Assembly: GCF_003967175.1 (NCBI RefSeq)
Contig: NZ_AP018553.1
Span: 1,054,001 to 1,118,000 of the forward strand
Source: Sulfodiicoccus acidiphilus
GTDB lineage: Archaea; Thermoproteota; Thermoprotei_A; Sulfolobales; Sulfolobaceae
Length of the DNA: 64,000 bases
Direction of reading: 5' to 3'
The notes below the pieces were generated by a model. It was not told the DNA's origin and searched no databases. It saw only the letters and a list, made by a program, of their open reading frames with translations. The translations under genes were made by a program, and so were the position numbers. Shown in pieces: positions 1 through 64,000 of the stretch (positions are counted from its first letter, which is position 1; each line of letters starts with the position of its first letter).

Positions 1-1109
1 CCTGTCCTCACTACGTCCCTCAGGCTGTGAAGTTCGTAATAGGGAGGTCAGAGTTCTACACGGCTTACACCCCATACCAGCCAGAGGTGTCCCAAGGCTT
101 ACTCCAGGCCATGTTCGAGTATCAGAGCTACATGGCCGAGCTCCTAGAAATGGAGGTGGTTAACTCATCTCTTTACGATTGGGGCTCTGCCCTCTCCGAG
201 GCCGTCTTGATGGCACATAGGGTAACGGGAAGGCGAAGAGTTTTGGTCCCTGAGACTATTAATCCCTTTCATTTGCAAGTCTTGAAGACGTGGACCTACG
301 GGAGAGGTGTCGTTGTCGAGCGAATTCCTTTCGACCACAGAGGCCTCTTGTCTATTGAGGCTCTGGAAGCCGAGCTCTCCAAGGGAGAGGTCGCAGCGGT
401 CTACGTGCAGCAACCTAACTTCCTAGGTGTCCTCGAGGAGGAGTTGGAGTCTGTGGTTGAATTGGCGAAAAAGCATGGAGCACTGTCTATAATGGGAGTC
501 AATCCATTGGTGTTAGGCGTGGTGAGGCCACCTGGAGAATATGGGTTCGATGTAGCAGTGGGGGACGGTCAGGAATTAGGGCTCTCCCTAAACTACGGTG
601 GGCCAATGGTCGGATTCTTCGCAGTGAGGTGGGAAGGACGCCTAGTGAGGCAGATGCCTGGTAGGATTGTTGGACTAACTACCGACTCCGAGGGTAGACA
701 GTCCTACGCCCTCGTTCTTCAGACTAGAGAACAGTTCACCAGAAGGGAGAAAGCCACATCCAACATAACCACCAACGAGGCTCTGATGGCCTTAGCTAAC
801 CTAGTGTACCTTAGTCTGCTCGGCCCAAATGGGCTGCGGGAGTTAGATGAGGAGATCATGAGCAGAAGTCACTATGCAGCTAGGAAGTTGCGAGAGGTGG
901 GAGCCTCTTTGCCTTACAGTGGAGAGTTCTTCGAAGAGTTCCTAGTTAGGTTCCCAGCCCGATACAGCAAGGTTAAGGAGAGGATTCGAAGTAGGGGATT
1001 ACACGGCGGACTTCAGCTAGACGAGAACTCTGCCTTATTCTGTGTTACTGAGGTTCACTCCAAGGACAATATAGATAAGATGGTAGAGGCTGTAGCGGAG
1101 GTCATGTGA
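1..1109 (+). CDS. gcvPA: Glycine dehydrogenase (decarboxylating) subunit 1, 5'-truncated
   Basis: N-terminal-type half of the two-subunit P-protein of the glycine cleavage system, which decarboxylates glycine on PLP and passes the aminomethyl group to lipoyl H-protein. The open frame runs off the left edge: codons from position 3 read [10 protein letters not shown] and continue into the family motif [13 protein letters not shown], so the GTG at 27 is an internal codon and not the start. Other family motifs are [11 protein letters not shown] and [10 protein letters not shown]. About 368 codons are present of the usual ~450. The PLP lysine lies in the partner subunit. The stop TGA is followed directly by the ATG of gcvPB, so the two are translationally coupled. 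Confidence 0.95.
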
Positions 1110-2615
1110 ATGTGGAACCAGGCTAGGTGGGAGGAACCCCTCCTTTTTCAGTACAAAGGGAAGAATAGAGTCGGATTAGCCGTTCCACGGGAAGACGTAA
1201 ACGATCGAGTGGAAGTTCCAAGTTCAGTTAAGAGGAGGAATCCCCTGGAGTTACCTGAACTGTCGGAACTAGAGGTCGTAAGGCACTTCATAAGGCTGTC
1301 TCAGATGAGCTACGGAGTCGACGTTGGGATGGTGCCGTTGGGTTCCTGCACAATGAAGTATAACCCGAAAGTTCAGGAGGCCGCATCTAAATTGACGGAG
1401 AACGCTCATCCCCTACAGGACGAGGATACGGTGCAGGGCGTGTTAGAGATGTTGTACGATATGCAGAACTGGCTGGCTGAGATAACTGGAATGGAGCAGT
1501 GCAGCCTACAGGTACCTGCGGGTTCCGCAGGCGAGTTGGCAGGTGTTCTGATGATGAAGAAGTATCACGAGGATAAGGGGGAAACAAGGACGGATATGTT
1601 GGTTGCAGACAGCGCCCACGGCACCAACCCGGCTAGTGCAGCAATGGCCGGCTTCAAGGTAGTTTACGTAAAGACCGATCACAGGGGACTAGTTGACTAC
1701 GGGCTACTCAAGGAGATCGTTGGGCCCTCTACGGCCGGATTCATGCTCACCAATCCAAACACGCTAGGCCTTTTCGAGGAGAACATCTTGGAGATCGCGG
1801 ACACTATACACTCCGTAGATGGAAAGCTCTACTACGACGGTGCTAATTTGAATGGGATAGTTGGAGTCGCTAGGCCTGGAGACATGGGATTCGACATTGT
1901 TCATCTCAACCTACACAAGACCTTCGCGGTGCCTCATGGAGGTGGTGGTCCTGGAGCAGGAGCTATCTGTGCCAAGGGTGATATGGTAGATTACTTACCA
2001 GGTCCTCTTGTGGGACGCGTAGATGGGTCCTACTCCTGGTCTATGGAGCCCCACAGAAGTATAGGTAGAATCGCTACTTTCCACGGTAACGTGGGAAACG
2101 TCGTAAGGTCCTTCGCTTACTTGTTAGGACTAGGTTCGGATGGTGTGAATATGCTAGGTGTCATGAGTACGCTGGCCACTAACTACCTCATGTCTAGGCT
2201 TCAAGACGTGAGGGGACTGCAGCTTCCTTTCCCAGGAAGACCTAGAAAACACGAGGTTGTGTACAGTGTAACCCCCGCGTATAACGAGATAGGTTTGACG
2301 GCCGAGGATGTAGCTAAGGGCCTCTTAGACAGAGGCTTCTACGCCCCCACGATCTACTTCCCTCCTATAGTTCAGGAATCGTTAATGATAGAGGTAACCG
2401 AGACAGAACCCAAGGAGTCCATAGATGAGTTCGCTAGGGCTCTATATGACGTTATGAGGGAGGCCTACTCAGACCTTAAGGCAGTGAAGCAATCACCTAA
2501 GAGGACCTCAGTGTCTAGGTTGGACTACGTTAAGGCTAACCATCCAAGCACCTTCACTCCCACCTTCAGAGTTAAGAGGTTGAGAGAGGAGGGATCTCTT
2601 CAGGTTCTGAAGTAA
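1110..2615 (+). CDS. gcvPB: Glycine dehydrogenase (decarboxylating) subunit 2
   Basis: Catalytic PLP-binding half of the split P-protein. It is full length at 501 residues. The PLP-lysine motif HLNLHKTFAVPHGGGGPG places the Schiff-base lysine at about residue 270. Other conserved stretches are MVPLGSCTMKYNP near the N-terminus and ADSAHGTNPASA, which binds substrate and cofactor. The start ATG abuts the gcvPA stop with no gap, which supports one heterotetrameric enzyme. The next gene is convergent, so the gcvPA-gcvPB unit ends here. H- and T-protein genes are not in the window. Confidence 0.96.
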   Translation: MWNQARWEEPLLFQYKGKNRVGLAVPREDVNDRVEVPSSVKRRNPLELPELSELEVVRHFIRLSQMSYGVDVGMVPLGSCTMKYNPKVQEAASKLTENAHPLQDEDTVQGVLEMLYDMQNWLAEITGMEQCSLQVPAGSAGELAGVLMMKKYHEDKGETRTDMLVADSAHGTNPASAAMAGFKVVYVKTDHRGLVDYGLLKEIVGPSTAGFMLTNPNTLGLFEENILEIADTIHSVDGKLYYDGANLNGIVGVARPGDMGFDIVHLNLHKTFAVPHGGGGPGAGAICAKGDMVDYLPGPLVGRVDGSYSWSMEPHRSIGRIATFHGNVGNVVRSFAYLLGLGSDGVNMLGVMSTLATNYLMSRLQDVRGLQLPFPGRPRKHEVVYSVTPAYNEIGLTAEDVAKGLLDRGFYAPTIYFPPIVQESLMIEVTETEPKESIDEFARALYDVMREAYSDLKAVKQSPKRTSVSRLDYVKANHPSTFTPTFRVKRLREEGSLQVLK

Positions 2616-2629
2616 CTTTCGCTCCTCAT

Positions 2630-3058
2630 TTAGAAGATCCTGTAGAAGATGAGAGAGAGGTAACCGAGGTAAGGAATCGATAATTCGTAGCCTCCAATCG
2701 AGAACGTGACCCCTTGAACTCTACTCAGCGGGATCCCATCAACGGGCTCTAACCTAAGTACGTTATCTGGCTCAGGGTTAGTTATCTCGTCCACTCCTTT
2801 CGTCACGTAGTTATCTCCGTTCTCCTTTACTACCATATGTACTACATATGTTGACGTGTAGGGAGATCGGTAAATTATCACGTCACCTACATGGACATTA
2901 TTGGGAGGACTGTAGAAGACTAAATCTCCGTTCTGATATATTGGGTACATGGAGACACCGTCCACGCTAGCTACTGCGAGAACGTTGGTGAACATGAGAA
3001 AGTAGATTAACAAAAGGACAGCTATTACGGCGATGTCACTCTTCTTCGTCCTCTCCAC
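2630..3058 (-). CDS. Signal peptidase I, archaeal/ER type
   Basis: Membrane-bound type I signal peptidase, which removes signal peptides from exported proteins. At 142 residues it has the archaeal layout: an N-terminal transmembrane segment (about residues 8-30), the nucleophile motif VDGVSMYP (Ser36), a histidine in YVVHMV (His74) where bacterial enzymes have lysine, a conserved Asp region near residue 90 (TKGVDE), and a hydrophobic C-terminal segment. The Ser/His/Asp arrangement is that of Sec11-like enzymes. Its start overlaps the 3' end of the upstream zinc-ribbon gene by 23 nt, so the two are almost certainly cotranscribed. Confidence 0.9.
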   Translation of the reverse strand: MERTKKSDIAVIAVLLLIYFLMFTNVLAVASVDGVSMYPIYQNGDLVFYSPPNNVHVGDVIIYRSPYTSTYVVHMVVKENGDNYVTKGVDEITNPEPDNVLRLEPVDGIPLSRVQGVTFSIGGYELSIPYLGYLSLIFYRIF

Positions 3059-3362
3059 CCTCGTCTCCTAAGTCAAGTTCTATAACATACCCTTCGTCTT
3101 TCTCTTGCTCTCCCGTCTCTATCCTCTTCTTCCCCTTCTTCCCCTCAACTTCAACTCCGCTCCCTCCCGCCTTTATCTTGGAGACTACCCCCTTCCACCT
3201 GTTGCCGCACTTATCACACTCGTACACCCCCATCACTGTAATAGTGATCCTTCCCTGCGCGTCAGGCAGAGGTGAGACCAGTTGCCACGTCTTAGTCGGC
3301 TTGTCAACCTTGTTCCCGCAAGCTGGACATACGTCTTGCGCCTCCTTCCTCTTCTTTGGCAT
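3036..3362 (-). CDS. Zinc-ribbon protein with acidic tail, function unknown
   Basis: A 108-residue soluble protein. A four-cysteine zinc ribbon is visible: CPACG at residues 12-16 and CDKCG at 49-53, separated by a segment likely to form beta strands. The N-terminus is basic (MPKKRKE) and the last 15 or so residues are almost all Asp, Glu and Gly, a pattern seen in nucleic-acid or transcription-associated proteins. I do not recognise a named family. A role in transcription or translation is only a guess from composition. It is the first gene of a two-gene unit with the signal peptidase. A promoter may lie in the 12-nt gap and adjoining coding sequence upstream. Confidence 0.75.
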   Translation of the reverse strand: MPKKRKEAQDVCPACGNKVDKPTKTWQLVSPLPDAQGRITITVMGVYECDKCGNRWKGVVSKIKAGGSGVEVEGKKGKKRIETGEQEKDEGYVIELDLGDEGGEDEEE

Positions 3363-3374
3363 ATTTTGCAGTGC

Positions 3375-3665
3375 CTAGATGGGGTTATAAACTAAGGCGA
3401 GGAGTACCGCGGCTACTAAGAAAGCCGCCCCCGTAGATATGTACGTCTCTTTGCGAACTAAGATAAGTAAATAGAACAACGCATTTAGGAATGCAACTAC
3501 TCCCAATTGCCAAGTGAGGGGAGAGTAAATGTATGACAGGAAAAACGGGCATGTTGCCCAAGCGAGTAGGAAGGCCTTCTTATTACTTAACTTGCCCCGT
3601 GTTACCCACAGATATAGTGGCGTGAGAGCCCCGTAAGCTATGAAAACAACGGGGATGATCCACAT
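3375..3665 (-). CDS. Small integral membrane protein, function unknown
   Basis: About 96 residues with three predicted hydrophobic segments (from MWIIPVVFIAYGAL, then AFLLAWATCPFFL, then a long C-terminal hydrophobic stretch). I chose the internal ATG at 3665 because the alternative start at 3710 would overlap the enolase start codon and leave no room for a promoter. From 3665 the divergent gap is 38 nt, and a T-rich TATA-like element lies about 35 nt upstream on the minus strand. No family recognised. It may be cotranscribed with the downstream zinc-ribbon and signal peptidase genes, which follow within 12 nt. Confidence 0.6.
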   Translation of the reverse strand: MWIIPVVFIAYGALTPLYLWVTRGKLSNKKAFLLAWATCPFFLSYIYSPLTWQLGVVAFLNALFYLLILVRKETYISTGAAFLVAAVLLALVYNPI

Positions 3666-3703
3666 ATTTAGCTCCACTCTCCTCGTATTGGAGTGGGTTA
3701 AAA

Positions 3704-4971
3704 ATGACACTAGATGATTTCTACTCTATAAAGAACGTTGACGGTCTCGAGATAGTTGATTCGAGAGGAAACCCTACTATAAGGGTCTTTGTGAGGACAG
3801 TAGGTGGAATTGCTGCATACGGCGATGCGCCCGCCGGAGCCTCTAAGGGAAGTAGAGAGGCTATAGAGGTGCGGGACCCAGACAGGGTGGGAGGTATGGG
3901 AGTTGAGAGAGCTGTAAAGAACGTGAGGGATTACGTTTATCCTGCAATCAGGGGCATGGATGTGCGCGACCAACTCGCGATAGACCACACCTTAATTCAG
4001 CTTGACGGTACTCCTAACAAGTCTAAGATAGGAGGGAACGTTACAATAGCCACTTCTATTGCAGTAGCAAAAGTAGCCGCCAAGGCCCAGGGAGTAGAGC
4101 TCTTCAATTACATAGGAGGTTCCTCAGCTAATCTAATTCCGGTACCCCTCCTTAACGTAATAAATGGAGGCCTTCATGGAGGGAATAAACTGAAGGTTCA
4201 AGAGTTCATCTTGATCCCAGCGGGGTTCGGGGAGTTTTCCGAGTCTTTGATAGCCAGCGTAGAAATATACAGGAAACTGAAACAGGTAATAATTTCGAAG
4301 TATGGTAAGATATATAGTGGTCTCGGAGACGAAGGAGGTTATTCTCCCCCTTGGAGTCCGTGGACCAGGCCCTGGAACTCCTTTCTTCAACTATAGAGGA
4401 GCTCGGGTTCAAAGGAAAAGTATCGCTTGGAATAGATGCTGCTGCCACTGACTTTTTCAATACTTCCACTGAAAAGTATGAGATAGATGGTAGGGCGTTA
4501 TCGCCAGGAGAGCTCTTAGACTTCTACATCGAACTGGCCTCAAAATATGATTTAGTTTACATGGAGGATCCTTTTAACGAGAACGATCTGCAGAGCTTTG
4601 CCGAGCTCAACTCGAAAGTGCAAAATATGGTGATAGTGGGAGACGACTTGTACACCACCAACGTCGAGTACCTCAGGAAGGGGTTGAGACTCAGGGCTAC
4701 TGGGGGTGTGATAGTTAAACCTAACCAGGTCGGAACACTGTCAGAGACCTATCAGTTCTGCAAGGAGGCTCTGGATGGTTTCAACAAAATAGTAGTTAGC
4801 CATAGAAGTGGGGAGACCGAGGACAGTTTCGTGGCAGACTTAGCGGTAGGGCTCTCGGCTCACTTCGTGAAGACCGGGGCCCCAGCTAGGGGGGAGAGAA
4901 CCTCAAAGTACAACAGACTCCTTGAGATCGAAAAAATCCATCACTTGAGGTATAGGGGGAAGTCCGCTTAG
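3704..4971 (+). CDS. eno: Enolase, interrupted by one -1 frameshift
   Basis: Enolase (2-phosphoglycerate to phosphoenolpyruvate), a glycolytic and gluconeogenic enzyme. The frame opens at the ATG at 3704 and reads through GDAPAGASKGS and GDEGGYSPP, then runs out of frame at a run of five C (4346-4350) to a stop at 4396. The second half continues in the -1 frame as LESVDQALELL, with MEDPFNEND, VVKPNQVGTLSE (catalytic lysine) and SHRSGETEDSF. Adding one C restores a normal protein of about 422 residues. Both halves are well conserved, so this is more likely a sequencing error than a dead gene. The gene is convergent with the next, overlapping it by 4 nt. Confidence 0.93.
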
Positions 4972-5219
4972 GGAATCAATATTCCTATTACAACTAGTGC
5001 TACGCCTAGTATCGCAAGAAAGAAGAGGAATTCTTTTGTTGTCATAGATGGTATAGCTCTGAAAGCCTTTACGGCGCCGAAGACGAGAAAGCCTAAGAAC
5101 AACGCGAAGACTATCCCAAGCCCTACGAGTACGAGGACGTCGGATACTCCAGAAACAGACGATATGTGCAGCATTTTCCCTATCTGGGAGATAGTAGTAC
5201 TGAGTGTCGATATGCTCAA
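4968..5219 (-). CDS. Two-TM small membrane protein beside the cdv operon
   Basis: 83 residues (or 68 if it starts at the internal MLHISSV). Two strong hydrophobic helices are separated by a short basic and polar loop: VLVLVGLGIVFALFLGFLVF, then FLFFLAILGVALVVIGILI. No catalytic motif and no recognised family. Its 3' end overlaps the enolase stop by 4 nt. It is divergent from cdvA across about 170 nt that hold both promoters. A link to cell division is suggested only by position. Confidence 0.6.
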   Translation of the reverse strand: MSISTLSTTISQIGKMLHISSVSGVSDVLVLVGLGIVFALFLGFLVFGAVKAFRAIPSMTTKEFLFFLAILGVALVVIGILIP

Positions 5220-5340
5220 GCTATCACAGAAATTAGTTTCTCCCGTTGCAAACCTTATAACGGTTGAGGTGAATCCTCCTTGCCTTGTGATGAAGGTTAA
5301 AAGCGCCTAACTGTGAGGAGACTCCGCTGGCTGAAGGGTG

Positions 5341-5390
5341 TAAGTACTTATAAGGCTTTCACGTGTAACTGAATTTTTCGAGGAGTGTTA
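5341..5390 (+). promoter_or_regulatory. cdvA promoter with 10-bp palindrome at the TATA box
   Basis: A perfect palindrome TAAGTACTTA (5341-5350) overlaps the TATA-like CTTATAAGG (5347-5355). With the usual ~25-nt spacing, transcription would start near 5378, giving a ~12-nt leader that carries GAGGAG just before the cdvA ATG at 5391. The palindrome is a plausible operator. Cell-cycle repression of cdvA by an RHH factor (aCcr1) is known in Sulfolobales, but whether this palindrome is its site here is inference. Confidence 0.5.
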
Positions 5391-6101
5391 ATGCCGCTTT
5401 CCCAAGATATATTGGTAAGGTATGTTGGAAGGAAGGTTAAAGATGTTTACGGAAGGGATTTCGGTTACCTCATTCACGTTTACAGCGAAATAGATGGCCA
5501 AGTAACTGGAGTGGAGATAGTCAATGGCTCTGTGTTTCAGACCATAGACCCTGCTAGGTTTAAGGTGGAGGGGGAGTCACTTTACGTTCTTCCCGAGTGG
5601 AAGGCTGAGGCCATGAGGGTCGTCGGACTTCTAGATAAGATAAGGAAGAGGCAGAAGGCGCTGGAGGAGCTTTATAGCAAAGGGGAGATAAATAAGTCCA
5701 TGTACGACGACATGAAAAGGAAGCTGGACTCAGAGGCCATAAAACTAAAGGAAGATCATATGAGGATCAGAAATAAGCTGAGGGGAAGATTGAACGAGAT
5801 CGAAGATCAGTTAGTCCAAATCGATAAAGCGATGACAGCGGTGAAGGTTAGCTACATAGCATCGGAGACCCCAGAGGAACAGTACAAGAGCTCCGTCGAG
5901 GTCCTGAGACAGGGGAGGGAGAGCTACGGTCTTGAGAAGGACGACATAAAGAAGACTCTGGATAGGCTTGATTCTCAGGATAAGGAGCCCGTGGAAATAA
6001 AGCCCTCACCAATAGCAGTCCCCAGCGAACCCAAAAAAGAGGAGCAATCGATACAACTACCTTTCCCTATTAAAGTTGTAAATAACACCAACACGCTCTG
6101 A
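5391..6101 (+). CDS. cdvA: Cell division protein CdvA
   Basis: Membrane- and DNA-associated scaffold of the archaeal Cdv division machinery, which recruits ESCRT-III (CdvB) to mid-cell. The N-terminal ~75 residues form a PRC-barrel-like beta domain (VRYVGRKVKDVYGRDFG). A long coiled coil follows (KIRKRQKALEELYSKGEI onward), then a flexible proline-rich tail. The tail ends in LPFPIKVV, which fits the CdvA motif (E3B) that binds the CdvB winged-helix domain. I chose the ATG at 5391 over the GTG at 5385 because GAGGAG sits just upstream at 5380-5385. First gene of the cdvABC operon; the gap to cdvB is 9 nt. Confidence 0.95.
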   Translation: MPLSQDILVRYVGRKVKDVYGRDFGYLIHVYSEIDGQVTGVEIVNGSVFQTIDPARFKVEGESLYVLPEWKAEAMRVVGLLDKIRKRQKALEELYSKGEINKSMYDDMKRKLDSEAIKLKEDHMRIRNKLRGRLNEIEDQLVQIDKAMTAVKVSYIASETPEEQYKSSVEVLRQGRESYGLEKDDIKKTLDRLDSQDKEPVEIKPSPIAVPSEPKKEEQSIQLPFPIKVVNNTNTL

Positions 6102-6110
6102 GGGGTTTTC

Positions 6111-6881
6111 ATGCCTGTATTGGACAAGTTTCCCTTCATTAAGAGGGGGAACTCTAAGAAGGCCCAGTTGGGGCTCCTTCTGGAGGAGATCTCAGTTAGG
6201 TTGAAGGATCAGCAGATGAAGCTGGACGAGGCCATGCGTAGACTTAAGGATAGAGACAAGGAGCTCTTCGACCGGGTCGTCAGGTCCCAGATGGAGTCAG
6301 ACGTGGCCAAGGCCGCCATATACGCCGAGGAGATCTCCGACATAAGGAAGATGTTGAAGATCATATACACAGCATCCTTAGCTATTGAGAAGGTTCGTCT
6401 TAAGTTGGAGACGGTGCAGGAGTTGCAGGGACTGTCACTTGTATTGCTCCCCGTGCTTAAGATATTGGGTGGATTGAAGGAGCAAGTAAAGGGCATTGCG
6501 CCCGACGTAGCTGTGGCCTTAGACTCTATCACTAGTAGTGTTAACAGCATAGCTGTGGAGACAGGTATACTAAACGAGAAGGCAGTAGTCCCAGCAATTG
6601 TGGACGAGCAAGCGAAGAAGATTCTAGACGAAGCACAGAAAATGGCCGAGAATAAGTTGAAAGAATCTCTGCCAGCACTCCCCCAGCCACCCTCCGAACC
6701 TCCAAAGGTTAAGACATCAACTAAGAAGTTCGGCGAAGAGGACCTTCTAAATTACGTAAGTAGAACTAACGGCTTCATTGATGTGGAACATGTAAGTAAG
6801 ATCTACGGGGTCGATAAGGAAGAAGTAATGGAGCTCTTGAGGTTACTAGCTAGAAAGGGAGTGATAGTGCTAGAGGAGTGA
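6111..6881 (+). CDS. cdvB: ESCRT-III-like division protein CdvB
   Basis: Polymer-forming ESCRT-III homologue that constricts the division neck. The N-terminal ~165 residues are charged helices typical of the ESCRT-III core. A proline-rich linker at about residues 185-200 ([12 protein letters not shown]) matches the MIM2-type motif that binds the MIT domain of CdvC. The last ~50 residues ([18 protein letters not shown] and on) form a winged helix that binds the CdvA tail. This winged helix marks it as CdvB rather than one of the shorter paralogues. Translation starts at an ATG preceded by GAGGGG. It lies 12 nt upstream of cdvC. Confidence 0.95.
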
Positions 6882-6893
6882 GGGGCCAATAGG

Positions 6894-8000
6894 TTGAGCG
6901 GGCAAGTGATGTTAGAGGAGATGGCGAGAAAGTATGCCATAGAGGCAGTCAAGACAGATAAAAGTGGAAAAAGGGAGGAGGCGATAGGCTACTATCAGAA
7001 GGCCATAGAAGTCCTAACTCAACTCATATCGCTATACCCTGATTCGGTTGCTAAACATGCCTACGAGCAGATGGTTGCGGAATATAGAAAGAGAATAATG
7101 CACTTGAAGGAATTTGCGACTGACCCCGAAGGAGGGAATGATAAGGTAGAGGAAGAGGTTATAATAAAGGAGAAGCCCAAGGTCACCTTTAAGGACATAG
7201 TCGGTCTGGAGGATGTGAAGGAGGCGTTGAGGGAGAGCATAGTTTATCCCTCCAAGAGGCCTGACCTTTTCCCACTGGGCTGGCCACGTGGTATACTAAT
7301 GTACGGTCCCCCAGGGTGTGGGAAAACCATGATCGCCGCTGCAGTTGCGAACGAAATCGAAATGGAATTCCTCCATGTTGACGCGGCCAGTATAATGTCG
7401 AAATGGTTAGGGGAGGCCGAGAAGAATGTTTCAAAGATATTTAAGAAAGCAAGGGAGATCTCTAAGTCAGAGAAAAAGCCAGTCGTTATATTCATAGACG
7501 AGATCGACGCTCTATTAGGAACTTTCGCCTCGGAGAATGGTGGGGAGGCTAGGGTGAGGAATCAGTTTTTAGGGGAGATGGATGGCATGCTAGACAAGAG
7601 CGAGACGTACAGCGTTTACGTGATTGGTGCCACCAACAAACCTTGGAGGTTAGACGAACCTTTCCTGAGGAGGTTCCAGAAGAGAATATACGTCAGACCA
7701 CCAGACTACCAACAGAGACTTTCGCTCCTCTCCTTCTATGCGTCCAAGATAAAGATGGAGGGGGTGGATCTCCAAGAGTTAGCTAAACAGACCGAAGGCT
7801 ATGTGGCAAGTGACATTAGGGACATAGTGCAAGCAGTTCACATAAAGGTGGTGAAGGAGATGTTTAAGAACGGACTTTCGGAACCACGGGCAGTAAGAAT
7901 GGAGGACTTTATGGAGGTATTGAGGGACAGGAAACCTAGCGTCAATCAGGAGCTAATAAAGATCTACGAAGCTTGGCACGAAAAATTCAAAGCACTCTAA
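6894..8000 (+). CDS. cdvC: Vps4-like AAA ATPase CdvC
   Basis: AAA+ ATPase that remodels or disassembles ESCRT-III polymers during division. The N-terminal ~75 residues are an MIT domain ([20 protein letters not shown]). The AAA core carries Walker A GPPGCGKT (about residues 138-145), Walker B VIFIDEID (D202/E203), and the arginine-finger region [10 protein letters not shown]. The C-terminus [13 protein letters not shown] is typical of CdvC. Start TTG at 6894 gives [10 protein letters not shown]; the homologous N-terminus and the preceding GAGGGG support it, though the ATG five codons later is possible. Third gene of the operon. Confidence 0.96.
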
Positions 8001-8102
8001 GGTCAGATACCCCAGGTTTTACCTCACAGATCGGTTGGCATGTCTCACGTCATCCCTTGATTTCAAATGTTTGTCCTCAAGTCACTTTATTGTTTTCGGG
8101 CT

Positions 8103-8378
8103 TCAATCCATCTTTTTCCTTAACGAAAGTAAAACGTAAGTTCCTCCCGGTAACCTCCTTCTCACGGTGATTGGAAGTACTCCTCTGTCTAGCTCAGCCT
8201 CAGCGATGGAGAGAAGGTCCTTAGAGGGGAGGGACTCCACATCGATGAGAGGAACTGCACCCATGGATATTTGAAGCGCTCTGGCCCCTATAATTCTGGC
8301 CCTTTCGTACCTAGTGAGACTGTCCTTCCAGACGTTAATGTAGAAGTTCTTGAACTCCAGCTCCCTGTTTGTTGACAC
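8103..8378 (-). CDS. rpoK: DNA-directed RNA polymerase subunit Rpo6 (RpoK)
   Basis: Small RNA polymerase subunit (omega/RPB6 orthologue) that stabilises the clamp and the assembly of the largest subunit. The core signature [20 protein letters not shown] is followed by [13 protein letters not shown], both diagnostic of the family. At 91 residues the length is normal for Sulfolobales. The gene is convergent with cdvC across about 100 nt and lies 30 nt downstream of the aminotransferase gene on the same strand. It may be read through from that operon or from its own promoter. Confidence 0.93.
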
Positions 8379-8408
8379 GAGGAGGCTGTCCCTTCCCTAC
8401 TTTAAAAG

Positions 8409-9524
8409 TTAATCCCACGTTACTTCTTCTTCTAGGAAGCTAGGCAATCTGCAGTCCTCCAAGCTTCTGAGGTCTCCCTCCACTTTCAATATCTCAGATA
8501 AAGCTCTTATTAGTTTGGTTAGCGCCCTCCAATCTACTACCCCCATCGTACCTATTCTGATCAGTTTCTCCGAGTTCTCTCCAATTCCCTTGGAAACCTC
8601 TATTCCCCTAGCCTTCAGGCCCTTTACTAGCATGGAGGAGTTGACTCCTCCAGTATAGGCGGCGACCACGGTGTTGGAGAAGTCCTCCTCGTCTCCAACC
8701 GGCGAGATTCCGATACTCTCCAGCTTTTTCCTGAGAAGTTTTGCGCAGACTTCGTGTCTCTTCCACCTCTGCTCTAACCCCTCCTTAGCTAGAAGCTCCG
8801 CGGCTCTCAAGGAAGCGTAGAACGCTCCCACTGCAGCCGTGTAGGGCGTCTCTCCCTTCTCTTGGAACCTAAGGTAATTAGAGAGATCTAGGTAGTTGGG
8901 CACGTCCCCCTGAGGTCTAGGACTCTCAGAGAGCGCTACGAACGCCAGCCCAGGTACTGATGCCAGGGCTTTCTGGCTGCAGGAGGCTACTGCGTCCACT
9001 TTCCAGCTTCTCATTCTCAAGGGGTGGGCTGCGAACCCTGATACGGAATCCACGAGGAACTTCATTCCCATTCCTTTAACCTTCTTGGAGACCTCGTCCA
9101 AGTCCCTTATTGCCACTCCAGAGCTCGTCTCGTTGTGGACTACCGCCACGGCGTCGGCGTCCCTGTGCTTATCGAGGACCTGCTCAACTTGCGCTGGTTT
9201 TGGTCTACTTCCGAAGGGAATTGTGACTTCCACAACCTCACAGCCTCTTCTCTTTAGAGAGTCTACCAGCCTCCTCCCGAACTCACCGTACTGGAAAGCT
9301 ACTACCTTCTCACCCCTGTCCATTGCAGAGTAGACCATGCTTTCTACTCCCAACGTCCCGGAACCTGAGAGGAGCGCTACGTGATCCGTTTCGAAGAAGC
9401 CGGACATCAATTCCTCCAACTTTTTCACTACCTCCTTGAATTCCTCCGATCTGTGGTTAACTACCTTAGACGCCTCTGTGGCTACCGTCTTGGGTACGTT
9501 AACAGGACCTGGAACTAGAATCAA
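8409..9524 (-). CDS. Class V aminotransferase (serine/alanine-glyoxylate type)
   Basis: PLP-dependent aminotransferase of fold type I, 371 residues. The cofactor lysine is K185 in ASCSQKALASVPG. The aspartate motif is FLVDSVSGFA and the N-terminal substrate region is PGPVNVPKTV, as in serine-pyruvate and alanine-glyoxylate enzymes. The start overlaps the serA stop by 4 nt (ATGA), so the two are coupled. With a phosphoglycerate dehydrogenase upstream and no canonical SerC seen, a likely role is transamination in serine synthesis (phosphohydroxypyruvate to phosphoserine). Serine-glyoxylate exchange is also possible. The family is certain; the substrate is inferred. Confidence 0.88.
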   Translation of the reverse strand: MILVPGPVNVPKTVATEASKVVNHRSEEFKEVVKKLEELMSGFFETDHVALLSGSGTLGVESMVYSAMDRGEKVVAFQYGEFGRRLVDSLKRRGCEVVEVTIPFGSRPKPAQVEQVLDKHRDADAVAVVHNETSSGVAIRDLDEVSKKVKGMGMKFLVDSVSGFAAHPLRMRSWKVDAVASCSQKALASVPGLAFVALSESPRPQGDVPNYLDLSNYLRFQEKGETPYTAAVGAFYASLRAAELLAKEGLEQRWKRHEVCAKLLRKKLESIGISPVGDEEDFSNTVVAAYTGGVNSSMLVKGLKARGIEVSKGIGENSEKLIRIGTMGVVDWRALTKLIRALSEILKVEGDLRSLEDCRLPSFLEEEVTWD

Positions 9525-10486
9525 TTTTCTTCACTCCTCAGTTCTTTCAATAGCGCTACCGCCGTGGCTTCGGCGATCCTCCTCTGGGCTTCTACTGTTT
9601 GGGCACCTATGTGGGGGGTAACGCTCACTCGTGGATGGTTGAGAAGCTCAATTTCCCACTTGGTCCGTGGAGGTTCGTTCCATAGGACGTCCGTAGCATA
9701 GAACCCCACTTTTCCAGTCTTCAGCGCTTGAAGGAGGGCCTCTCCATCTATTGCCTGGGCCCTACTGGTATTCACTATCAGTACGCCCTCCTTAACTTGA
9801 TCTAGCTCCATTCTTCCCAACACAGCTGGATCTCCCCTTTTCATTCCTACGTGAATGGATATGACGTCTGACTGCTTGAGAAGTTCCTGCAAACTCACCA
9901 CCTCCGCACCTACGTGGGCAGCAACCTTACCTACGTCTATTGTGTCGTAGGCTAAGGTCTTCATGCCCAACGCCTTAGCAACTGAAGCAACCTTGGATCC
10001 AATCCTCCCGAAACCCACCACTCCCAACACTTTCCCATGTAGCTCAGTTCCGGTGATCTTCTCGAATTTACCCGCTCTCGTTCTTTGAAAAGCTTCCTCA
10101 AGCCTCCTAGCGGCGGAAACCATCAATCCTAGCGTTAGCTCTACAACGGAGTCGGTGGATGCTCCAGGAGCATAGACCACCCTGATCTTTCTTCTTTCGG
10201 CCTCCTCCACATCTATGGTGTCTAGGCCGATGCCTGCCCGGGCGATCACCTTTAACTTGCCTGCCCCCTTTAGGACCTCCTTATCTATTTTGGTCCTGCT
10301 TCTCACCACGACGGCGTCGTAATCTCCTACTATAGAGAGAAGTTTCTCCCTAGTCAAGTCTGGCCTGTAGTCCACTGAGACTCCTCCATCCTCCAAGATC
10401 TTTAGCAAGAGCTGATCCACTGGGTCTGTGATTAACACTTTATGCTGACCTTGGTTTGATATAGTCCTCTCTGCATTTGATAACAT
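9521..10486 (-). CDS. serA: D-3-phosphoglycerate dehydrogenase
   Basis: D-isomer 2-hydroxyacid dehydrogenase that oxidises 3-phosphoglycerate to 3-phosphohydroxypyruvate with NAD, the first step of serine synthesis. Visible motifs: Rossmann GVVGFGRIGSKVA, catalytic Arg in VNTSRAQAIDG, the Glu region DVLWNEPP and catalytic His in VTPHIGAQT. It has about 321 residues and lacks the C-terminal ACT regulatory domain of long SerA forms. The ATG at 10486 is preceded by GAGGTG at 10494-10499; a GTG at 10495 would add three residues. Hydroxypyruvate reductase is an alternative, but the coupled aminotransferase favours SerA. Confidence 0.87.
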   Translation of the reverse strand: MLSNAERTISNQGQHKVLITDPVDQLLLKILEDGGVSVDYRPDLTREKLLSIVGDYDAVVVRSRTKIDKEVLKGAGKLKVIARAGIGLDTIDVEEAERRKIRVVYAPGASTDSVVELTLGLMVSAARRLEEAFQRTRAGKFEKITGTELHGKVLGVVGFGRIGSKVASVAKALGMKTLAYDTIDVGKVAAHVGAEVVSLQELLKQSDVISIHVGMKRGDPAVLGRMELDQVKEGVLIVNTSRAQAIDGEALLQALKTGKVGFYATDVLWNEPPRTKWEIELLNHPRVSVTPHIGAQTVEAQRRIAEATAVALLKELRSEEN

Positions 10487-10704
10487 GCTCTTCACCTCTA
10501 TCGAGAAGAAGTCTTACTGCGACGACGAGCTACACGAGCGGAAAGTGGTAGATCCTTTTCTCACAACCATCAAAAACAATCCTTGGCTAAAACTTCCCAC
10601 TCGTGTTTCTTTTTGCATGACTAGCTCAGTCCTAATGCGGTGTTTAAATATTTTTCTGAAGTCGTATGGTGTCTTAGAATGGTTGGACGTTGTGATTTTT
10701 ATCA

Positions 10705-10830
10705 CATCTGCTATAGAAGAAGACGTTCTCCCCACCTAGACGGGTTCCCTTCCGCGATAGTTCCCACTATCGATTCCAGGCTACATCTCTCATAGGACGG
10801 GTAGTCGTGGGCTGAACATCTTTCACGTTA
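10705..10830 (-). mobile_element. Decayed right end of a family-2 TnpB-type element
   Basis: On the minus strand this stretch can be laid alongside the right-end part of the elements at 19805 and 29033. Shared blocks (plus-strand letters) are GGGTTCCC, TTCCCAC.ATCG, GG.TACAT.TCTC and GGG.AGTCG in the same order. The left end was not found. It is a relic, recognised only by comparison within the window, and the alignment was by eye. Confidence 0.45.
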
Positions 10831-11846
10831 ACAGAAACGTTTTCGTACTCGTTTTGCGAAAAATTGTTGATTGTAAATGACTTCTCACCTCGACGTGGCC
10901 TCCGCCCAGAAGGATGGGAGCGATCAGGAAGAGGTGGTCCCCTCGCCGTCGGACTCCAAGGAGTCCCACGACCTACCTTCGATCTGGATGAGTGTGTGGT
11001 TGAGGACCGAGTCCTTACGCTCGATCGAGAATCAACTTGAAACGCTTGAAATGAAGTGTAGAGATAAATGGCTCAGAGACACCCTAGTCGAGGACTCGGC
11101 CATCCCGAGAGGACCCGTCGTTGGTTCGCTTAGGGTGCAGGCTATCTATGTCTTTCAGTCCCACCGTGGACCTAGAAGGTCAATATCGCTGAAAAAGAGA
11201 TTTTCAAAGGGACGTTTAAACTAGTACGGAGGGTGTCAGTTTCCGCAGGGAAAGTCTTACGTCGCGCTCTGACCCCATCTTTGTAACCTATCGTCTCTGT
11301 TCTCCTAAATATCTTAAATTAGACTTCAAATGAAGTAGAGCTCTAGAGATGGAAATAGTAACTCCCTTTGTACAAGGATTCAAAAAGAGCTTAGTCTACA
11401 CGTCTCGACACCTGCCGACTGTTGAACGTCGTCAAAGAGCCTAAGCTAGAGGTCCATGTATACTATTGCCTGGACTGGTTGCTGTCTGGCGATCCGGAGA
11501 TAGTGCCGCCCTAGCCTATGGAACTTCACTCTTGCGACAAGACGACGCTACAAACAAGGAAGTCGCACCAGGTAAGGTTAGTTCGTTTGTCTGGTGTCGT
11601 TCAGTAGGGAGGACTTTCGCTCCCATTCCAGAATTGTGACTCTTAATATCAATGGACCTAATCTCAGGGTGTAGGTTAAGACAGCCTTGTCTTGATATGT
11701 TTCCTTCAAGACTGAATTAGTTCCTATGCTCAGGGGAGCATGTCAAGTGGCTAACAAGACAATGGAAGGCTAGGGAGGGTTGAGCCAGACTGGGCCCCTA
11801 AGCATAGATTCCTGTAACGAACGAAAGTGAAAAAGAACAGCTTAGG
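10831..11846. other. Gap of about 1 kb without a recognisable gene
   Basis: All six frames are broken into short ORFs with no recognisable domain. The longest (115 codons from 10877) has a composition unlike neighbouring genes. The stretch probably holds decayed mobile DNA, since a TnpB-type right-end relic lies just before it. I see no RNA gene here. Confidence 0.4.
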
Positions 11847-12497
11847 TCATAGCCTAACTGCTATCACATAATTAGTCGCAAGGTACATGAAGAAGAGGGG
11901 AAGCAGTAGTAGGTCTGTAACGTTGACTAATGCCTCGATGAGCCAAAGGGTTCCCAGGCCGAAGAGAAGGGAGGATAAGATGAGTTTCAGATGTGGCAGT
12001 CTTATCCTCATTATCTGTGCCTTTAGGGCTGCGGTTAAACCTATGACGACGGCAGACGCCGTGGCCGCCCCTACCAATGCTGACGAGTAACTCTGTGGTA
12101 TTAGGGCTATTAGGACTAAGGCCGCCTCAAATGACTCGGTCACGCTAACCGTATACACCACTGCTAGGCTCTCCCTTTCCTCCTTTCCACCCTTTCGCGT
12201 TTTCTTGAATCCTCTTCTCGCACTCCTCAGTAATTTGTACCCAAAGTAGAACAATATGACCGCTGCTGCTAAGAGAACGTATGATAGGGGAAGGAAGGCA
12301 ATATAGTTGCCTAAGATGAATGTGGGTATCATTACGGTGGCGACCCCAGCCACTGCGTACACAATTGGCTTTAATCCCCTATACAAACCGTAGTATATCA
12401 TTGCGACGGCTCCGGCTTCTGACAATTCTAAGAGGGTGATCCCAAACGAAGCCAGAAGTATACCTAGCTGAATCATATCGGAGGAACATTGTAACAT
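11847..12497 (-). CDS. FTR1-like membrane permease with two ExxE motifs
   Basis: 216-residue polytopic membrane protein with about seven hydrophobic segments. Its two halves each contain a helix with an ExxE pattern: ELSEAGAV (Glu24, Glu27) and ESFEAALV (Glu121, Glu124). A basic cytoplasmic loop (RRGFKKTRKGGKEER) lies between them. Paired ExxE helices are the hallmark of the FTR1/EfeU iron permease fold (REGLE motif), although the preceding Arg is absent. It is divergent from sufB (iron-sulfur assembly), which also fits iron handling. Family placement is moderate and the substrate is inferred. A TATA-like ATATATTATA lies near 12527-12540 on the minus strand. Confidence 0.65.
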   Translation of the reverse strand: MLQCSSDMIQLGILLASFGITLLELSEAGAVAMIYYGLYRGLKPIVYAVAGVATVMIPTFILGNYIAFLPLSYVLLAAAVILFYFGYKLLRSARRGFKKTRKGGKEERESLAVVYTVSVTESFEAALVLIALIPQSYSSALVGAATASAVVIGLTAALKAQIMRIRLPHLKLILSSLLFGLGTLWLIEALVNVTDLLLLPLFFMYLATNYVIAVRL

Positions 12498-12619
12498 TAA
12501 TTAAAAGCGTTCATAGTGAAGAACGGTATAATATATTGTGGTTTTGACATAGCTAATTCCTCCCGCTGACCGAAAGCTTAAATGCTACATTAACGGTGTT
12601 AAAGTAGAGGTAAAGCTGA
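12498..12619. promoter_or_regulatory. Divergent promoter region of FTR1-like gene and sufBD
   Basis: A 122-nt divergent gap. On the minus strand ATATATTATA (about 12527-12540) precedes the permease ATG at 12497. On the plus strand AGCTTAAATG (about 12580-12590) is a TATA candidate, and GAGGT (12607-12611) is a ribosome-binding site for the sufB ATG at 12620. Joint control by iron or oxidative stress would make sense but no operator is evident. Confidence 0.45.
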
Positions 12620-14059
12620 ATGAGCGCAGAGAAGATCAACCTTGACCTGAAGGAGATCCTAGATGCCTCCGTCGAGGCCAAGTACAACAACATTTCACAG
12701 GAGGAATTCCACAGTAGGATGGTGAGATCTGGGCTTACTAGGAGCACTATCGAGGCCATTTCAAAGGCCAAAGGGGAACCAGAGTGGATGACCAGGCTCA
12801 GGGTGAAAGGATTGGAACTCTTTGAGAAGATTCCTACCCCTAACTGGCTCCCTGCAGTGGTGGCCAACCTAGACGTATCTCAGCTTCAGATATATGTCAA
12901 ACCCGACGTGGACAAGACCTCCAGTTGGGACCAGATACCGACTGAAATAAGGAATTATTACGAGAAAATTGGTGTCCCTCAGTCTGAGCAGAAGTTCCTC
13001 GGCGGACTGGTTGCGCAGCTCGATTCTGAATCGATATACGAGAACGTGAAGGGCGAGGTGCAGAGGAAGGGTGTTGTGATGCTCTCCATGGACGATGCCG
13101 TGAAGAAGTATCCTGACATGACCAAGGAGTACTTCATGAAGATATTTCCCATGTCTGACCACAAGTTCGCTGCCCTCCACGCCGCCTTGTGGAGTGGGGG
13201 CGTCTTTGTCTACGTCCCGAAGGGAGTGAGGGTCAGTATGCCAGTGGAGGGGTACTTCATAATAGGCTCCGAGCTGGAGGGGCAGTTCGAGCACACCCTC
13301 ATGATAGCCGATGAGGGATCTTGGATACACTTCATTGAGGGATGCAGTGCTCCACAACTTAAGAAGGACTCCTTCCACGACGGTATGGTAGAACTCTATG
13401 CAAAGAAGAACTCTTATCTTAAGTTCACTACCGTACAGAATTGGAGTAAGAATGTTATAAACTTCAACAACAAGAGGGCGTGGGCCGATGAGAACGCCAC
13501 AGTAGAGTGGGTGGAAGGTTCGCTTGGGGCCAAAGTTAGTTTAGTTTACCCCACCACGATACTGAGGGGTAGGGGTGCCTCCTCCACTAGCCTAGTGGTC
13601 ACAATGGCCAGCGGAGAGGGAGACTGGAAGGACAGCGGATCTAAGATGATACATGCCGCTCCAGACACTAGGAGTAAGGTAGTCAATAAGAACATAGGGT
13701 TCAATGGCGGCGTAAATGTCTACAGAGGGCTTATCAGGGTAGATAAGGGAGCCAAGGGAGCGAAGGCGTTTGTAAAGTGCGATTCACTGATGTTAGACGA
13801 GAAGACGAAAGCCTACACGTACCCTCACAACCAGGTTCTTGAGGAGGATGCCGACGTAGCTCACGAGGCACATACACTAAGAATGAACGAAGATCAGTTG
13901 TTCTACCTGCAGAACAGAGGTATAGACGAGAAGGAGAGTGTCTCCATGCTGGTCCTGGGCTTCGTCGATGACATAATGAGGGGTCTTCCCTTCGAGTACG
14001 CGGCAATGTTGAACAAGGTCATAAAACTTGAACTGGAGAAACTGGGAGCCGTAGCATAA
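12620..14059 (+). CDS. sufB: Fe-S cluster assembly scaffold SufB
   Basis: SufB, the scaffold subunit of the SUF iron-sulfur assembly complex (with SufC ATPase and SufD). Full length at 479 residues. The beta-helix core is recognised from SDHKFAALHAALWSGGVFVYVP, MIADEGSWIHFIEGCSAP (conserved Cys) and the C-terminal motif EAHTLRMNEDQLFYLQNRGI with its cluster-ligand region. It is followed 12 nt later by sufD on the same strand. A sufC gene, often first in this operon, is not adjacent; the upstream gene here is the divergent permease. Confidence 0.96.
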   Translation: MSAEKINLDLKEILDASVEAKYNNISQEEFHSRMVRSGLTRSTIEAISKAKGEPEWMTRLRVKGLELFEKIPTPNWLPAVVANLDVSQLQIYVKPDVDKTSSWDQIPTEIRNYYEKIGVPQSEQKFLGGLVAQLDSESIYENVKGEVQRKGVVMLSMDDAVKKYPDMTKEYFMKIFPMSDHKFAALHAALWSGGVFVYVPKGVRVSMPVEGYFIIGSELEGQFEHTLMIADEGSWIHFIEGCSAPQLKKDSFHDGMVELYAKKNSYLKFTTVQNWSKNVINFNNKRAWADENATVEWVEGSLGAKVSLVYPTTILRGRGASSTSLVVTMASGEGDWKDSGSKMIHAAPDTRSKVVNKNIGFNGGVNVYRGLIRVDKGAKGAKAFVKCDSLMLDEKTKAYTYPHNQVLEEDADVAHEAHTLRMNEDQLFYLQNRGIDEKESVSMLVLGFVDDIMRGLPFEYAAMLNKVIKLELEKLGAVA

Positions 14060-14071
14060 GGTGCAGACCCT

Positions 14072-15208
14072 TTGCCTGTGGTAGACGAGGATTCGATAAT
14101 ACCCCATTTAGACTCTCTTCCCGATAGGGGGGATAGGAAGGAACTTTTCCTGAAATATAGAAACACACCCTACCAGCTAGTTAACGACTCACCCACCATT
14201 AAACACTACACCCAGTGGAGCCTTTACGACTCCCTAAACTTGAAGGTGAGACAAGTTTCAGGTGAGCGGCTGGAGCCTCCGTTGAAATACGAACGCTCAA
14301 CAATACTGCATAATAATGTGCTACAGTCTGGTGTAATGAACGACGAGCTAGGAAAGGACAGGCCCAACCTCGAGGACAAGTTGTCCCTGCTCACTTTGTG
14401 CTTGTCCAAGAGAGTCAGCGTAGTTGAAGATGGGAGACACCTGGTGTATCACAGGACTGACGCGGAAGGTGTTTTCTCCCCTCTCTACGTGGAACTGGAA
14501 GGAAAAGAGAATTCAGTTACAGAGGTGGTATACATCTCGGAAGCTGTGGGAAGAACTATGAACTCCTTCGTGATCAAAGTTAAAGTACCCAAATCGTCGG
14601 TGGTGAACCTCATACTAGTTGAGAGGGATTCCCTCTCTTATACGTACGGCAAGGTCCTTGTCGAGAACTTGGGGGAAGCTAACGTAAGTCTACTCTCCTC
14701 TGGAGCCAATCAATCTCACGTAGAGGTGAACACCGAATTAGGGGAAGGTGCTGAGATAAACTTCAACGCGAGGGTCATAGGCGTTAAGGACAACAGACTT
14801 GACGTGAAGACCACCGTAAACCACCTCGGAAAGAAGAGTGTAAGCAACGGTGTCTTGAAGGGAGTATCGGGTGACGCGTCCACTGTTACCATAAGGGGGA
14901 TAGCTACAGTGTCCGAGACAGGGCAAGACTCTAGCACTTCCATAATAGGTAGGGGATTACTCCTTAATCCCTCTTCTCGGGTCGTGGTAACTCCCATGCT
15001 AGAGGTGAAGACGGGTAAGGTCGTTATGGCCAAACACTCAGCCTCGGCCTCAAGAGTTAGCGACGACATGATCTTCTACCTCCAAAACAGGGGACTTGAC
15101 AGGAGAAGTGCAGAGGGCCTGATACTTAGGGGATTCTTGAGCGAGGAAGGAGACTTAGACATAATGAGAGAGCTCATAGAGAGTAGGCTGAGAGAACTAG
15201 GTTACTGA
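14072..15208 (+). CDS. sufD: Fe-S cluster assembly protein SufD
   Basis: SufD partner of SufB. 378 residues starting at TTG (MPVVDEDSIIPHL). The C-terminal half shows the SufB/D beta-helix with AKHSASASRVSDDMIFYLQN and GLDRRSAEGLILRGF, as in SufD. The N-terminal half is more divergent, as is usual. The 12-nt spacing from sufB indicates one operon. The next plus-strand gene starts about 150 nt later behind its own promoter, so the operon probably ends here. Confidence 0.93.
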   Translation: MPVVDEDSIIPHLDSLPDRGDRKELFLKYRNTPYQLVNDSPTIKHYTQWSLYDSLNLKVRQVSGERLEPPLKYERSTILHNNVLQSGVMNDELGKDRPNLEDKLSLLTLCLSKRVSVVEDGRHLVYHRTDAEGVFSPLYVELEGKENSVTEVVYISEAVGRTMNSFVIKVKVPKSSVVNLILVERDSLSYTYGKVLVENLGEANVSLLSSGANQSHVEVNTELGEGAEINFNARVIGVKDNRLDVKTTVNHLGKKSVSNGVLKGVSGDASTVTIRGIATVSETGQDSSTSIIGRGLLLNPSSRVVVTPMLEVKTGKVVMAKHSASASRVSDDMIFYLQNRGLDRRSAEGLILRGFLSEEGDLDIMRELIESRLRELGY

Positions 15209-15268
15209 GAACTCATCTCTTCGCTTGACCGAGCGGGCGCCTAGTCCTAAGAGAATTTCCGTTATTTC

Positions 15269-15359
15269 GTTATCTCAATACTTTCGATCAAGTCTCTCCA
15301 TATGCAGTTATCTCAATACAAGTAGTTGTATAATACGCATTAAGGGATCAACGAGAGGA
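15269..15359 (+). promoter_or_regulatory. RHH gene promoter with two 13-nt direct repeats
   Basis: The sequence GTTATCTCAATAC occurs exactly twice, at 15269-15281 and 15307-15319 (38 nt start to start). Both copies lie just upstream of TATA-like TATAATA (about 15329-15335), which serves the RHH gene starting at 15360. Paired sites upstream of a small RHH regulator suggest autoregulation. This is inference from position; no footprint is known to me. Confidence 0.5.
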
Positions 15360-15581
15360 ATGAAAGTGATCGCGTTTAAGGTGGAGGAGGAACTCCTTAA
15401 CGCCTTAGATATCTACGCACTTAACAAGAGGATGACCAGGAGCGAGGTAATTAGGAACGCACTCAAGAAGTATTTAGAAGAGGAGCCGCCGACGGGACTT
15501 GAACCCGCGACCACCGGCTTTCCAGCCAGAGGCTACAAGGCCGGCGCTCTACCGCTGAGCTACGGCGGCACAAATGAGTGA
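15360..15581 (+). CDS. Ribbon-helix-helix protein whose 3' end crosses tRNA-Thr
   Basis: 73 codons. Residues 1-42 are a classical RHH (CopG/MetJ-type) DNA-binding domain: the strand MKVIAFKVEEELLNALDIYA, then helices with MTRSEVIRNALKKYLEEE. The remaining ~30 codons (PPTGLEPATTGFPARGY and on) are simply the antisense of the tRNA-Thr gene, which contains no in-frame stop. The functional protein is the N-terminal 42 residues plus a tail made of tRNA antisense sequence. I chose the ATG at 15360 rather than the upstream frame start at 15225 because the RHH fold begins there and a TATA box and direct repeats lie directly upstream. Confidence 0.75.
   Translation: MKVIAFKVEEELLNALDIYALNKRMTRSEVIRNALKKYLEEEPPTGLEPATTGFPARGYKAGALPLSYGGTNE
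15484..15569 (-). tRNA. tRNA-Thr (TGT) with 14-nt intron
   Basis: On the minus strand: acceptor stem GCCGCCG/CGGCGGC, D arm GCTC/GAGC, anticodon stem CCGGC/GCCGG, T arm with TTCAAGT, discriminator U. The anticodon loop is 21 nt, and removing a 14-nt intron (15520-15533) after the position 3' of the anticodon leaves the loop CTTGTAA, anticodon TGT. U73 agrees with archaeal threonine tRNAs. A GGA anticodon reading (Ser) is excluded by the 5-nt variable loop. A TATA-like TTTTTTATC lies about 25-35 nt upstream (minus strand, near 15594-15604). Confidence 0.9.
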
Positions 15582-15698
15582 AATATGGCGGAGAGATAAA
15601 AAATTTGAGCAAGTCGATAGGAGAGAGTTTAGGTTCGTACCATATTCGTACCAGAAACCAATTCATCGGTAGAAGGAGTTGCTCGCGAATTTATCTTA

Positions 15699-17040
15699 AC
15701 AGGGGGGTTCAAAGGGGGCGGAAGACCCCTTCCGTCAGGGAGGGGATGGATAGCCCCCTTTGTATAATTAAATAACTGTCGCGCAAGAACCCTCCTGATG
15801 CCCGACGTAGGATTTCGCTTTCGTGCCTATACCAACGAACGGACGTTGAGGGCGTTAAAGGCCCAGTTAAGGATGGCGTGTGAGCTGTACAACACCCTGC
15901 GTTGGGCAGACTCCTATTTCTATGCAAGAGATGGAAAAGGTCTGAACCAAACCCAGTTGAGGCAACTCGCCTTGGACCTGAGGAAGCAGGACGAGCAGTA
16001 TCAACAACTTCACTCTCAAGTTGCTCAGAACGTCGCGGATCGCTTCTACGAGGCTAGGGAGAGGTTCCTCGACGGTCTATCGCGTTTCCCCAAGGAGAGG
16101 AAGCCCCACAAGTACTCTTCCCTGGTCTACCCTCAGAGCGGATGGAAGGTGTTGAGTTCAAGGGAGATAAGGGGGAAGAGCAGGGAGGCGAGGGAGGGCC
16201 ACCCCAAGAAGTTGATGAAGTTGAACCTTTCCCACCTGGGAGTCTTCAAGGTCCTCGTGCATAGGGACTTCCCCCTCGACAAGGTGAAGAGGGTGGTCGT
16301 GAAGTTGATGCCTTCGGGGAGGGTCTACATCTCCTTCGTGGTCGATTACGAGTTCCCAAAACTACCTCAGGTCAACAAGGTAACTGCACTCGATGTGGGC
16401 ATCAAGACCCTCATCATGACGTCCGATGGGGAGTACTTCCCCAACGTGAAGCCTTACGAGAAGGCCCTGTTGAAGGTGAGGCACCTCCACAGGGTACTGT
16501 CCAGGAAGGTTTTCCTATCCAAGAACTGGTTCAAGGCGAAGGTCAAGTTAGCCAAGGCCTATGAGCACCTCAGGAACCTGAGGAAAGACATCTACATGAG
16601 GCTGGGCAAACACTTCGCAAGGAACTACGACGTCCTCGTCATGGAGGACATAAACGTCAAGAAGCTCGTGGGCAAGTCCCCCAGGAAGTTGAGGATGAGG
16701 CTCCACGACGTCGCCTTCCACGAGCTGAATATCTCGAAGTACCAGATGGAGAAGCACGGTAAATCCATCGTCCTCGTGGACCCAGCCCACACGTCCAAAA
16801 CCTGCGCCAAATGCGGTTACGTGAGGGAAGACCTAACCCTCCTCGATCGAGTGTTCTCCTGTCCACGATGTGGATGGATCACAGACCGCGACTACAACGC
16901 CTCCCTGAACATCTTACGTAGATCGGGGTCGGTGCGACCCTCAGTGCCTGTGGAGCTCCGCCCTCTACCGGTACTTCGGTACTGGCAAGGTGGAGCTGGG
17001 AAGCAGGAAGCCCCGTCCGTAAGGGCGGGGTGAGTTCACT
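15699..17040 (+). mobile_element. TnpB-only (IS200/IS605, IS1341-type) element, apparently intact
   Basis: The left end begins after TTATCTTAA with a GGGGGTT tract and a long hairpin (about 15712-15760) framed by GGGGGC and GCCCCC. A TATA-like stretch (ATAATTAAATAA) follows. The right end is a perfect 8-bp hairpin CCCCGTCC/GGGCGGGG with loop GTAA (17011-17030), then GTGAGTTCAC. No tnpA is present. The right end and the last part of tnpB are where the omega (guide) RNA is encoded in this family, so this copy is the reference for the shorter relics elsewhere in the window. Boundaries are approximate. Confidence 0.85.
15798..17033 (+). CDS. tnpB: RNA-guided nuclease TnpB of IS200/IS605-type element
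   Basis: 411-residue TnpB (OrfB), ancestor-like relative of Cas12, which cuts DNA under the guidance of an omega RNA made from the element's 3' end. N-terminal helical/wedge domain, then the RuvC core: Asp199 in [10 protein letters not shown], Glu283 in LVMEDINVK, and the third Asp in [10 protein letters not shown]. The four-cysteine zinc finger (CAKCG and CPRCG) lies between RuvC II and III. All catalytic residues and the zinc finger are intact, so it is probably active. The C-terminal tail EAPSVRAG is encoded by the right-end hairpin itself. The ATG at 15798 follows the left-end hairpin and promoter. Confidence 0.95.
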
Positions 17041-17608
17041 GGTGAGAAACTCATGGATCTCTAGCTCTACAACACCTTTGCTACGGCAAGGTGAAACATA
17101 TGTTCTCTATGTTTATAAAAATGTATTGGTTTATATTAAATCCATAGTAAATGGTACTTTAAAGGGGCGTAAAATTGTTACTGACGATACGGATGCCCCA
17201 AACTAAAGTAATCCACGTGATGTGTGAAACGGAGGATGTTGGATGAGGTAGTGACATATTCTCCCCGCTATCGAGAGAGCATGCACCAGCTTCGTGTCTT
17301 CGGGGCTTGTTTTGTGGAACACCATCTCCACCCGTAGTGAAGTAGAAAGCTCCTTGCCTCTAGGGTAGTTTCCATCTTACCAGAAACACATTGCTTCGAA
17401 TCCAAAACCTCCTCTAGGACGTCCTTATGATTGGGACGGTTGCCGTAGCGCTCAATAACGTGATAACCCCCTACGGATGCGAGATGTCGAGCCCAACTGT
17501 GGTAGCAAGATTCGCTGCGAACCTTCAGACGTTCCTAAATGATGAGTATGGCAGAAAGCATACATAATAATTCTAGATGGAATTATTACCTAAACAACAC
17601 TTAAAGGG
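17041..17608. other. Gap of about 570 nt, no gene recognised
   Basis: Short AT-rich stretch after the TnpB element, then sequence with only short broken frames on both strands. The last 40 nt hold the promoter of the DUF2589 cassette. Nothing else is identifiable. Confidence 0.4.
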
Positions 17609-17642
17609 AAGATTTATTTATTAGTCTCTGCAAGAAGACTAG
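17609..17642 (+). promoter_or_regulatory. Promoter of the DUF2589 cassette
   Basis: GATTTATTTATTA at about 17610-17622 is a good TATA candidate about 25-30 nt before the ATG at 17643. This predicts a leaderless or nearly leaderless transcript. No ribosome-binding site is seen before the ATG. Confidence 0.5.
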
Positions 17643-18194
17643 ATGAGCAGCTCTGGTACAGGGTCCCAGCTGGGACAGGAGTTAGCTACAGTTCCTTTTG
17701 ACCAGATGATAAAGAACATCCTACTCGCGATGGTGGCAGGACAGAACGCTGCCAACGCAGCGTTCATAGCGGGAGTTAACGATCTAGCAAACGCTACACT
17801 TACCATAAAATATTCTACTTCTAGTGGAAGTCAGAAAGGCTCAAACACAGAAGTGACGGGCAACGCCTTAGCATTTGGTATCCTTCCCATCCTACTAGAG
17901 ATATCAGGCGCAGTGATCACGATCAAGATAGACCTCACGTTCGTCTCTCAGGTCCAAGAAAGCGTACAGGTCAACGCTGGAGTGGAGGGGCTTGCAGATT
18001 TCCTGCTGTTCAGCGCTTCGGTTAACGCTAGATATCAGAACACGTACTCTTTCTCAGCGGACGCCTCGAGTTCCATCGAAATTCACGTGTCACCAGCACC
18101 TCCACCTCAGCCCATAATGGAGGTAATAAAAGCCGTCGTTGCGGCAAATCCGCCATCGTCCACCTCAGGGGGCGGTAGCACATCAGGGAGTTAG
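17643..18194 (+). CDS. DUF2589-like protein, first gene of a three-gene cassette
   Basis: 183 residues, rich in Ala, Ser, Val and Ile, no signal peptide. The plan resembles DUF2589, a family of unknown function: an N-terminal helix with VPFDQMIKNILLAMVAGQNA, alternating beta strands (ATLTIKYS; LPILLEISGAVITIKIDLTF), a second set of strands, then SIEIHVSPAPPPQPIMEVIKAV. The tail is Gly/Ser-rich. The DUF2589 assignment is from remembered family pattern and needs a profile search. A gene for a small protein starts 16 nt after the stop. The island location next to a TnpB element suggests acquisition by transfer. Confidence 0.65.
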   Translation: MSSSGTGSQLGQELATVPFDQMIKNILLAMVAGQNAANAAFIAGVNDLANATLTIKYSTSSGSQKGSNTEVTGNALAFGILPILLEISGAVITIKIDLTFVSQVQESVQVNAGVEGLADFLLFSASVNARYQNTYSFSADASSSIEIHVSPAPPPQPIMEVIKAVVAANPPSSTSGGGSTSGS

Positions 18195-18210
18195 AACTAG
18201 GTAACAGGTT

Positions 18211-18474
18211 ATGCGAATTAGAGTGGTGAGGGGAGTGAGATTATCAACTCTTCTCCTGGCGCTTGCTGTGCAGCTTAGTCAAGGTACTTCTGAAGCGTTG
18301 GAGAGATCTCAACCCAAACAACTCATCCCCAACAAAGTAGGAGTCTCCATACCTATACACATAGTAGATACCTCACCTCTCAAAGTATCTCTGTTCAACG
18401 CCTATGTAGCCAATTACTACAACATCGACCCCTCAGGTAGGGTAGAGGTAGAACTCACTAGAACTAAAAGGTGA
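18211..18474 (+). CDS. Small protein of the DUF2589 cassette, function unknown
   Basis: 87 residues. The N-terminus is basic with a short hydrophobic run (LSTLLLALAVQL), then a beta-rich part (VGVSIPIHIVDTSPLKVSLF and VEVELTRTKR). The hydrophobic run could be an amphipathic or signal-like helix; there is no clear cleavage site. It lies between the DUF2589 gene and a coiled-coil gene that it overlaps by 4 nt, so all three are one transcription unit. I do not recognise its family. Confidence 0.6.
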   Translation: MRIRVVRGVRLSTLLLALAVQLSQGTSEALERSQPKQLIPNKVGVSIPIHIVDTSPLKVSLFNAYVANYYNIDPSGRVEVELTRTKR

Positions 18475-18890
18475 ACTATACGTCTACAACTGGAACCCCC
18501 GCAGGAGAACTAGAGGAGATAGCGAAGAGGATGACAATGTTGGAACAAGAACTCAAGTCCCTGCAGGGACAGATAGCAGAATTAGAGTCAAAACCGACGG
18601 CTCTCGAACTAAGGAGATTGACTTACTCTGGCTTGATGCTCGCACTTCAGGCAGAACTCTTAGAGGTAGATAAAGTAGCTCAAAGTCAATCTGAGGGCCC
18701 TACCTCATACGTCGTTTCCGAGTTCACTTTAACTATAAAGGCATTGGCTTCTGTGGACGAGAAGGGTAGACCGATTTTGGCCTTCCCGATCCAAGGAGAG
18801 GTCGATCCAGGACAGTTAAGCTCGTTAACAATCAGATTGAGCCCAGTTCCTAGGTTCACAAAACAGATACAGAGAAAGAGCAGCGCCTAA
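18471..18890 (+). CDS. Coiled-coil protein of the DUF2589 cassette
   Basis: 139 residues from a GTG that overlaps the preceding stop by 4 nt. Residues ~10-45 form a heptad-like coiled coil (LEEIAKRMTMLEQELKSLQG). The rest is predicted beta strands (YVVSEFTLTIKALASVDE; SSLTIRLSPVP), with a style similar to the strands of the DUF2589 protein. A basic tail (KQIQRKSSA) closes it. No known domain is recognised. It probably forms oligomers and may assemble with the first two products; this is inference from the operon and the coiled coil. Confidence 0.6.
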   Translation: MNYTSTTGTPAGELEEIAKRMTMLEQELKSLQGQIAELESKPTALELRRLTYSGLMLALQAELLEVDKVAQSQSEGPTSYVVSEFTLTIKALASVDEKGRPILAFPIQGEVDPGQLSSLTIRLSPVPRFTKQIQRKSSA

Positions 18891-19086
18891 GAAGATCCAA
18901 AAATCCTAACTAATATCGCAAATGGAGTAAAGAGACGATAGCATTTTTCCTTAACACCGCAATTTCATGGGGAACAGGAGAGGTAGTTGAGGGGTGCTGA
19001 GAGAACTCTCGACATTGATATTCAGAGGGAAGCTAGGGCCCACAGCGATGAGGTGCTCATCAATAGTTCTTTCACTACTATTCACG

Positions 19087-19380
19087 AGTGAACTACCCTG
19101 CCCTCACGGACGGGGCGTCATCGCGGTGAGTCCCGCTCCTCGGAGGAAGCTCGATCTCCTTACGTAGCGGAGGTTCCGTGGAACCTTTCTGTGAATAGCG
19201 TGGAAGGGAGGTCACGGAGGGTTTCCTCTCCACGGGCGTGAGTTCCCCCAGTCCCGAGGGTGCGACCCAGCTCTCACAGTAGAGGTCGTAGAAATAGTAT
19301 TTTGATGACCGTAAAGAGGTTTACATAAGGGGGCTGTCCGTCCCCACGGAAGGGGACTTCCGCCCCCTCAACCCCCGTTA
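19087..19380 (-). mobile_element. Internally deleted family-1 TnpB element
   Basis: Reading the minus strand: left-end hairpin (19329-19367, GGGGGC/GCCCCC outer stem, GTCCCC/GGGGAC inner) preceded by an AACTTAACGG flank, then about 64 codons in an intact frame matching only the TnpB C-terminal tail (ESWVAPSGLGELTPVERKPS ... DDAPSVRAG, stop at 19093-19095), then the right-end hairpin and a GTTCAC-type end. The RuvC and zinc-finger coding region is gone. Only the ends and the guide-RNA-encoding 3' region are kept. Confidence 0.75.
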
Positions 19381-19804
19381 AGTTAAAGTTCATTATTACG
19401 ACAAGGCCCTCATAGTATTAGCGAGCTGGCGTACCTGAAAATCGATACTTCTCGAACCTCGACTTTTTCAGAAAGGCTCAGTTCGTAGTCTGAGAACCCT
19501 CATGACCCTCCCCTCTTATGGACGAATTAGTTGTGCGCCTCGGGACGTTGCTCGGGAGAGTCTATGTCTAATATCGCTTCAATGGAGACGTCCAGATAAC
19601 GCTCACTTCCTCCGTGACAGTGCCGCAGCGCAGACATATACTTGGTCAGACAGGTGAAGGGGGGACAAAGTCCCAGTGAGCACAGGCACATGGAGGCCAC
19701 ATAGATATAGCTATTAGATATAGCCGTCCCATGGTGTGAGAGGTAGGTAAGGAAGGGGATCCTCAAGGCATACCTTCCTGGACGACTTCGCTACGAGGGT
19801 GGAG
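19381..19804. other. Gap of about 420 nt between two element remnants
   Basis: Sequence between the 19087 and 19805 elements. Frames are short and unrecognised. I see no hairpin ends, tRNA or promoter with an attached ORF. Confidence 0.35.
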
Positions 19805-20148
19805 AGTCTGACTTCCTCCCCGCCCTGGAAGGGACGAGGGTTCCCATCCAGAGGGCTCGTCGTTCCCACCATCGGTTCGGGTTTACATGTCTCGTTTGGT
19901 GGGCAGTCGAGTGGATCAGAGATCCACTCCCATTTGAAGAGGAGGGGACTTTCACCCATTACGTCTAGTCCCTTAAGAGAAGGAGATAATAGCTGCTCCT
20001 CCCTCAGTCCCATTAAACCTTAGATCGAGCTGGGGAGGAGCGTCGTTAGTACCACTAAGAGAAATTTCACAAAGAAGTATAAATATGAGGGGGCTATCCG
20101 TCCCCGCCGTGAAGGGCGAGGCTTTCCGCCCCCTTAACCCCCCTCTCT
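19805..20148 (-). mobile_element. Short family-2 element, TnpB-type ends without nuclease
   Basis: Minus strand: flank TTTACA, left-end hairpin (about 20089-20130, GGGGGC/GCCCCC-like outer stem), TATA-like ATATTTATA, then ~250 nt closely similar to the copy at 29033, then a right-end hairpin and GGAAGTCAG. Inside, GAGTGGATC and GATCCACTC form a 9-bp stem with a 3-nt loop, and CCCACC/GGTGGG can form a second stem. The frame ending in RALWMGTLVPSRAGRKSD looks like a TnpB C-terminal tail. No RuvC coding region. Confidence 0.7.
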
Positions 20149-20419
20149 GTAAACGTAATTGAGCGCAGGTCGAAGGAACTACCGCGCCATCTTGTTGCCC
20201 TTACCAGGAAACTCTGTATGAAAGGGCTGAACGATACGAGTTAGGTCCAGGGATCTGTATTCGGCACGGATCTCGCTCTAACCTACAAGGGCCGGCTGGT
20301 GGTTCTCCTCGAGGAGTGGAAGAGGGTTCTCCTTTCCGTTAAGCATGTCATCTCATGTTTACGTTAAATTCTACAATTTCTCCTCCCCATCGACAGAACT
20401 CACATAAAACTAAGGGAAG

Positions 20420-20507
20420 TGCCGCCGCGGGGATTTGAACCCCGGACAACCGGATTTCTCAGGGACCGTATGAGTCCGGCGCTCTAGCCGGGCTGAGCTA
20501 CGGCGGC
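20420..20507 (-). tRNA. tRNA-Met (CAT) with 13-nt intron
   Basis: Minus strand: acceptor GCCGCCG/CGGCGGC, D arm GCTC/GAGC with a 10-nt loop, anticodon stem CCGGA/TCCGG, T loop TTCAAAT, discriminator A. The 20-nt anticodon loop becomes CTCATAA after removal of a 13-nt intron (20456-20468) located 3' of the anticodon+1 base. Anticodon CAT means elongator Met or Ile2; the elongator is favoured because an intron is usual there in Sulfolobales. A TATA-like TTTTTAAAAC lies near 20533-20543 upstream. Confidence 0.85.
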
Positions 20508-20671
20508 ACAATGTACGGCTCAATCTATCTGTTTTAAAAATTTCGCCCATACCACCTCTATCGCTTCCAGTGATGCGAAGTAAGGAGGCATTTCGTCCTC
20601 ATCCAGGAGTCTGTTCTATTTGTTCGTAGGGGATCGCTAATCCGAAGACCTTAATATACGTTGCATGGTAG

Positions 20672-21175
20672 GTGAACTCACCTCGCATTCGCGGATGGGG
20701 CTTCCTGCTTCATAGCCTCACCTTACCCAACGGGTAGAGGGCTCCACAGCTCTGAGGACCCCCTACCCCCGATCCCCTCAGGTCTAACGACGTGTTGTAG
20801 TCACGATATACTACCCAACCGCACCAGGAACAGGTGAAGGTACCGTCAGTCAGGTCTTCCCTCACGTATCAGCAATTAGTACACGCCTTGGAGATGTACG
20901 CTGGGCCCACCATGATCGATTTCTCATCTTACTTCTCCATTTGGTACTTCATCAGTGAGTTGAGTTCGTGGAAGGGAAACTAGTCCCCGTGAGTCGAGGG
21001 GACTTGCCACAAGTCGTTTAACGTTAATGTCCTCCATCGCGAGGACGTCGTAGTTCTGGGCTAACCACCTTAGCGGAACCCCACGTCGAGTATAGACTAT
21101 CTCGAGAAATTATATTTAAATATAGGAAGCCGTCCATCCTTACGGATGGAGTCTTCCTCCCCTTAAACCCTCGAT
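20672..21175 (-). mobile_element. Decayed TnpB element with partial tnpB
   Basis: Minus strand: flank TTATCTTA, left end (21121-21170), TATA-like TATTTAAATATA, then about 400 nt of disrupted tnpB. LAQNYDVLAMEDINVKRL, the RuvC-II Glu region, is recognisable near 21000-21070, followed by stretches matching the zinc-finger and C-terminal tail regions with stops and shifts. The right end GTGAGTTCACC is at 20672-20682. The 5' half of the ORF is deleted and the rest is broken. Confidence 0.75.
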
Positions 21176-21220
21176 AAGATAACATGAGTGCATGAGAACA
21201 CCCCGAATTCTCCAGTAACC

Positions 21221-21250
21221 TTTATATTCTTACTTAAGTAATATGGTAGT
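21221..21250 (+). promoter_or_regulatory. vapBC promoter and 12-bp palindrome
   Basis: TTTATATT (21221-21228) is a TATA box about 23-30 nt before the antitoxin ATG. The perfect palindrome TTACTTAAGTAA (21230-21241) lies between the TATA box and the start codon, a good place for autorepression by the antitoxin. Confidence 0.55.
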
Positions 21251-21493
21251 ATGAGGGTAGTAACAATAAAGGTAAAAGATGAGTATTACGATGTTGCGGA
21301 GGAGATGGTAAAAGTAGGATTAGCGAAATCCAAAAATGAGGCCTTTAACTTGATCATATCATACGGTGTGGGCAGAGTCGTGGAACAAATAAAGAGGAGG
21401 AAGAGGATAGAGGAGTTGACGGAGAAGTGGTTAAAGGAAGGTTTGCCGTTCGATTTACCTACCTCGAGTGAAGTAATAAGTGACAGGGAATGA
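21251..21493 (+). CDS. VapB-type antitoxin
   Basis: 80 residues. The N-terminal strand and helix-turn-helix-like part (MRVVTIKVKDEYYDVAEEMV ... SKNEAFNLIISYGVGRV) resembles the DNA-binding half of archaeal VapB antitoxins. The charged, amphipathic C-terminus (KRRKRIEELTEKWLKEGLPF) would wrap the toxin. The stop overlaps the start of the PIN-domain gene by 4 nt (ATGA), the usual arrangement of a toxin-antitoxin pair. Located in the accessory island between TnpB relics. Confidence 0.8.
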   Translation: MRVVTIKVKDEYYDVAEEMVKVGLAKSKNEAFNLIISYGVGRVVEQIKRRKRIEELTEKWLKEGLPFDLPTSSEVISDRE

Positions 21494-21897
21494 AGTATTA
21501 CATTGATACGAGCCTCGCCGTCGCGTTAGTTTACGAGAGGGACCCCAACCACGAGAGAGCGGTAAAGGTATATCCTAAAGACGGTGAGAGGGTTATTAGC
21601 ACGTTGGTCTTGGCCGAACTATATTCAGTTTACTCGAGGAGAATGAACATTTCCGATGAAGAATTAGAGGCACTGGTTAACTATACCGTCATTAAATGCG
21701 GGTCTAAATTGGAGGAAGTAGAATTCGATAAAGTAGTAGATTACGCCGTAAAGATCTCCAACATGGTGAAGTTGAAGACGTTGGATTTGCTCCATCTGGC
21801 AACAAGTGTCCTCATGGGGAGCGAAATATTGAGCCTCGATGAGGAAATATTGGAAGCCAAGAGGAGGTTAAAGGTTAATTCGCTGGAGGGTCATTAA
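21490..21897 (+). CDS. VapC-type PIN-domain ribonuclease toxin
   Basis: 135-residue PIN domain. Metal-binding acidic residues are visible: Asp6 in YYIDTSLA, Glu in STLVLAELYSVY, Asp in LKTLDLLHLA, and a further acidic site near EILSLDEEILE. Members of this family cleave tRNA or rRNA and are held in check by the adjacent VapB. All expected acidic positions are present, so the toxin is probably functional. It overlaps the antitoxin gene by 4 nt. Confidence 0.85.
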   Translation: MKYYIDTSLAVALVYERDPNHERAVKVYPKDGERVISTLVLAELYSVYSRRMNISDEELEALVNYTVIKCGSKLEEVEFDKVVDYAVKISNMVKLKTLDLLHLATSVLMGSEILSLDEEILEAKRRLKVNSLEGH

Positions 21898-22477
21898 TGG
21901 TGTGAGAGCGTTCCTGAGGTGATCATAAGGGGGCTCAAGGCATTGAGTCTCATGGGCTCGTCTCGTCCTCGATCTGGAACTTGGGTTAGGCGAAGATCAT
22001 AAGCCTTACGGTGAACGTATTCCCTGAGATCAGGCACAGATTAAAGTCACGCCTGGGGCCTGGGAATGAAGAGGCTTACTTATCTCCAAAATATTTATCT
22101 CGGGGCGGAGGGTTTAAGAAAATCTCCAACGCGAGGTGAAATCCGTAAGGCTAAACGAGATCGAAGTAGAACTGAAGAACAGTGAGAACGAGATGAGAGC
22201 TACCCTCTTCTGGTTGGAGAGACTACATCATGGCCGAGATAACGCGTTTGGAAAAGGTGATGAAAGAGGTAACGAAATTCCTCCAACGGCCTCGAAATCA
22301 TCATATGTGAGGTTAAACCGATTAGCTTGACGCTCAAGTATTTCCTCCAGATCAGTGAGGTTTCCCAACGAAGAGATCAGGATACCCAGGATATTGTTTG
22401 AACAGTTATCTCATTCATTGTGTCCCTTTCCATTTCAATTCCTATCCTGTTCAAGCCGTCTGGGGGTACCTGCTTAC
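21898..22477. other. Gap of about 580 nt, no gene recognised
   Basis: Contains short frames only. One from 22136 starts with a charged helix-like stretch (VRLNEIEVELKNSENEM) but soon loses coding character. A short piece around 22142-22165 resembles sequence at 45048-45072, next to another element end, so decayed mobile DNA is likely. Confidence 0.35.
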
Positions 22478-22805
22478 AAAGAGGGAGTTGAGGGTGCGGA
22501 AGGCCTCGCCCTTCAGGGCGACCATTGATAACCCCCTCAATAGAAGTTAAAACAGAATACTTATCATCGACGCTGACGACGCCCTTCCCCTCTTTAAGTT
22601 CCATTGAATCCTCGATGGAGCTGGGGGACCAGTACCTTCCTTACTTTGTTCTTATGGGACTAGACGTCGTAGACCATAGCTTCTCATTTTTCAATTGGGA
22701 GTGGACCTCTGATCCACTCAACTGCCCACCAGAGGTGTAAGCCTGGATCGACGGTGGGAACGATGAATCATCTGGAATGGAACCCTTCAGGGGAGGAAGT
22801 CAGAG
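22478..22805 (+). mobile_element. Short family-2 element
   Basis: Flank CTTACA, left-end hairpin with GCCTCGCCCTTCAGGGCG and ACCCCCTCA, interior containing GAGTGGACCTCTGATCCACTC-type hairpin arms (9 bp with one G-T pair), then GGTGGGAACGA, and a right end TTCAGGGGAGGAAGTCAG. Same order of blocks as the copies at 19805 and 29033 but more diverged, with an in-frame stop in the tail frame. Confidence 0.65.
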
Positions 22806-22883
22806 GAAAGCGAACCACCCAGCCCTGATCGGTAGATCGAAAATTCTCTTCGACTTCTTCCTCTCTAACGCTTAGGCTCAGCG

Positions 22884-23187
22884 AGTTTCTAGATCTACCT
22901 TTACGGATGGAGCTCCCCTCGGCCCACCTTGCCCTTAACCTGGTACGGGTAGAGGGAAGGCTACAGGGTGAGGGTAGATCCCACCCCTGATACGGGATGC
23001 ACGTCGATTATCGCCCGCGAAGGGCCTTCTAGTGGAGCAGAGTTGTACCTCACGGACTCCGCTTCAACCGTGGCGACGCTCACCCCGTTGATGAGTGACA
23101 TTGGTATAGCGTTTCGCAAATTGATATTCAGATGAGGAGGCCATCCTCCCCTTCCTCCACTGGAGGGGACTACCCCCTAACCATTAC
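22884..23187 (-). mobile_element. Decayed family-1 TnpB-type element
   Basis: Minus strand: flank TTATCTTAGTAATGG, left-end GGGGG tract and hairpin (about 23137-23180), ~200 nt interior with no nuclease motif, and a degraded right-end hairpin (about 22893-22915, GCTCCATCCGTAAAGG). It lies tail to tail with the family-2 element at 22478. The assignment rests on the two ends. Confidence 0.5.
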
Positions 23188-23288
23188 TAAGATAAAAATT
23201 GAAGCAGAAGCACTTATTTTCTTTATAGTCAATTATTCGAGGCTTTCCTAGTGCGATAACCTTTTTATCCGCCCATAAGTCGGTCTAG

Positions 23289-23689
23289 ATGGAGGTAAAC
23301 GATAAGGCGATGTTAGCCAAAGACTCCTTAACTAGCGACGACAGGATCATAGGGAAGCACGTCTTCGGCAACCTTTACGATATTGACGAAGCGATCCTAT
23401 CCGACAAGGAGTTCTTGGAGGAATTAGTTAGAGAAGCGGTGAAGATCGCTAAGATGAGTTTAGTAGAGATTAAGGCCTGGTCCTTCGGTGGGGTAAAGGG
23501 GGCGTGTCGGTCATAGCTCTCGTGGAAGAGAGCCACATCGCCCTACACACCTGGAGGGAATACAAGTATGCTACCTTGGATGTTTATACATGCGGCGTGG
23601 AAAGTGAGCCCAAGATGGCCTTCGATTACATAGTGTCGAAGCTCTCCCCAAAGAGGTATCAGAGCTTCTACGCTGACAGGAGTAGTTGA
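23289..23689 (+). CDS. speD: S-adenosylmethionine decarboxylase, one -1 frameshift
   Basis: Pyruvoyl-dependent AdoMet decarboxylase (class 1B), which supplies aminopropyl groups for polyamines. The first half reads [19 protein letters not shown] ... [11 protein letters not shown]. At a run of five G (23498-23502) the frame must slip -1 to continue as [18 protein letters not shown], where the Glu-Ser bond is the self-cleavage site that makes the pyruvoyl group. The rest is ATLDVYTCG ... ADRSS. Adding one G yields a normal protein of about 133 residues. TATA-like CTTTTTATCC at about 23261-23270 suggests a leaderless start at the ATG at 23289. Confidence 0.9.
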
Positions 23690-23829
23690 AGAAGTCCCCA
23701 CCACCTATTGTTTTCTTTTATTTCCTCTCTTTTTATTGTTATTCTAGAACTCCGACAGTTGTCGTATATACCCTCCGACAATTGCAAAAGGGATTTAAAC
23801 TGAAGGCCATATGTGGGTCAGCTGAGAGT

Positions 23830-24876
23830 TTGAAAGCAGGCATAGTGGGATGGGGAGCCTACGTCCCCAGATACAGGATAAAGTTAGAAGAGATAGTTGA
23901 TATGTGGGGCTACGATCTCTCAGTAATCTCTTCATTAGGTCTCAGTGAGAAATCTGTCCCAGGTCCTGACGAGGACTCAACTACCATGGCTTGGGAGGCC
24001 TCAGTTAACGCCATAAGGAGGTCGGGGGTCAGCCCCAAGCTCATAGACACTGTCCTCTTCGGCTCCGAGTCCAAGGTGTATGCGGTGAAACCTACGTCGA
24101 CTATATTAGTTGATGCGTTAGGGCTAACCAACCACTCCTTGGCGACAGACATGGAGTTCGCCTGCAGGGCGGCCTCGGTTGGTTTGAGGCTGGCTACGGG
24201 AGCGGTCGCGTCAGGTTCATCTAAGTATGCCCTTGTAGTCGGGTCCGACGTCGCTCAATCCAATCCAGGGGACGTACTTGAGCTTAGCTCCGCTGCGGCG
24301 GCCGTCAGTTACGTGGTGGGTCCCGAGAAGGAATCGGCAGCTTTAGTGGAGGCCGTCTCATCTTATACTTCGGACACTCCTGACTTCTGGAGGAGAGACG
24401 GACAACCGTACCCAGTGCACGGTGAAGGCTTCACTGGAGAACCGGCATACTTCCATCACATAGCATCGGCAGTGAACTCCCTCCTCTCATCCTCCGGCCT
24501 CAGGATCAGCGACTTCGATCACGTAGTTTTCCATCAGCCCAATGGAAAGTTCCCCGTGCAGATAGCGAGGAAGCTTGGGTTCTCATTGGAGAAAATAAAG
24601 GTGGGCATGGTGGCTCCCTATATAGGCAACCCTTACAATGCCTCCGCACTACTCGGACTGGCCAAGGTCTTGGACGTGGCCAAGCCCAACCAAAGGATCT
24701 TGGTTGCTCCATTCGGAAGTGGTGCGGGAAGCGACGCCTATAGCTTGGTCACGACAGACCTGCTGGTCGAGAGGCAGAAGTTGGCTCCCACCGTAGATCA
24801 GTATATAGAAGCTAAAAAGTATGTAACATACGCCAAGTATGCCAAGTATACTAATAAGATAAAGGTGTACGAGTGA
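23830..24876 (+). CDS. Hydroxymethylglutaryl-CoA synthase, archaeal type
   Basis: Condenses acetyl-CoA with acetoacetyl-CoA to HMG-CoA in the archaeal mevalonate pathway for isoprenoid lipids. Nucleophile Cys112 in [10 protein letters not shown], His235 in [11 protein letters not shown], and the N-terminal motif [16 protein letters not shown] chose the TTG at 23830 (348 residues) because the longer frame from 23686 adds an unrelated hydrophobic leader and a TATA-like TTTAAAC sits near 23791-23797. The stop overlaps the thiolase ATG by 1 nt. First gene of a four-gene operon whose products form a channelling complex in other archaea. Confidence 0.95.
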
Positions 24877-25994
24877 TGGTCAAAGTCTTCCTGACCGCTG
24901 CCTCAACTTTTAAGGTAGGAAGACATTATAATATGGGGTTCGGCGATCTAGCTGCCGAAGTCATCTCCTCTCTAGAATCTTCAGTAAGGTCCTCTCAGAT
25001 CGATGCTGTGGTTGTAGCCTCTGCTTACCCGGAGAAGACCGGCGATCAAGTTATGTTAGCCTCCAAGGTCGTGACGCAGATGGGACTGGGAGATAGGGTC
25101 ATGGGGTTGAGGACAGAACAGGGGGACGCCAGCGGCTTGGTAGCGCTAGCAGTGGGTTACTCTTTAGTTAGGGCTGGGCTGGCCAATAACGTTCTCTTGC
25201 TAGGTATGGAGAAACAGAGCGAGTTCCCTTCTAGGAGACTCAACGACATAGTGGCCCAGAACTTAGATGAGGTCTATGCCCACGGAGTAGGCCTCACTAA
25301 CCACGCAGTAGCTGCCATTCTCATGAGGGAACACATGAAGAGGTACGGCCACGACTACGAGTACTACGCTAGCTGGCCCATTACTATGCATGAGAATGGG
25401 AAACAGAACCCCCACGCCTACCTAGACTTCAAGGTGAACTTGGAGACTGTCAAGTCAGCTCAAGTGGTCTCAGAGCCTTTACGTCTCTTCGACTTGGCCC
25501 CCAGGGCCGACGGAGCTGCAGCTGTCCTACTGAGCAGTGACGAGTTCGCCCCTAAAGTTTCAGATTCGCGCGTTGAAGTAGGGCCTGTGTGTTCCTCTAC
25601 CATTAGGGTAGACTACGAGCCTAGGTTGCTCTCGGCCGCCAACTCCATGAGGTATGCCCTCGACGCGGTGGGACTCTCCATGAGCGACGTGGACCTCTTC
25701 GAGGTCCACGACTCCTATAGCGTCATGGCCTCCATGATATTAGAGGAGACCGGCTTGACTCCCCCCGGCAGAGGCCTCGAACTCCTTCAGCACATCCCCA
25801 TAAATTTAGGGGGTGGACTCAAAGCACGTGGGTATCCGGGAGGTGCCACAGGCATTTATCAACTGGCCGAAATGTACGGGCATCTCACTGGGACATTCCA
25901 AGGAAGAAAGGTTGAAAATGTGGAGGTTGGCCTCGTTCAGGGAATGAGTGACTTGGGGGAGACCTCACTAGCGACAGTCCTAAGGGTGATGTAA
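24876..25994 (+). CDS. Thiolase-fold protein lacking the canonical catalytic residues
   Basis: 372-residue thiolase superfamily protein of the SCP-x-like archaeal type. Its neighbours suggest it partners HMG-CoA synthase and DUF35 to supply or channel acetoacetyl-CoA. However, the nucleophilic Cys position (usually CASG) reads GDASG, giving Asp84. The usual GHP motif reads ARGYPGGATG with Tyr320 for His, and the C-terminal CxG is replaced by LVQGMSDLG. His in FEVHDSYS is kept. It may therefore be a structural or regulatory pseudo-thiolase. The ATG at 24876 shares a base with the previous stop; the DUF35 TTG follows its own stop directly. Confidence 0.88.
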   Translation: MVKVFLTAASTFKVGRHYNMGFGDLAAEVISSLESSVRSSQIDAVVVASAYPEKTGDQVMLASKVVTQMGLGDRVMGLRTEQGDASGLVALAVGYSLVRAGLANNVLLLGMEKQSEFPSRRLNDIVAQNLDEVYAHGVGLTNHAVAAILMREHMKRYGHDYEYYASWPITMHENGKQNPHAYLDFKVNLETVKSAQVVSEPLRLFDLAPRADGAAAVLLSSDEFAPKVSDSRVEVGPVCSSTIRVDYEPRLLSAANSMRYALDAVGLSMSDVDLFEVHDSYSVMASMILEETGLTPPGRGLELLQHIPINLGGGLKARGYPGGATGIYQLAEMYGHLTGTFQGRKVENVEVGLVQGMSDLGETSLATVLRVM

Positions 25995-26402
25995 TTGAGG
26001 ATATCCGTTTCTAGGGTCTGGAGGAACAGACATGTAAACTATAGGATGAGGGCCGCAACCTGTAAGTCCTGCGGAAGCATTACCTTCCCTTACCAGCCTG
26101 TCTGTTCCAGGTGCAGGGGAAGGAACGTAGAGCCTGTAGACCTACGTGGTACTGGCAGGATAGTCTCTTACACTGTCAATTACCAATACAGAGAGGGCTT
26201 CGACAGACAAGCTCCCCAGATCGTTGCTCTAGTGGAACTGGATGACGGTCCCAAGGTGTTGGGGGTACTGACCGACGTAGAACCAGAGGAGGTCTACGAA
26301 GGGCAGAGGGTTTCAGCGGTGTTGCGGAGAGTTTCCGCCGATTCCTACCACGGAATAATATATTACGCACTGAAGTTTAGGCCTGTGAGAGATGGAAGCT
26401 GA
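25995..26402 (+). CDS. DUF35 zinc-ribbon/OB-fold protein of the HMG-CoA complex
   Basis: 135-residue DUF35 protein. An N-terminal rubredoxin-like zinc ribbon (CKSCG and CSRCRG at residues ~16-34) is followed by an OB-fold ([36 protein letters not shown]). In archaea such proteins bridge thiolase and HMG-CoA synthase and bind CoA. It starts at TTG directly after the thiolase stop and its end overlaps the HMG-CoA reductase start by 11 nt. The tight coupling supports a complex. Confidence 0.92.
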
Positions 26403-27624
26403 GATCGACGAGGTAGTTGAGAAGGTTGTCAGAGGAGAGATCCAGCTCCACGAGTTAGATCGCGTGCTGAGCGGCAATCTATCGATGGTTGTGAGAAGAC
26501 TAGCGGTGGAGAAACTGACCGGCACCAAACTACCCTCCATAGGATCCACCATAATAGACTACGAGGAAGTGAAGAACAGGAACGCAGAGAACGTTATAGG
26601 TGGGACCCAGCTTCCGTTGGGGGTCATAGGACCCCTAAAGGTCAGGGGGAAGTGGGCCAACGGTGACTTCTACGTACCTCTCGCTACTACTGAGGGCGCG
26701 CTGATCGCCAGTGTGAATAGGGGAGCTAAGGCAGTGACGGCCAGTGACGGTGTCAGGGTCAGAATACTTGGAGATGGAATGGCCAGGGCCCCTGTGTTCA
26801 AGCTCGACTCGGTGGATGAGGTGGATGGATTCCTCTCTTGGATTGATGCCAACAGAGCCAAGATAAAAGAAGTGGCTGAGTCCACCACGTCTTTCGGCCG
26901 GCTGAGTTCGCTAGAGACCTTCGTTCTGGGTAATAATGTTTGGGTTAGGATAGTCATGGAAACGGGGGACGCTATGGGTATGAATATGGTGACTCTGGCG
27001 GCGGAGAAGGTTTGTGAGCTCGTTCAGAGAGAGTACCCAGCCGCCAAATGTGTAGCCCTGAGCGGGAACGTTTGCAGTGATAAGAAGCAGTCTGCCATCA
27101 ACTCCCTCTTCGGTAGGGGAAAGACCGTGGTGGCCGAGGCCCTAATAAGGGAGGAGGTGCTCTCTAGTCTACTTAAGACCGATGCAGCATCGGTGAGCGA
27201 CCTCAACCTAAGGAAGAATCTACTGGGTAGTGCCAGAGCTGGTTCTTCACAGTTCAACGCACACTTCGCCAACGTTATAGCGGCTCTCTTCATAGCAACA
27301 GGTCAGGACGTGGCCCAGGTCGTGGAGAGCAGCATGGGTTTCACCTGGACCGAGGTGAGGGGAAGAGATCTCTACATTTCCGTTACACTCCCCTCCTTAG
27401 AGGTCGGGACAGTGGGGGGTGGGACTAGGCTCCCTACTCAGCGGGAGGCCCTCAGCATAATGGGAGTTCAGGGTAGCGGGAACCCTCCAGGCTCTAACGC
27501 CAAGAAGTTCGCGGAGATCGCTGCTGCAACTGTCTTGGCAGGGGAGCTCAACCTCCTTTCTGCCCTCAGCGCAGGGGAGTTGGGCAAGGCCCATAGGAGG
27601 CTAGGAAGGAACTTTCAGTCATAG
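26392..27624 (+). CDS. hmgA: HMG-CoA reductase (class I)
   Basis: Reduces HMG-CoA to mevalonate with NADPH, the committed step to archaeal isoprenoid lipids. Full length at 410 residues. Motifs: [17 protein letters not shown] (substrate), catalytic Glu101 in [14 protein letters not shown]-binding [11 protein letters not shown], catalytic Lys in [12 protein letters not shown], Asp306 in [21 protein letters not shown], and catalytic His401 in [10 protein letters not shown]. It overlaps the DUF35 gene by 11 nt as the last gene of the mevalonate operon. Confidence 0.96.
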
Positions 27625-27654
27625 ATTAATACTTCCTTATTCTACTAGTTCAGT

Positions 27655-28944
27655 GTGCTTCCTAGGGAACTTGAAAGGGTGATCCAGCTAACCGCCACTC
27701 ACCATAGGTGGAGGAGGGAAGAATCGATCAACCTCATAGCATCTGAGAACGTGATGAGTCCGTTAGCTGAGGCTGTGTACGGGACCGACCTCATGTCTAG
27801 ATATGCGGAGGGGAGGCCATACAAGAGGTACTACCAAGGAACAAAGTACGTCGACGAACTTGAGATCTTGACCATGGACCTCATGAATAGGCTGACTTCT
27901 TCCAAGTACTGTGACGTCAGGCCCATAAGTGGCACCATAGCCAACGCCGCTGTTTTCAGAGTCCTCGCCGAACCTGGGGAACAGGCCGCGATCGCCCCAG
28001 TTCAGGCTGGGGCTCACGTGAGCCACACCAAGTTTGGTACCTTAGGTGCATTAGGAATAAGGCAAGTGGAGCTCCCTTACGACAGAGAGAGGATGAACGT
28101 AGACATCGAGGGAGCTAGGAAGGTGATAGAGAAGGTTAAACCCAAGTTCGTCGTGTTGGGAGGCAGCTTGTATCTCTTTCCGCACCCAGCCAAGGAGATC
28201 GCCGAGGCGGCCCACTCGGTGGGAGCTAGGTTAGTATACGACGCTGCTCACGTATACGGCCTGATCGTTGGTGGAGTCTGGAGCAATCCTCTGGAAGAGG
28301 GGGCCGACTTCCTCACCGCGTCGACCCACAAGACCTTCCCTGGACCTCAGGGAGGGGTATTGTTCACAAACGACGAGTCGCTCTACAAACCGGTTTCTCA
28401 CACCATATTCCCCTGGTTCCTTAGCAATCACCACTTACATAGGCTCCCCTCGACCGCTGTAACGGCGTTGGAGATGTTAGAGTTCGGTAGGCAGTACGCT
28501 TTCCAGGTGACTAAGAACGCAAAGGCTCTGGCCTCGGCGCTAGTCAGCATGGGCTTCAAGGTTGTAGGGGAGAACCAGGGCTACACCATGAGTCACCAAG
28601 TGGCAGTGGACGTCACCTCACAAGGAGGGGGAGCCAGATGTGCAAAAACGTTGGAGGAGGCCAACATAATAGTCAACAAAAACTTGCTACCTGAAGATCC
28701 GCCGGAGAAAGTAAGCGATCCCAGCGGTCTCAGGCTGGGAGTGCAGGAGATGACTAGATATGGAATGCGCGAAGGAGATATGGAGGAACTAGCTTCCCTA
28801 TTTAAAGAACTCCTCATAGATCGCAAAGATCCAGCGATGGTGAAGTCGAAGGTGCTGGAGCTCAGAAAGTCGTTCCTTTCCGTGAAGTACACCTTTGACG
28901 TTAAGCTCCCAGACACTCTAACGCCACTGCTGAACATGACTTGA
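27655..28944 (+). CDS. glyA: Serine hydroxymethyltransferase
   Basis: PLP enzyme interconverting serine and glycine with a pterin C1 carrier (a methanopterin derivative is likely in Sulfolobales). 429 residues with N-terminal [28 protein letters not shown], and PLP-lysine K226 in [17 protein letters not shown] start at 27655, 30 nt after hmgA, so it could be read from the same transcript. Functionally it links to the serA pair and to the glycine cleavage subunits elsewhere in the window, though not in one operon. Confidence 0.95.
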
Positions 28945-29032
28945 TCCTTGTGGGAGTTAATGGTGACGAAGTCGACCTTCTGTGAGTAAGTGCATAGATA
29001 GTTCCGGCAAAGGATATTTATCTTAAATTTAC

Positions 29033-29374
29033 AAAAATTGGAGTTAAGGGGGCGGAAAGCCTCGCCCTTCACGGGGGTGAACAGCTCCCTTGTATTTAAA
29101 TACTTCTTTGTGAAATTTCTCTTAGTGATACTAACGACGCTCCTCCCCAGCTCGATCGAAGGTTTAATGGGACTGTGGGAGGAGCAACCATCGTCTCTCT
29201 TCTCCCTTAAGGGACTAGAGCTTTGCGATGAAAGTCCCCTCCTCTTCGAATGGGAGTGGATCTCTGATCCACTCGACTGCCCACCAAACGAGGGATGTAA
29301 ACCCGAACCGGTGGTGGGAACGACGATCCCTCTGGGAGGGAACCATCGCCCTTCCAGGGCGGTGAGAAAGTCAG
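29033..29374 (+). mobile_element. Short family-2 element
   Basis: Best-preserved member of family 2. Flank TTTACA (29029-29034), left-end hairpin GGGGGCGGAAAGC ... AGCTCCCT, TATA-like GTATTTAAATAC, interior hairpin with arms GAGTGGATC/GATCCACTC (loop TCT), second stem CCCACC/GGTGGG, and right end CGCCCTTCCAGGGCGG followed by GAAAGTCAG. The interior is closely similar to the inverted copy at 19805. There is no nuclease ORF. The shared structured interior suggests a conserved RNA. Confidence 0.75.
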
Positions 29375-30003
29375 AGGCTGGTGGGTGTCTCCGAGCAGAC
29401 TAGACAAGGATCCGTATACATACTTGACGCAATCAATGACGGTCTCTTAAGCTATTGGCGCATCCCTCATGTACTCCATCAGTAAGGCAAGTCATGAAGA
29501 GGGAATCCACTTCGGAGGGATGAGGGTAGTTCGTGTCTAAAAATGAGTATTAGTAAAGTAAAGGCTTCGAGGAGATAGAGCTACACACTTAGAACTGTGG
29601 GAACAGAGGTCGAGGGGAACGACCTTACGCGAACCTTCCGTGTGGTTCGTAAGGAGGTTAGGGGAACTTCCGCGGCTGACGTGTGTGTCTTCGTGAATGG
29701 CCTAGAAGCCTTCATGGCGAGCGGATACTCGCTCCGTCCACGAAACTGGAATAGTTCACTGAACCTATACTAAATCCGAACGTGAGCTTTTCTTCTGACA
29801 ATCTCCATCAACTGAGCTACTCTAAGTCGTGAACGGCCCCTCGTCGTGAATTCGATATTCCATCTCAGGTGAACTAGACCGGAGAGCTACTTCCACGATC
29901 TGCCATGGAACACCTGAGGAAACTTAGGAGATAGGTATTTCCTATAGTGCACTCCGGTCAGCTCGGCGTTTAGTTAGTGAGAGACGTTGATGAGAGGGTT
30001 AAA
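29375..30003. other. Gap of about 630 nt, no gene recognised
   Basis: Between the family-2 element and a short ORF ahead of tRNA-Gly. Frames are short in all directions. I find no convincing RNA gene or element end. Confidence 0.35.
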
Positions 30004-30141
30004 ATGGAGACCACATTAACCACCGTCAGAGAGGTTCTCGCCAATCTCTATCCTCTAATGTCTGATAAGGAGGAGGTGCGACCGCCGGGATTTGAACCCG
30101 GGATTTCCTGCGTGGCAGGCAGGCGTCCTGATCCAGGCTAG
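30004..30141 (+). other. Possible 45-codon ORF ending inside tRNA-Gly (antisense)
   Basis: METTLTTVREVLANLYPLMS followed by DKEEV and then ~20 codons that are the antisense of the tRNA-Gly gene (RPPGFEPGIS). An upstream GAGGG lies about 10 nt before the ATG. It may be chance, the remnant of a gene cut by an integration at the tRNA, or a real small protein. No homologue is recognised. Confidence 0.25.
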
Positions 30142-30152
30142 ACGACGGCCGC
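30077..30152 (-). tRNA. tRNA-Gly (GCC)
   Basis: Minus strand: acceptor GCGGCCG/CGGTCGC with one G-T pair, D arm with GCCTGGATCAGG loop region, anticodon stem CCTGC/GCAGG around CTGCCAC (anticodon GCC), T arm CCGGG/CCCGG with TTCAAAT, discriminator A. 76 nt, no intron. TATA-like TTTATAACC at about 30175-30183 upstream on the minus strand. Confidence 0.93.
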
Positions 30153-30186
30153 ACAACACTGCACGAAGATTAAGGTTATAAATGTT

Positions 30187-30234
30187 CTTCCTTTAGAAGG
30201 AAGGGATTTTTAACCAGGACGAAAGTTTGACTGT
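30187..30234. promoter_or_regulatory. Divergent promoter with 7-bp inverted repeat (tRNA-Gly / SCP2 gene)
   Basis: CTTCCTT (30187-30193) and AAGGAAG (30197-30203) form a perfect inverted repeat lying between the TATA box of tRNA-Gly and the TATA-like ATTTTTAAC (about 30206-30214) of the SCP2 gene at 30235. It could be paired purine-rich BRE elements facing each way or a shared operator. Confidence 0.4.
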
Positions 30235-30570
30235 ATGGGAAGTTTCGAGACCTTAAGCAGAGTAGTCGAAACAGTTAACTCTGACCAGTCCTTGATGGCG
30301 GAGCTCAAGGGTTTTAACAAAGTTTTTCAGTTCGATACTAACGCCGACAAATACTACGTAGTTTTCAACTCAGACGGTTCCCTATCTATCTCTCGAGGGG
30401 TTCATCAAAGTCCCTCTGCAACGTTAAGTGCAAGCGAAGAAGTCATGGATGGCATCATTTCGGGAAAGATGGACGCGATATCCGCGTTCTTTCAGGGGAA
30501 GCTAAAGGTCTCAGGAGATGTGATGTCAGCTCAGAGGCTCGCATCCATGATTTCTAGGGCCAAGAAGTGA
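30235..30570 (+). CDS. SCP2 sterol-carrier-like lipid-binding protein
   Basis: 111 residues covering a single SCP2 domain, a small alpha/beta fold with a hydrophobic tunnel for acyl or lipid ligands. Recognised from VFQFDTNADKYYVVFNSDGS in the central sheet and DGIISGKMDAISAFFQGKLK followed by VSGDVMSAQRLASM, the typical helix of the domain. No fused catalytic domain. Function in archaea is unknown; binding of acyl-CoA or isoprenoid lipids is inferred. It precedes a mutarotase-like gene by 16 nt on the same strand. Confidence 0.88.
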   Translation: MGSFETLSRVVETVNSDQSLMAELKGFNKVFQFDTNADKYYVVFNSDGSLSISRGVHQSPSATLSASEEVMDGIISGKMDAISAFFQGKLKVSGDVMSAQRLASMISRAKK

Positions 30571-30586
30571 AGAAGGGTTAAGTCTC

Positions 30587-31396
30587 TTGCCCGAGCTGAA
30601 GAAGAAAGACAGTTTGGCTTTGATTGAGACTCGTGGAGCCTACTTGAAGTCTCTAACCCTGGCAGGTAAGCAGGTAATAACACCACCTATCGACGGTAAA
30701 CCGACGCATGGTGGATGTGCTGTACTGTTTCCCTTCGCAAATAGGGTTAAGGGAGGGCTCTACGTCTTCGCGGGTAAAACTTTCAGGCTTCCAACTAACG
30801 AGGAGGGTAACGCTATTCACGGTCTGGTTCTTGATACGGAGTGGCAGATTCAGTCGCACACCCCGTCCTCTATTTCTCTGTCGCTTCGTCTTGAGCATCG
30901 AGCGTATCCTACCGTTCTAAAAACGTGTTTGACATACTCCCTAGAGCAGGACCACTTAGACGTCGGCCTATCAGTTATCAACGAAGGCGACTCAGACGGC
31001 CCCTTAGTAGTTGGGTTTCATCCCTACTTCAACGTTGGAAAGGAGTGGAGATTGAAGCACTCCTCACCTTTGAGGAGATTGAATATGGTATCTCACTTCC
31101 CAGATGGCACTTTTCAAGACTACGACTTCAACTCCCTTGAAGAGCCTTGGAAGTTAACTTTCGACGACTGTTTCGTTGGTGGGGGCACATTAGTTCTGGT
31201 TGGTAGGGACTTAAAGCTCTCCATTTCCCGTCGTAATATGGAATTCTTTCAACTCTATAATGGTGTTTATGCGTTAGGTTCGGTTGCCCTGGAGCCAATG
31301 ACAGGCGCTCCAGACGCTTATAACAACGGAATAGGGCTCACGGTCATTAGGCCAGGGGAGAAGCTCTCGTGCGGCTTCACTTTGTCCATCGTATGA
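30587..31396 (+). CDS. Aldose 1-epimerase (mutarotase)-like protein
   Basis: 269-residue GalM/YeaD-type galactose-mutarotase fold. Family residues are visible: FPFANRVKGG, His in EGNAIHGLVLD, His in VVGFHPYFN, Asp in FDDCFVG, and catalytic Glu in VALEPMTGAPDAYNNG. It would interconvert the anomers of an aldose; the sugar is not known. TTG start at 30587, 16 nt after the SCP2 gene and probably cotranscribed. The stop is followed by the operator-like repeats before the ABC operon. Confidence 0.85.
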   Translation: MPELKKKDSLALIETRGAYLKSLTLAGKQVITPPIDGKPTHGGCAVLFPFANRVKGGLYVFAGKTFRLPTNEEGNAIHGLVLDTEWQIQSHTPSSISLSLRLEHRAYPTVLKTCLTYSLEQDHLDVGLSVINEGDSDGPLVVGFHPYFNVGKEWRLKHSSPLRRLNMVSHFPDGTFQDYDFNSLEEPWKLTFDDCFVGGGTLVLVGRDLKLSISRRNMEFFQLYNGVYALGSVALEPMTGAPDAYNNGIGLTVIRPGEKLSCGFTLSIV

Positions 31397-31398
31397 GC

Positions 31399-31453
31399 CG
31401 ATATCGTTATCGATATCGAAAAAATATTTAAACCGAGAACCTCCACCGACTTC
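31399..31453 (+). promoter_or_regulatory. ABC operon promoter with tandem CGATATCG sites
   Basis: The 8-bp palindrome CGATATCG occurs twice (31399-31406 and 31411-31418), 12 bp centre to centre, immediately upstream of the TATA box ATTTAAA (31426-31432). The ATG at 31454 is about 25 nt from the TATA box, so the transcript should be leaderless. Two palindromes spaced near one helical turn and abutting the BRE are a strong candidate for a repressor or activator site. Confidence 0.6.
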
Positions 31454-32143
31454 ATGCCTCCCATAGTGCAAGCGATTAAATTAAGCAAAGTCTACAGGAC
31501 TAAGAAAGTCGAGTACGTTGCCCTTAGAGGAGTTGATCTCGAGATTCAGGGGGGTGAGTTCGTAGCTCTTGTGGGACCCTCGGGTTCAGGTAAAACCACT
31601 CTCCTAGACATGATAGGTCTCCTAGACTCACCAACAGCAGGGAAAGTGATTATAAACGGGATCGATGCCACTTCCCTTAGCGAGAGGAAAAAGGCAGAAC
31701 TGAGGAACAAACACATCGGCTTCGTGTTTCAGTCCTATAACCTGATCACGTATCTCTCTGTTTTGGAGAATGTGGAGCTTCCTCTCGCGGTAGCTGGAAT
31801 ACCATTTTGGAAGAGGAGAAAAAGAGCGGAAGAGGTGCTGGCCGAGATTCCGGGCATGTTGGAACTTAAGGATAAGAAACCCAACGAACTGTCGGGGGGA
31901 CAACAACAGAGGGTCGCCATAGCTAGGGCCTTAGTGAACGATCCAGAGCTACTCATAGCGGACGAACCCACCGCAAACTTGGACACCAAGACCGGTGAGG
32001 CTGTGGTCAAGCTCCTTAAGTCCCTCAGCGTCGAGAAGAAGGTAACTATTCTTATGGCTACTCACGATCCAGACATGATAAAGAACTGTGACAGAGTCAT
32101 TCACATTAGGGACGGTATGATAGAGAGGGTGGTGGAGCAGTGA
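31454..32143 (+). CDS. ABC transporter ATP-binding protein, MacB/LolD type
   Basis: 229-residue ATPase. Walker A GPSGSGKTT (residues 41-49), Q-loop FVFQSYNL, signature LSGGQQQRVAIARAL, Walker B LLIADEPT, H-loop ATHDPD. This subfamily drives mechanotransmission-type transporters with FtsX-like permeases. It overlaps the following secreted-subunit gene by 4 nt, and an FtsX-like permease follows that, so the three form one system. Substrate unknown; a role in export or surface-protein release is plausible. Confidence 0.94.
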   Translation: MPPIVQAIKLSKVYRTKKVEYVALRGVDLEIQGGEFVALVGPSGSGKTTLLDMIGLLDSPTAGKVIINGIDATSLSERKKAELRNKHIGFVFQSYNLITYLSVLENVELPLAVAGIPFWKRRKRAEEVLAEIPGMLELKDKKPNELSGGQQQRVAIARALVNDPELLIADEPTANLDTKTGEAVVKLLKSLSVEKKVTILMATHDPDMIKNCDRVIHIRDGMIERVVEQ

Positions 32144-34754
32144 AGTGGCTACCTCTCTTATTGCTAATCGCGGCCTCGCTCTTTGTTTCCCTCCCCGCGT
32201 TGGCGCAGGTCAACCCACCTCTCTCCGGTCAGAGCCAATGGCTCACGTCTAACGGCGTAGTGGCACCCGGTCAGTCGGGAGTGGTGCTCGAGGTTACCGT
32301 TGTGAATAGTGGCACTTATCCTCTATCAGATATCAGACTTACTCCTCAGAACTCGTCTCCACTCCTCTTGTACGGTTACTCTAACGGTTCACCGTCCTTC
32401 TACGTAAGTGAGCTGCAACCCGGTTCGGCATACTCCTTCACGGTTACCCTGCAGGTGTCTTCCTCTGCCCACCAGGGTGTCTATAATCTTAAGGTGAGTT
32501 CCTCTTTCATCGAAGATTATCAGGGAGTTAACTTCCCGGCATCAGAGTCCTTCACCGTCCCCGTTCAGGTGATAGGAAGTGTTCAACTTTCGGCGACTTC
32601 AGTCTGGGGTGTCCCCTCCTCGCAGGTAGAGGTATTCCCTGGGGAATCTGACGTTCCTCTCACTATTCTCATAGAGAACTCAGGTACAGTGTCTGCGACT
32701 AACGTTACTTTGTATCTTAGGTCTCACTTTCCAATCTACTTCAATCAGAGTCGGGCGATAGTTGGTATAGTTCCCGCTGGAGGACAGTCCGAGGTTCAGG
32801 TGCTTGCTGGCGTTTATCCTAACGCTTCAGTGGGTTCCTATTACGTTCCCCTGCTCGTGCATTTCTTCCAGCAGAACGTTAGCCTTAACGCTACTGTAGT
32901 AGTAGGGACTAACGTCAAAGTTGCTGGCTCCGTGTTCGGCCAGCAATGGGCTGATCAGGGAGAAGAAGCTGGACCAAATGAGGCTGGAGTACCGATACAA
33001 TTTAGCCTAATGTACCTAGGCACTCTCCCTACTTTATACGAGACAGTGAAGGTGTACCTTCCACAAGGCTTTACAAACTCCACCCGAGGAAACTACGTTG
33101 TTTTCACAGAACCTTCAATGAGGTCTGGAGAAGTGTTTACCTTAAGCTTTCCAGTAGACATTGGTAGTGTACCCTTGGGTGACTACCAGTTCCCAGTCCA
33201 AGTGAGCTGGGTAGTTCCGGAAGGAGAAGGACAAGTAGTGGAAGTAAACCAATCAAGTAGCTTTTCCCTGTTCTTGGAAGGCCAATCCCAAGTGCAGGCC
33301 ACAGTACTCAATACGTCTCTCCTACCAGGAGGAGTTAACAACCTCACCATTGTACTAGAGAACAGCGGAAGCGGGCCTACGTACAATGTTTCATTAACGA
33401 TTCAGGCCCCACAGGGACTCAGTGTTCTGGAGCAGCCCGCCGAAATACCCGATATACCAGCCCATACAAACTACTCTATGGAGATCCCACTTTACGTCCC
33501 AACCTCGGATGCGGGGGAACCCGTGACCCTGACTATCTCAGGCGATTACGTTGACCCAGCAATGATTCAGTTACCCCTTACCTTGGAAGTCGGGCTCTAC
33601 GTCCAACAGTCAACCCTCAGACAGGAACCGATCCTCGGTTCAGTAGATGCCCAGTTACAGTCGGGCTCCACTTCCAACGTCACAGTCTCCTTAGTTAACG
33701 TAAATCCCTCCCCCCTTTACAATGTAACTTTGGCTTTCTCCTCTAGTGAGGTGGACTGGTTGTCGCCAGCTCAACTTGAGTACCACCTCATCCCCTCTGG
33801 AGGCTTAGTTACGTTTAATGCTACAGTTACAGTTCCCCCGGGTGTTCAGGGGTAGTTCCAGTCCAGTTGACGGCCCAGTACTACAATAAACAGGGACAGT
33901 CTTTACTCGAAACGACCGAACTTACGCTCTACGTCCAGCCCTCTGTGCAATCTACTTCCCCTATTGTCGCATATCTTCATCCATCTATACTACTAACGGG
34001 GGAGCCATCCACAACGCAGCTAGTCTTAATCAACACCGCCAACTCTCCTCTCTACAACCTCTCCGTGACATTATCATCCCCATCTTCCTACCTGAATCAG
34101 ACGTTGATAACCTCTAGCTTCGTCCCACCAGGTGGTGAATTGTCTATACCACTTCAGGTTTACGTTCCTGTCTCGGGCTCAATCTCCTTCCAGTTCCAGG
34201 CTCAATACTACGACCAGCAACGGACGTTGCATGCGGAGAGCGGTAGCGTAGGCGCGCTGGCTACAGGTTCCATTGACATCGTAGAAACTGGTATATCAAC
34301 TGTCCCCTCAGTTGCTTTGCCGGGTTCACTGGTGTCAGTTACCGCAACGATAGTAAACTACGGGACTGGAACCGCTGATGGTTTGCTAGCTTCGGTCTCT
34401 CCCCCTCGTGGATTAACTGTAATAAGTGGCTCTACTTACTACGTGGGGGACGTAGCCCCGTACACTCCTACTACCTTCACGTTCGCCTTCCAAGTGACCA
34501 ATTTCACAAAACCTGGAACTTATATCATTCCGGTCAACTTGACTTACACCAACTCGCTGGACGAGCTGCAGAACTCCCACCTCAATATCTCACTTACCGT
34601 GGCATCTAACGCCACCGCCTTCTTCCACAACTTCCACAGTTTCTCCAGTGGTCACTCCTCGTTGCCCAAGTTCGCACTCTACGTCTCGTTGATAGTTATT
34701 GTTATCGTGGTGGTTGGCGTAATCTTAGGTAGGAGGTGGAGTAGACGAACCTAG
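32140..34754 (+). CDS. Large secreted, membrane-anchored ABC subunit (CARDB-like repeats), -1 frameshift
   Basis: About 870 residues if joined. N-terminal signal peptide (WLPLLLLIAASLFVSLPALA), then at least six repeats of an Ig/CARDB-like beta domain marked by NSGTYPLSDI, NSGTVSATNV, NSGSGPTYNV, NPSPLYNV, NSPLYNL and YGTGTADG, many N-glycosylation sequons, and a C-terminal TM helix (SLIVIVIVVVGVILGRR). The frame breaks at GGGG (33849-33852) with a stop at 33853; the -1 frame continues in register as VVPVQLTAQYYN. One extra G would restore it. It sits between the ATPase and the permease of the operon and is likely a cell-surface component. Confidence 0.88.
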
Positions 34755-34759
34755 CGGAC

Positions 34760-35938
34760 ATGACTTGGTTGGGGTTGAGGGGATTAACCTCAAGGAAAAT
34801 GGTGGCAGCTCTAGCGATATTGTCAGTGGCTATAGGAGTCACCAGTGTGGTTTCCCTTGTAGCCTACACGACTGGAGTTAGTGACTCAATAATTTCGGCC
34901 ATAGAGACCTTAGGCCCAACGACAATCTTGGTACTTCCCAGCCACGGTTCCCTGCTGACCCAAGCTACGGTTACAAGGCTCGAGACCCTTCCATACGTGA
35001 AGGTAGTTTACCCTGTGGTAGAAGGTGGCGCAACTGTGAGTCTTGGAGGACAACAGACGTTCGTTTCCGTGGTGGGAGTGGATAACCTAAGTACTGTATT
35101 AGGGCAGGTGAATTTACAGTCTGGTAACGTGTACCCAGCGGCGATGGCCCCACTAGCGGTGATAGGTGCAGATGTAGCTAATCCAGGCAACGGAATTAGA
35201 CTTCAGCCAGGAGACCAGCTGATTCTTCACCTCCAGGATGGAGCTGCTACAGTGGAGATCACTGGAATTCTGCAACCTAGTGGATTCAGTCCAATATCTG
35301 ACTCCGACACTTCCGTTTTCCTACCACTGCAAGAGGCCATGGTTATTCTTAATAGAACGACCTACAGTATAGTGGCCTTGAAAGTGGACTCCGTCAAGGA
35401 TGTCCCAATTGTCAGCAACTTAATCACCTATCTTTTCGGGAACAGTGTAACGGTAGCGTCGGTCCAACAGATAATTAACACCGTCTCCACCATAGTGTCA
35501 GGGCTCAGTTTCCTGCTCACCGCGGTGGCCTCTATATCTCTTTTAGTGGGTGCCATAGGGATCGCGAGCACTATGATAACCAAGGTGTATCAACGGATCA
35601 GAGAAATTGGAATCATGAAAACTGTTGGTATGAAAAATAGAGACGTATTGGGCGTGTTTCTCATGGAGTCTTTGATCGTGGGTGCATCGGGAGGTGCCTT
35701 AGGTGTAGTTCTGGGCACCTTCGGATCTATTGCTCTAGCTGCCCTCTTGAGCGGCGGAGCGAGGGCAGGGAGGAGTGCAAGCGGAGGTCTAGTCTCCGGT
35801 CATATAACGCCAGTGGTGACGCCTGAACTCCTAGTCGGAGCGGTTGCAATAGGCCTCGTGGTCAGCCTAGTGGCTGGGATATATCCAGCGTGGAGGGCGT
35901 CCAGATTGACGCCAGTGGAGGCTATAAGGAGGGAGTAA
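34760..35938 (+). CDS. FtsX/MacB-like ABC permease
   Basis: 392 residues. N-terminal TM (about residues 12-38), a ~200-residue extracellular MacB-like core domain, then three C-terminal TM helices with the cytoplasmic motif REIGIMKTVGMKNRDVLGVF between the first two, typical of FtsX/LolE permeases. The C-terminus ends PVEAIRRE, also usual. Last gene of the three-gene ABC operon. A T-rich run follows the stop (about 35941-35947) and may act as a terminator. Confidence 0.93.
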   Translation: MTWLGLRGLTSRKMVAALAILSVAIGVTSVVSLVAYTTGVSDSIISAIETLGPTTILVLPSHGSLLTQATVTRLETLPYVKVVYPVVEGGATVSLGGQQTFVSVVGVDNLSTVLGQVNLQSGNVYPAAMAPLAVIGADVANPGNGIRLQPGDQLILHLQDGAATVEITGILQPSGFSPISDSDTSVFLPLQEAMVILNRTTYSIVALKVDSVKDVPIVSNLITYLFGNSVTVASVQQIINTVSTIVSGLSFLLTAVASISLLVGAIGIASTMITKVYQRIREIGIMKTVGMKNRDVLGVFLMESLIVGASGGALGVVLGTFGSIALAALLSGGARAGRSASGGLVSGHITPVVTPELLVGAVAIGLVVSLVAGIYPAWRASRLTPVEAIRRE

Positions 35939-35960
35939 TCCCTTTTTACTCTTCTACCAA

Positions 35961-36262
35961 GTGAACTACCACGCCCTTAAGGACGTGACTTCCTGCCCTG
36001 TGGTCCCAACTCATCAAGGGTAGAGGGTGAAGCTCCACAGGCACTGAGGGTCACCCCCGCATATTTGGATCTGCGCGTGATCCGTCTCACCCCTTTCTGG
36101 TTGATGGTTAGAGCATGGGCGTACTTCGCGGACCCTCGCCTCGAGGCGTCTCGGCGACGCTCACTACGTTGGTAACTGTCTCGATATGCCGTCTGGCAAC
36201 TGTATTTGAGTAGAAGGGGGGCTGTCCCCCTCACGGGTGGTCTTCCCCCTTAACTCCCGTTA
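35961..36262 (-). mobile_element. Internally deleted family-1 TnpB element
   Basis: Minus strand: flank TTATCTTAACGGG, left-end hairpin (about 36214-36246), ~200 nt with decayed tnpB sequence, then a stretch matching the intact copy (CAGTGCCTGTGGAGCT, homologous to 16950-16965), the right-end hairpin ACGTCCTTAAGGGCGTGG, and GTTCAC (35961). Nuclease motifs are missing. Placed between the ABC operon and the convergent alcohol dehydrogenase gene. Confidence 0.7.
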
Positions 36263-36311
36263 AGATAAATTCAATGGACTGTAGCCACACATGAAGCAGC
36301 AGTGATACGTT

Positions 36312-37271
36312 TTAGTGAATGAGTACGGCCCTTCCCACTACTTTTCTCTCCTGAAGTTCCTTATAGGCCTTGTTGACCTCTTCTAGAGGGTACTCTTTAA
36401 ATACCGCTTTCACATCCTCTTCATGGACCATTTTGACTGCCTCCAGCACTTCTGTTGGCGTATAAGAGGCCGAGCCAAGTAGTGTTATCTCTCTCATCAC
36501 CAATAACGCTGGCCTCACTATGTTCAGGGGTTCTCCTGTGACGTTACCTACTACGACTATTGTTCCTCTCCTCCTCACAGTCCTCATACTCTCATTAATT
36601 GTTGGAGCTCCGACTAACTCGATCACCGAGTCCACACTATCTACAGCCTTAGAGAACTCGCTATCAGTGACGACTTCGTCAGCCCACCTCTTGACGAACT
36701 CACTCTTGTTTTCTCCAGTCTGCGCTATTACCTTGGCTCCCATCCTTTTGAGTACTTGGATAGCATGTATGCCTACTCCTCCGCCTGCCCCCGTGACTAG
36801 TACACGATCTCCAGTCTTAACTCCTGCCAACTTTCCTGCATGTATGGCTGTGGCTACAGGGCATACAGCACCAGCGTATTTTCCGTATTCCCTATCTGGC
36901 AGTTGAAAGACGTTGGGTGTTGGTATTGGTACATCATCGGCATACCCTCCAGGCCTCCCCTCCCCTAGAAGTACCGCTTTCTCGCATAAGTTGGACATCC
37001 CTGTCTCACAGTAATGACATGTGCCACAGCTAACGTTGCCCATAACCCCTACCGGCTCTCCTTCCACCTCACCGTAGTTCTCGTGGCCCAAGATGAGAGG
37101 GGGTCTCAAGTTCTTGAACCCGCCCTTCCATATTACCAAATCCCTTCCACAGATTCCAGAAGCCTTCACCCTAACTATCGTATCTCCTTCTTTCACGTTA
37201 AGTTTTGCCTTCTCTATAGTAAAATCCCTTCCAAACTCCCTTAGTATTGCCACTTGGGTTTGTATTTCCAT
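36312..37271 (-). CDS. Zinc-type medium-chain dehydrogenase, acryloyl-CoA reductase-like
   Basis: About 319 residues from the ATG at 37271 (326 from 37292). Medium-chain dehydrogenase fold: catalytic zinc region ASGICGRDL and LGHENYGEV, structural zinc cysteines CGTCHYC..GMSNLC, and nucleotide-binding VLVTGAGGGVGIHAIQVLKR. The C-terminal half resembles the Sulfolobales acryloyl-CoA reductase used in the 3-hydroxypropionate/4-hydroxybutyrate cycle, but a general alcohol dehydrogenase is equally possible. The substrate is not determined by the sequence. Convergent with the ABC operon; divergent from nothing, as tricorn lies upstream on the same strand. Confidence 0.85.
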   Translation of the reverse strand: MEIQTQVAILREFGRDFTIEKAKLNVKEGDTIVRVKASGICGRDLVIWKGGFKNLRPPLILGHENYGEVEGEPVGVMGNVSCGTCHYCETGMSNLCEKAVLLGEGRPGGYADDVPIPTPNVFQLPDREYGKYAGAVCPVATAIHAGKLAGVKTGDRVLVTGAGGGVGIHAIQVLKRMGAKVIAQTGENKSEFVKRWADEVVTDSEFSKAVDSVDSVIELVGAPTINESMRTVRRRGTIVVVGNVTGEPLNIVRPALLVMREITLLGSASYTPTEVLEAVKMVHEEDVKAVFKEYPLEEVNKAYKELQERKVVGRAVLIH

Positions 37272-37414
37272 AAGATCGCGCTTAGTTAACAAGGTAAAAA
37301 CTACATCTGAGGTTGTCGCGGCTACGAGCGGTACGGAGAATTTTACCTATAGGTAGGTAAAGAGAAGCTCACTGCAAACAGGGAAAGAATCTTACTTCCC
37401 AGTGACAGCAAAAA

Positions 37415-40400
37415 CTACCTTCCGCTTGCCACGAGCTTTAACGGATCTTCCTCATCGAGTTCAATTAACTTCATCGCCTCCTCGATGGCTCTGTCCAACT
37501 GTGGATCCCTTCCCTTGGCGTAGTCTTGTGGGGTTACTTCTACTTCGATTGTTGGATCCGTACCGTAATTTTCCACTTTCCAACCCACGTCCTTGAACCA
37601 GAATGCGAACTGAGGTTGGGTCACTATGGTACCATCCACCAACCTATACCTAGGGTCTATTCCTATTACTCCTCCCCACGTCCTAGTGCCAACAACCGGA
37701 CCAAGACCCAGTAGTTTGAAAGAGTGAGTGAATATATCACCGTCAGAGCCCGCATGCTCGTTAGTCACCGCGACCAAGGCCCTGGTTGGAGAATATGGAG
37801 GATATGGAACCGGCTTGCCTCTCCTAGGCACGTCGACTCCTATTCTCTTTCTAGATAGTTTCTCCAAAATTAGGTGGGAGACGTGACCTCCCCCATTGTA
37901 CCTCACGTCTACGATCAGGCCATCCCGCTGAACTTCGAGTGGATAGAGCCTGTGGAACTCTGCGAATCCCCGTGGTCCCATATCCGGTATGTGAACGTAA
38001 CCTAGCCTGCCTCCGCTCTTTTCATGTACATATCTCCTTCTTTCCTCAACCCAGTCCCTATAGATCAGGTACCTCTCGTCCTTCAGAGTTTTTACTGAAA
38101 CCTTTCTCAATCCTTCTGGGGTCTGAAGTTCTAGAACTACCTGATCCCCGGCTCTATTAACTAGAAGGGACTGTGGAGGAATGTCGGGGGTTAACTTCAC
38201 CCCGTCAATTGAGATTAGACAGTATCCCTCATCCGCTTCAACTCCAGGAGCTCTGAGAGGAGATCTCTCACCCTCGTTGGAGGGATCTCCCTCGTAAATC
38301 TTGGTAATCCTATAGCACTGGCCATCGAACTTGAAGTCGGCACCAAGTCCTCCCACTAGGTACGGTCTATCCAAGTCGTAATCGCCCCCCATCTCATAAG
38401 CGTGGGATGTACCTAGCTCCCCCTGCATCTCTTTTATGAGGTCAGAGAGCTCATACCTCGTGTTTATTCTTACTAGTAACTTTTCGTATTTCTCCAGTAC
38501 CTCTTTCCAATCTACACCTCCCATATCATCTCTCCAGAAGTTCTCTCTCATCAACCTCCACGCCTCCCTTAACATTTGTCTCCACTCTAGCTCAGGCTCT
38601 ACCGACACTTTCGCCCGGCTAAGGTCGATCACTCCGCTCTTTCTACCTGGCTCAGAGGAGTTTTGCTCCGGTTTCTTATCGGTGCTCACCACCCTGATTT
38701 GCGATCCCGCCCTCACCAGTATCCACTTGCCATCCCTTGAAAGTCGGAAGTCGTTGACTCCGGTAAGAAATTGTTCCTTGGTTAGGTTCTCTAGATCGAA
38801 GGACTCTATTGTACCATTCGGCTTCGAAGAAGCCGACCAAAGCCACGAGCTCAGGGCACCTTGAACTGGGAACGAGAGGAGGAACACCTTTCCTTTACTC
38901 ACCTCCACCTTTGCGTAGTTCCCCTCCTCTATAGGGAAAACCTCTACTCTCCTTTGAATTCCTTTCAGATCTATTTCCTTTTCTTCCTGATTGGAGAAAA
39001 CCTGCCTGTTGAATGGCGAGTCTGCTCCTCTCCTCAAAGTCACTAGATAGGGCTTGGTGGCCTTGGGAAAACTGTAGTCGAAGAACACTTGATCTAACGA
39101 TGGATCTAAGGTCCTCTTTGAGAGATAGACGAGGTACCTTCCCTCTGGGTCGAAGGCTGGAGAGAAATCCTTAGCGGATGGAGTAGTGACATTTACTACT
39201 TCTCCTGTATCGGCATTGGCTAATCTGATCGACTGCACCTGTCGTGCCTCAGGAAAAGCGTAAGCCAAGAATTTCCCCTCAGGATGCCAAACTAAATCGT
39301 TAATCACACCATACTCCGATCTGTCCAACAATCTTGTCACTCCAGTCCTGACGTCCACAAGCCAGAGCTCGAACCTGTTGTTAGAAACTGCTACTCTCTC
39401 ATCAGTTGGGGAAGGAACCAGCTCCTCTATCCTCCCTAGATCTAGGTCTAGCTTCCTTACTGAGTTGGTTCTGAAGTTGTGTACTTCTATCCGTTCCTCT
39501 CCACTGGAGTCCGAGACGGTGATCACGTTCTCGCGATCTAGGAAGGTCGTTAGTCTGTACCTAACGCCGTCTCTCTCCCCGATTTGGATAGCAGGACCAT
39601 CCCAGTTTCTCATCACGAAGGGTTTTCCCCTTACAGTCAAAATCAATGTGTCCCCTATGTCTGAGATTGCGTATCCTCCGAGGTTCTTTTCTACCTCTAC
39701 GAACTTCCTAGTCCTCTGCTTCCTCGTTATAGGCGCGGAGATCTCGATCTTCTTGAGGTTCTCCTCTTCACTGAAAAGGTATATATCTCCTCCGACCTGC
39801 ATTACTATGCTCCTACCGTCGGAGCTGGCGTTCCTAGCGTAATATTTCCTGAAGTCCGTATGCTTCCTAAGGTCCTCTCCCCTTAGGTCAACCGAGTAAA
39901 GATTTCCTCTTCCCTCGTGATCCGAAAGGAAGTAGAACCTATCCCTAATCCATATGGGAGAGTTGAGGTTCCCATTGAGATTTAGGAATTTCTCGAACCT
40001 CCCAGTGTAGTAATCTATCCAGAACATTCCTCTAGTTCCTCCTCTGTACCCCTTCCAGTAAGGCAGGTCTATAGTGTTCCTCCCTATCACTACCGCCTTT
40101 TCACTCCACGCGATAGAGTTGGCCGGCCCGTAGGGAAGCCTCTCTGGATCGCCTCCCTTCACATCTATCTCAAACAATTCCCTCCATCTGGAGAATGGTC
40201 TGTGAAAGTCGGAGGACACTACTACCTTACCTTCCCTTGACCACCCTACCACCTCTGTGAATGGACTTCCAAAGAAGGTTAGCCTCCTAGGTTGATCACC
40301 TTCACTCTTCATAATGTAAGCCTCAGAGACTGTCTGATCCCCTACTTGGACTCTAGTGAAGGCTATCCACTCGCCATCTGGGGAGAACCTTGGTTTCATC

Positions 40401-40537
40401 ACAACTCCGAAGTCTGAAGTGAGCCTGATAGCCTTACCTCCTCTACGATCGACCTTCCACAGGTCGTCCTCAGTAACGAAAATTATCTCGTCCTCGTGGA
40501 CGTCTGGATGGGAATAGTAACCTAACACGTTCTGCAC
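37415..40537 (-). CDS. tri: Tricorn protease
   Basis: 1040 residues, the length of the tricorn core protease, a large cytosolic peptidase that degrades proteasome products. N-terminal six-bladed beta propeller, then a second (seven-bladed) propeller, a helical bundle, a PDZ domain (around VEADEGYCLISIDGVKLTPD), and the catalytic domain. Active-site residues: Ser-His in GELGTSHAYEMGG, nucleophile Ser in NEHAGSDGDIFTHSF, Glu near DPTIEVEVTPQD. All are present. Single gene flanked by same-strand genes with short gaps. Confidence 0.95.
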   Translation of the reverse strand: MQNVLGYYSHPDVHEDEIIFVTEDDLWKVDRRGGKAIRLTSDFGVVMKPRFSPDGEWIAFTRVQVGDQTVSEAYIMKSEGDQPRRLTFFGSPFTEVVGWSREGKVVVSSDFHRPFSRWRELFEIDVKGGDPERLPYGPANSIAWSEKAVVIGRNTIDLPYWKGYRGGTRGMFWIDYYTGRFEKFLNLNGNLNSPIWIRDRFYFLSDHEGRGNLYSVDLRGEDLRKHTDFRKYYARNASSDGRSIVMQVGGDIYLFSEEENLKKIEISAPITRKQRTRKFVEVEKNLGGYAISDIGDTLILTVRGKPFVMRNWDGPAIQIGERDGVRYRLTTFLDRENVITVSDSSGEERIEVHNFRTNSVRKLDLDLGRIEELVPSPTDERVAVSNNRFELWLVDVRTGVTRLLDRSEYGVINDLVWHPEGKFLAYAFPEARQVQSIRLANADTGEVVNVTTPSAKDFSPAFDPEGRYLVYLSKRTLDPSLDQVFFDYSFPKATKPYLVTLRRGADSPFNRQVFSNQEEKEIDLKGIQRRVEVFPIEEGNYAKVEVSKGKVFLLSFPVQGALSSWLWSASSKPNGTIESFDLENLTKEQFLTGVNDFRLSRDGKWILVRAGSQIRVVSTDKKPEQNSSEPGRKSGVIDLSRAKVSVEPELEWRQMLREAWRLMRENFWRDDMGGVDWKEVLEKYEKLLVRINTRYELSDLIKEMQGELGTSHAYEMGGDYDLDRPYLVGGLGADFKFDGQCYRITKIYEGDPSNEGERSPLRAPGVEADEGYCLISIDGVKLTPDIPPQSLLVNRAGDQVVLELQTPEGLRKVSVKTLKDERYLIYRDWVEERRRYVHEKSGGRLGYVHIPDMGPRGFAEFHRLYPLEVQRDGLIVDVRYNGGGHVSHLILEKLSRKRIGVDVPRRGKPVPYPPYSPTRALVAVTNEHAGSDGDIFTHSFKLLGLGPVVGTRTWGGVIGIDPRYRLVDGTIVTQPQFAFWFKDVGWKVENYGTDPTIEVEVTPQDYAKGRDPQLDRAIEEAMKLIELDEEDPLKLVASGR

Positions 40538-40572
40538 AGGACTAGAAACGTAAATAAGGGTTGCATCTAGAC

Positions 40573-42228
40573 TTAACTGAAGTCTTGGACATTAGATTCC
40601 ACGAACTCCGTCACTACTCTCCTACCGGAAGTCATCGCCCTCATTATGTCGTATTGATCCCTCAGTACGAGGGAGAACTTGAAGTTGTAATTGCCGACGA
40701 ACTTGACACCCTTCGACTCCGCTATCCTCTTGAAGGACTCGGCCCTGCTCCTATCCATGAAGGCCAAGCTCCTCAAGCTCATTATCACCTCTCTCCTCTC
40801 AGCTTCCTTCAGCGCCAGATCGTGATACTTGTAAATGTTGGAGTCTATTGAGAGTTGGTCGCTCTGTGGAAGATCGGGGTACACCTCGTCTGGAAGGCAG
40901 TATATTCCCTGTCCCCTGTATTTGGTATTTGTGATTACTTCTACTCCTCTCCTCCTGAGGGAGTTTTGATAGAAAGAGATCAGTCTGCTAAACTCCGTCT
41001 TTTTCCAAGGATCCACTACTTCAAGCAACTGTCCTCCAACAGACTCCTCTTTCTCATATAGGGTGACCTTTAGACCATAGGACCTAGCAGTCAGTGCAGC
41101 CTCCATCCCCTTGATACCCCCTCCCACTATCACTATTTCTCCGCTTAGAGGGAATTTCGGCGTCTTCCTGTTCTCAAACCCCGTATCTGGGTTAACGGTG
41201 CATCTAACTTCTCCGTAACTTAGATCTCTACAAGCTTGGTTACACCTTATGCAGGGCCTTATCAGTTCTGGTGCTGTGACAGCCTTCCTCACGAAGTACG
41301 GATCAGCCAGAAGGGCCCTCCCCAGTGACACGAAATCTGCCACTTTAAGGACCTCCTCTACGTCGTCTACAGTAGTGACGGATCCAACTATTATGGAAGT
41401 CTTATTGGGCCTCCCTGGAAGCTTCCTGAACACATGAATGTGCTCGTAGTAGAAAGGAGCCGAGGATCCTGGAGGTGCGTTCCTTCCTGCCGAGAAATGG
41501 ACATAGTCAACTCCCGTCAACGAGTTAGCTATTGCCAGTCCGTATTCCGGCCCATATCCATCTTCGTCGTACTCGAAGAGACTGAGCCTTATTCCGAGTA
41601 CAACACTAACCTCGCTCTTAACGGCTTCGATTATCTCCTTCACGAACCGTAGTCTGTTCTCAAAGGAACCTCCGTACTTATCGGTTCTCTTGTTTGTGGC
41701 AGGGCTGAGGAATTGGTGGATGAGGTAACCGTGAGCTCCGTGGAGCTCTATCCCGTCGAAATTTGATGCCTGAGCAAGCTTTGCGGCCTTAACGAAGCTC
41801 TCCTGCACGTTTGTGATGTCCTCTACCGTCATCTCTCTAGCCACATGGTTAAAGTACCTCATTGAGCTAGGAGCCATGCTCTCCACACCGTTGATCTCTG
41901 GGCTTGCCTTCCCACCTGCGTGAACCAGCTGGACGAACACCGCAGCTCCGTGTCTATGTATACCTTCGGTCAATCTACGTAGTTTAGGGACCATCTTGGT
42001 GTCATAGAGGCCGAGCTGATTCCTCGACCCTCTACTATTGAGGTTGTCGATATAGGTATACTCAGTTATCACGATACCTACCCCTCCTGCTGCTCTCTCC
42101 TCAAGGTACCTCATGTGCGCCTCATTCGTGGTGCCGTCGGGATTAGCGAGGTTACTTATCATGGGAGCCATGACTACTCTGTTCCTGACTTTAAGATTCC
42201 CTATGTATCCAGGCTCCATTAACTTCAT
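40573..42228 (-). CDS. FMN/Fe-S flavin oxidoreductase, 2,4-dienoyl-CoA reductase-like, short C-terminus
   Basis: 551 residues. Residues ~1-330: an Old Yellow Enzyme TIM barrel (VRNRVVMAPMISNLANPDGT; FDGIELHGAHGYLIHQFLSP). Then a four-cysteine cluster for a 4Fe-4S centre (CIRCNQACRD ... VRCTVNP). Then the start of an FAD-binding fold (EIVIVGGGIKGMEAALTA). In family members the C-terminal part continues as a second NAD-binding module to ~650-670 residues; here the last ~130 residues do not show one. Substrate may be an enoyl-CoA. Neighbouring MaoC and 3-hydroxyacyl-CoA dehydrogenase genes suggest acyl-CoA metabolism. Confidence 0.85.
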   Translation of the reverse strand: MKLMEPGYIGNLKVRNRVVMAPMISNLANPDGTTNEAHMRYLEERAAGGVGIVITEYTYIDNLNSRGSRNQLGLYDTKMVPKLRRLTEGIHRHGAAVFVQLVHAGGKASPEINGVESMAPSSMRYFNHVAREMTVEDITNVQESFVKAAKLAQASNFDGIELHGAHGYLIHQFLSPATNKRTDKYGGSFENRLRFVKEIIEAVKSEVSVVLGIRLSLFEYDEDGYGPEYGLAIANSLTGVDYVHFSAGRNAPPGSSAPFYYEHIHVFRKLPGRPNKTSIIVGSVTTVDDVEEVLKVADFVSLGRALLADPYFVRKAVTAPELIRPCIRCNQACRDLSYGEVRCTVNPDTGFENRKTPKFPLSGEIVIVGGGIKGMEAALTARSYGLKVTLYEKEESVGGQLLEVVDPWKKTEFSRLISFYQNSLRRRGVEVITNTKYRGQGIYCLPDEVYPDLPQSDQLSIDSNIYKYHDLALKEAERREVIMSLRSLAFMDRSRAESFKRIAESKGVKFVGNYNFKFSLVLRDQYDIMRAMTSGRRVVTEFVESNVQDFS

Positions 42229-42324
42229 GAAGCGAGTCGGCCTCTCATTCGGACTTTAAGCATTTCTTAGATATTGACTAAGGAATAACTTCCCTCAGTT
42301 CTTCAACGCCCTAGAGAGGTGTCA

Positions 42325-42762
42325 TTAGCTTCCCTTCTTCTTTGCTAGAATTTCCATCTCCATGCTCATCACTTCCTCCCCTCTTTGGTTTAGGGTAGTA
42401 AGAATTAACCTCACTCTCCCTTTATCTCCCTGATCTTCCTTTCCCTGCACTTTCACTCTAGCCCTTATTGAATCACCTATCTTGACAGCCTTTTTAGCTA
42501 CACCAGAAAACTTATGGAGAGCTATGAAGCCCTCGCCAAAGGGATCCTCCCTTAGCTGATACGCAAGCCCTACAGTCAGTGAGGCCGTGAGCATTCCTGG
42601 AGCTATTCTAGAGCCATACCTGGTAGTTTTCCCGTATTCCTCGTCTAAAAATAATGGATTCAATGCTCCTGTCATGGAGGCGAAGACTACAATGTCTGCC
42701 TCCGTTACAGTTCTCCCCTTGGATTCCCAGACTTCTCCTTCCTTAAACTCCTCGAAGTACAC
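42325..42762 (-). CDS. MaoC-like (R)-enoyl-CoA hydratase
   Basis: 145-residue hot-dog fold protein of the MaoC dehydratase family. The hydratase-2 motif region reads DIVVFASMTGALNPLFLDEEYG (shown in part: usually D....N.xH), with RIAPGMLTASLTVGL following. The His of the usual dyad appears replaced in NPLFLD, so activity is not certain. It may hydrate enoyl-CoA to (R)-3-hydroxyacyl-CoA. Located between the flavin oxidoreductase and 3-hydroxyacyl-CoA dehydrogenase genes on the same strand. Confidence 0.75.
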   Translation of the reverse strand: MYFEEFKEGEVWESKGRTVTEADIVVFASMTGALNPLFLDEEYGKTTRYGSRIAPGMLTASLTVGLAYQLREDPFGEGFIALHKFSGVAKKAVKIGDSIRARVKVQGKEDQGDKGRVRLILTTLNQRGEEVMSMEMEILAKKKGS

Positions 42763-42816
42763 GCTCGTCCTCTGGTTCGGTTGCTTAAAGAATTAATGAG
42801 TCTCCAGGTCATTTAC

Positions 42817-43060
42817 AAGAATGGGGGTTGGGGGTGCGGGGCCTCGCCCTTCAGGGCGATGAGGGATAACCCCCTCATAGAAGTTAGAGTAGTGTAAACT
42901 ATACTCATTCCTTCGCGGAACTATGATGCCTAACTCTGATTTCCTTCTCAAGTTAGAGTAGGTCTGTGATTCTTCCTTTCGTTATGGACATTCAGTCGTT
43001 AACGGTAGGAATGACTAACCATTACGAGGGAACCACTAAGGGGACAAAGTGAGTCGATCC
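42817..43060 (+). mobile_element. Decayed family-2 element
   Basis: Flank TTTACA (42812-42817), left-end hairpin with GGGGGTGCGGGGCCTCGCCC and AACCCCCTCA (42828-42886). The interior is degraded. A possible right end GGGAACCACTAAGGGGAC lies near 43028-43045. The left end is clear; the right boundary is a guess. Confidence 0.5.
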
Positions 43061-43171
43061 TCAGGCTGATCATAAATAACACATCAAGAAACGAAATTTG
43101 TGTAGCTGTTCCCTTGGTGATACCCCTAGTTTTATTTGGTAATTTCTTCAGCCTCCCTTGGTTAAAAGGAC

Positions 43172-44289
43172 CTAGCGCGAGAAGATCCCAACAAGGTTTC
43201 CTATCGGCTCATAAGCAGCGAATCCCCTTTTGCTTATCTCTCTTAAGTGCCTTTCGACCTCTGAGAGTCCTAGCTCTCGTCCTATCTGTACCAGTCCTTT
43301 AGGAAAGTTGAACCCCAGCCTCATCACTGTATCTACGTCCTCAGTCTTCACCACTCCCGTCGACACCAGCCAGGCTGCTTCGTTTACTGCGAGGGAGATC
43401 AATCTGGCGAAGGGAACCTTAGGAGGTGTCTGGATATTGGGCTTAACGAATTTACCTGGGGTGGGATAAGAATAGAAACCTCTGCCGGATTTCACTCCTA
43501 GCTCGCCCCTTTTTACCTTGTCGAAGTAAAGGGAGCAAGGAACGTCTGTCATCCCCCTGTCCTTTAGAACCCTCCATATATCGACTATCACGTCTATTCC
43601 GGTGTAATCCGCGAGCTCAAACATGCCCATGGGTAGACCTAACGCCCTAGCCGTGGCATCAACCTCTTCTATGGTAGCCTCTCCTGCTTCGACTTCCCTG
43701 CACGCCTCCTGAAGTAGTCTTATGAAGACCCTGTTGGAGACGAATCCTGGAACCTCGTATGCAAGCTTAACTGGGACTTTTCCTAGGGACCTAGCGAATG
43801 ATACTCCCCTCTCCAGCGCGGTCTCCGACGTAAACTTGCTAGGGATGATCTCCACCAGCGGCATTAATGGGGGTGGATTGAAGAAGTGAAGACCAACCAC
43901 TCTTTCTCTGAACTCAACGGAAGACGCTATCTCGCTTATGGGAATAGAGCTCGTGTTGGTAGAGAGAAGGGCCTCAGGGCCTAGGATCTCTTCCAAATTT
44001 CTGAACACTTGGACCTTGAGGTCTAACTTCTCAGGTACTGCCTCAATAGCCACGTTTGCCCCTTCCCAGCACTATAGTCCTTGGAGAAGGTGAGCCTACT
44101 AACTACTTCGTTTACTTCCCTCACTTGACCCCTCCTACTCAGCCTATTAAGGGAGTCTAGTATCCGTTCTCTGCCTCTTGCCAGGAACTCTTCGGCCACA
44201 TCCACCACAACTGTGTCGTAACCGTTCATGGCTGAGACTTGTGCTATTCCAGCCCCCATCGTTCCAGCTCCAACAACCAGGACCTTCAT
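43172..44289 (-). CDS. 3-hydroxyacyl-CoA dehydrogenase, one -1 frameshift
   Basis: NAD-dependent (S)-3-hydroxyacyl-CoA dehydrogenase of about 373 residues when joined. N-terminal Rossmann MKVLVVGAGTMGAGIAQVSA; after SAGKG the frame breaks at a G-run (plus-strand CCCC 44059-44062), and the -1 frame continues as GANVAIEAVPEKLD, the expected family sequence. Then ALLSTNTSSIPISEIA, VGLHFFNPPPLMPLVEI (catalytic His), and the C-terminal dimerisation domain plus a second such domain. No fused enoyl-CoA hydratase domain, unlike the bifunctional enzyme of the 4-hydroxybutyrate cycle. One added G restores the gene. Confidence 0.9.
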
Positions 44290-44338
44290 TAAGGGGAAGG
44301 AGAGGTACGCTAATTAAACTTAACTGAGAGTTATTTTC

Positions 44339-44896
44339 GTGAGGGTCGGTCTAGTATACTTTGGAGGACAATACAATCACCTCATAATGAAGGTTCTTGA
44401 GTGGATTGGAGTTGAAGTGACGAAGCTAGAACCACACGCTGCTAAGTTCGATGACTTCGACGCGATCGTTTTGAGCGGCGGACCTCAATCTGTTTACGAA
44501 GGTGGCCAAAATGTAGAGAGGATTTCCTCCGCGGTGAGGAACTCCTCAGTTCCTCTTTTAGGAATATGCTTTGGACATCAGCTCATAGCTCACGCCTTAG
44601 GTGGAAGAGTCAACAGGGCCTCAACTCCAGAGTTCGGACTAGTGAAGGTGAGAGTAATAGAGCAGGATACAATACTGTCTGGGTTCACTGACTTTTCCGC
44701 TTGGGAAAGTCATAACGACGAGGTAATAGAAGCCCCTCCAGGCTTCATAGTATTGGCGGAGAGTGACTTCGCCAAAGTTCAGGCTATGGCAGAGCCTAAG
44801 TCCATGAAGTTCGGTGTCCAGTTCCACCCAGAGGTGAAGCATACTGAGGGAGGTACTAGACTGTTCGAGAACTTCGTGAGGGCCGTGAGGAAGTGA
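44339..44896 (+). CDS. guaAA: GMP synthase glutamine amidotransferase subunit
   Basis: 185-residue class I glutamine amidotransferase, the separate GATase subunit of archaeal GMP synthetase, which feeds ammonia to the XMP-ligase subunit. Nucleophile Cys77 in GICFGHQLIAHALGG, His and Glu in VQFHPEVKHTEGG. The start GTG at 44339 gives MRVGLVYFGGQYNHL, the usual N-terminus. The synthetase subunit gene is not in the window. Divergent from the 3-hydroxyacyl-CoA dehydrogenase gene over 49 nt. Confidence 0.92.
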   Translation: MRVGLVYFGGQYNHLIMKVLEWIGVEVTKLEPHAAKFDDFDAIVLSGGPQSVYEGGQNVERISSAVRNSSVPLLGICFGHQLIAHALGGRVNRASTPEFGLVKVRVIEQDTILSGFTDFSAWESHNDEVIEAPPGFIVLAESDFAKVQAMAEPKSMKFGVQFHPEVKHTEGGTRLFENFVRAVRK

Positions 44897-45416
44897 AGGA
44901 CCGAAGGACTCGAACTGTTACGGTCCCATATCACTGATGAGAGATTAACAATCGCCTCTGCGATAGAAGTGAAGTTGTGATGTGATATTTGAGTCGACTT
45001 CATCTCCGCCCCAAAGGGCTAGGCCTTTCCCCTTAACCCCCCTCTTTTGTAAGCTGAACGAGATAGAAGTCCTGTTCAATGTAAACATTCTTCGCTGCGA
45101 AGCAATCGCCAACAGTCTCAACTAGCCCATAGAATTAAATTCTCTAGTTTCGAGAATTAAGAATAAGCACGCTAAACTAGGGTTGACTCTCGAGGAGTTG
45201 TAGTGGTAAGGAAATATAAGTGGGTCTCATCAAGAGAACGAGGAACATTTCCAATGGCCGCTGTAAAGCCCGAGACGCGAGAACCGTTATTAAACCCGAA
45301 TACTACGAAGTCTGAACTCTATTGACAGAATGTAACGATCAGAGTGAGAACTCTCAATATTTCATTAAGATTTGTAAAAATTTAATTATCTATTAGGTCA
45401 AAATATCCTTAAACTT
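44897..45416. other. Gap of about 520 nt holding a solo element end
   Basis: Apart from the left-end-like sequence near 45000-45048, the region has only short frames. The 100 nt before the TIP49 stop codon are AT-rich. Nothing else is recognised. Confidence 0.4.
44998..45048 (-). mobile_element. Solo left end of a TnpB-type element
   Basis: Minus strand: CTTACAAAAGAGG flank, GGGGGGTTAAGGGG tract, then the hairpin GGCCTAGCCCTTTGGGGCGG. It matches the left ends of the family-2 copies. No right end was found within 400 nt on the expected side, so this is a fragment. Confidence 0.5.
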
Positions 45417-46769
45417 TCATTTCAGCAGTAGCGACTCATACTCCTTGGCGAACTTGGTGCTTGTCCTCACGTCCGCGAAGAGCTTAACTGCCTCCTTAAT
45501 GTCTTCTGGAGTTATCGCTGACCTGCCACTCCTCTCCGCTATAACTTGGAGAGGTTCCAGTAGCTCCGAGATGTACCTCAGGCTCGTGCTCGTACCCAAA
45601 TTCGTAAGCTCCTCTATACTTTCCTGCGTTAACTCCACGTCTAACTCCTCGGCCCTTATCTTGAGTATCTCTCGTATCTCCTCCTGGTCGTAGGGACGAG
45701 TAGGAATTATGAGCAGCCTATCAAGGAGATCTATAGGAATTCCGTGAGGTGATTCTACATCAGTACCTCTGATCTTGGTAATTCCCCTGTTGGTCGCCAG
45801 AATCAGTATAGGCGAGAGCTCCGCCTCCAGGGCCTTGGTGAGGAAGGAGAACGCCTCAACGTCCAACATGTGAGCATCATCTATGAAGAGCACTCCAGGG
45901 ACAAGCTCTGCGCTGTTTTCCTTCAACATCTTACTAACTAGCTTATCCGTCTGCTGTCTGACGTCCTGATTGACTTCACCTCCAAACAGGGAGGATAGTA
46001 TGCCGAAGCCGATGTTTTGTGCCGCTAAGTTTAGGTCGATGTCACTTAGGGTTAGGGTATTGACTATTTCCTTCTCTTTCTTTACTGGACCGCTGGGTAC
46101 TTCCACGTACTTTGTGCTCTCTATGTCGTAGTACTTAACTCCCTCCACACCCTTTGCCCTTCCGGTCTTGACAACGTCTCCTGTCTCCGCATCTATCCAT
46201 ATCACATCCCCTTTCTTCACGTTATACTTATAGAGTTGGCTGGCTACTAAGTCCCCGACCTGGATGGTCTTCTGTTCGTCCTTGGTGGCCAGAGTTAACT
46301 CTGCCTCCCTCGGTACAACGGCCATTGGGTTAGCCCTGCTCCTCGCTATCTTGACTTTGACGTCCTTAACCACCCCCTCGTAGACCTGTCTCTTCTGTCT
46401 GACCCTTATCCCTATGGACTTCCTCACAGCCTGTGTGAGGACTTCAGTCTTCTTGACTTCGGTTGAGTATATTTCTGAGGCGTTTATTGCACTGAATGGC
46501 GTGTCCTCTCCCAACTCCTTGGCTATGGCGAAGGCCAGGGCCGTCTTCCCTGTACCGCTAGGACCCACGAAGAGTATGCCTCTTCCACTCATCTTACCTT
46601 TCCTGACTAGCTCGACCACTATTCCAGCGGCCTCCCTGGCCTGTACTTGTCCCACTAGACCGTCGGCCACGAGCTTGGCTTTCCCCTTCTCGTCTAGCCC
46701 AAGTCCCTTTATGTGGCTGTGTATACTTGCTCTCCTTTCTACCTTCTTTACTTCCCTGATCTCCGCCAT
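45417..46769 (-). CDS. TIP49/RuvB-like AAA+ ATPase
   Basis: 450-residue archaeal homologue of the eukaryotic RuvBL1/RuvBL2 helicases. N-terminal [17 protein letters not shown], Walker [15 protein letters not shown], an inserted OB-fold domain (residues ~125-240), Walker [17 protein letters not shown], sensor [13 protein letters not shown] and the arginine-finger region. The Walker B is DDAH where eukaryotic proteins have DEVH, so the catalytic Glu appears as Asp. A single gene; it may act in chromatin or ribonucleoprotein remodelling, but its archaeal role is not known to me. Confidence 0.94.
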
Positions 46770-46894
46770 GACGATTTCGTGATCACTTATAAGAGGGGCT
46801 TATGAATTTTTCACATACGTGGCCGGTGATGAGGACCTTTGGGTGTGAGCTTGTGAAGACACGGCGGCTGCCTGAGGTCGTATGAGGTGAGCGC

Positions 46895-47743
46895 TTGAGG
46901 CACATACACCTATCGGTAGGTAAGCTTAGTGTGGATGTCATAGTCAGGCTAGAGAGAATTCCAGACGAGGAGGAGAACGTCAATACTGACCTGTTAGAGG
47001 TGGGTCCTGGAGGGGCGGCCACAAACTACGCTGTGACCGCATCTAAGCTAGGTGACTCCGTTAAGCTCCTAGCAAAGGTTGGGGAGGGGGAGCTCTCCAC
47101 CATGGTGATGCGTCGGCTAGCATCAATGGGTGTGGGGCTTGATTACGTGGAAGAGGTGGAAGGCCCGCAGAGCGCAGCCCTCATTATATTAGGGAGTGAT
47201 GGAAAAAGGAGGATAGTTCGAAGACCAGGTGCTGGTAGTTCGTTGAAGAGGGAGGAAGTAGAGAAACTGAGTGGCCTCTTCGATGTAGTCCACTATGCGT
47301 CGGTTCCAGCAGGAATAGTGGTAAGGGATCATAGGTCCAAGCTGACAACCTACGATCCAGGACCTTTGGCCCAAGAGGCGAGAGAGTTCGAGGTGGACGT
47401 GGTGTTCGTCAATGAGGCAGAGTGGAGAAAGCTGGGGGGCGGTAAATTCAAGTCTGCTGTAATTAAGATGGGTGAGAAGGGAGCCACCACCACCGGAGAA
47501 TTGGGCGAGTGCAAGGTCGAGGCACTAAAGGTCGAGCCTGTGGACACCACTGGGGCAGGTGACTCCTTCGACGCGGCATTCAACTACGCCCTAACTAAGG
47601 GAAGGAGTGTGGAGTGGTCCCTTCAGTTCGCCTCTGTAGTGTCTGGGCTCAAGGTTACTAGAGTAGGGGGGACTAGTTCTCCTACGATGGAAGAGGTGCT
47701 GCACCTGATGGCCAGGTCCCCTCCTAGGGTGAAGTGTACTTGA
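46895..47743 (+). CDS. PfkB-family carbohydrate or nucleoside kinase
   Basis: 282-residue ribokinase-like kinase. N-terminal glycine motif EVGPGGAATNYAVTASKLG and C-terminal signature VDTTGAGDSFDAAFNYAL with the catalytic Asp and anion hole. The substrate cannot be read from the sequence; ribokinase, 2-keto-3-deoxygluconate kinase and nucleoside kinase are all in this family. TTG start at 46895. Its TGA overlaps the TTG start of dpo4, so the two genes are coupled. Divergent from the TIP49 gene. Confidence 0.88.
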   Translation: MRHIHLSVGKLSVDVIVRLERIPDEEENVNTDLLEVGPGGAATNYAVTASKLGDSVKLLAKVGEGELSTMVMRRLASMGVGLDYVEEVEGPQSAALIILGSDGKRRIVRRPGAGSSLKREEVEKLSGLFDVVHYASVPAGIVVRDHRSKLTTYDPGPLAQEAREFEVDVVFVNEAEWRKLGGGKFKSAVIKMGEKGATTTGELGECKVEALKVEPVDTTGAGDSFDAAFNYALTKGRSVEWSLQFASVVSGLKVTRVGGTSSPTMEEVLHLMARSPPRVKCT

Positions 47744-48804
47744 TAGTTGCTTTCGTGGACATTGACTACTTCTTTGCCCAGGTGGAGGAGATTCTCAACC
47801 CCTCCTTAAGGGGGAAGCCGGTGGTGGTATGTGTTTACTCTGGGCGATCCCTAGACAGTGGGGCAGTGGCGACGGCGAATTATGTGGCTAGGAAGCTCGG
47901 TGTAAAGGCTGGTATGCCAATAGTTAAGGCTAAGGAAGTTGCCCCTCAGGCGATCTACTTACCTATGAGAAGGGAACTCTACGAGGAAGTGTCCAGGAGG
48001 GTGATGAGCATCCTCAGGAGGGTATCTGCGAGAGTTGAGGTTGCAAGTGTGGATGAGGCTTATATAGATCTCACAGAAGTGGTGGAGGACTTCAATGAAG
48101 GGGTGAAAGTGGGAAGGGAACTTAAGGAGGTGATAAAGACCGAGACCGAACTCAGCGTTACGGTGGGTCTTTCTATAAATAAAGTATTCGCCAAGGTCGC
48201 AGCCGAGTCTGTCAAGCCTGGCGGTTTTAAAGCGGTGGGGCCAAACGAGGTCGAGAGGCTTATTGAGGAACTTGACGTAAAGGACATCCCTGGAGTTGGG
48301 CCAGTAATAGCCGAGAGGCTACAGAAACTCGGAGTGAGGAAGCTCACGGACGTGAGAAGTGCGGTTCGATTCGTGCTCTCCAAGGCCATAGGAAGGGCAA
48401 AGACCGAATATTTGCTGGCCCTCGCTGAGAACAGATACTTCCCTCCGGTGGAAGAGAAAGTAAGGAAGACGAGTGGGAGATATCTAACGCTCACCTCCAA
48501 CACGAGGGACTTCGATGAAATTGTGACAGTCCTGAGGAGATCTGTAGAGGAAGCCTATAGGAAGACGGAGGGGCTCCCTACTAGAGTTGCTGTAGTCGCA
48601 ATAATGGAAGACTTGGACGTAGTAAGTAGAGAGAGGAGCCTAGAGCACGGTCTTACTCAAGACTCAGCTTTCGAGATAGCGAAGGAATTACTGAAGGAAG
48701 TACTCAGAGACGACCAGAGGAAACTGAGAAGAGTGGGGGTGAGACTCGGCAAGTTCGTTAAGCCCGGGGGTCTAGACAAGTTCCTTAACCTCCAGCGAGA
48801 TTAA
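47740..48804 (+). CDS. dpo4: DNA polymerase IV (Y family)
   Basis: Translesion DNA polymerase Dpo4. The start TTG at 47740 gives the canonical N-terminus M-I-V-A-F-V-D, overlapping the PfkB stop (TTGA); the GTG at 47734 would add two residues. Catalytic acids are in FVDIDYFFAQVEE and ASVDEAYIDLTE. Palm, fingers, thumb (helix-hairpin-helix VKDIPGVGPVIAERLQKLG) and little-finger domains are complete in 354 residues. The C-terminus LDKFLNL is a PCNA-binding PIP-like motif. The last 33 nt overlap the convergent next gene. Confidence 0.96.
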   Translation: MIVAFVDIDYFFAQVEEILNPSLRGKPVVVCVYSGRSLDSGAVATANYVARKLGVKAGMPIVKAKEVAPQAIYLPMRRELYEEVSRRVMSILRRVSARVEVASVDEAYIDLTEVVEDFNEGVKVGRELKEVIKTETELSVTVGLSINKVFAKVAAESVKPGGFKAVGPNEVERLIEELDVKDIPGVGPVIAERLQKLGVRKLTDVRSAVRFVLSKAIGRAKTEYLLALAENRYFPPVEEKVRKTSGRYLTLTSNTRDFDEIVTVLRRSVEEAYRKTEGLPTRVAVVAIMEDLDVVSRERSLEHGLTQDSAFEIAKELLKEVLRDDQRKLRRVGVRLGKFVKPGGLDKFLNLQRD

Positions 48805-49161
48805 TCCCTTCACAGCCTTGGTTATCTCTACTAGCTCTTTCACCGATCCCAAAACCTCAACGTTAGTCAATAGTGGGATCTTCCTCTGGGGAGTCACGTA
48901 ACTTCTCCATATTACTTGGCGTAACTTTTCAAGGTCTTCAGACACGCCTTGAGCTTCCACTAGAACCCTAATCCCTCTAACTAGAGATCCATGATCGCGT
49001 GGGACTGACCCAGTTCTGTCTAACAGGGCCACGAAGAACGGAGAACCCTTATTCCCTCTGAAGGAGATGCAAAGGACGTAGTCTCTTCTACTGGCAATGG
49101 GAGCCACAGCTAATGTCTCAACACCCGTTCCCTTGGCGACCTTTGGAACCAGAAGAAGCAT
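48772..49161 (-). CDS. Protein of unknown function convergent with dpo4
   Basis: About 129 residues from the ATG at 49161 (MLLLVPKVAKGTGVETLAVA). A longer frame from 49239 exists, but a TATA-like TATATTATAAGG (49205-49216, minus strand) lies inside it, about 25 nt before a transcript start that would use the 49161 ATG. The sequence has alternating hydrophobic strands and helices (DYVLCISFRGNKGSPFFVAL; ELVEITKAVKGLISLEVKEL). No domain recognised, soluble. It overlaps the dpo4 3' end by 33 nt. Confidence 0.6.
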   Translation of the reverse strand: MLLLVPKVAKGTGVETLAVAPIASRRDYVLCISFRGNKGSPFFVALLDRTGSVPRDHGSLVRGIRVLVEAQGVSEDLEKLRQVIWRSYVTPQRKIPLLTNVEVLGSVKELVEITKAVKGLISLEVKELV

Positions 49162-49360
49162 GCTTCCGAAAAAGAAATTATGGAAAAAAGGGATTCGGTT
49201 TAACCTTATAATATAGCTGGGGGCATTATAGCTTTTCATATTTGATATTAACCCTCAGTCATTTGTCTTCCTCAAGGTCGAGCATGAATTCATCATTTTC
49301 TTCCCATTACCCAGAGGATCTCAACTCACACGTCTTGACTACAAAATATTCATATATGAT

Positions 49361-51166
49361 CTAGTGGGAACTGTTCACATCTTCGTAGAGCATCAAATCA
49401 TAGATCATATTATAGGCGTTGTAGGTTCCAGGACCAGTAACGTAGTTCCATCCATAATGAGCTGGTGTTGGGTTAGCTCCTCTTGTTACTGGTATCCAAG
49501 CTGGAAGGCCCTCCTCGACACCGTGGGGAGTCTCAACTATTCCGTTGTAGGAGATGTGGTAAAGTACGTAGTTCAGAGCACCTATTCTTTGTCCAGTGAG
49601 TGCTACCATGGCCGCAGTCATGGGAGCTGCTCCACTAGTTCCGTACCACAAGTAAAGTTGCCCCTGATATATCAATGGTAGACCAAAGCCGAACTCTGGT
49701 ATGTCGTATCCTCCCGCTGAGACGAAAGCTATGTCTGGGTACGTTCTCACATCAGTGGGGGTTAAAGGTATCAGAGAGGTGAGTTCGTATGATTGGACTG
49801 GGAAGACTAGACTGGAACCCCCCGTACTGTAATCCCAGCCTGAAATGGAGTCCACTGAACCTGAGGCGGAAGCGTTGATGAATATCCCGCCCACCGACGT
49901 AACTAGAGGGTCTGACTCTGGGTACCAAATGGTGTTGTAGGTGTCTATGACGAAGTTAGGTGGATGGTGATCTGTCTCGTAGCCCCAGTCTCCTGACGCT
50001 GCCAGAACCGACGTGCCTTGTTCTGCGAACTGCACCATCAGGTTGTGTATTGCGTAGAGCATGGCAGGGTAGTAAGCAGCCAAGAAGGACTCGGGAAGTG
50101 TAACCGAAATAGAAACCTCGGTGGGATTTATGTAGTTCGCCATTATGTAGTACTCATAGTAGTAATTTAGCAAGTTTCCGACCAAGGCTTGTCCTCCCAC
50201 ATATCCGTCGCTAAACACGAGGACAACGTTGGCGCTTGGCGCGAAAGCACCGGAGTACTCGACATCTAATTCGTTCTCTCCCGACTGTCCGGAGGAGGTG
50301 TCGTTACCTAGGGTGAACACACTAAGCGCGCCTGTTCTAGAGGGAGAGAAAAGGCTCCAGAAGTAATAAGCGTCGCTCTCGTTTATGTAAGATTCTGGAA
50401 CTCCCTCTATGGCTATCACGCTCCCCTCCCCTGTTTTCCCCTTGTCGTAGGCCTCGGTGAAGTTGAAGTACTGCTGCAACGTGTTGGGAAGAACGAGCAC
50501 CTTGGAGATGAGGCCATTCCCGTTGGGACCTCTGGTAGAGGTGATGTTCAGGTGCCATGGCTGGGAGATGGCTTGGTAGACTTTGGGATCTAGGTTATCT
50601 ATGCCTATTATTCCTAAGACGTGTTCACCTACTGAGTAGGGCAAAGATGGAGTGACGTTGTTGGTGAAATAGTAGAATGGACCTACATCGACGAACCCCT
50701 TCTCACCGAACCAATAGATGTCCTTCAGTGGGTAATAGTAGATGTTTATGTGAGTGTTGAAAGCCCTTTCTATTTGTCCTACAGTTCCGTTAAAGGTGAG
50801 GATTAGGCCGTAGTCTCCAGTGAGCCTAATACCGTAAGAACGCAGGTAGTCCTCTAACGACCTCTTGTAGGAATCGGTTGGATAATAATAATGCCTGAAC
50901 TGGGAAGGTGAGAGATAAGGCGACCTCTCCGAGATAATAGCGTTCAGTTGGAGGTATAGAGAAGAGTAGTTAGTGAAATTCAATATTACCGCAAAGGGGA
51001 GATCCTGAGAGGAGGGAAGTGGTTCCACGAACTGAGAATCTGGAAGTACACTGTACTGTGGAGAGGAAGTAGTGATGTAGTAGGTGGTGTTAGCTGACAA
51101 GAGGAGTCCAGATCCCAAACCAATTAGAAGAGGTAGAAGGATTAAGGGACTTAGTTCGCGCCTCAT
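49361..51166 (-). CDS. Secreted S53 (sedolisin/kumamolisin-type) serine protease
   Basis: 601 residues. N-terminal signal peptide (LILLPLLIGLGSGLLLSAN), then a pro-domain of the kumamolisin activation type (residues ~45-190), then the subtilisin-like catalytic domain. The Glu/Asp pair is in GENELDVEYSGAF and the nucleophile Ser in LWYGTSGAAPMTAAM. These carboxyl-serine proteases work at low pH, fitting an acidophile's exterior. Intact, full length. TATA-like AATTTATTC near 51192-51200 (minus strand) precedes the ATG. Confidence 0.93.
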   Translation of the reverse strand: MRRELSPLILLPLLIGLGSGLLLSANTTYYITTSSPQYSVLPDSQFVEPLPSSQDLPFAVILNFTNYSSLYLQLNAIISERSPYLSPSQFRHYYYPTDSYKRSLEDYLRSYGIRLTGDYGLILTFNGTVGQIERAFNTHINIYYYPLKDIYWFGEKGFVDVGPFYYFTNNVTPSLPYSVGEHVLGIIGIDNLDPKVYQAISQPWHLNITSTRGPNGNGLISKVLVLPNTLQQYFNFTEAYDKGKTGEGSVIAIEGVPESYINESDAYYFWSLFSPSRTGALSVFTLGNDTSSGQSGENELDVEYSGAFAPSANVVLVFSDGYVGGQALVGNLLNYYYEYYIMANYINPTEVSISVTLPESFLAAYYPAMLYAIHNLMVQFAEQGTSVLAASGDWGYETDHHPPNFVIDTYNTIWYPESDPLVTSVGGIFINASASGSVDSISGWDYSTGGSSLVFPVQSYELTSLIPLTPTDVRTYPDIAFVSAGGYDIPEFGFGLPLIYQGQLYLWYGTSGAAPMTAAMVALTGQRIGALNYVLYHISYNGIVETPHGVEEGLPAWIPVTRGANPTPAHYGWNYVTGPGTYNAYNMIYDLMLYEDVNSSH

Positions 51167-51274
51167 TTAACTGAACTGAGTGAGCAAGAATAAATTCTTT
51201 GGTTAAGAATCTGCATCTATCTCTACACTAATGTGTGACCGACAATCCGAATTCTAGAATGTCGCCAGACCCGA

Positions 51275-51312
51275 GTAAACTATCTCATCCTTAAGAACGG
51301 GGCTTCTAGGTT
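51275..51312 (-). mobile_element. Solo right end of a family-1 TnpB-type element
   Basis: Minus strand: AGAAGCCCCGTTCTTAAGG, then GATAGTTTACTC, which parallels the right-end hairpin and GTTCAC end of the intact copy. No left end was found before the next element. A remnant. Confidence 0.45.
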
Positions 51313-51478
51313 TCCGGTGACTTTCACGGTACCCTCATTCCTCATTTGTGGAGCTTACGTACCTAGACCCATGCCTCTCGTTGAGACACGGGCTTCGTTT
51401 ACGGTTCTCTTACGTTGTTACCTTTACCTCCGCTTTCGGGGTACGTCCGAGTCTTTTGAATGTTAGTTCCTAATTTAC

Positions 51479-51790
51479 AAACTGGGGGTCGAGGGGGCGG
51501 AAACCCTCGCCCTTCACGGGGGTGTAGCCCCTCCACCCCTCCGTCTAAATTTCCCTGGTTGGCGCCAACGACGCCCCTCCCCCCAGATCGATCGGGGTTT
51601 CGACGAAAACGAGGGAGGGGCGACCCCGTTCTCCCTCAATGGACTTCACGGAGGAAAGTCCCACCTTCGAGTGGGGTCCCTCCCCGATCCACTCTACTGC
51701 CCACCAGGGACGTGAACCCGAACAGAGGGTGGGAAAGACGAGCCATAGGAGGGGAACCCCCGCCCTTTAGGGCGGGGAGGAAGTCAGTCA
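51479..51790 (+). mobile_element. Short family-2 element
   Basis: Flank TTTACA (51474-51479), left end GGGGGCGGAAACCCTCGCCC with AGCCCCTCC, interior with GAGTGG/CCACTC arms and a longer loop than in other copies, CCCACC/GGTGGG stem, and a perfect 8-bp right-end hairpin CCCCGCCC/GGGCGGGG (51758-51777) followed by GAGGAAGTCAG. The tail frame GGEPPPFRAGRKSV is like the C-terminal tail of TnpB, but no nuclease region is present. The copy is more GC-rich than its relatives. Confidence 0.7.
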
Positions 51791-51833
51791 AATCCCCGTA
51801 GAGTTAAATTACTCATCGTTGCAATGGGGTAGG

Positions 51834-52943
51834 ATGAAGGTCCTCCTAAAGGGCGAAATGATAGTAGACTCCGACTACACGATAGGTCAGGGATTCGTCG
51901 GAATAGATGGGGGACAGGTTTCTTACGTAGGACAGGACCAACCAGAGGCCTTCGATGATGTCGAACTCTTCGTTGGAGGCGAGGGGAGGGTGATCCATCC
52001 TGGTCTTGCGGCGTTAGGTGTATATCCCGTCTTCTTTCCGTTTAGGTACAGGGTGCCCACTGGTAAGGTCAACGTTAACGAGGTGATTAGGAGTATGAGC
52101 AGATCCGACGCCTACTACTTCTCACTTCTAGCGGGATACAGGTTGATGAAGAAAGGCGTCACCACTGTTCTGATCAATGGTCCTTTCTTAGATCAGGCGG
52201 GAAGGGCCATGAAGTCTCTGGGTCTAAGAGTGGTAGTATTAGCTCACATAGGCTGCGACAGGGAAGAGTGGGGAACTTACGGTTCCTTGAGGGAGAGATG
52301 GGGCTCAGAAGGTACCTCCCTCGCAATAGATGTATGTGGTAGGGAATCCCTGAAAGAGGCCCTCGAACTAGCGGAGGCAGGTGGTCATACAATATTCGTG
52401 GAGAGATGGGTAGATCTGAGCGGACTTAAAAGAGGGGGAAGGAGGGTAGTTGCCATGGGAGGGGGATTCAGATGTGACCTCGACTCGGTTAAGTCCCACG
52501 GACTTGGCCTGACTTTTGTTCCCTCCTACGAGGTCTACAAGTTTTCCCTAGGGGAGATGAGGCCTTCCATATCACTAGAGTCGAGTCCGCAGATGAGCGT
52601 TATTCATGAGGCAGGGGTGGCAGTCTCTAGGTACCTCCTTAAGGCCGACGAAGCGTTTAGCTCCATCACTAGGTGGCCTCATGAACAGTTAGGTATACAA
52701 GGTGGTTCGCTAGAGGTGGGAAAACTGGGTGATGCAGTCGTGCTCAACTTTCACGATTCCTTGACGTACCCAATAGATCCATTGGCTAGCAGAGAAATGG
52801 TGATTTTCTCCGAAGCCGAAGCTGAGACCGTTGTAGTAGGTGGAGAGGTAGTATTAGACGGCGGGATTCCTATATCTGGAGACCCAGCGGACTTGGAGAA
52901 GGCTGAATCGAAAATCAGGGAATTTGGAAGGGCCTCTGGGTGA
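51834..52943 (+). CDS. Amidohydrolase-like protein lacking the HxH metal motif
   Basis: About 369 residues from the ATG at 51834 (MKVLLKGEMIVDSDYTIGQG); the upstream frame from 51819 would begin in the preceding element's flank. The N-terminal beta sandwich (FVGIDGGQVSYVG) and the C-terminal ELGKL-type end (LGIQGGSLEVGKLGDAVVLN) are those of cytosine deaminase/guanine deaminase-like amidohydrolases. Where family members have PGxxxxHxH, it reads HPGLAALGVYPVFF. The metal site is thus lost and it may be a non-enzymatic or altered family member. A methyltransferase gene begins 6 nt after the stop. Confidence 0.75.
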   Translation: MKVLLKGEMIVDSDYTIGQGFVGIDGGQVSYVGQDQPEAFDDVELFVGGEGRVIHPGLAALGVYPVFFPFRYRVPTGKVNVNEVIRSMSRSDAYYFSLLAGYRLMKKGVTTVLINGPFLDQAGRAMKSLGLRVVVLAHIGCDREEWGTYGSLRERWGSEGTSLAIDVCGRESLKEALELAEAGGHTIFVERWVDLSGLKRGGRRVVAMGGGFRCDLDSVKSHGLGLTFVPSYEVYKFSLGEMRPSISLESSPQMSVIHEAGVAVSRYLLKADEAFSSITRWPHEQLGIQGGSLEVGKLGDAVVLNFHDSLTYPIDPLASREMVIFSEAEAETVVVGGEVVLDGGIPISGDPADLEKAESKIREFGRASG

Positions 52944-52949
52944 CCCAGC

Positions 52950-53744
52950 TTGGGGGTCACAGAGAGAGCAAAGGAGGTGGGCCTCTGGAGGAGAGTCGAG
53001 GTGTTGGGAGATGTAGGGATCCTGAGCTTGCCCTTCCGATTCCAGATGGAGTCCGCCAAGGAATTTGCACAGGAAGTAATGATGAGGATGAATCTCAAGT
53101 CGGTGTGGGGGAGGTTCAGGGGAGTGAGGAGTGAGTACAGGCTTAGCGAATACGTGCATCTCGCAGGCGAGGAGAGATCCGAGGTCACCTATAGGGAAAA
53201 CGGCTGCACCTTTAAATTGGACTTCACTAAGGTGTTCTTCTCTCAGACCCTGTCTTTTGAACACCTGAGGGTAGGAAAGGAAGTGAGGAGTGGGGAGGTG
53301 GTAGTCAATATGTTTGCTGGCTTTGGACCCTTCTCCGTGATCGCGGCTAAGATAGGACGGCCCAAGGTCGTCTACTCTATTGACCTGAATCCGTACGCCT
53401 ACTACTACATGCATGTGAACAGAAGCCTCAATGATACACCAGAGGTTGTGCCCATATTTGGCGACGCATTTGAGAGACGAAGAGAGCTGAGGATAGCAGA
53501 TAGGATCATAGCTCCGCTTCCAGAGAGGTGGAGAGACGTATGGAAGGTCGTTCATAAACATGCGAGATCTGGGACTCAGGTTCATCTTTACGTCCAGGTA
53601 GAGGTGAAGAAGCGGGAGAATCCTTTGGCTAAGGCCGAAGAGCTAGTTCCAGAGGGGGAAAGATATAGGGTAGTTAGGAGTCTGAAACCCACCCTATATC
53701 ATGTAGCTGTGGACCTAGAGGTTACGAGGAGGACCTATCCTTAA
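52950..53744 (+). CDS. Trm5/Taw2-like class I tRNA methyltransferase
   Basis: 264 residues from TTG at 52950. The Trm5-type pattern is visible: LDFTKVFFSQTLSFEHLRV ahead of the SAM-binding core VVNMFAGFGPFSVIAA, YSIDLNPYAYYYM, the acidic turn IFGDAFE, and DRIIAPLPE at the motif IV position. Family members methylate G37 N1 of tRNA or act in wyosine synthesis (aminocarboxypropyl transfer by Taw2). The lack of a long N-terminal domain favours a short Trm5a/Taw2-like form; the exact reaction is uncertain. Likely cotranscribed with the upstream amidohydrolase-like gene. Confidence 0.85.
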   Translation: MGVTERAKEVGLWRRVEVLGDVGILSLPFRFQMESAKEFAQEVMMRMNLKSVWGRFRGVRSEYRLSEYVHLAGEERSEVTYRENGCTFKLDFTKVFFSQTLSFEHLRVGKEVRSGEVVVNMFAGFGPFSVIAAKIGRPKVVYSIDLNPYAYYYMHVNRSLNDTPEVVPIFGDAFERRRELRIADRIIAPLPERWRDVWKVVHKHARSGTQVHLYVQVEVKKRENPLAKAEELVPEGERYRVVRSLKPTLYHVAVDLEVTRRTYP

Positions 53745-53773
53745 AAGCACTACATTGCACATTTACTTTGTAA

Positions 53774-54004
53774 ATGGAGGACGATCCTTTCGAACTGTTG
53801 CTAGGGTTCAACGCCTCTCAGAGGAGAAGGATGGAAGTTGGAGTGCACGTCCTAAGATTTAGGAGAAGGAAGTTCAGGGGAGAGTACTTCTACTCTGTTG
53901 AACTGAGCAAAGAGGGAAAAGTGGAGACTTTAGGGCTCTTTACCGATTACGCTCCAGCGGTAAGGTACGCCGGCAAACTAGTCAAAGCCATAATGTATGA
54001 GTAA
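53774..54004 (+). CDS. Small basic protein, function unknown
   Basis: 76 residues, basic in the first half (ASQRRRMEVGVHVLRFRRRK), followed by likely beta strands (YFYSVELSKEGKVETLGLF) and a C-terminal helix (APAVRYAGKLVKAIMYE). No cysteines and no known motif. A nucleic-acid-binding role could fit the basic patch but is speculative. It lies 29 nt after the methyltransferase gene with a TATA-like TTTACTTTG just before it, so it may have its own promoter. Confidence 0.55.
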   Translation: MEDDPFELLLGFNASQRRRMEVGVHVLRFRRRKFRGEYFYSVELSKEGKVETLGLFTDYAPAVRYAGKLVKAIMYE

Positions 54005-54087
54005 GATTAGGAGATCCAACGGGGCTCGATTAATGACCTCGACGGCGTTTTTAACCCTCTAACACGTAAAGCTAAGGAGGATGAAGA

Positions 54088-55341
54088 TTGTCCTCTGAAC
54101 AGATAATGGAGTTACTGAAGACTGGAAAGATCGATTACGTTAGGGTACTCGTGGTTGACGTTCTAGGGAACGTCAGGAGTAGGTCTCTGCGAAGAATGGA
54201 GTTTGAAAAGGCCGTGGACATGGGTGTTAATTACCCAGAGTCTATCCTTTATTTAGACATCTGGGACAGGCCAATTAAACACAACTTCGACGACGTGATC
54301 GCCCATCCAGATCTCACCACTTTCATGACTTTCCCTTACTTAGAAAGGACCGGTGTGGTACTCTCCGCACTCACTGACAGTGGTGGAGTCCCATCTCCTC
54401 TCTGTGTCAGGACTGTTTTAAGAAAGGCCACCGGCAGGTTGGAGGGTCAGGGGTACAGGATGAGAGTGCTCTTCGAACCGACCTTCTACGTGCTCAGGGG
54501 TGATTCTCCTGCCGACAGTAGTAGGGCGTTCTCCTCCGAGGGCCTATTGGTGGAACAAGAGTTCCTGAAGGAGGTGGTGAAGTACTTAGAAGAAATGGAG
54601 GAGCCGGTTCAGAGGCTTAACAAGTACTTCGGGCGTGGACAATACGAAATAACGTTCTCCCCAGCCGAGGCATTAAGGTCAGCAGACTTCCTAACCGCTG
54701 CCAAGGAGGTCGTAAGGGATGTTGCTCTTCTTCATGGACTTAAAGCCACATTCATGTCCAAGCCCTTCAGCGACTCTCCAGGAAACGTCCTCCATGTTTA
54801 CTTCTCACTCCTAGATGAAGAGGACAACAACGCGACTCTAGATCAGACGACGGGGCAGCCTTCTAAAATAGCCCGGAACTTCCTCGCCGGACTTCAGGTG
54901 CACATAGGTGCGCTTTCGGCTCTGGCCCTGCCTACAGTTAACTCATATAGGAGGTTAAGGGAGGACTTCTCACCAACCGTGGCGGCCGCAGGAAGGGAGA
55001 GGAGATTCCTCCTGAGGTTTCCCGCTAACTTCAAGGACACGGGAATGTTGGAGTTCAGGCTCCCTGACACCACAGCTAATCCCTATCTGCTACTTACGGG
55101 GATGATATACGCCGGTCTTGAAGGGGTGGAGAGAGGGCTCGAATTGATGGAGGGTATCGAGAGTGAAGAGGTTCCTACGAGCCTTGAGGAGGCGCTGAGG
55201 AGGTTGTCTAACGACAGATTGATGAGGGAAGCTCTAGGAGAGGAACTCCTGTCCCTCTATGTAGAGTTGAAGCTTAGGGAAGTGAAGGAGTTTGAACAAC
55301 AGGTGACCCAATGGGAGAGGGACGTCTATCTTAGGCTCTAG
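54088..55341 (+). CDS. Glutamine synthetase-like ligase
   Basis: 417-residue glutamine synthetase superfamily member. N-terminal beta-grasp (IDYVRVLVVDVLGNVRSRSL), then the catalytic domain: metal-binding Glu in GRGQYEITFSP, His region SPGNVLHVYFSL, NSYRRL, an Arg in ERRFLLRFP, and LEFRLPDTTANPYLLL. Several motifs differ from canonical GlnA (for example RFLLRFP and FRLPD), as in gamma-glutamyl-amine ligases (GlnA-like). It may amidate glutamate or another acceptor. TTG start at 54088. It is convergent with cobQ, overlapping by 11 nt. Confidence 0.85.
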   Translation: MSSEQIMELLKTGKIDYVRVLVVDVLGNVRSRSLRRMEFEKAVDMGVNYPESILYLDIWDRPIKHNFDDVIAHPDLTTFMTFPYLERTGVVLSALTDSGGVPSPLCVRTVLRKATGRLEGQGYRMRVLFEPTFYVLRGDSPADSSRAFSSEGLLVEQEFLKEVVKYLEEMEEPVQRLNKYFGRGQYEITFSPAEALRSADFLTAAKEVVRDVALLHGLKATFMSKPFSDSPGNVLHVYFSLLDEEDNNATLDQTTGQPSKIARNFLAGLQVHIGALSALALPTVNSYRRLREDFSPTVAAAGRERRFLLRFPANFKDTGMLEFRLPDTTANPYLLLTGMIYAGLEGVERGLELMEGIESEEVPTSLEEALRRLSNDRLMREALGEELLSLYVELKLREVKEFEQQVTQWERDVYLRL

Positions 55342-56722
55342 CTGGATTTCCCTGTTCCCATGTTGATCGGATGGCATCGAGGTCTAGTTGACTCCTGAGA
55401 GCGCTACTTACGGACTCCACCTGTTTCCTGACCTCCTCGATCAATGAGGAACTATCTACTTTTATTCCAAATAGACTCGCAAAATTCTTGCCGAATTCCG
55501 AGTATAGACTACCATGCACGCTTAGTCCAACTACTTGGTCCTGAAGTGCTCCGTCCTCAACGTCACCCAAGTTAATTATTGGACTGCTCCTCCCATAGAT
55601 CAATCTCCCTCTTCTGATTTCGTAACCCTCGAGCCTTCCGAAGTATCCGTCTCCCCTAGTTAGTCTTACTCTCTTAGTCTTATCGTACCTCACTTCGATA
55701 TCAAAGAATCCCAACCCCTGAAACTCATTCGCTGGAGACTCTAGCCCAAACGGATCCACCAACCGACGGGCCAACATCTGGAAACCCCCACAGATCGCGT
55801 AAACCGGCCTGCGCTTCAGAACGTCTACAAAGCCTGCATCAATCAACCACTTCAGGCTAGCGAACACGCTCTTTGAACCCGGCAGGATCACTAGGTCCGC
55901 CTTTAGGGCCTCCTTGGGTCTCCTGACGAACCTGACAGAGACGTTCGAGGAAGCGAGGGCCTGAAATTCATTGAAGTTGCTCATGTATGGGTAGGCGACT
56001 ACGGCTACCGTTAGTTCCCCGTCACCGAAGTCATTGACGTTCATTGAGTCCTCTGGCATTATTTGAAGGGAGTGAGAAAATTGAATAGTCCCCATATGCT
56101 TCATCCCTGTCCTCTCTTCTAACCACTTGATGGCGGGTTCTATGAGCGCGGGATCACCTCTGAACTTATTGATGATAAAGCCCTTTAGGGATCCCCTTAC
56201 TGAGGAAGGAAGCATGTTATATGCTCCGAACGCAGAGGCGAAGGCTCCACCACGATCCACATCAAGAACAAGAACAATTGGAACCTTGAGCTCCCTCGCA
56301 ATCAAGAAAGCTGAAAGGTCCCTCTCCATAAAGTTAGGTTCCGCAACACTTCCGGCCCCCTCTATTACTGAGGTCTCCCTCACTAGTTCAGCAATTTTGG
56401 GCCAAACTCGGCTTACTGTATCGTAGTAGGCTGATGGCCTGAACACACCGACGCTCTCACCCATTAATACCACCTCTACGCCTAATGGTGATGGTTTGAG
56501 GAGAACTGGGTTGTGCGATCTAGATGGTTCAACATCCGCTCCTATTGCCTGATAGGCCTGGATGAACGCTATCTCCCCACCATCAGCTGTAGGATAACTG
56601 TTGAGGGACATGTTCTGCGCCTTGAAGGGCGTACCACCGAGTAGCTTCACCAAGGCAGCTGAAATCATCGACTTTCCTGAGTCGCTCATCGTAGAGGCTA
56701 AAATGACAGCCACTTCTATCAC
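55331..56722 (-). CDS. cobQ: Cobyric acid synthase
   Basis: 463 residues. Amidates adenosylcobyrinic acid a,c-diamide to cobyric acid in cobalamin synthesis. N-terminal P-loop-like STMSDSGKSMISAALVKLL, dethiobiotin-synthetase-like fold, and a C-terminal glutamine amidotransferase domain with Cys in VYAICGGFQMLARR and His in GLSVHGSLYSEFG. GTG start at 56722, only 3 nt from the cobS start on the other strand. Together with cobS and cbiB this forms a late-corrin cluster. Confidence 0.93.
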   Translation of the reverse strand: MIEVAVILASTMSDSGKSMISAALVKLLGGTPFKAQNMSLNSYPTADGGEIAFIQAYQAIGADVEPSRSHNPVLLKPSPLGVEVVLMGESVGVFRPSAYYDTVSRVWPKIAELVRETSVIEGAGSVAEPNFMERDLSAFLIARELKVPIVLVLDVDRGGAFASAFGAYNMLPSSVRGSLKGFIINKFRGDPALIEPAIKWLEERTGMKHMGTIQFSHSLQIMPEDSMNVNDFGDGELTVAVVAYPYMSNFNEFQALASSNVSVRFVRRPKEALKADLVILPGSKSVFASLKWLIDAGFVDVLKRRPVYAICGGFQMLARRLVDPFGLESPANEFQGLGFFDIEVRYDKTKRVRLTRGDGYFGRLEGYEIRRGRLIYGRSSPIINLGDVEDGALQDQVVGLSVHGSLYSEFGKNFASLFGIKVDSSSLIEEVRKQVESVSSALRSQLDLDAIRSTWEQGNPARA

Positions 56723-56725
56723 TAT

Positions 56726-57478
56726 GTGAATGGGGGAAATAAGGCTTGGAAAGTGATCAGCTCTCTGCTCTCGTTCTATAGCACTATACCGGCAGGAGGG
56801 GATTTAGATACAGCGGCCTCGTGGAGCTTCATAGCTCCGATCTTAGTAGGTGTGTTGGAAGGGATAGTACTCTTCATCGTCCTCTTTGCAGCATGGAACA
56901 TTTTCGACGAACCCGCTGCAGGCTTATTGGTTGCTGCAGCTGCGGAAGGACTGAGGGGATTCCATCACCTTGACGGTCTCCTCGACATAGGGGATGCACT
57001 AATGGTTAAGGATAAAGAGAAGAGGCTCAGGGCACTAAAGGACTTTCAACTAGGAACTGGAGCCGCTGGAGCTCTCTTGCTCTACCTTTTCCTAATAGTT
57101 CCGACTGTAATGTTGTTGAGACCTACGTTCACTGAACTCGGGATCCTCGTTGCGGCCTCAGTTACCTCGCGCTCTGTAGGACTACTTCAACTTGCGCTGG
57201 AGCGTCCCATACAGGGAAGTTTCCTAGGCTCTAAGTTTAGCGAGGGGTTGAGCGGTAAGGCTTGGGTGTTGATGGTTGAATCATCTCTCTTCCTCACCTC
57301 TCCGTGGGCGGTCACGGCCTTCCTCGGTCTCACTGCCCTTTGGTTGCAGGTAAGCAGAAGGTCCTTAGGGGGTTCCTCTGGAGACGTGGTAGGAGCGGCG
57401 ATTACCTCTTCCTTCCCTCTGATCTTACTAGCGGAGTTGAAGTGGCCTTGGTTCTGGTTCTTGCACTTGCACTGGTGA
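56726..57478 (+). CDS. cobS: Adenosylcobinamide-GDP ribazoletransferase
   Basis: 250-residue integral membrane cobalamin synthase joining adenosylcobinamide-GDP with alpha-ribazole (or its phosphate). N-terminal LLSFYSTIPAGGD and the aspartate-rich motif GFHHLDGLLDIGDALMV, as in CobS, with several hydrophobic helices. GTG start at 56726; an in-frame GTG nine codons later (56753) would fit the family N-terminus better and leave more room for a promoter. The stop overlaps the cbiB coding region. Confidence 0.92.
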   Translation: MNGGNKAWKVISSLLSFYSTIPAGGDLDTAASWSFIAPILVGVLEGIVLFIVLFAAWNIFDEPAAGLLVAAAAEGLRGFHHLDGLLDIGDALMVKDKEKRLRALKDFQLGTGAAGALLLYLFLIVPTVMLLRPTFTELGILVAASVTSRSVGLLQLALERPIQGSFLGSKFSEGLSGKAWVLMVESSLFLTSPWAVTAFLGLTALWLQVSRRSLGGSSGDVVGAAITSSFPLILLAELKWPWFWFLHLHW

Positions 57479-58365
57479 TGGACCTGGTAGTGGGGGAGCC
57501 TCCCCTTCTCTTACATCCAGTTGTCTGGACAGGTAAGCTAGCGGAGAAGTTAAGCAAACCTCATTCTTCTAGACTGCATGGATTTGCCCTCTGGTTTATG
57601 TGCGTTCTGCCAGTATTAGTTCCACTTTCCGTCATCAGTTGGCTATCCTTTTCTGTCCCGTTTTTAGGAATAATAGTTGGCGCTGTATTATTGAAGATTT
57701 CCTTTTCAATAGGCATGCTTCGTTCTTTGGTTAAGGACTCTTTTCCACTCAGGGAGGACTCAAGGATTTACGTTAGTCAGTTAGTTAGAAGAGACGTCTG
57801 GACAATTGATTTGGGACACGTAGCTTCTGCCTCTATAGAGTCGCTCTTCGAAAGCATGGTAGACGGTATAACGTCTCCACTCATCTGGTACCTATTACTT
57901 GGTCTCCCTGGGGCCTTACTTCAAAGATTAGCCAACACGATGGACAGCATGGTAGGTTACAAGACAGAGGAGCTTCGAGAGGAGGGGTATTTCTCGGCTA
58001 AGATAGACACCTTATTAAACTACGTTCCCGCCAGACTTACCTTCGGTGTCATGATTTTGGCGGGCCTAATATTAGGCATGAATGTAAAGAAGGCAATCAG
58101 GACGCTCAAACTGGCTAGAATGGACAGCAAGAACGCCGTTTATCCCATCGCAGCAGCAGCTGGACTCCTTGGAGTGAGGTTGGAGAAATTGGGTGCCTAT
58201 TCCATAGGTGAGGGGGAGTTGCCAACCTCTGAGGATATTAGGAGGGCATTGAGGCTTTTCGATCTGACTCTAGCAATCTTCGCCATAATGTTAGTTTGCC
58301 TCGATTATTACCTTTACGGACTCTCTCTGTTTAGCTACCCTTACGGCCTCGTAAAACTCCTCTAG
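57442..58365 (+). CDS. cbiB: Adenosylcobinamide-phosphate synthase
   Basis: About 308 residues. Membrane enzyme attaching aminopropanol (phosphate) to cobyric acid. N-terminal MDLVVGEPPLLLHPVVW and LANTMDSMVGYKTEEL, NYVPARLTF are CbiB signatures. The GTG at 57442 keeps the first hydrophobic helix; the ATG at 57478 (TGATG overlap with the cobS stop) is the alternative. The longer frame from 57304 reads through cobS out of frame and is not real. The 3' end overlaps the convergent dehydrogenase gene by 75 nt. Confidence 0.9.
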   Translation: MALVLVLALALVMDLVVGEPPLLLHPVVWTGKLAEKLSKPHSSRLHGFALWFMCVLPVLVPLSVISWLSFSVPFLGIIVGAVLLKISFSIGMLRSLVKDSFPLREDSRIYVSQLVRRDVWTIDLGHVASASIESLFESMVDGITSPLIWYLLLGLPGALLQRLANTMDSMVGYKTEELREEGYFSAKIDTLLNYVPARLTFGVMILAGLILGMNVKKAIRTLKLARMDSKNAVYPIAAAAGLLGVRLEKLGAYSIGEGELPTSEDIRRALRLFDLTLAIFAIMLVCLDYYLYGLSLFSYPYGLVKLL

Positions 58366-59289
58366 TCTGAAGCGGTGGGTGATTAGAGGATCGACGTTGA
58401 CTCTCCGTTCTGTTATTAAGTGCAGCGCTTCCATAGTGTCCTCCTCTACGGCGGCGTTACTGGGAATGATTGATATCTCACTGTTCAATAGCTCGCTAAT
58501 ATCGTAGTCTAGGACTGTGCCCTTGTACGGAACGCCGAAGAGCAGCACTCTACCTCCCTTCCTTGTCAACTTCAATCCCGACACTATGGCCTGAGGAGAA
58601 CCTGAGGCCACTATAGTGAGATCTGCTCCCCTACCTTCAGTGAACTCACCGATCTCGCCCTTAGGAGGTAAGACAGCGTGGCCTAGTCCTTGAGCGAAGC
58701 TCAGGCGAAACTGGCTTACGTCGGTGACAACAACCTTTGCACCCCTCTCTTTAGCTAACGCAGCATGGAGTAACCCCATGGGTCCTGCACCAACCACTAG
58801 TACATGCTCATTAGCTCGAAGCGAAGCCCTCCTCTGGGCCCTCACAACTGTCGCTAGGGGTTCAACGAAAGTTGCCTGCTCGAAAGTTACGTTGTGTGGC
58901 AACTTGATTACGCCACCTCTCTGGACGTTCCACGACGGTACCTTGAAGAACTCGGCGAAACCTCCAGGATAGATGTTGCTCTCCCTATAGTGAGGACACA
59001 TGGTGGGACTACCGTTCTTGCAGTAGTAGCATTCGTAACATGGAACGTGATGGTGGACAAAGACTCTGTCCCCAGGGCTGAAGGCTGGGTGACGACTAGC
59101 CTTTACTACACCTGCTGGTTCGTGTCCCAGAATGGGCTTAGAGGCTGTGTATTTTCCCTCCATTTTCTCTATGTCTGTTCCACACAGTCCGCAGGCCTTC
59201 ATGGCCACCAACAGATCTCCATCCTCTAGTTTCGGTTCCAACACGTTCATTAGAGAGGTCCCCTGGTCTGTCATTACTACAGCCTTCAT
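58291..59289 (-). CDS. Zinc-dependent medium-chain dehydrogenase (sorbitol/threonine dehydrogenase-like)
   Basis: 332 residues. Catalytic zinc ligands in KACGLCGTDIEKMEG and LGHEPAGVV, and VEPLATVVRA; the structural zinc site CYECYYC..GSPTMC; nucleotide-binding VLVVGAGPMGLLHAALA. This set is that of zinc polyol, glucose or threonine dehydrogenases. Substrate unknown. It ends inside cbiB (75-nt convergent overlap), an unusually long tail-to-tail overlap. It is divergent from the peptidase gene across about 90 nt. Confidence 0.88.
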   Translation of the reverse strand: MKAVVMTDQGTSLMNVLEPKLEDGDLLVAMKACGLCGTDIEKMEGKYTASKPILGHEPAGVVKASRHPAFSPGDRVFVHHHVPCYECYYCKNGSPTMCPHYRESNIYPGGFAEFFKVPSWNVQRGGVIKLPHNVTFEQATFVEPLATVVRAQRRASLRANEHVLVVGAGPMGLLHAALAKERGAKVVVTDVSQFRLSFAQGLGHAVLPPKGEIGEFTEGRGADLTIVASGSPQAIVSGLKLTRKGGRVLLFGVPYKGTVLDYDISELLNSEISIIPSNAAVEEDTMEALHLITERRVNVDPLITHRFRLEEFYEAVRVAKQRESVKVIIEAN

Positions 59290-59379
59290 CAGACTTAGGA
59301 AAGATTAGGACCTCTAATAAGGTTGAGGGTGTCGACCGAAACTACAAAGTTAATATGGTAATATCGTGTAGAAATTAAT

Positions 59380-59967
59380 GTGATAGTAGAATTCATGACC
59401 TTCGCCTTTGCCTTAGGGAGTCTCCTGCCTCTTGGAACCGACTCGTTAGTCAGAATAGGGATGCGGCTCAAACCAATCAGCCAAGAAGAGAGGGTGAGAA
59501 AGATGGCGTCCATAATGGGCGTCAAAGTGGATCGGGTTTACTTGAGGGAAGGCAAAGGGATAAATGCCTACTCTCTAGGGGGATTGAGGAACGTGCTTAT
59601 ACTCGAGAGAGAGTCTATGAACCTTCCAGACGATCAGTTCCGGGCAATGGTGGCTCACGAACTGGCTCACATAAAGATGAAGCACACATTAAAAAGGTCA
59701 ATAGTATTGGCCGTTGGGTTGTCGGTGGTTGCTGCACTATCACTTATAGACAAGTTGCTACTTCCCTCCTTCCTCCTTGTCTTTCTCTTTGATATGGAGA
59801 TCTCGAAGAGGATGGAGAAAGAAGCTGACGCCGAGGCGACTAGGTTTGTGGACCCCAAGGCATTAATATCTCTTATTAGCAAGTATGGGGAGGTAGGTCC
59901 CCTCTCCGACCATCCTTCAGCTGAGGACCGGATGAGGGCAATCGAAAGGGTAACAGGTGGGCCCTGA
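59380..59967 (+). CDS. M48 (HtpX-like) metallopeptidase, short form
   Basis: 195 residues. Zinc motif HELAHIKMKH (HExxH with Glu), third ligand in EKEADAEATRF, and the C-terminal HPSAEDRMRAI motif of HtpX-type peptidases. One clear hydrophobic stretch after the HExxH helix (VLAVGLSVVAALSL) and one at the N-terminus. It is shorter than full HtpX (~290), so it is a minimal form. Probably membrane-associated protein quality control. GTG start at 59380. Confidence 0.87.
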   Translation: MIVEFMTFAFALGSLLPLGTDSLVRIGMRLKPISQEERVRKMASIMGVKVDRVYLREGKGINAYSLGGLRNVLILERESMNLPDDQFRAMVAHELAHIKMKHTLKRSIVLAVGLSVVAALSLIDKLLLPSFLLVFLFDMEISKRMEKEADAEATRFVDPKALISLISKYGEVGPLSDHPSAEDRMRAIERVTGGP

Positions 59968-60081
59968 TGAATGGCGACGGCTTTGATTGGTGAAATAGAC
60001 TCCAAAAGCCTCCGCTGAGCCCCCACACGAGTTCGGCTGGAAGCTAACCATTAAAATGGAAAGGTTCCACCTATCCTCGCA

Positions 60082-62226
60082 ATGTATGTTGGAAAGGCCA
60101 TAAGGAGGATAGAGGATCCTAGGTTGATTACGGGGAGGGGGAGCTACGTCGATGACATCCAGCTGCCAGGTACCCTTTTCGTCGCTTTCCTAAGGAGTCA
60201 GTATGCTCACGCCAAGGTGAAGGTCTCTGCACCTAAGAGCAGCATGGGAGTGTTTACAGGTCAACAGTTGAATCCTGGTCAGGACTTTCCCGTGGCCTCG
60301 ACAGAAGTAACCTACGTAGGGCAGCCAGTGGCCGCTATTATTTCGAAAGACCGGTACGAGGCATATGATGCCTTGGAGTCCATAGACGTAGAGTATGAGA
60401 GATTGTCACACGTCCTTAACCCTCGAGACGCACTTAAGAACGAGGTGAAGGTTTACTCTAAGGCCGAGTCTAACGTCAAGTTTGACTACACGTGGAAGTC
60501 GGGAGACGTGGAAGCTGCAATGAAGGGAGCAGAGGTGGTTCTAGAGGGAACACTGGAGAATCAGCGAGTAGTTGCGAGCCCTTTGGAGACCAGAGGAGCC
60601 TTAGCGTTCTTCGACGGTTCCAGACTTAATTTCTGGTCATCTACTCAATCAGCACACTACCTAAGGAGGAACTTGACTAAGTTTCTTGGCATCGACGTTC
60701 ACGTAGTTCAGCCAGACGTAGGAGGAGCTTTCGGTAGCAAGATCATTACTCACCCAGAGGAGTTCGCTCTGGGTAAGATAGCCTTGATAATCAGGAGACC
60801 CGTAAAGTGGATTCCCACCAGATCCGAGGAGATGCAGACTGCTGGTCACGGTAGAGATAAGACGTTAGAGTTCAAGGCTGGATTTAAGAGAGACGGAACC
60901 CTCGTGGCCCTCCATGGCACCTTGATAGGTGACTTGGGAGCACCTTACGAGGAAGCAAACGGGGACGAACTGGGAAACATCAAGAGCTCCTCTAGGATGT
61001 TGTCAGGACCATATAAGGTCAAGGATGCACAAGTTAGGGCGTTCGGGGTCAACACGAATAAGACGCCCACCACTTCCTATAGGGGCGCAGGAAGGCCGGA
61101 GGCCACGTACTTCATAGAACGAATAATGAATATGGCATCAATTGAGCTGAAGATAGACCCCATAGAGCTCAGGGAGAGGAACGTAGTGAGTGAACTGCCC
61201 TACAAGAACCCATTCGGGATAACCTATGATAGTGGCAACTATAGCGAGGTCCTGAAGAGGGCGAGGAAGTACTACGATTCGCTTTCCTTGGAGGCTCGGG
61301 CAATGGGGGGATGTGTAGGGGTGGCTATGTACGTCGAGATAAGTGGGTTCGGTCCGTGGGAGACGGCTAGGGTCTTCGTGAAGAGTGATGGAAAAGTGCA
61401 AGTTTTCACTGGCGCAGGTCCTCATGGACAGGGAGATGGGACAGCCTTTGCCCAGATAGCTGCGGATGAGCTTGGGATTCCTTTAGAGAGAATAGAGGTT
61501 CGCTGGGGTGACACCGACTTGATAATGGATGGCATTGGTACGTGGGGAAGCAGGACAGTTACGGTAGGAGGTTCGGCAGTCAAGGGAGCTTGCTCGGAAC
61601 TGAAGAGGAGACTGGTGGAGGTGGGGGCAAAGTTACTTCAGAGTGATGTGGAAGAAGTGGAGTTCGTTGAGGGAAAGGTAAGGAATAGGAAGGATGGTAG
61701 GGAAGTTGACTTCGATGAAATAGCGGCCAAAGCGTATGAGCTGGGTTACAGCTTGGACGTTAGTTACTCCTACCCAGTGAGACAGATCACTTCCCCTTAT
61801 GGGGTTCACCTAGCCCTACTTAATGTGGACAAGGAGACTGGGGAGGTTAGAGTGCTCAAGTATGTAGCCCTCGACGACGTTGGAACAGTGATCAATCCTC
61901 TCTTAGCTGAAGGGCAGATCCACGGGGGAGTAGTGCAGGGGATTGCTCAGGCCCTGACCGAGGGGCTTACCCTCAACGAGGATGGCCAAGTCACGAACAC
62001 TAGTCTCAGCGATTACGGTTTGCCGAAGTCAAACGTTACGCCTAGAATAGAGTGGGTAAGCCTTGACTTAGCTAAGTCGGCTGCGCTCACTGGAAGTAAG
62101 GGGATTGGGGAGGCTGGGGCCATAGCGGGAACGCCGACTATTATGAATGGAATCGAGGTTTGTATAGGAAGGAAGTTGATCAGGATGCCAGTAACTGGAG
62201 GGAAAATCCTAGGGGATCTAAAGTGA
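60082..62226 (+). CDS. Molybdenum hydroxylase large subunit (aldehyde/xanthine oxidase type)
   Basis: 714-residue molybdopterin-binding catalytic subunit of the xanthine oxidase family, such as archaeal glyceraldehyde or aldehyde oxidoreductase. Motifs: IEDPRLITGRGSYVDD (N-terminus), VGGAFGSK, TSYRGAGRPEATY (without the CO-dehydrogenase active-site Cys loop, so not a form I CoxL), GPHGQGDGTAFAQIAADELG and the catalytic Glu in GIGEAGAIAGTP. The usual FAD and 2Fe-2S subunit genes are not adjacent. It is followed at once by the PUA protein gene, sharing 4 nt. Confidence 0.92.
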   Translation: MYVGKAIRRIEDPRLITGRGSYVDDIQLPGTLFVAFLRSQYAHAKVKVSAPKSSMGVFTGQQLNPGQDFPVASTEVTYVGQPVAAIISKDRYEAYDALESIDVEYERLSHVLNPRDALKNEVKVYSKAESNVKFDYTWKSGDVEAAMKGAEVVLEGTLENQRVVASPLETRGALAFFDGSRLNFWSSTQSAHYLRRNLTKFLGIDVHVVQPDVGGAFGSKIITHPEEFALGKIALIIRRPVKWIPTRSEEMQTAGHGRDKTLEFKAGFKRDGTLVALHGTLIGDLGAPYEEANGDELGNIKSSSRMLSGPYKVKDAQVRAFGVNTNKTPTTSYRGAGRPEATYFIERIMNMASIELKIDPIELRERNVVSELPYKNPFGITYDSGNYSEVLKRARKYYDSLSLEARAMGGCVGVAMYVEISGFGPWETARVFVKSDGKVQVFTGAGPHGQGDGTAFAQIAADELGIPLERIEVRWGDTDLIMDGIGTWGSRTVTVGGSAVKGACSELKRRLVEVGAKLLQSDVEEVEFVEGKVRNRKDGREVDFDEIAAKAYELGYSLDVSYSYPVRQITSPYGVHLALLNVDKETGEVRVLKYVALDDVGTVINPLLAEGQIHGGVVQGIAQALTEGLTLNEDGQVTNTSLSDYGLPKSNVTPRIEWVSLDLAKSAALTGSKGIGEAGAIAGTPTIMNGIEVCIGRKLIRMPVTGGKILGDLK

Positions 62227-62696
62227 GGAGATATGTGTTGTCTGAGAAGGAACGAGAGGAGCTTGAATCGAGGCTTTTCGAGAAGTACGGCTTTCAAGGT
62301 GTGATTAAGGCGGAGATTGTTAAGGGAAAGAGAACCACTTTTTATATAGTTAATGAGATTCTGGCCTTCGTCGGAGAGGAGCTGGTTCCAACAATATGTG
62401 CGGTGAACAAGTTAGGTGTAAGGCTACCGAAAGTCTTAGTAGATGATGGTGCTGTGATGGCCTTAAGCAAGGGGGCAGATCTCTTCGTTCCAGGGATAAG
62501 GGGTACGGAAGGAGAGTTGAGAGTGGGAGGACTGGTGGTGGCTACTACTTTGAAGGGCATCCCCGTCGCCATACTCAAGGTGAAAACTATCCTTGGTCAG
62601 GAGGTCACAAAAGGAAAGTTCGGGGAAAACATTCACCATGTAGGAGACGAACTCTGGGAAGCCTGCAGCAAGAGTAAGTTACCTAAGGAAAAGTAA
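62223..62696 (+). CDS. PUA-domain RNA-binding protein (MCT-1/DUF1947-like)
   Basis: About 157 residues from the GTG at 62223, which overlaps the preceding stop; the longer frame from 62160 lies inside the upstream gene. N-terminal pre-PUA part (RRYVLSEKEREELESRLFEK) and a C-terminal PUA domain (PKVLVDDGAVMALSKGADLF; VPGIRGTEGELRVGGLVVA). The plan is like archaeal homologues of MCT-1, which bind RNA and the ribosome. Function in archaea is not settled. Coupled to the oxidase gene. Confidence 0.85.
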   Translation: MRRYVLSEKEREELESRLFEKYGFQGVIKAEIVKGKRTTFYIVNEILAFVGEELVPTICAVNKLGVRLPKVLVDDGAVMALSKGADLFVPGIRGTEGELRVGGLVVATTLKGIPVAILKVKTILGQEVTKGKFGENIHHVGDELWEACSKSKLPKEK

Positions 62697-62892
62697 TCGT
62701 TCACTATTCTCCTTATTTGCAACCTCTTCCGGTTAACTCCTTGAGGAGCCAACCTCTCCACCGACGCTGGAGGAAGTCAAGTATGTTAGCCATGTCATTA
62801 AGTACGGCAAGTCCAAATACCTAGCATTTCACGATGTTGAGGTTGGAAGGTATCCTAGAGGTATCGTTAGCAGTCACAAAGAACACGAACTA

Positions 62893-63145
62893 CCCCGTCC
62901 CGACCAGACTTCCCGCTTTGCCACCATTTGCCCGAAGGTGGCGCAGCTCCACAGGAGGACCATTTCGGCTCTACGTTGAACCGATCTTCACCCGCGAGGT
63001 GTCAGACGAGGGGTCCACCACGATAGGCCCAAACTTAGGCTTCTCGGTGGAGTTCACCATGCGGGCCACCATCGTTAAAGGTATTTCGCGAATTCGTGTA
63101 AACTCGAGGGGGCCTCACGGGAGTGTCCCACTGACCTCATTAGGA
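62893..63145 (-). mobile_element. Decayed internally deleted family-1 TnpB element
   Basis: Minus strand: flank TTATCCTAA, then a decayed left end (GTCAGTGGGACACTCCCGTG ... GCCCCC, about 63105-63145) with CTCGAGTTTACAC, a ~150-nt interior, sequence parallel to the tnpB tail (GTGGAGCTGCGCCACC and CGGGAAGTCTGG), and GGGGTAGTTCG at the right end. No nuclease region. Recognised by order of blocks against the intact copy. Confidence 0.5.
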
Positions 63146-63389
63146 TAAAATCCATTGGAACCCTGAACTTTATGTTAAACATTATGAAGAAAGCGGTCGC
63201 AGCCTAGTCTCAGCCATCGAGAAACTGCTTTCTTTCATTGTAGGCTACAACCTAGTAGCATCAGTAAAGGAGTGTAATCTTCTGAGACTTCACGAACCTT
63301 CGTCTGTAAGGGGGAGGGGGAGAGACAGAATTATATTCCAAGCAACCGTATTTAAAAAGTAGGTTGGGAGATCTCGTTCAGCCGGGGTC
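63146..63389. promoter_or_regulatory. Intergenic stretch with promoter for the methyltransferase gene
   Basis: No gene recognised. TATA-like GTATTTAAAAAG at 63348-63359 lies about 35-40 nt before the GTG at 63390, giving a short leader. The rest is unassigned. Confidence 0.45.
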
Positions 63390-64000
63390 GTGTCGGTGAG
63401 CATAGGAAGTTTGCCTATCAGAAGTAAGGAACTTCAAGCCGCTCTCAAAAAGGTCGATCGAAGTATGTTCCTTCCTCCTAACGTGAGACACTTGGCTTAC
63501 GATCCGAACTATATCGATTCGCCAATTCAGGTCAGTCAGAAACACTCCACGACCGCACTCTCTCTTGGTCTCTTCATGCTAGACCAACTCGAATTGGAGA
63601 GTGGACATAAAGTGTTGGAGGTGGGAACAGGTACGGGATACTACACCGCCCTTATGATACAAATGGGGTGCGACGTGGTCACACTAGAGATGGATGATGA
63701 GATGTATCAACTTGCTTCGAAGGCCCTAGCTGGAATGAGAGTAAAACTGATTAAAGCCGATGGAAGTTTAGGCTTCCTTCCTGAGGCCCCTTACGATAGG
63801 GCTATAATTTGGTCTGCCTCTCCTTTTCTTCCTTGTGGTCCCTTGTCTCAGTTAAGGGAAGGAGGAGTAATGATAGTCCCACTACAGGTGGGAGAGCGTC
63901 AGTACCTCTACAAAGTGATAAGAACAGAACCTCCAACTATGTTAAGATTGATAGAGGTGCTCTTTGGTAAGATGGATGGAATATGTGGATTTGGAAGGTG
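63390..64000 (+). CDS. pcm: Protein-L-isoaspartate O-methyltransferase, 3'-truncated
   Basis: Open frame from GTG at 63390 (or 63396) to the window edge, about 203 codons, no stop. Pcm repairs isoaspartyl residues in aged proteins using S-adenosylmethionine. Motifs: VDRSMFLPPNVRHLAYDP, DSPIQVSQKHSTTALSLGLF, SAM-binding VLEVGTGTGYYTALMIQMG and the second SAM motif VVTLEMDDEM. Family members run to about 230 residues, so about 30 codons lie past the edge. Confidence 0.9.
   Translation, partial: MSVSIGSLPIRSKELQAALKKVDRSMFLPPNVRHLAYDPNYIDSPIQVSQKHSTTALSLGLFMLDQLELESGHKVLEVGTGTGYYTALMIQMGCDVVTLEMDDEMYQLASKALAGMRVKLIKADGSLGFLPEAPYDRAIIWSASPFLPCGPLSQLREGGVMIVPLQVGERQYLYKVIRTEPPTMLRLIEVLFGKMDGICGFGR

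Follow-up and report, generated by a model that had tools for sequence, protein, structure and literature searches.

A three-gene DUF2589-like cassette of Sulfodiicoccus acidiphilus recurs in other archaea and possibly encodes a cytoplasmic complex with Trypco2-like partners

Three small genes located in a 64,000-nucleotide stretch (the window, bases 1,054,001-1,118,000) of the chromosome of the hot-spring archaeon Sulfodiicoccus acidiphilus HS-1 were found in the same order and tightly spaced in 13 of the 13 archaeal loci compared, S. acidiphilus and 12 others. With a probability of about 0.5, the three genes constitute one operon and their products form a cytoplasmic complex in which a DUF2589 protein is joined by two Trypco2-like partners. 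The conserved order, the domain content and the selective constraint were observed, and from them we infer the assembly of the complex and its tethering. DUF2589 has no assigned function, and an operon with fixed partners turns this lone domain into a complex that can be tested.

The genes lie on the same strand, gene 2 following gene 1 after a 16-nt gap and gene 3 overlapping gene 2 by 4 nt, as described in the first-pass annotation (Table 1). The open reading frames are not a product of chance, since the 12 further loci hold the same genes in the same order. The promoter of their own that had been claimed for these genes was also recognized, by eye only, as a TATA-like sequence, TTTATTTATTA, at about 17613-17623, about 25 nt 5' of the ATG at 17643 and preceded by a purine-rich stretch. 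This upstream sequence is compatible with a leaderless archaeal promoter, from which a nearly leaderless transcript would be produced. Gene 2 probably starts at GTG 18235 and not at 18211, because this codon matches the N-termini of the relatives and is preceded by GGTGA (18225-18229) five bases ahead; the eight N-terminal residues dropped in this way are missing from most relatives. The hydrophobic N-terminal run noted earlier in the gene 2 product does begin with hydrophobic residues, but across the family it looks like an amphipathic helix, with a maximal 19-residue hydropathy of 1.47, under the usual level of a membrane helix.

Table 1. Features of the three-gene locus and its flanks. Positions are those of the window.
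Feature	Position	Strand	Description
TnpB (OrfB_IS605 / Cas12f1-like TNB) insertion sequence	15687..17044	+	Left bound, outside the cassette; Pfam
Putative promoter	17605..17642	+	Purine-rich BRE-like stretch and TATA-like TTTATTTATTA; by resemblance to the consensus only
Gene 1, DUF2589-family protein, 183 aa	17643..18194	+	Long N-terminal helix, then beta-strands (low-confidence model, pLDDT 58)
Gene 2, short Trypco2-like protein, called as 87 aa	18211..18474	+	79 aa from the likely GTG start (18235)
Gene 3, N-terminal coiled coil and Trypco2-like core, 139 aa	18471..18890	+	Without C-terminal helix-hairpin-helix
Miniature element, about 300 bp	19087..19388		Right flank, outside the cassette; about a dozen genomic copies, most at least 90% identical
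Miniature element, about 346 bp	19807..20154		Right flank, outside the cassette; about 30 copies or more, identity mostly 87-97%

The loci compared come from S. acidiphilus, Bathyarchaeota, Nitrosocaldus, a Nitrososphaera MAG and one further family. In the 12 other loci the gap between genes 1 and 2 ranges from -4 to 25 nt and that between genes 2 and 3 from -17 to 28 nt; in L025, L050 and L063 gene 3 again overlaps gene 2 by 4 nt. The S. acidiphilus proteins share about 42-50% (gene 1), 13-29% (gene 2, in the same position) and 25-35% (gene 3) identity with their counterparts. A phylum-wide search with the DUF2589 profile yielded one locus barely above the cut-off (L025, 23.3 versus 23 bits) and three below it; the DUF2589 proteins of these four loci are 49-51% identical to gene 1 and are followed by gene 2 and gene 3 relatives. 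The co-occurrence of genes 1-2-3 at 12 further loci bears out the conserved cassette of the first-pass annotation, a claim that had been staked beforehand on such co-occurrence.

A gene 1 match was found in 11 of the 398 sampled genomes of the phylum, the weakest of them (G163) being doubtful and partial. The operon is present in four of seven Nitrosocaldaceae genomes and in 8 of 91 genomes of one Bathyarchaeia family, and is thus accessory, with a patchy distribution in a minority of Bathyarchaeia and ammonia-oxidising archaea. Gene 1 is single-copy in the S. acidiphilus genome, and no credible match to it was found in 97 other genomes of the order Sulfolobales or among the viral contigs searched. 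Weak matches of genes 1 and 3 in other Sulfolobales were attributed to chance, as they were partial, contained stops in some cases and had E-values no better than 0.006.

Most relatives carry beside the operon a winged-helix protein of about 300-360 aa (identified by an HTH_5 match in one relative and by sequence likeness in the others), and in many there is also a further DUF2589 gene, grouped as a separate clade in the tree (100/100). Neither gene was found in S. acidiphilus. In addition, 12 of the 13 gene 3 proteins end in a C-terminal helix-hairpin-helix (HhH) domain (DUF4332, 2e-14; HHH_5, 3.8e-11), S. acidiphilus gene 3 being the exception. A frameshift behind its short length was ruled out, as no coding trace of HhH was found near 18890 in any frame. 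The S. acidiphilus cassette is therefore a stripped-down copy, lacking the regulator, the second DUF2589 gene and the HhH of gene 3. On the Bathyarchaeota contig of L063, the gene right after the operon (5090-7066) encodes metallophosphatase, beta/gamma-crystallin and DUF433 domains in one protein.

Gene 1 is, as judged from profile comparisons, a distant member of DUF2589 belonging to an archaeal branch. Aligned by hhalign with DUF2589 (PF11655), the gene 1 family obtained a score of 52.1 (P 1.7e-7), the best of 60 column-shuffled controls reaching 21.7, and 11 of the 22 rows of the family alignment matched PF11655 at E<=1, two of these rows being bona fide DUF2589 sequences added for comparison. 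Similarity to DUF2589 was thus found, in agreement with the first-pass annotation, whose statement that such proteins are known mainly from bacteria is too narrow because this branch is archaeal. The N-terminal PFxxMI...QxxA helix and the strands that follow are common to gene 1 and to bacterial and archaeal DUF2589 proteins, whereas the conserved GNALAFGILP and APAPPPxP motifs and the archaeal distribution set the gene 1 branch apart. The S. acidiphilus gene 1 protein alone lies below Pfam detection, with no match to PF11655, and single-sequence searches of the three products in Pfam, NCBIfam, PHROGs and PDB gave nothing credible; taken alone, these blanks would wrongly have led to rejection of the DUF2589 lead. 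A NCBIfam CofH match of gene 1 was discarded (E 0.0024; 16.8 bits, with the cut-off at 374). Gene 1 has no PDB relative by sequence or by fold, Foldseek gave no fold match with the weak AlphaFold models (pLDDT 58 and 72), and the open-access literature searched gave no function or fold for DUF2589.

The first-pass annotation had reported no known motif in these products, but a Trypco2-like domain common to genes 2 and 3 emerged from the profile comparisons. The gene 2 profile aligned with the core of gene 3 with a score of 28.8 (shuffled controls <=16.7; P 1.1e-4 to 2e-4), which indicates that both share one domain. This domain weakly resembles Trypco2 (PF19631), above shuffled controls and at low hhalign probability: the Trypco2 profile scored 19.9 against gene 2 (60 shuffles <=13.3; hhalign probability 6%) and 21.5 against the gene 3 core (60 shuffles <=12.5; hhalign probability 13%). 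Five of the 13 gene 2 members matched PF19631 weakly (best E 1.5e-4), the relative in L064 reaching 20.6 bits, under the gathering cut-off of 24.2, and S. acidiphilus gene 2 alone gave no match. As in Trypco2, a helix precedes the strands in gene 2 and in the gene 3 core, and the model of gene 3 (pLDDT 72) displays three strands and two helices (10-40 and 52-73).

Pairs of closely related loci gave a dN/dS of about 0.03-0.05 in gene 1, 0.07-0.16 in gene 3 and 0.07-0.37 in gene 2. These values speak for the relatives and not directly for the S. acidiphilus copy, to which the searches brought up no close relative. Gene 1 is therefore under very strong purifying selection in the relatives, and gene 2 much less. 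Such constraint on gene 1 is compatible with a densely packed or oligomeric part, and an unrecognised role in binding or catalysis would explain it just as well. In the complex that we favour, the DUF2589 protein, whose amino-acid changes in relatives occur at about 3% of the silent rate, would be the core oligomer, and the two Trypco2-like proteins would act as adapters binding to it. Gene 3, through its coiled coil and HhH, would anchor the assembly either to itself or to nucleic acid, nucleic-acid bridging applying to other archaea, and in most other archaea having the operon its expression would be controlled by the neighbouring winged-helix protein. The self-assembling structure suggested at first is plausible, and a fuller arrangement is put forward only tentatively: two Trypco2-like proteins would join a DUF2589 oligomer, and one of the two would link it to DNA or RNA through the coiled coil and HhH, under a dedicated regulator. 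If true, the operon would open DUF2589, and the role of Trypco2-type adapters outside bacterial conflict systems, to genetic study.

The profile evidence connects the DUF2589 operon to Trypco2, so far known as an adapter of bacterial conflict systems, where it is described as the neighbour of trypsin in MoxR-vWA ternary systems and takes its name from these adjacent trypsins (PMC7159879, PMC10907252). The cassette might accordingly be read as a conflict or defence module, in which the Trypco2-like proteins would be adapters, the part that Trypco2 plays towards the trypsin-like effectors of bacterial VMAP systems, and DUF2589 would sense or scaffold. The accessory, patchy distribution of the operon agrees with this reading, which nevertheless appears unlikely. 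Inspection of the neighbourhoods by eye brought up no gene for a peptidase, a MoxR ATPase or a TIR or vWA protein, and none of the trypsin-like peptidase, MoxR ATPase and vWA components of the VMAP ternary system was noticed adjoining the loci (by eye, with a profile scan of part of the neighbours). Many neighbouring genes are housekeeping genes, PADLOC was blank for the three S. acidiphilus products, with weak matches of the relatives' regulator and of one gene 3 protein, and the extreme conservation of gene 1 is unlike that of an arms-race sensor. The defence device proposed in the first-pass annotation thus received no direct support, the Trypco2 resemblance being the only hint of it.

Other DUF2589 clusters differ from the cassette in their partners. 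Bacterial DUF2589/Trypco2 neighbourhoods were sampled on four plasmids and two phage or viral contigs. The bacterial clusters L066, L074 and L075 also group DUF2589 genes with other small proteins, but the partners are others and, unlike in the archaeal loci, a muramidase or peptidoglycan-binding gene is near. Genes for muramidase, an M15-like peptidase (by eye) or peptidoglycan-binding proteins were observed near bacterial DUF2589 in L066, L067, L074 and L075, and a patatin-like gene (by eye) adjoins DUF2589 in L067. The archaeon Archaeoglobus fulgidus also has a series of short DUF2589-related genes, AF0414-AF0417, which, compared here by description only, are known as up-regulated on lactate (PMC3949148).

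The flanks of the cassette were confirmed as a TnpB element on the left and, as the element sequence on the right, two multi-copy miniature elements. The TnpB insertion sequence has three more near-full copies in the genome (68-78% identity), and both miniature-element families apparently have end sequences in common with it. The block at about 17045-19087 sits inside a tRNA-Thr to tRNA-Tyr interval, and the same interval of the sister species has no cassette and contains apparent transporter-gene fragments. With two genomes compared, a gain in S. acidiphilus would be the simpler reading, and a loss in the sister species is possible. A direct repeat (15554/20492) was ruled out as an attachment site, as it consists of the 5' end that two tRNA genes have in common.

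The operon might work elsewhere and be in S. acidiphilus a non-functional or decaying import that survives in part. The insertion elements all round the cassette would fit this, as would the missing regulator, HhH domain and second DUF2589 gene and the long branch of S. acidiphilus gene 1 in the tree (1.07 changes per site). Against it, the three reading frames are intact, the overlap of genes 2 and 3 persists, as does the promoter-like sequence, and gene 1 still keeps the identity to other gene 1 proteins given above, so that decay is a doubtful explanation. A surface or adhesion apparatus, suggested by the beta-rich gene 1 sequence with its Ser/Tyr-rich strands and by the hydrophobic start of gene 2, is highly improbable and the earlier proposal of an adhesion device unsupported, because no convincing signal peptide or membrane helix was found; moreover, the gene 2 N-terminus is not membrane-like across the family, and the HhH domain of the gene 3 relatives is of nucleic-acid-binding type, which points to the cytoplasm.

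Elsewhere in the window, enolase is split over the overlapping frames 3704-4396 and 4351-4971, which cover Pfam Enolase_C positions 3-74 and then 77-279. The split therefore indicates an indel, either a real frameshift or a sequencing error, the assembly being PacBio-only. The chromosome of S. acidiphilus HS-1 comprises 2,353,189 bases (PMC6647314) and the genome paper counts 244 pseudogenes, so the same caution applies to other broken genes of the window. A degraded tnpB remnant was observed on the minus strand at 20672-21056, with inverted matches to TnpB at 15798-17033, and a VapBC-like pair at 21251-21897 consists of a PIN-domain toxin gene (PF01850, 8.7e-18) with a small partner gene directly 5'.
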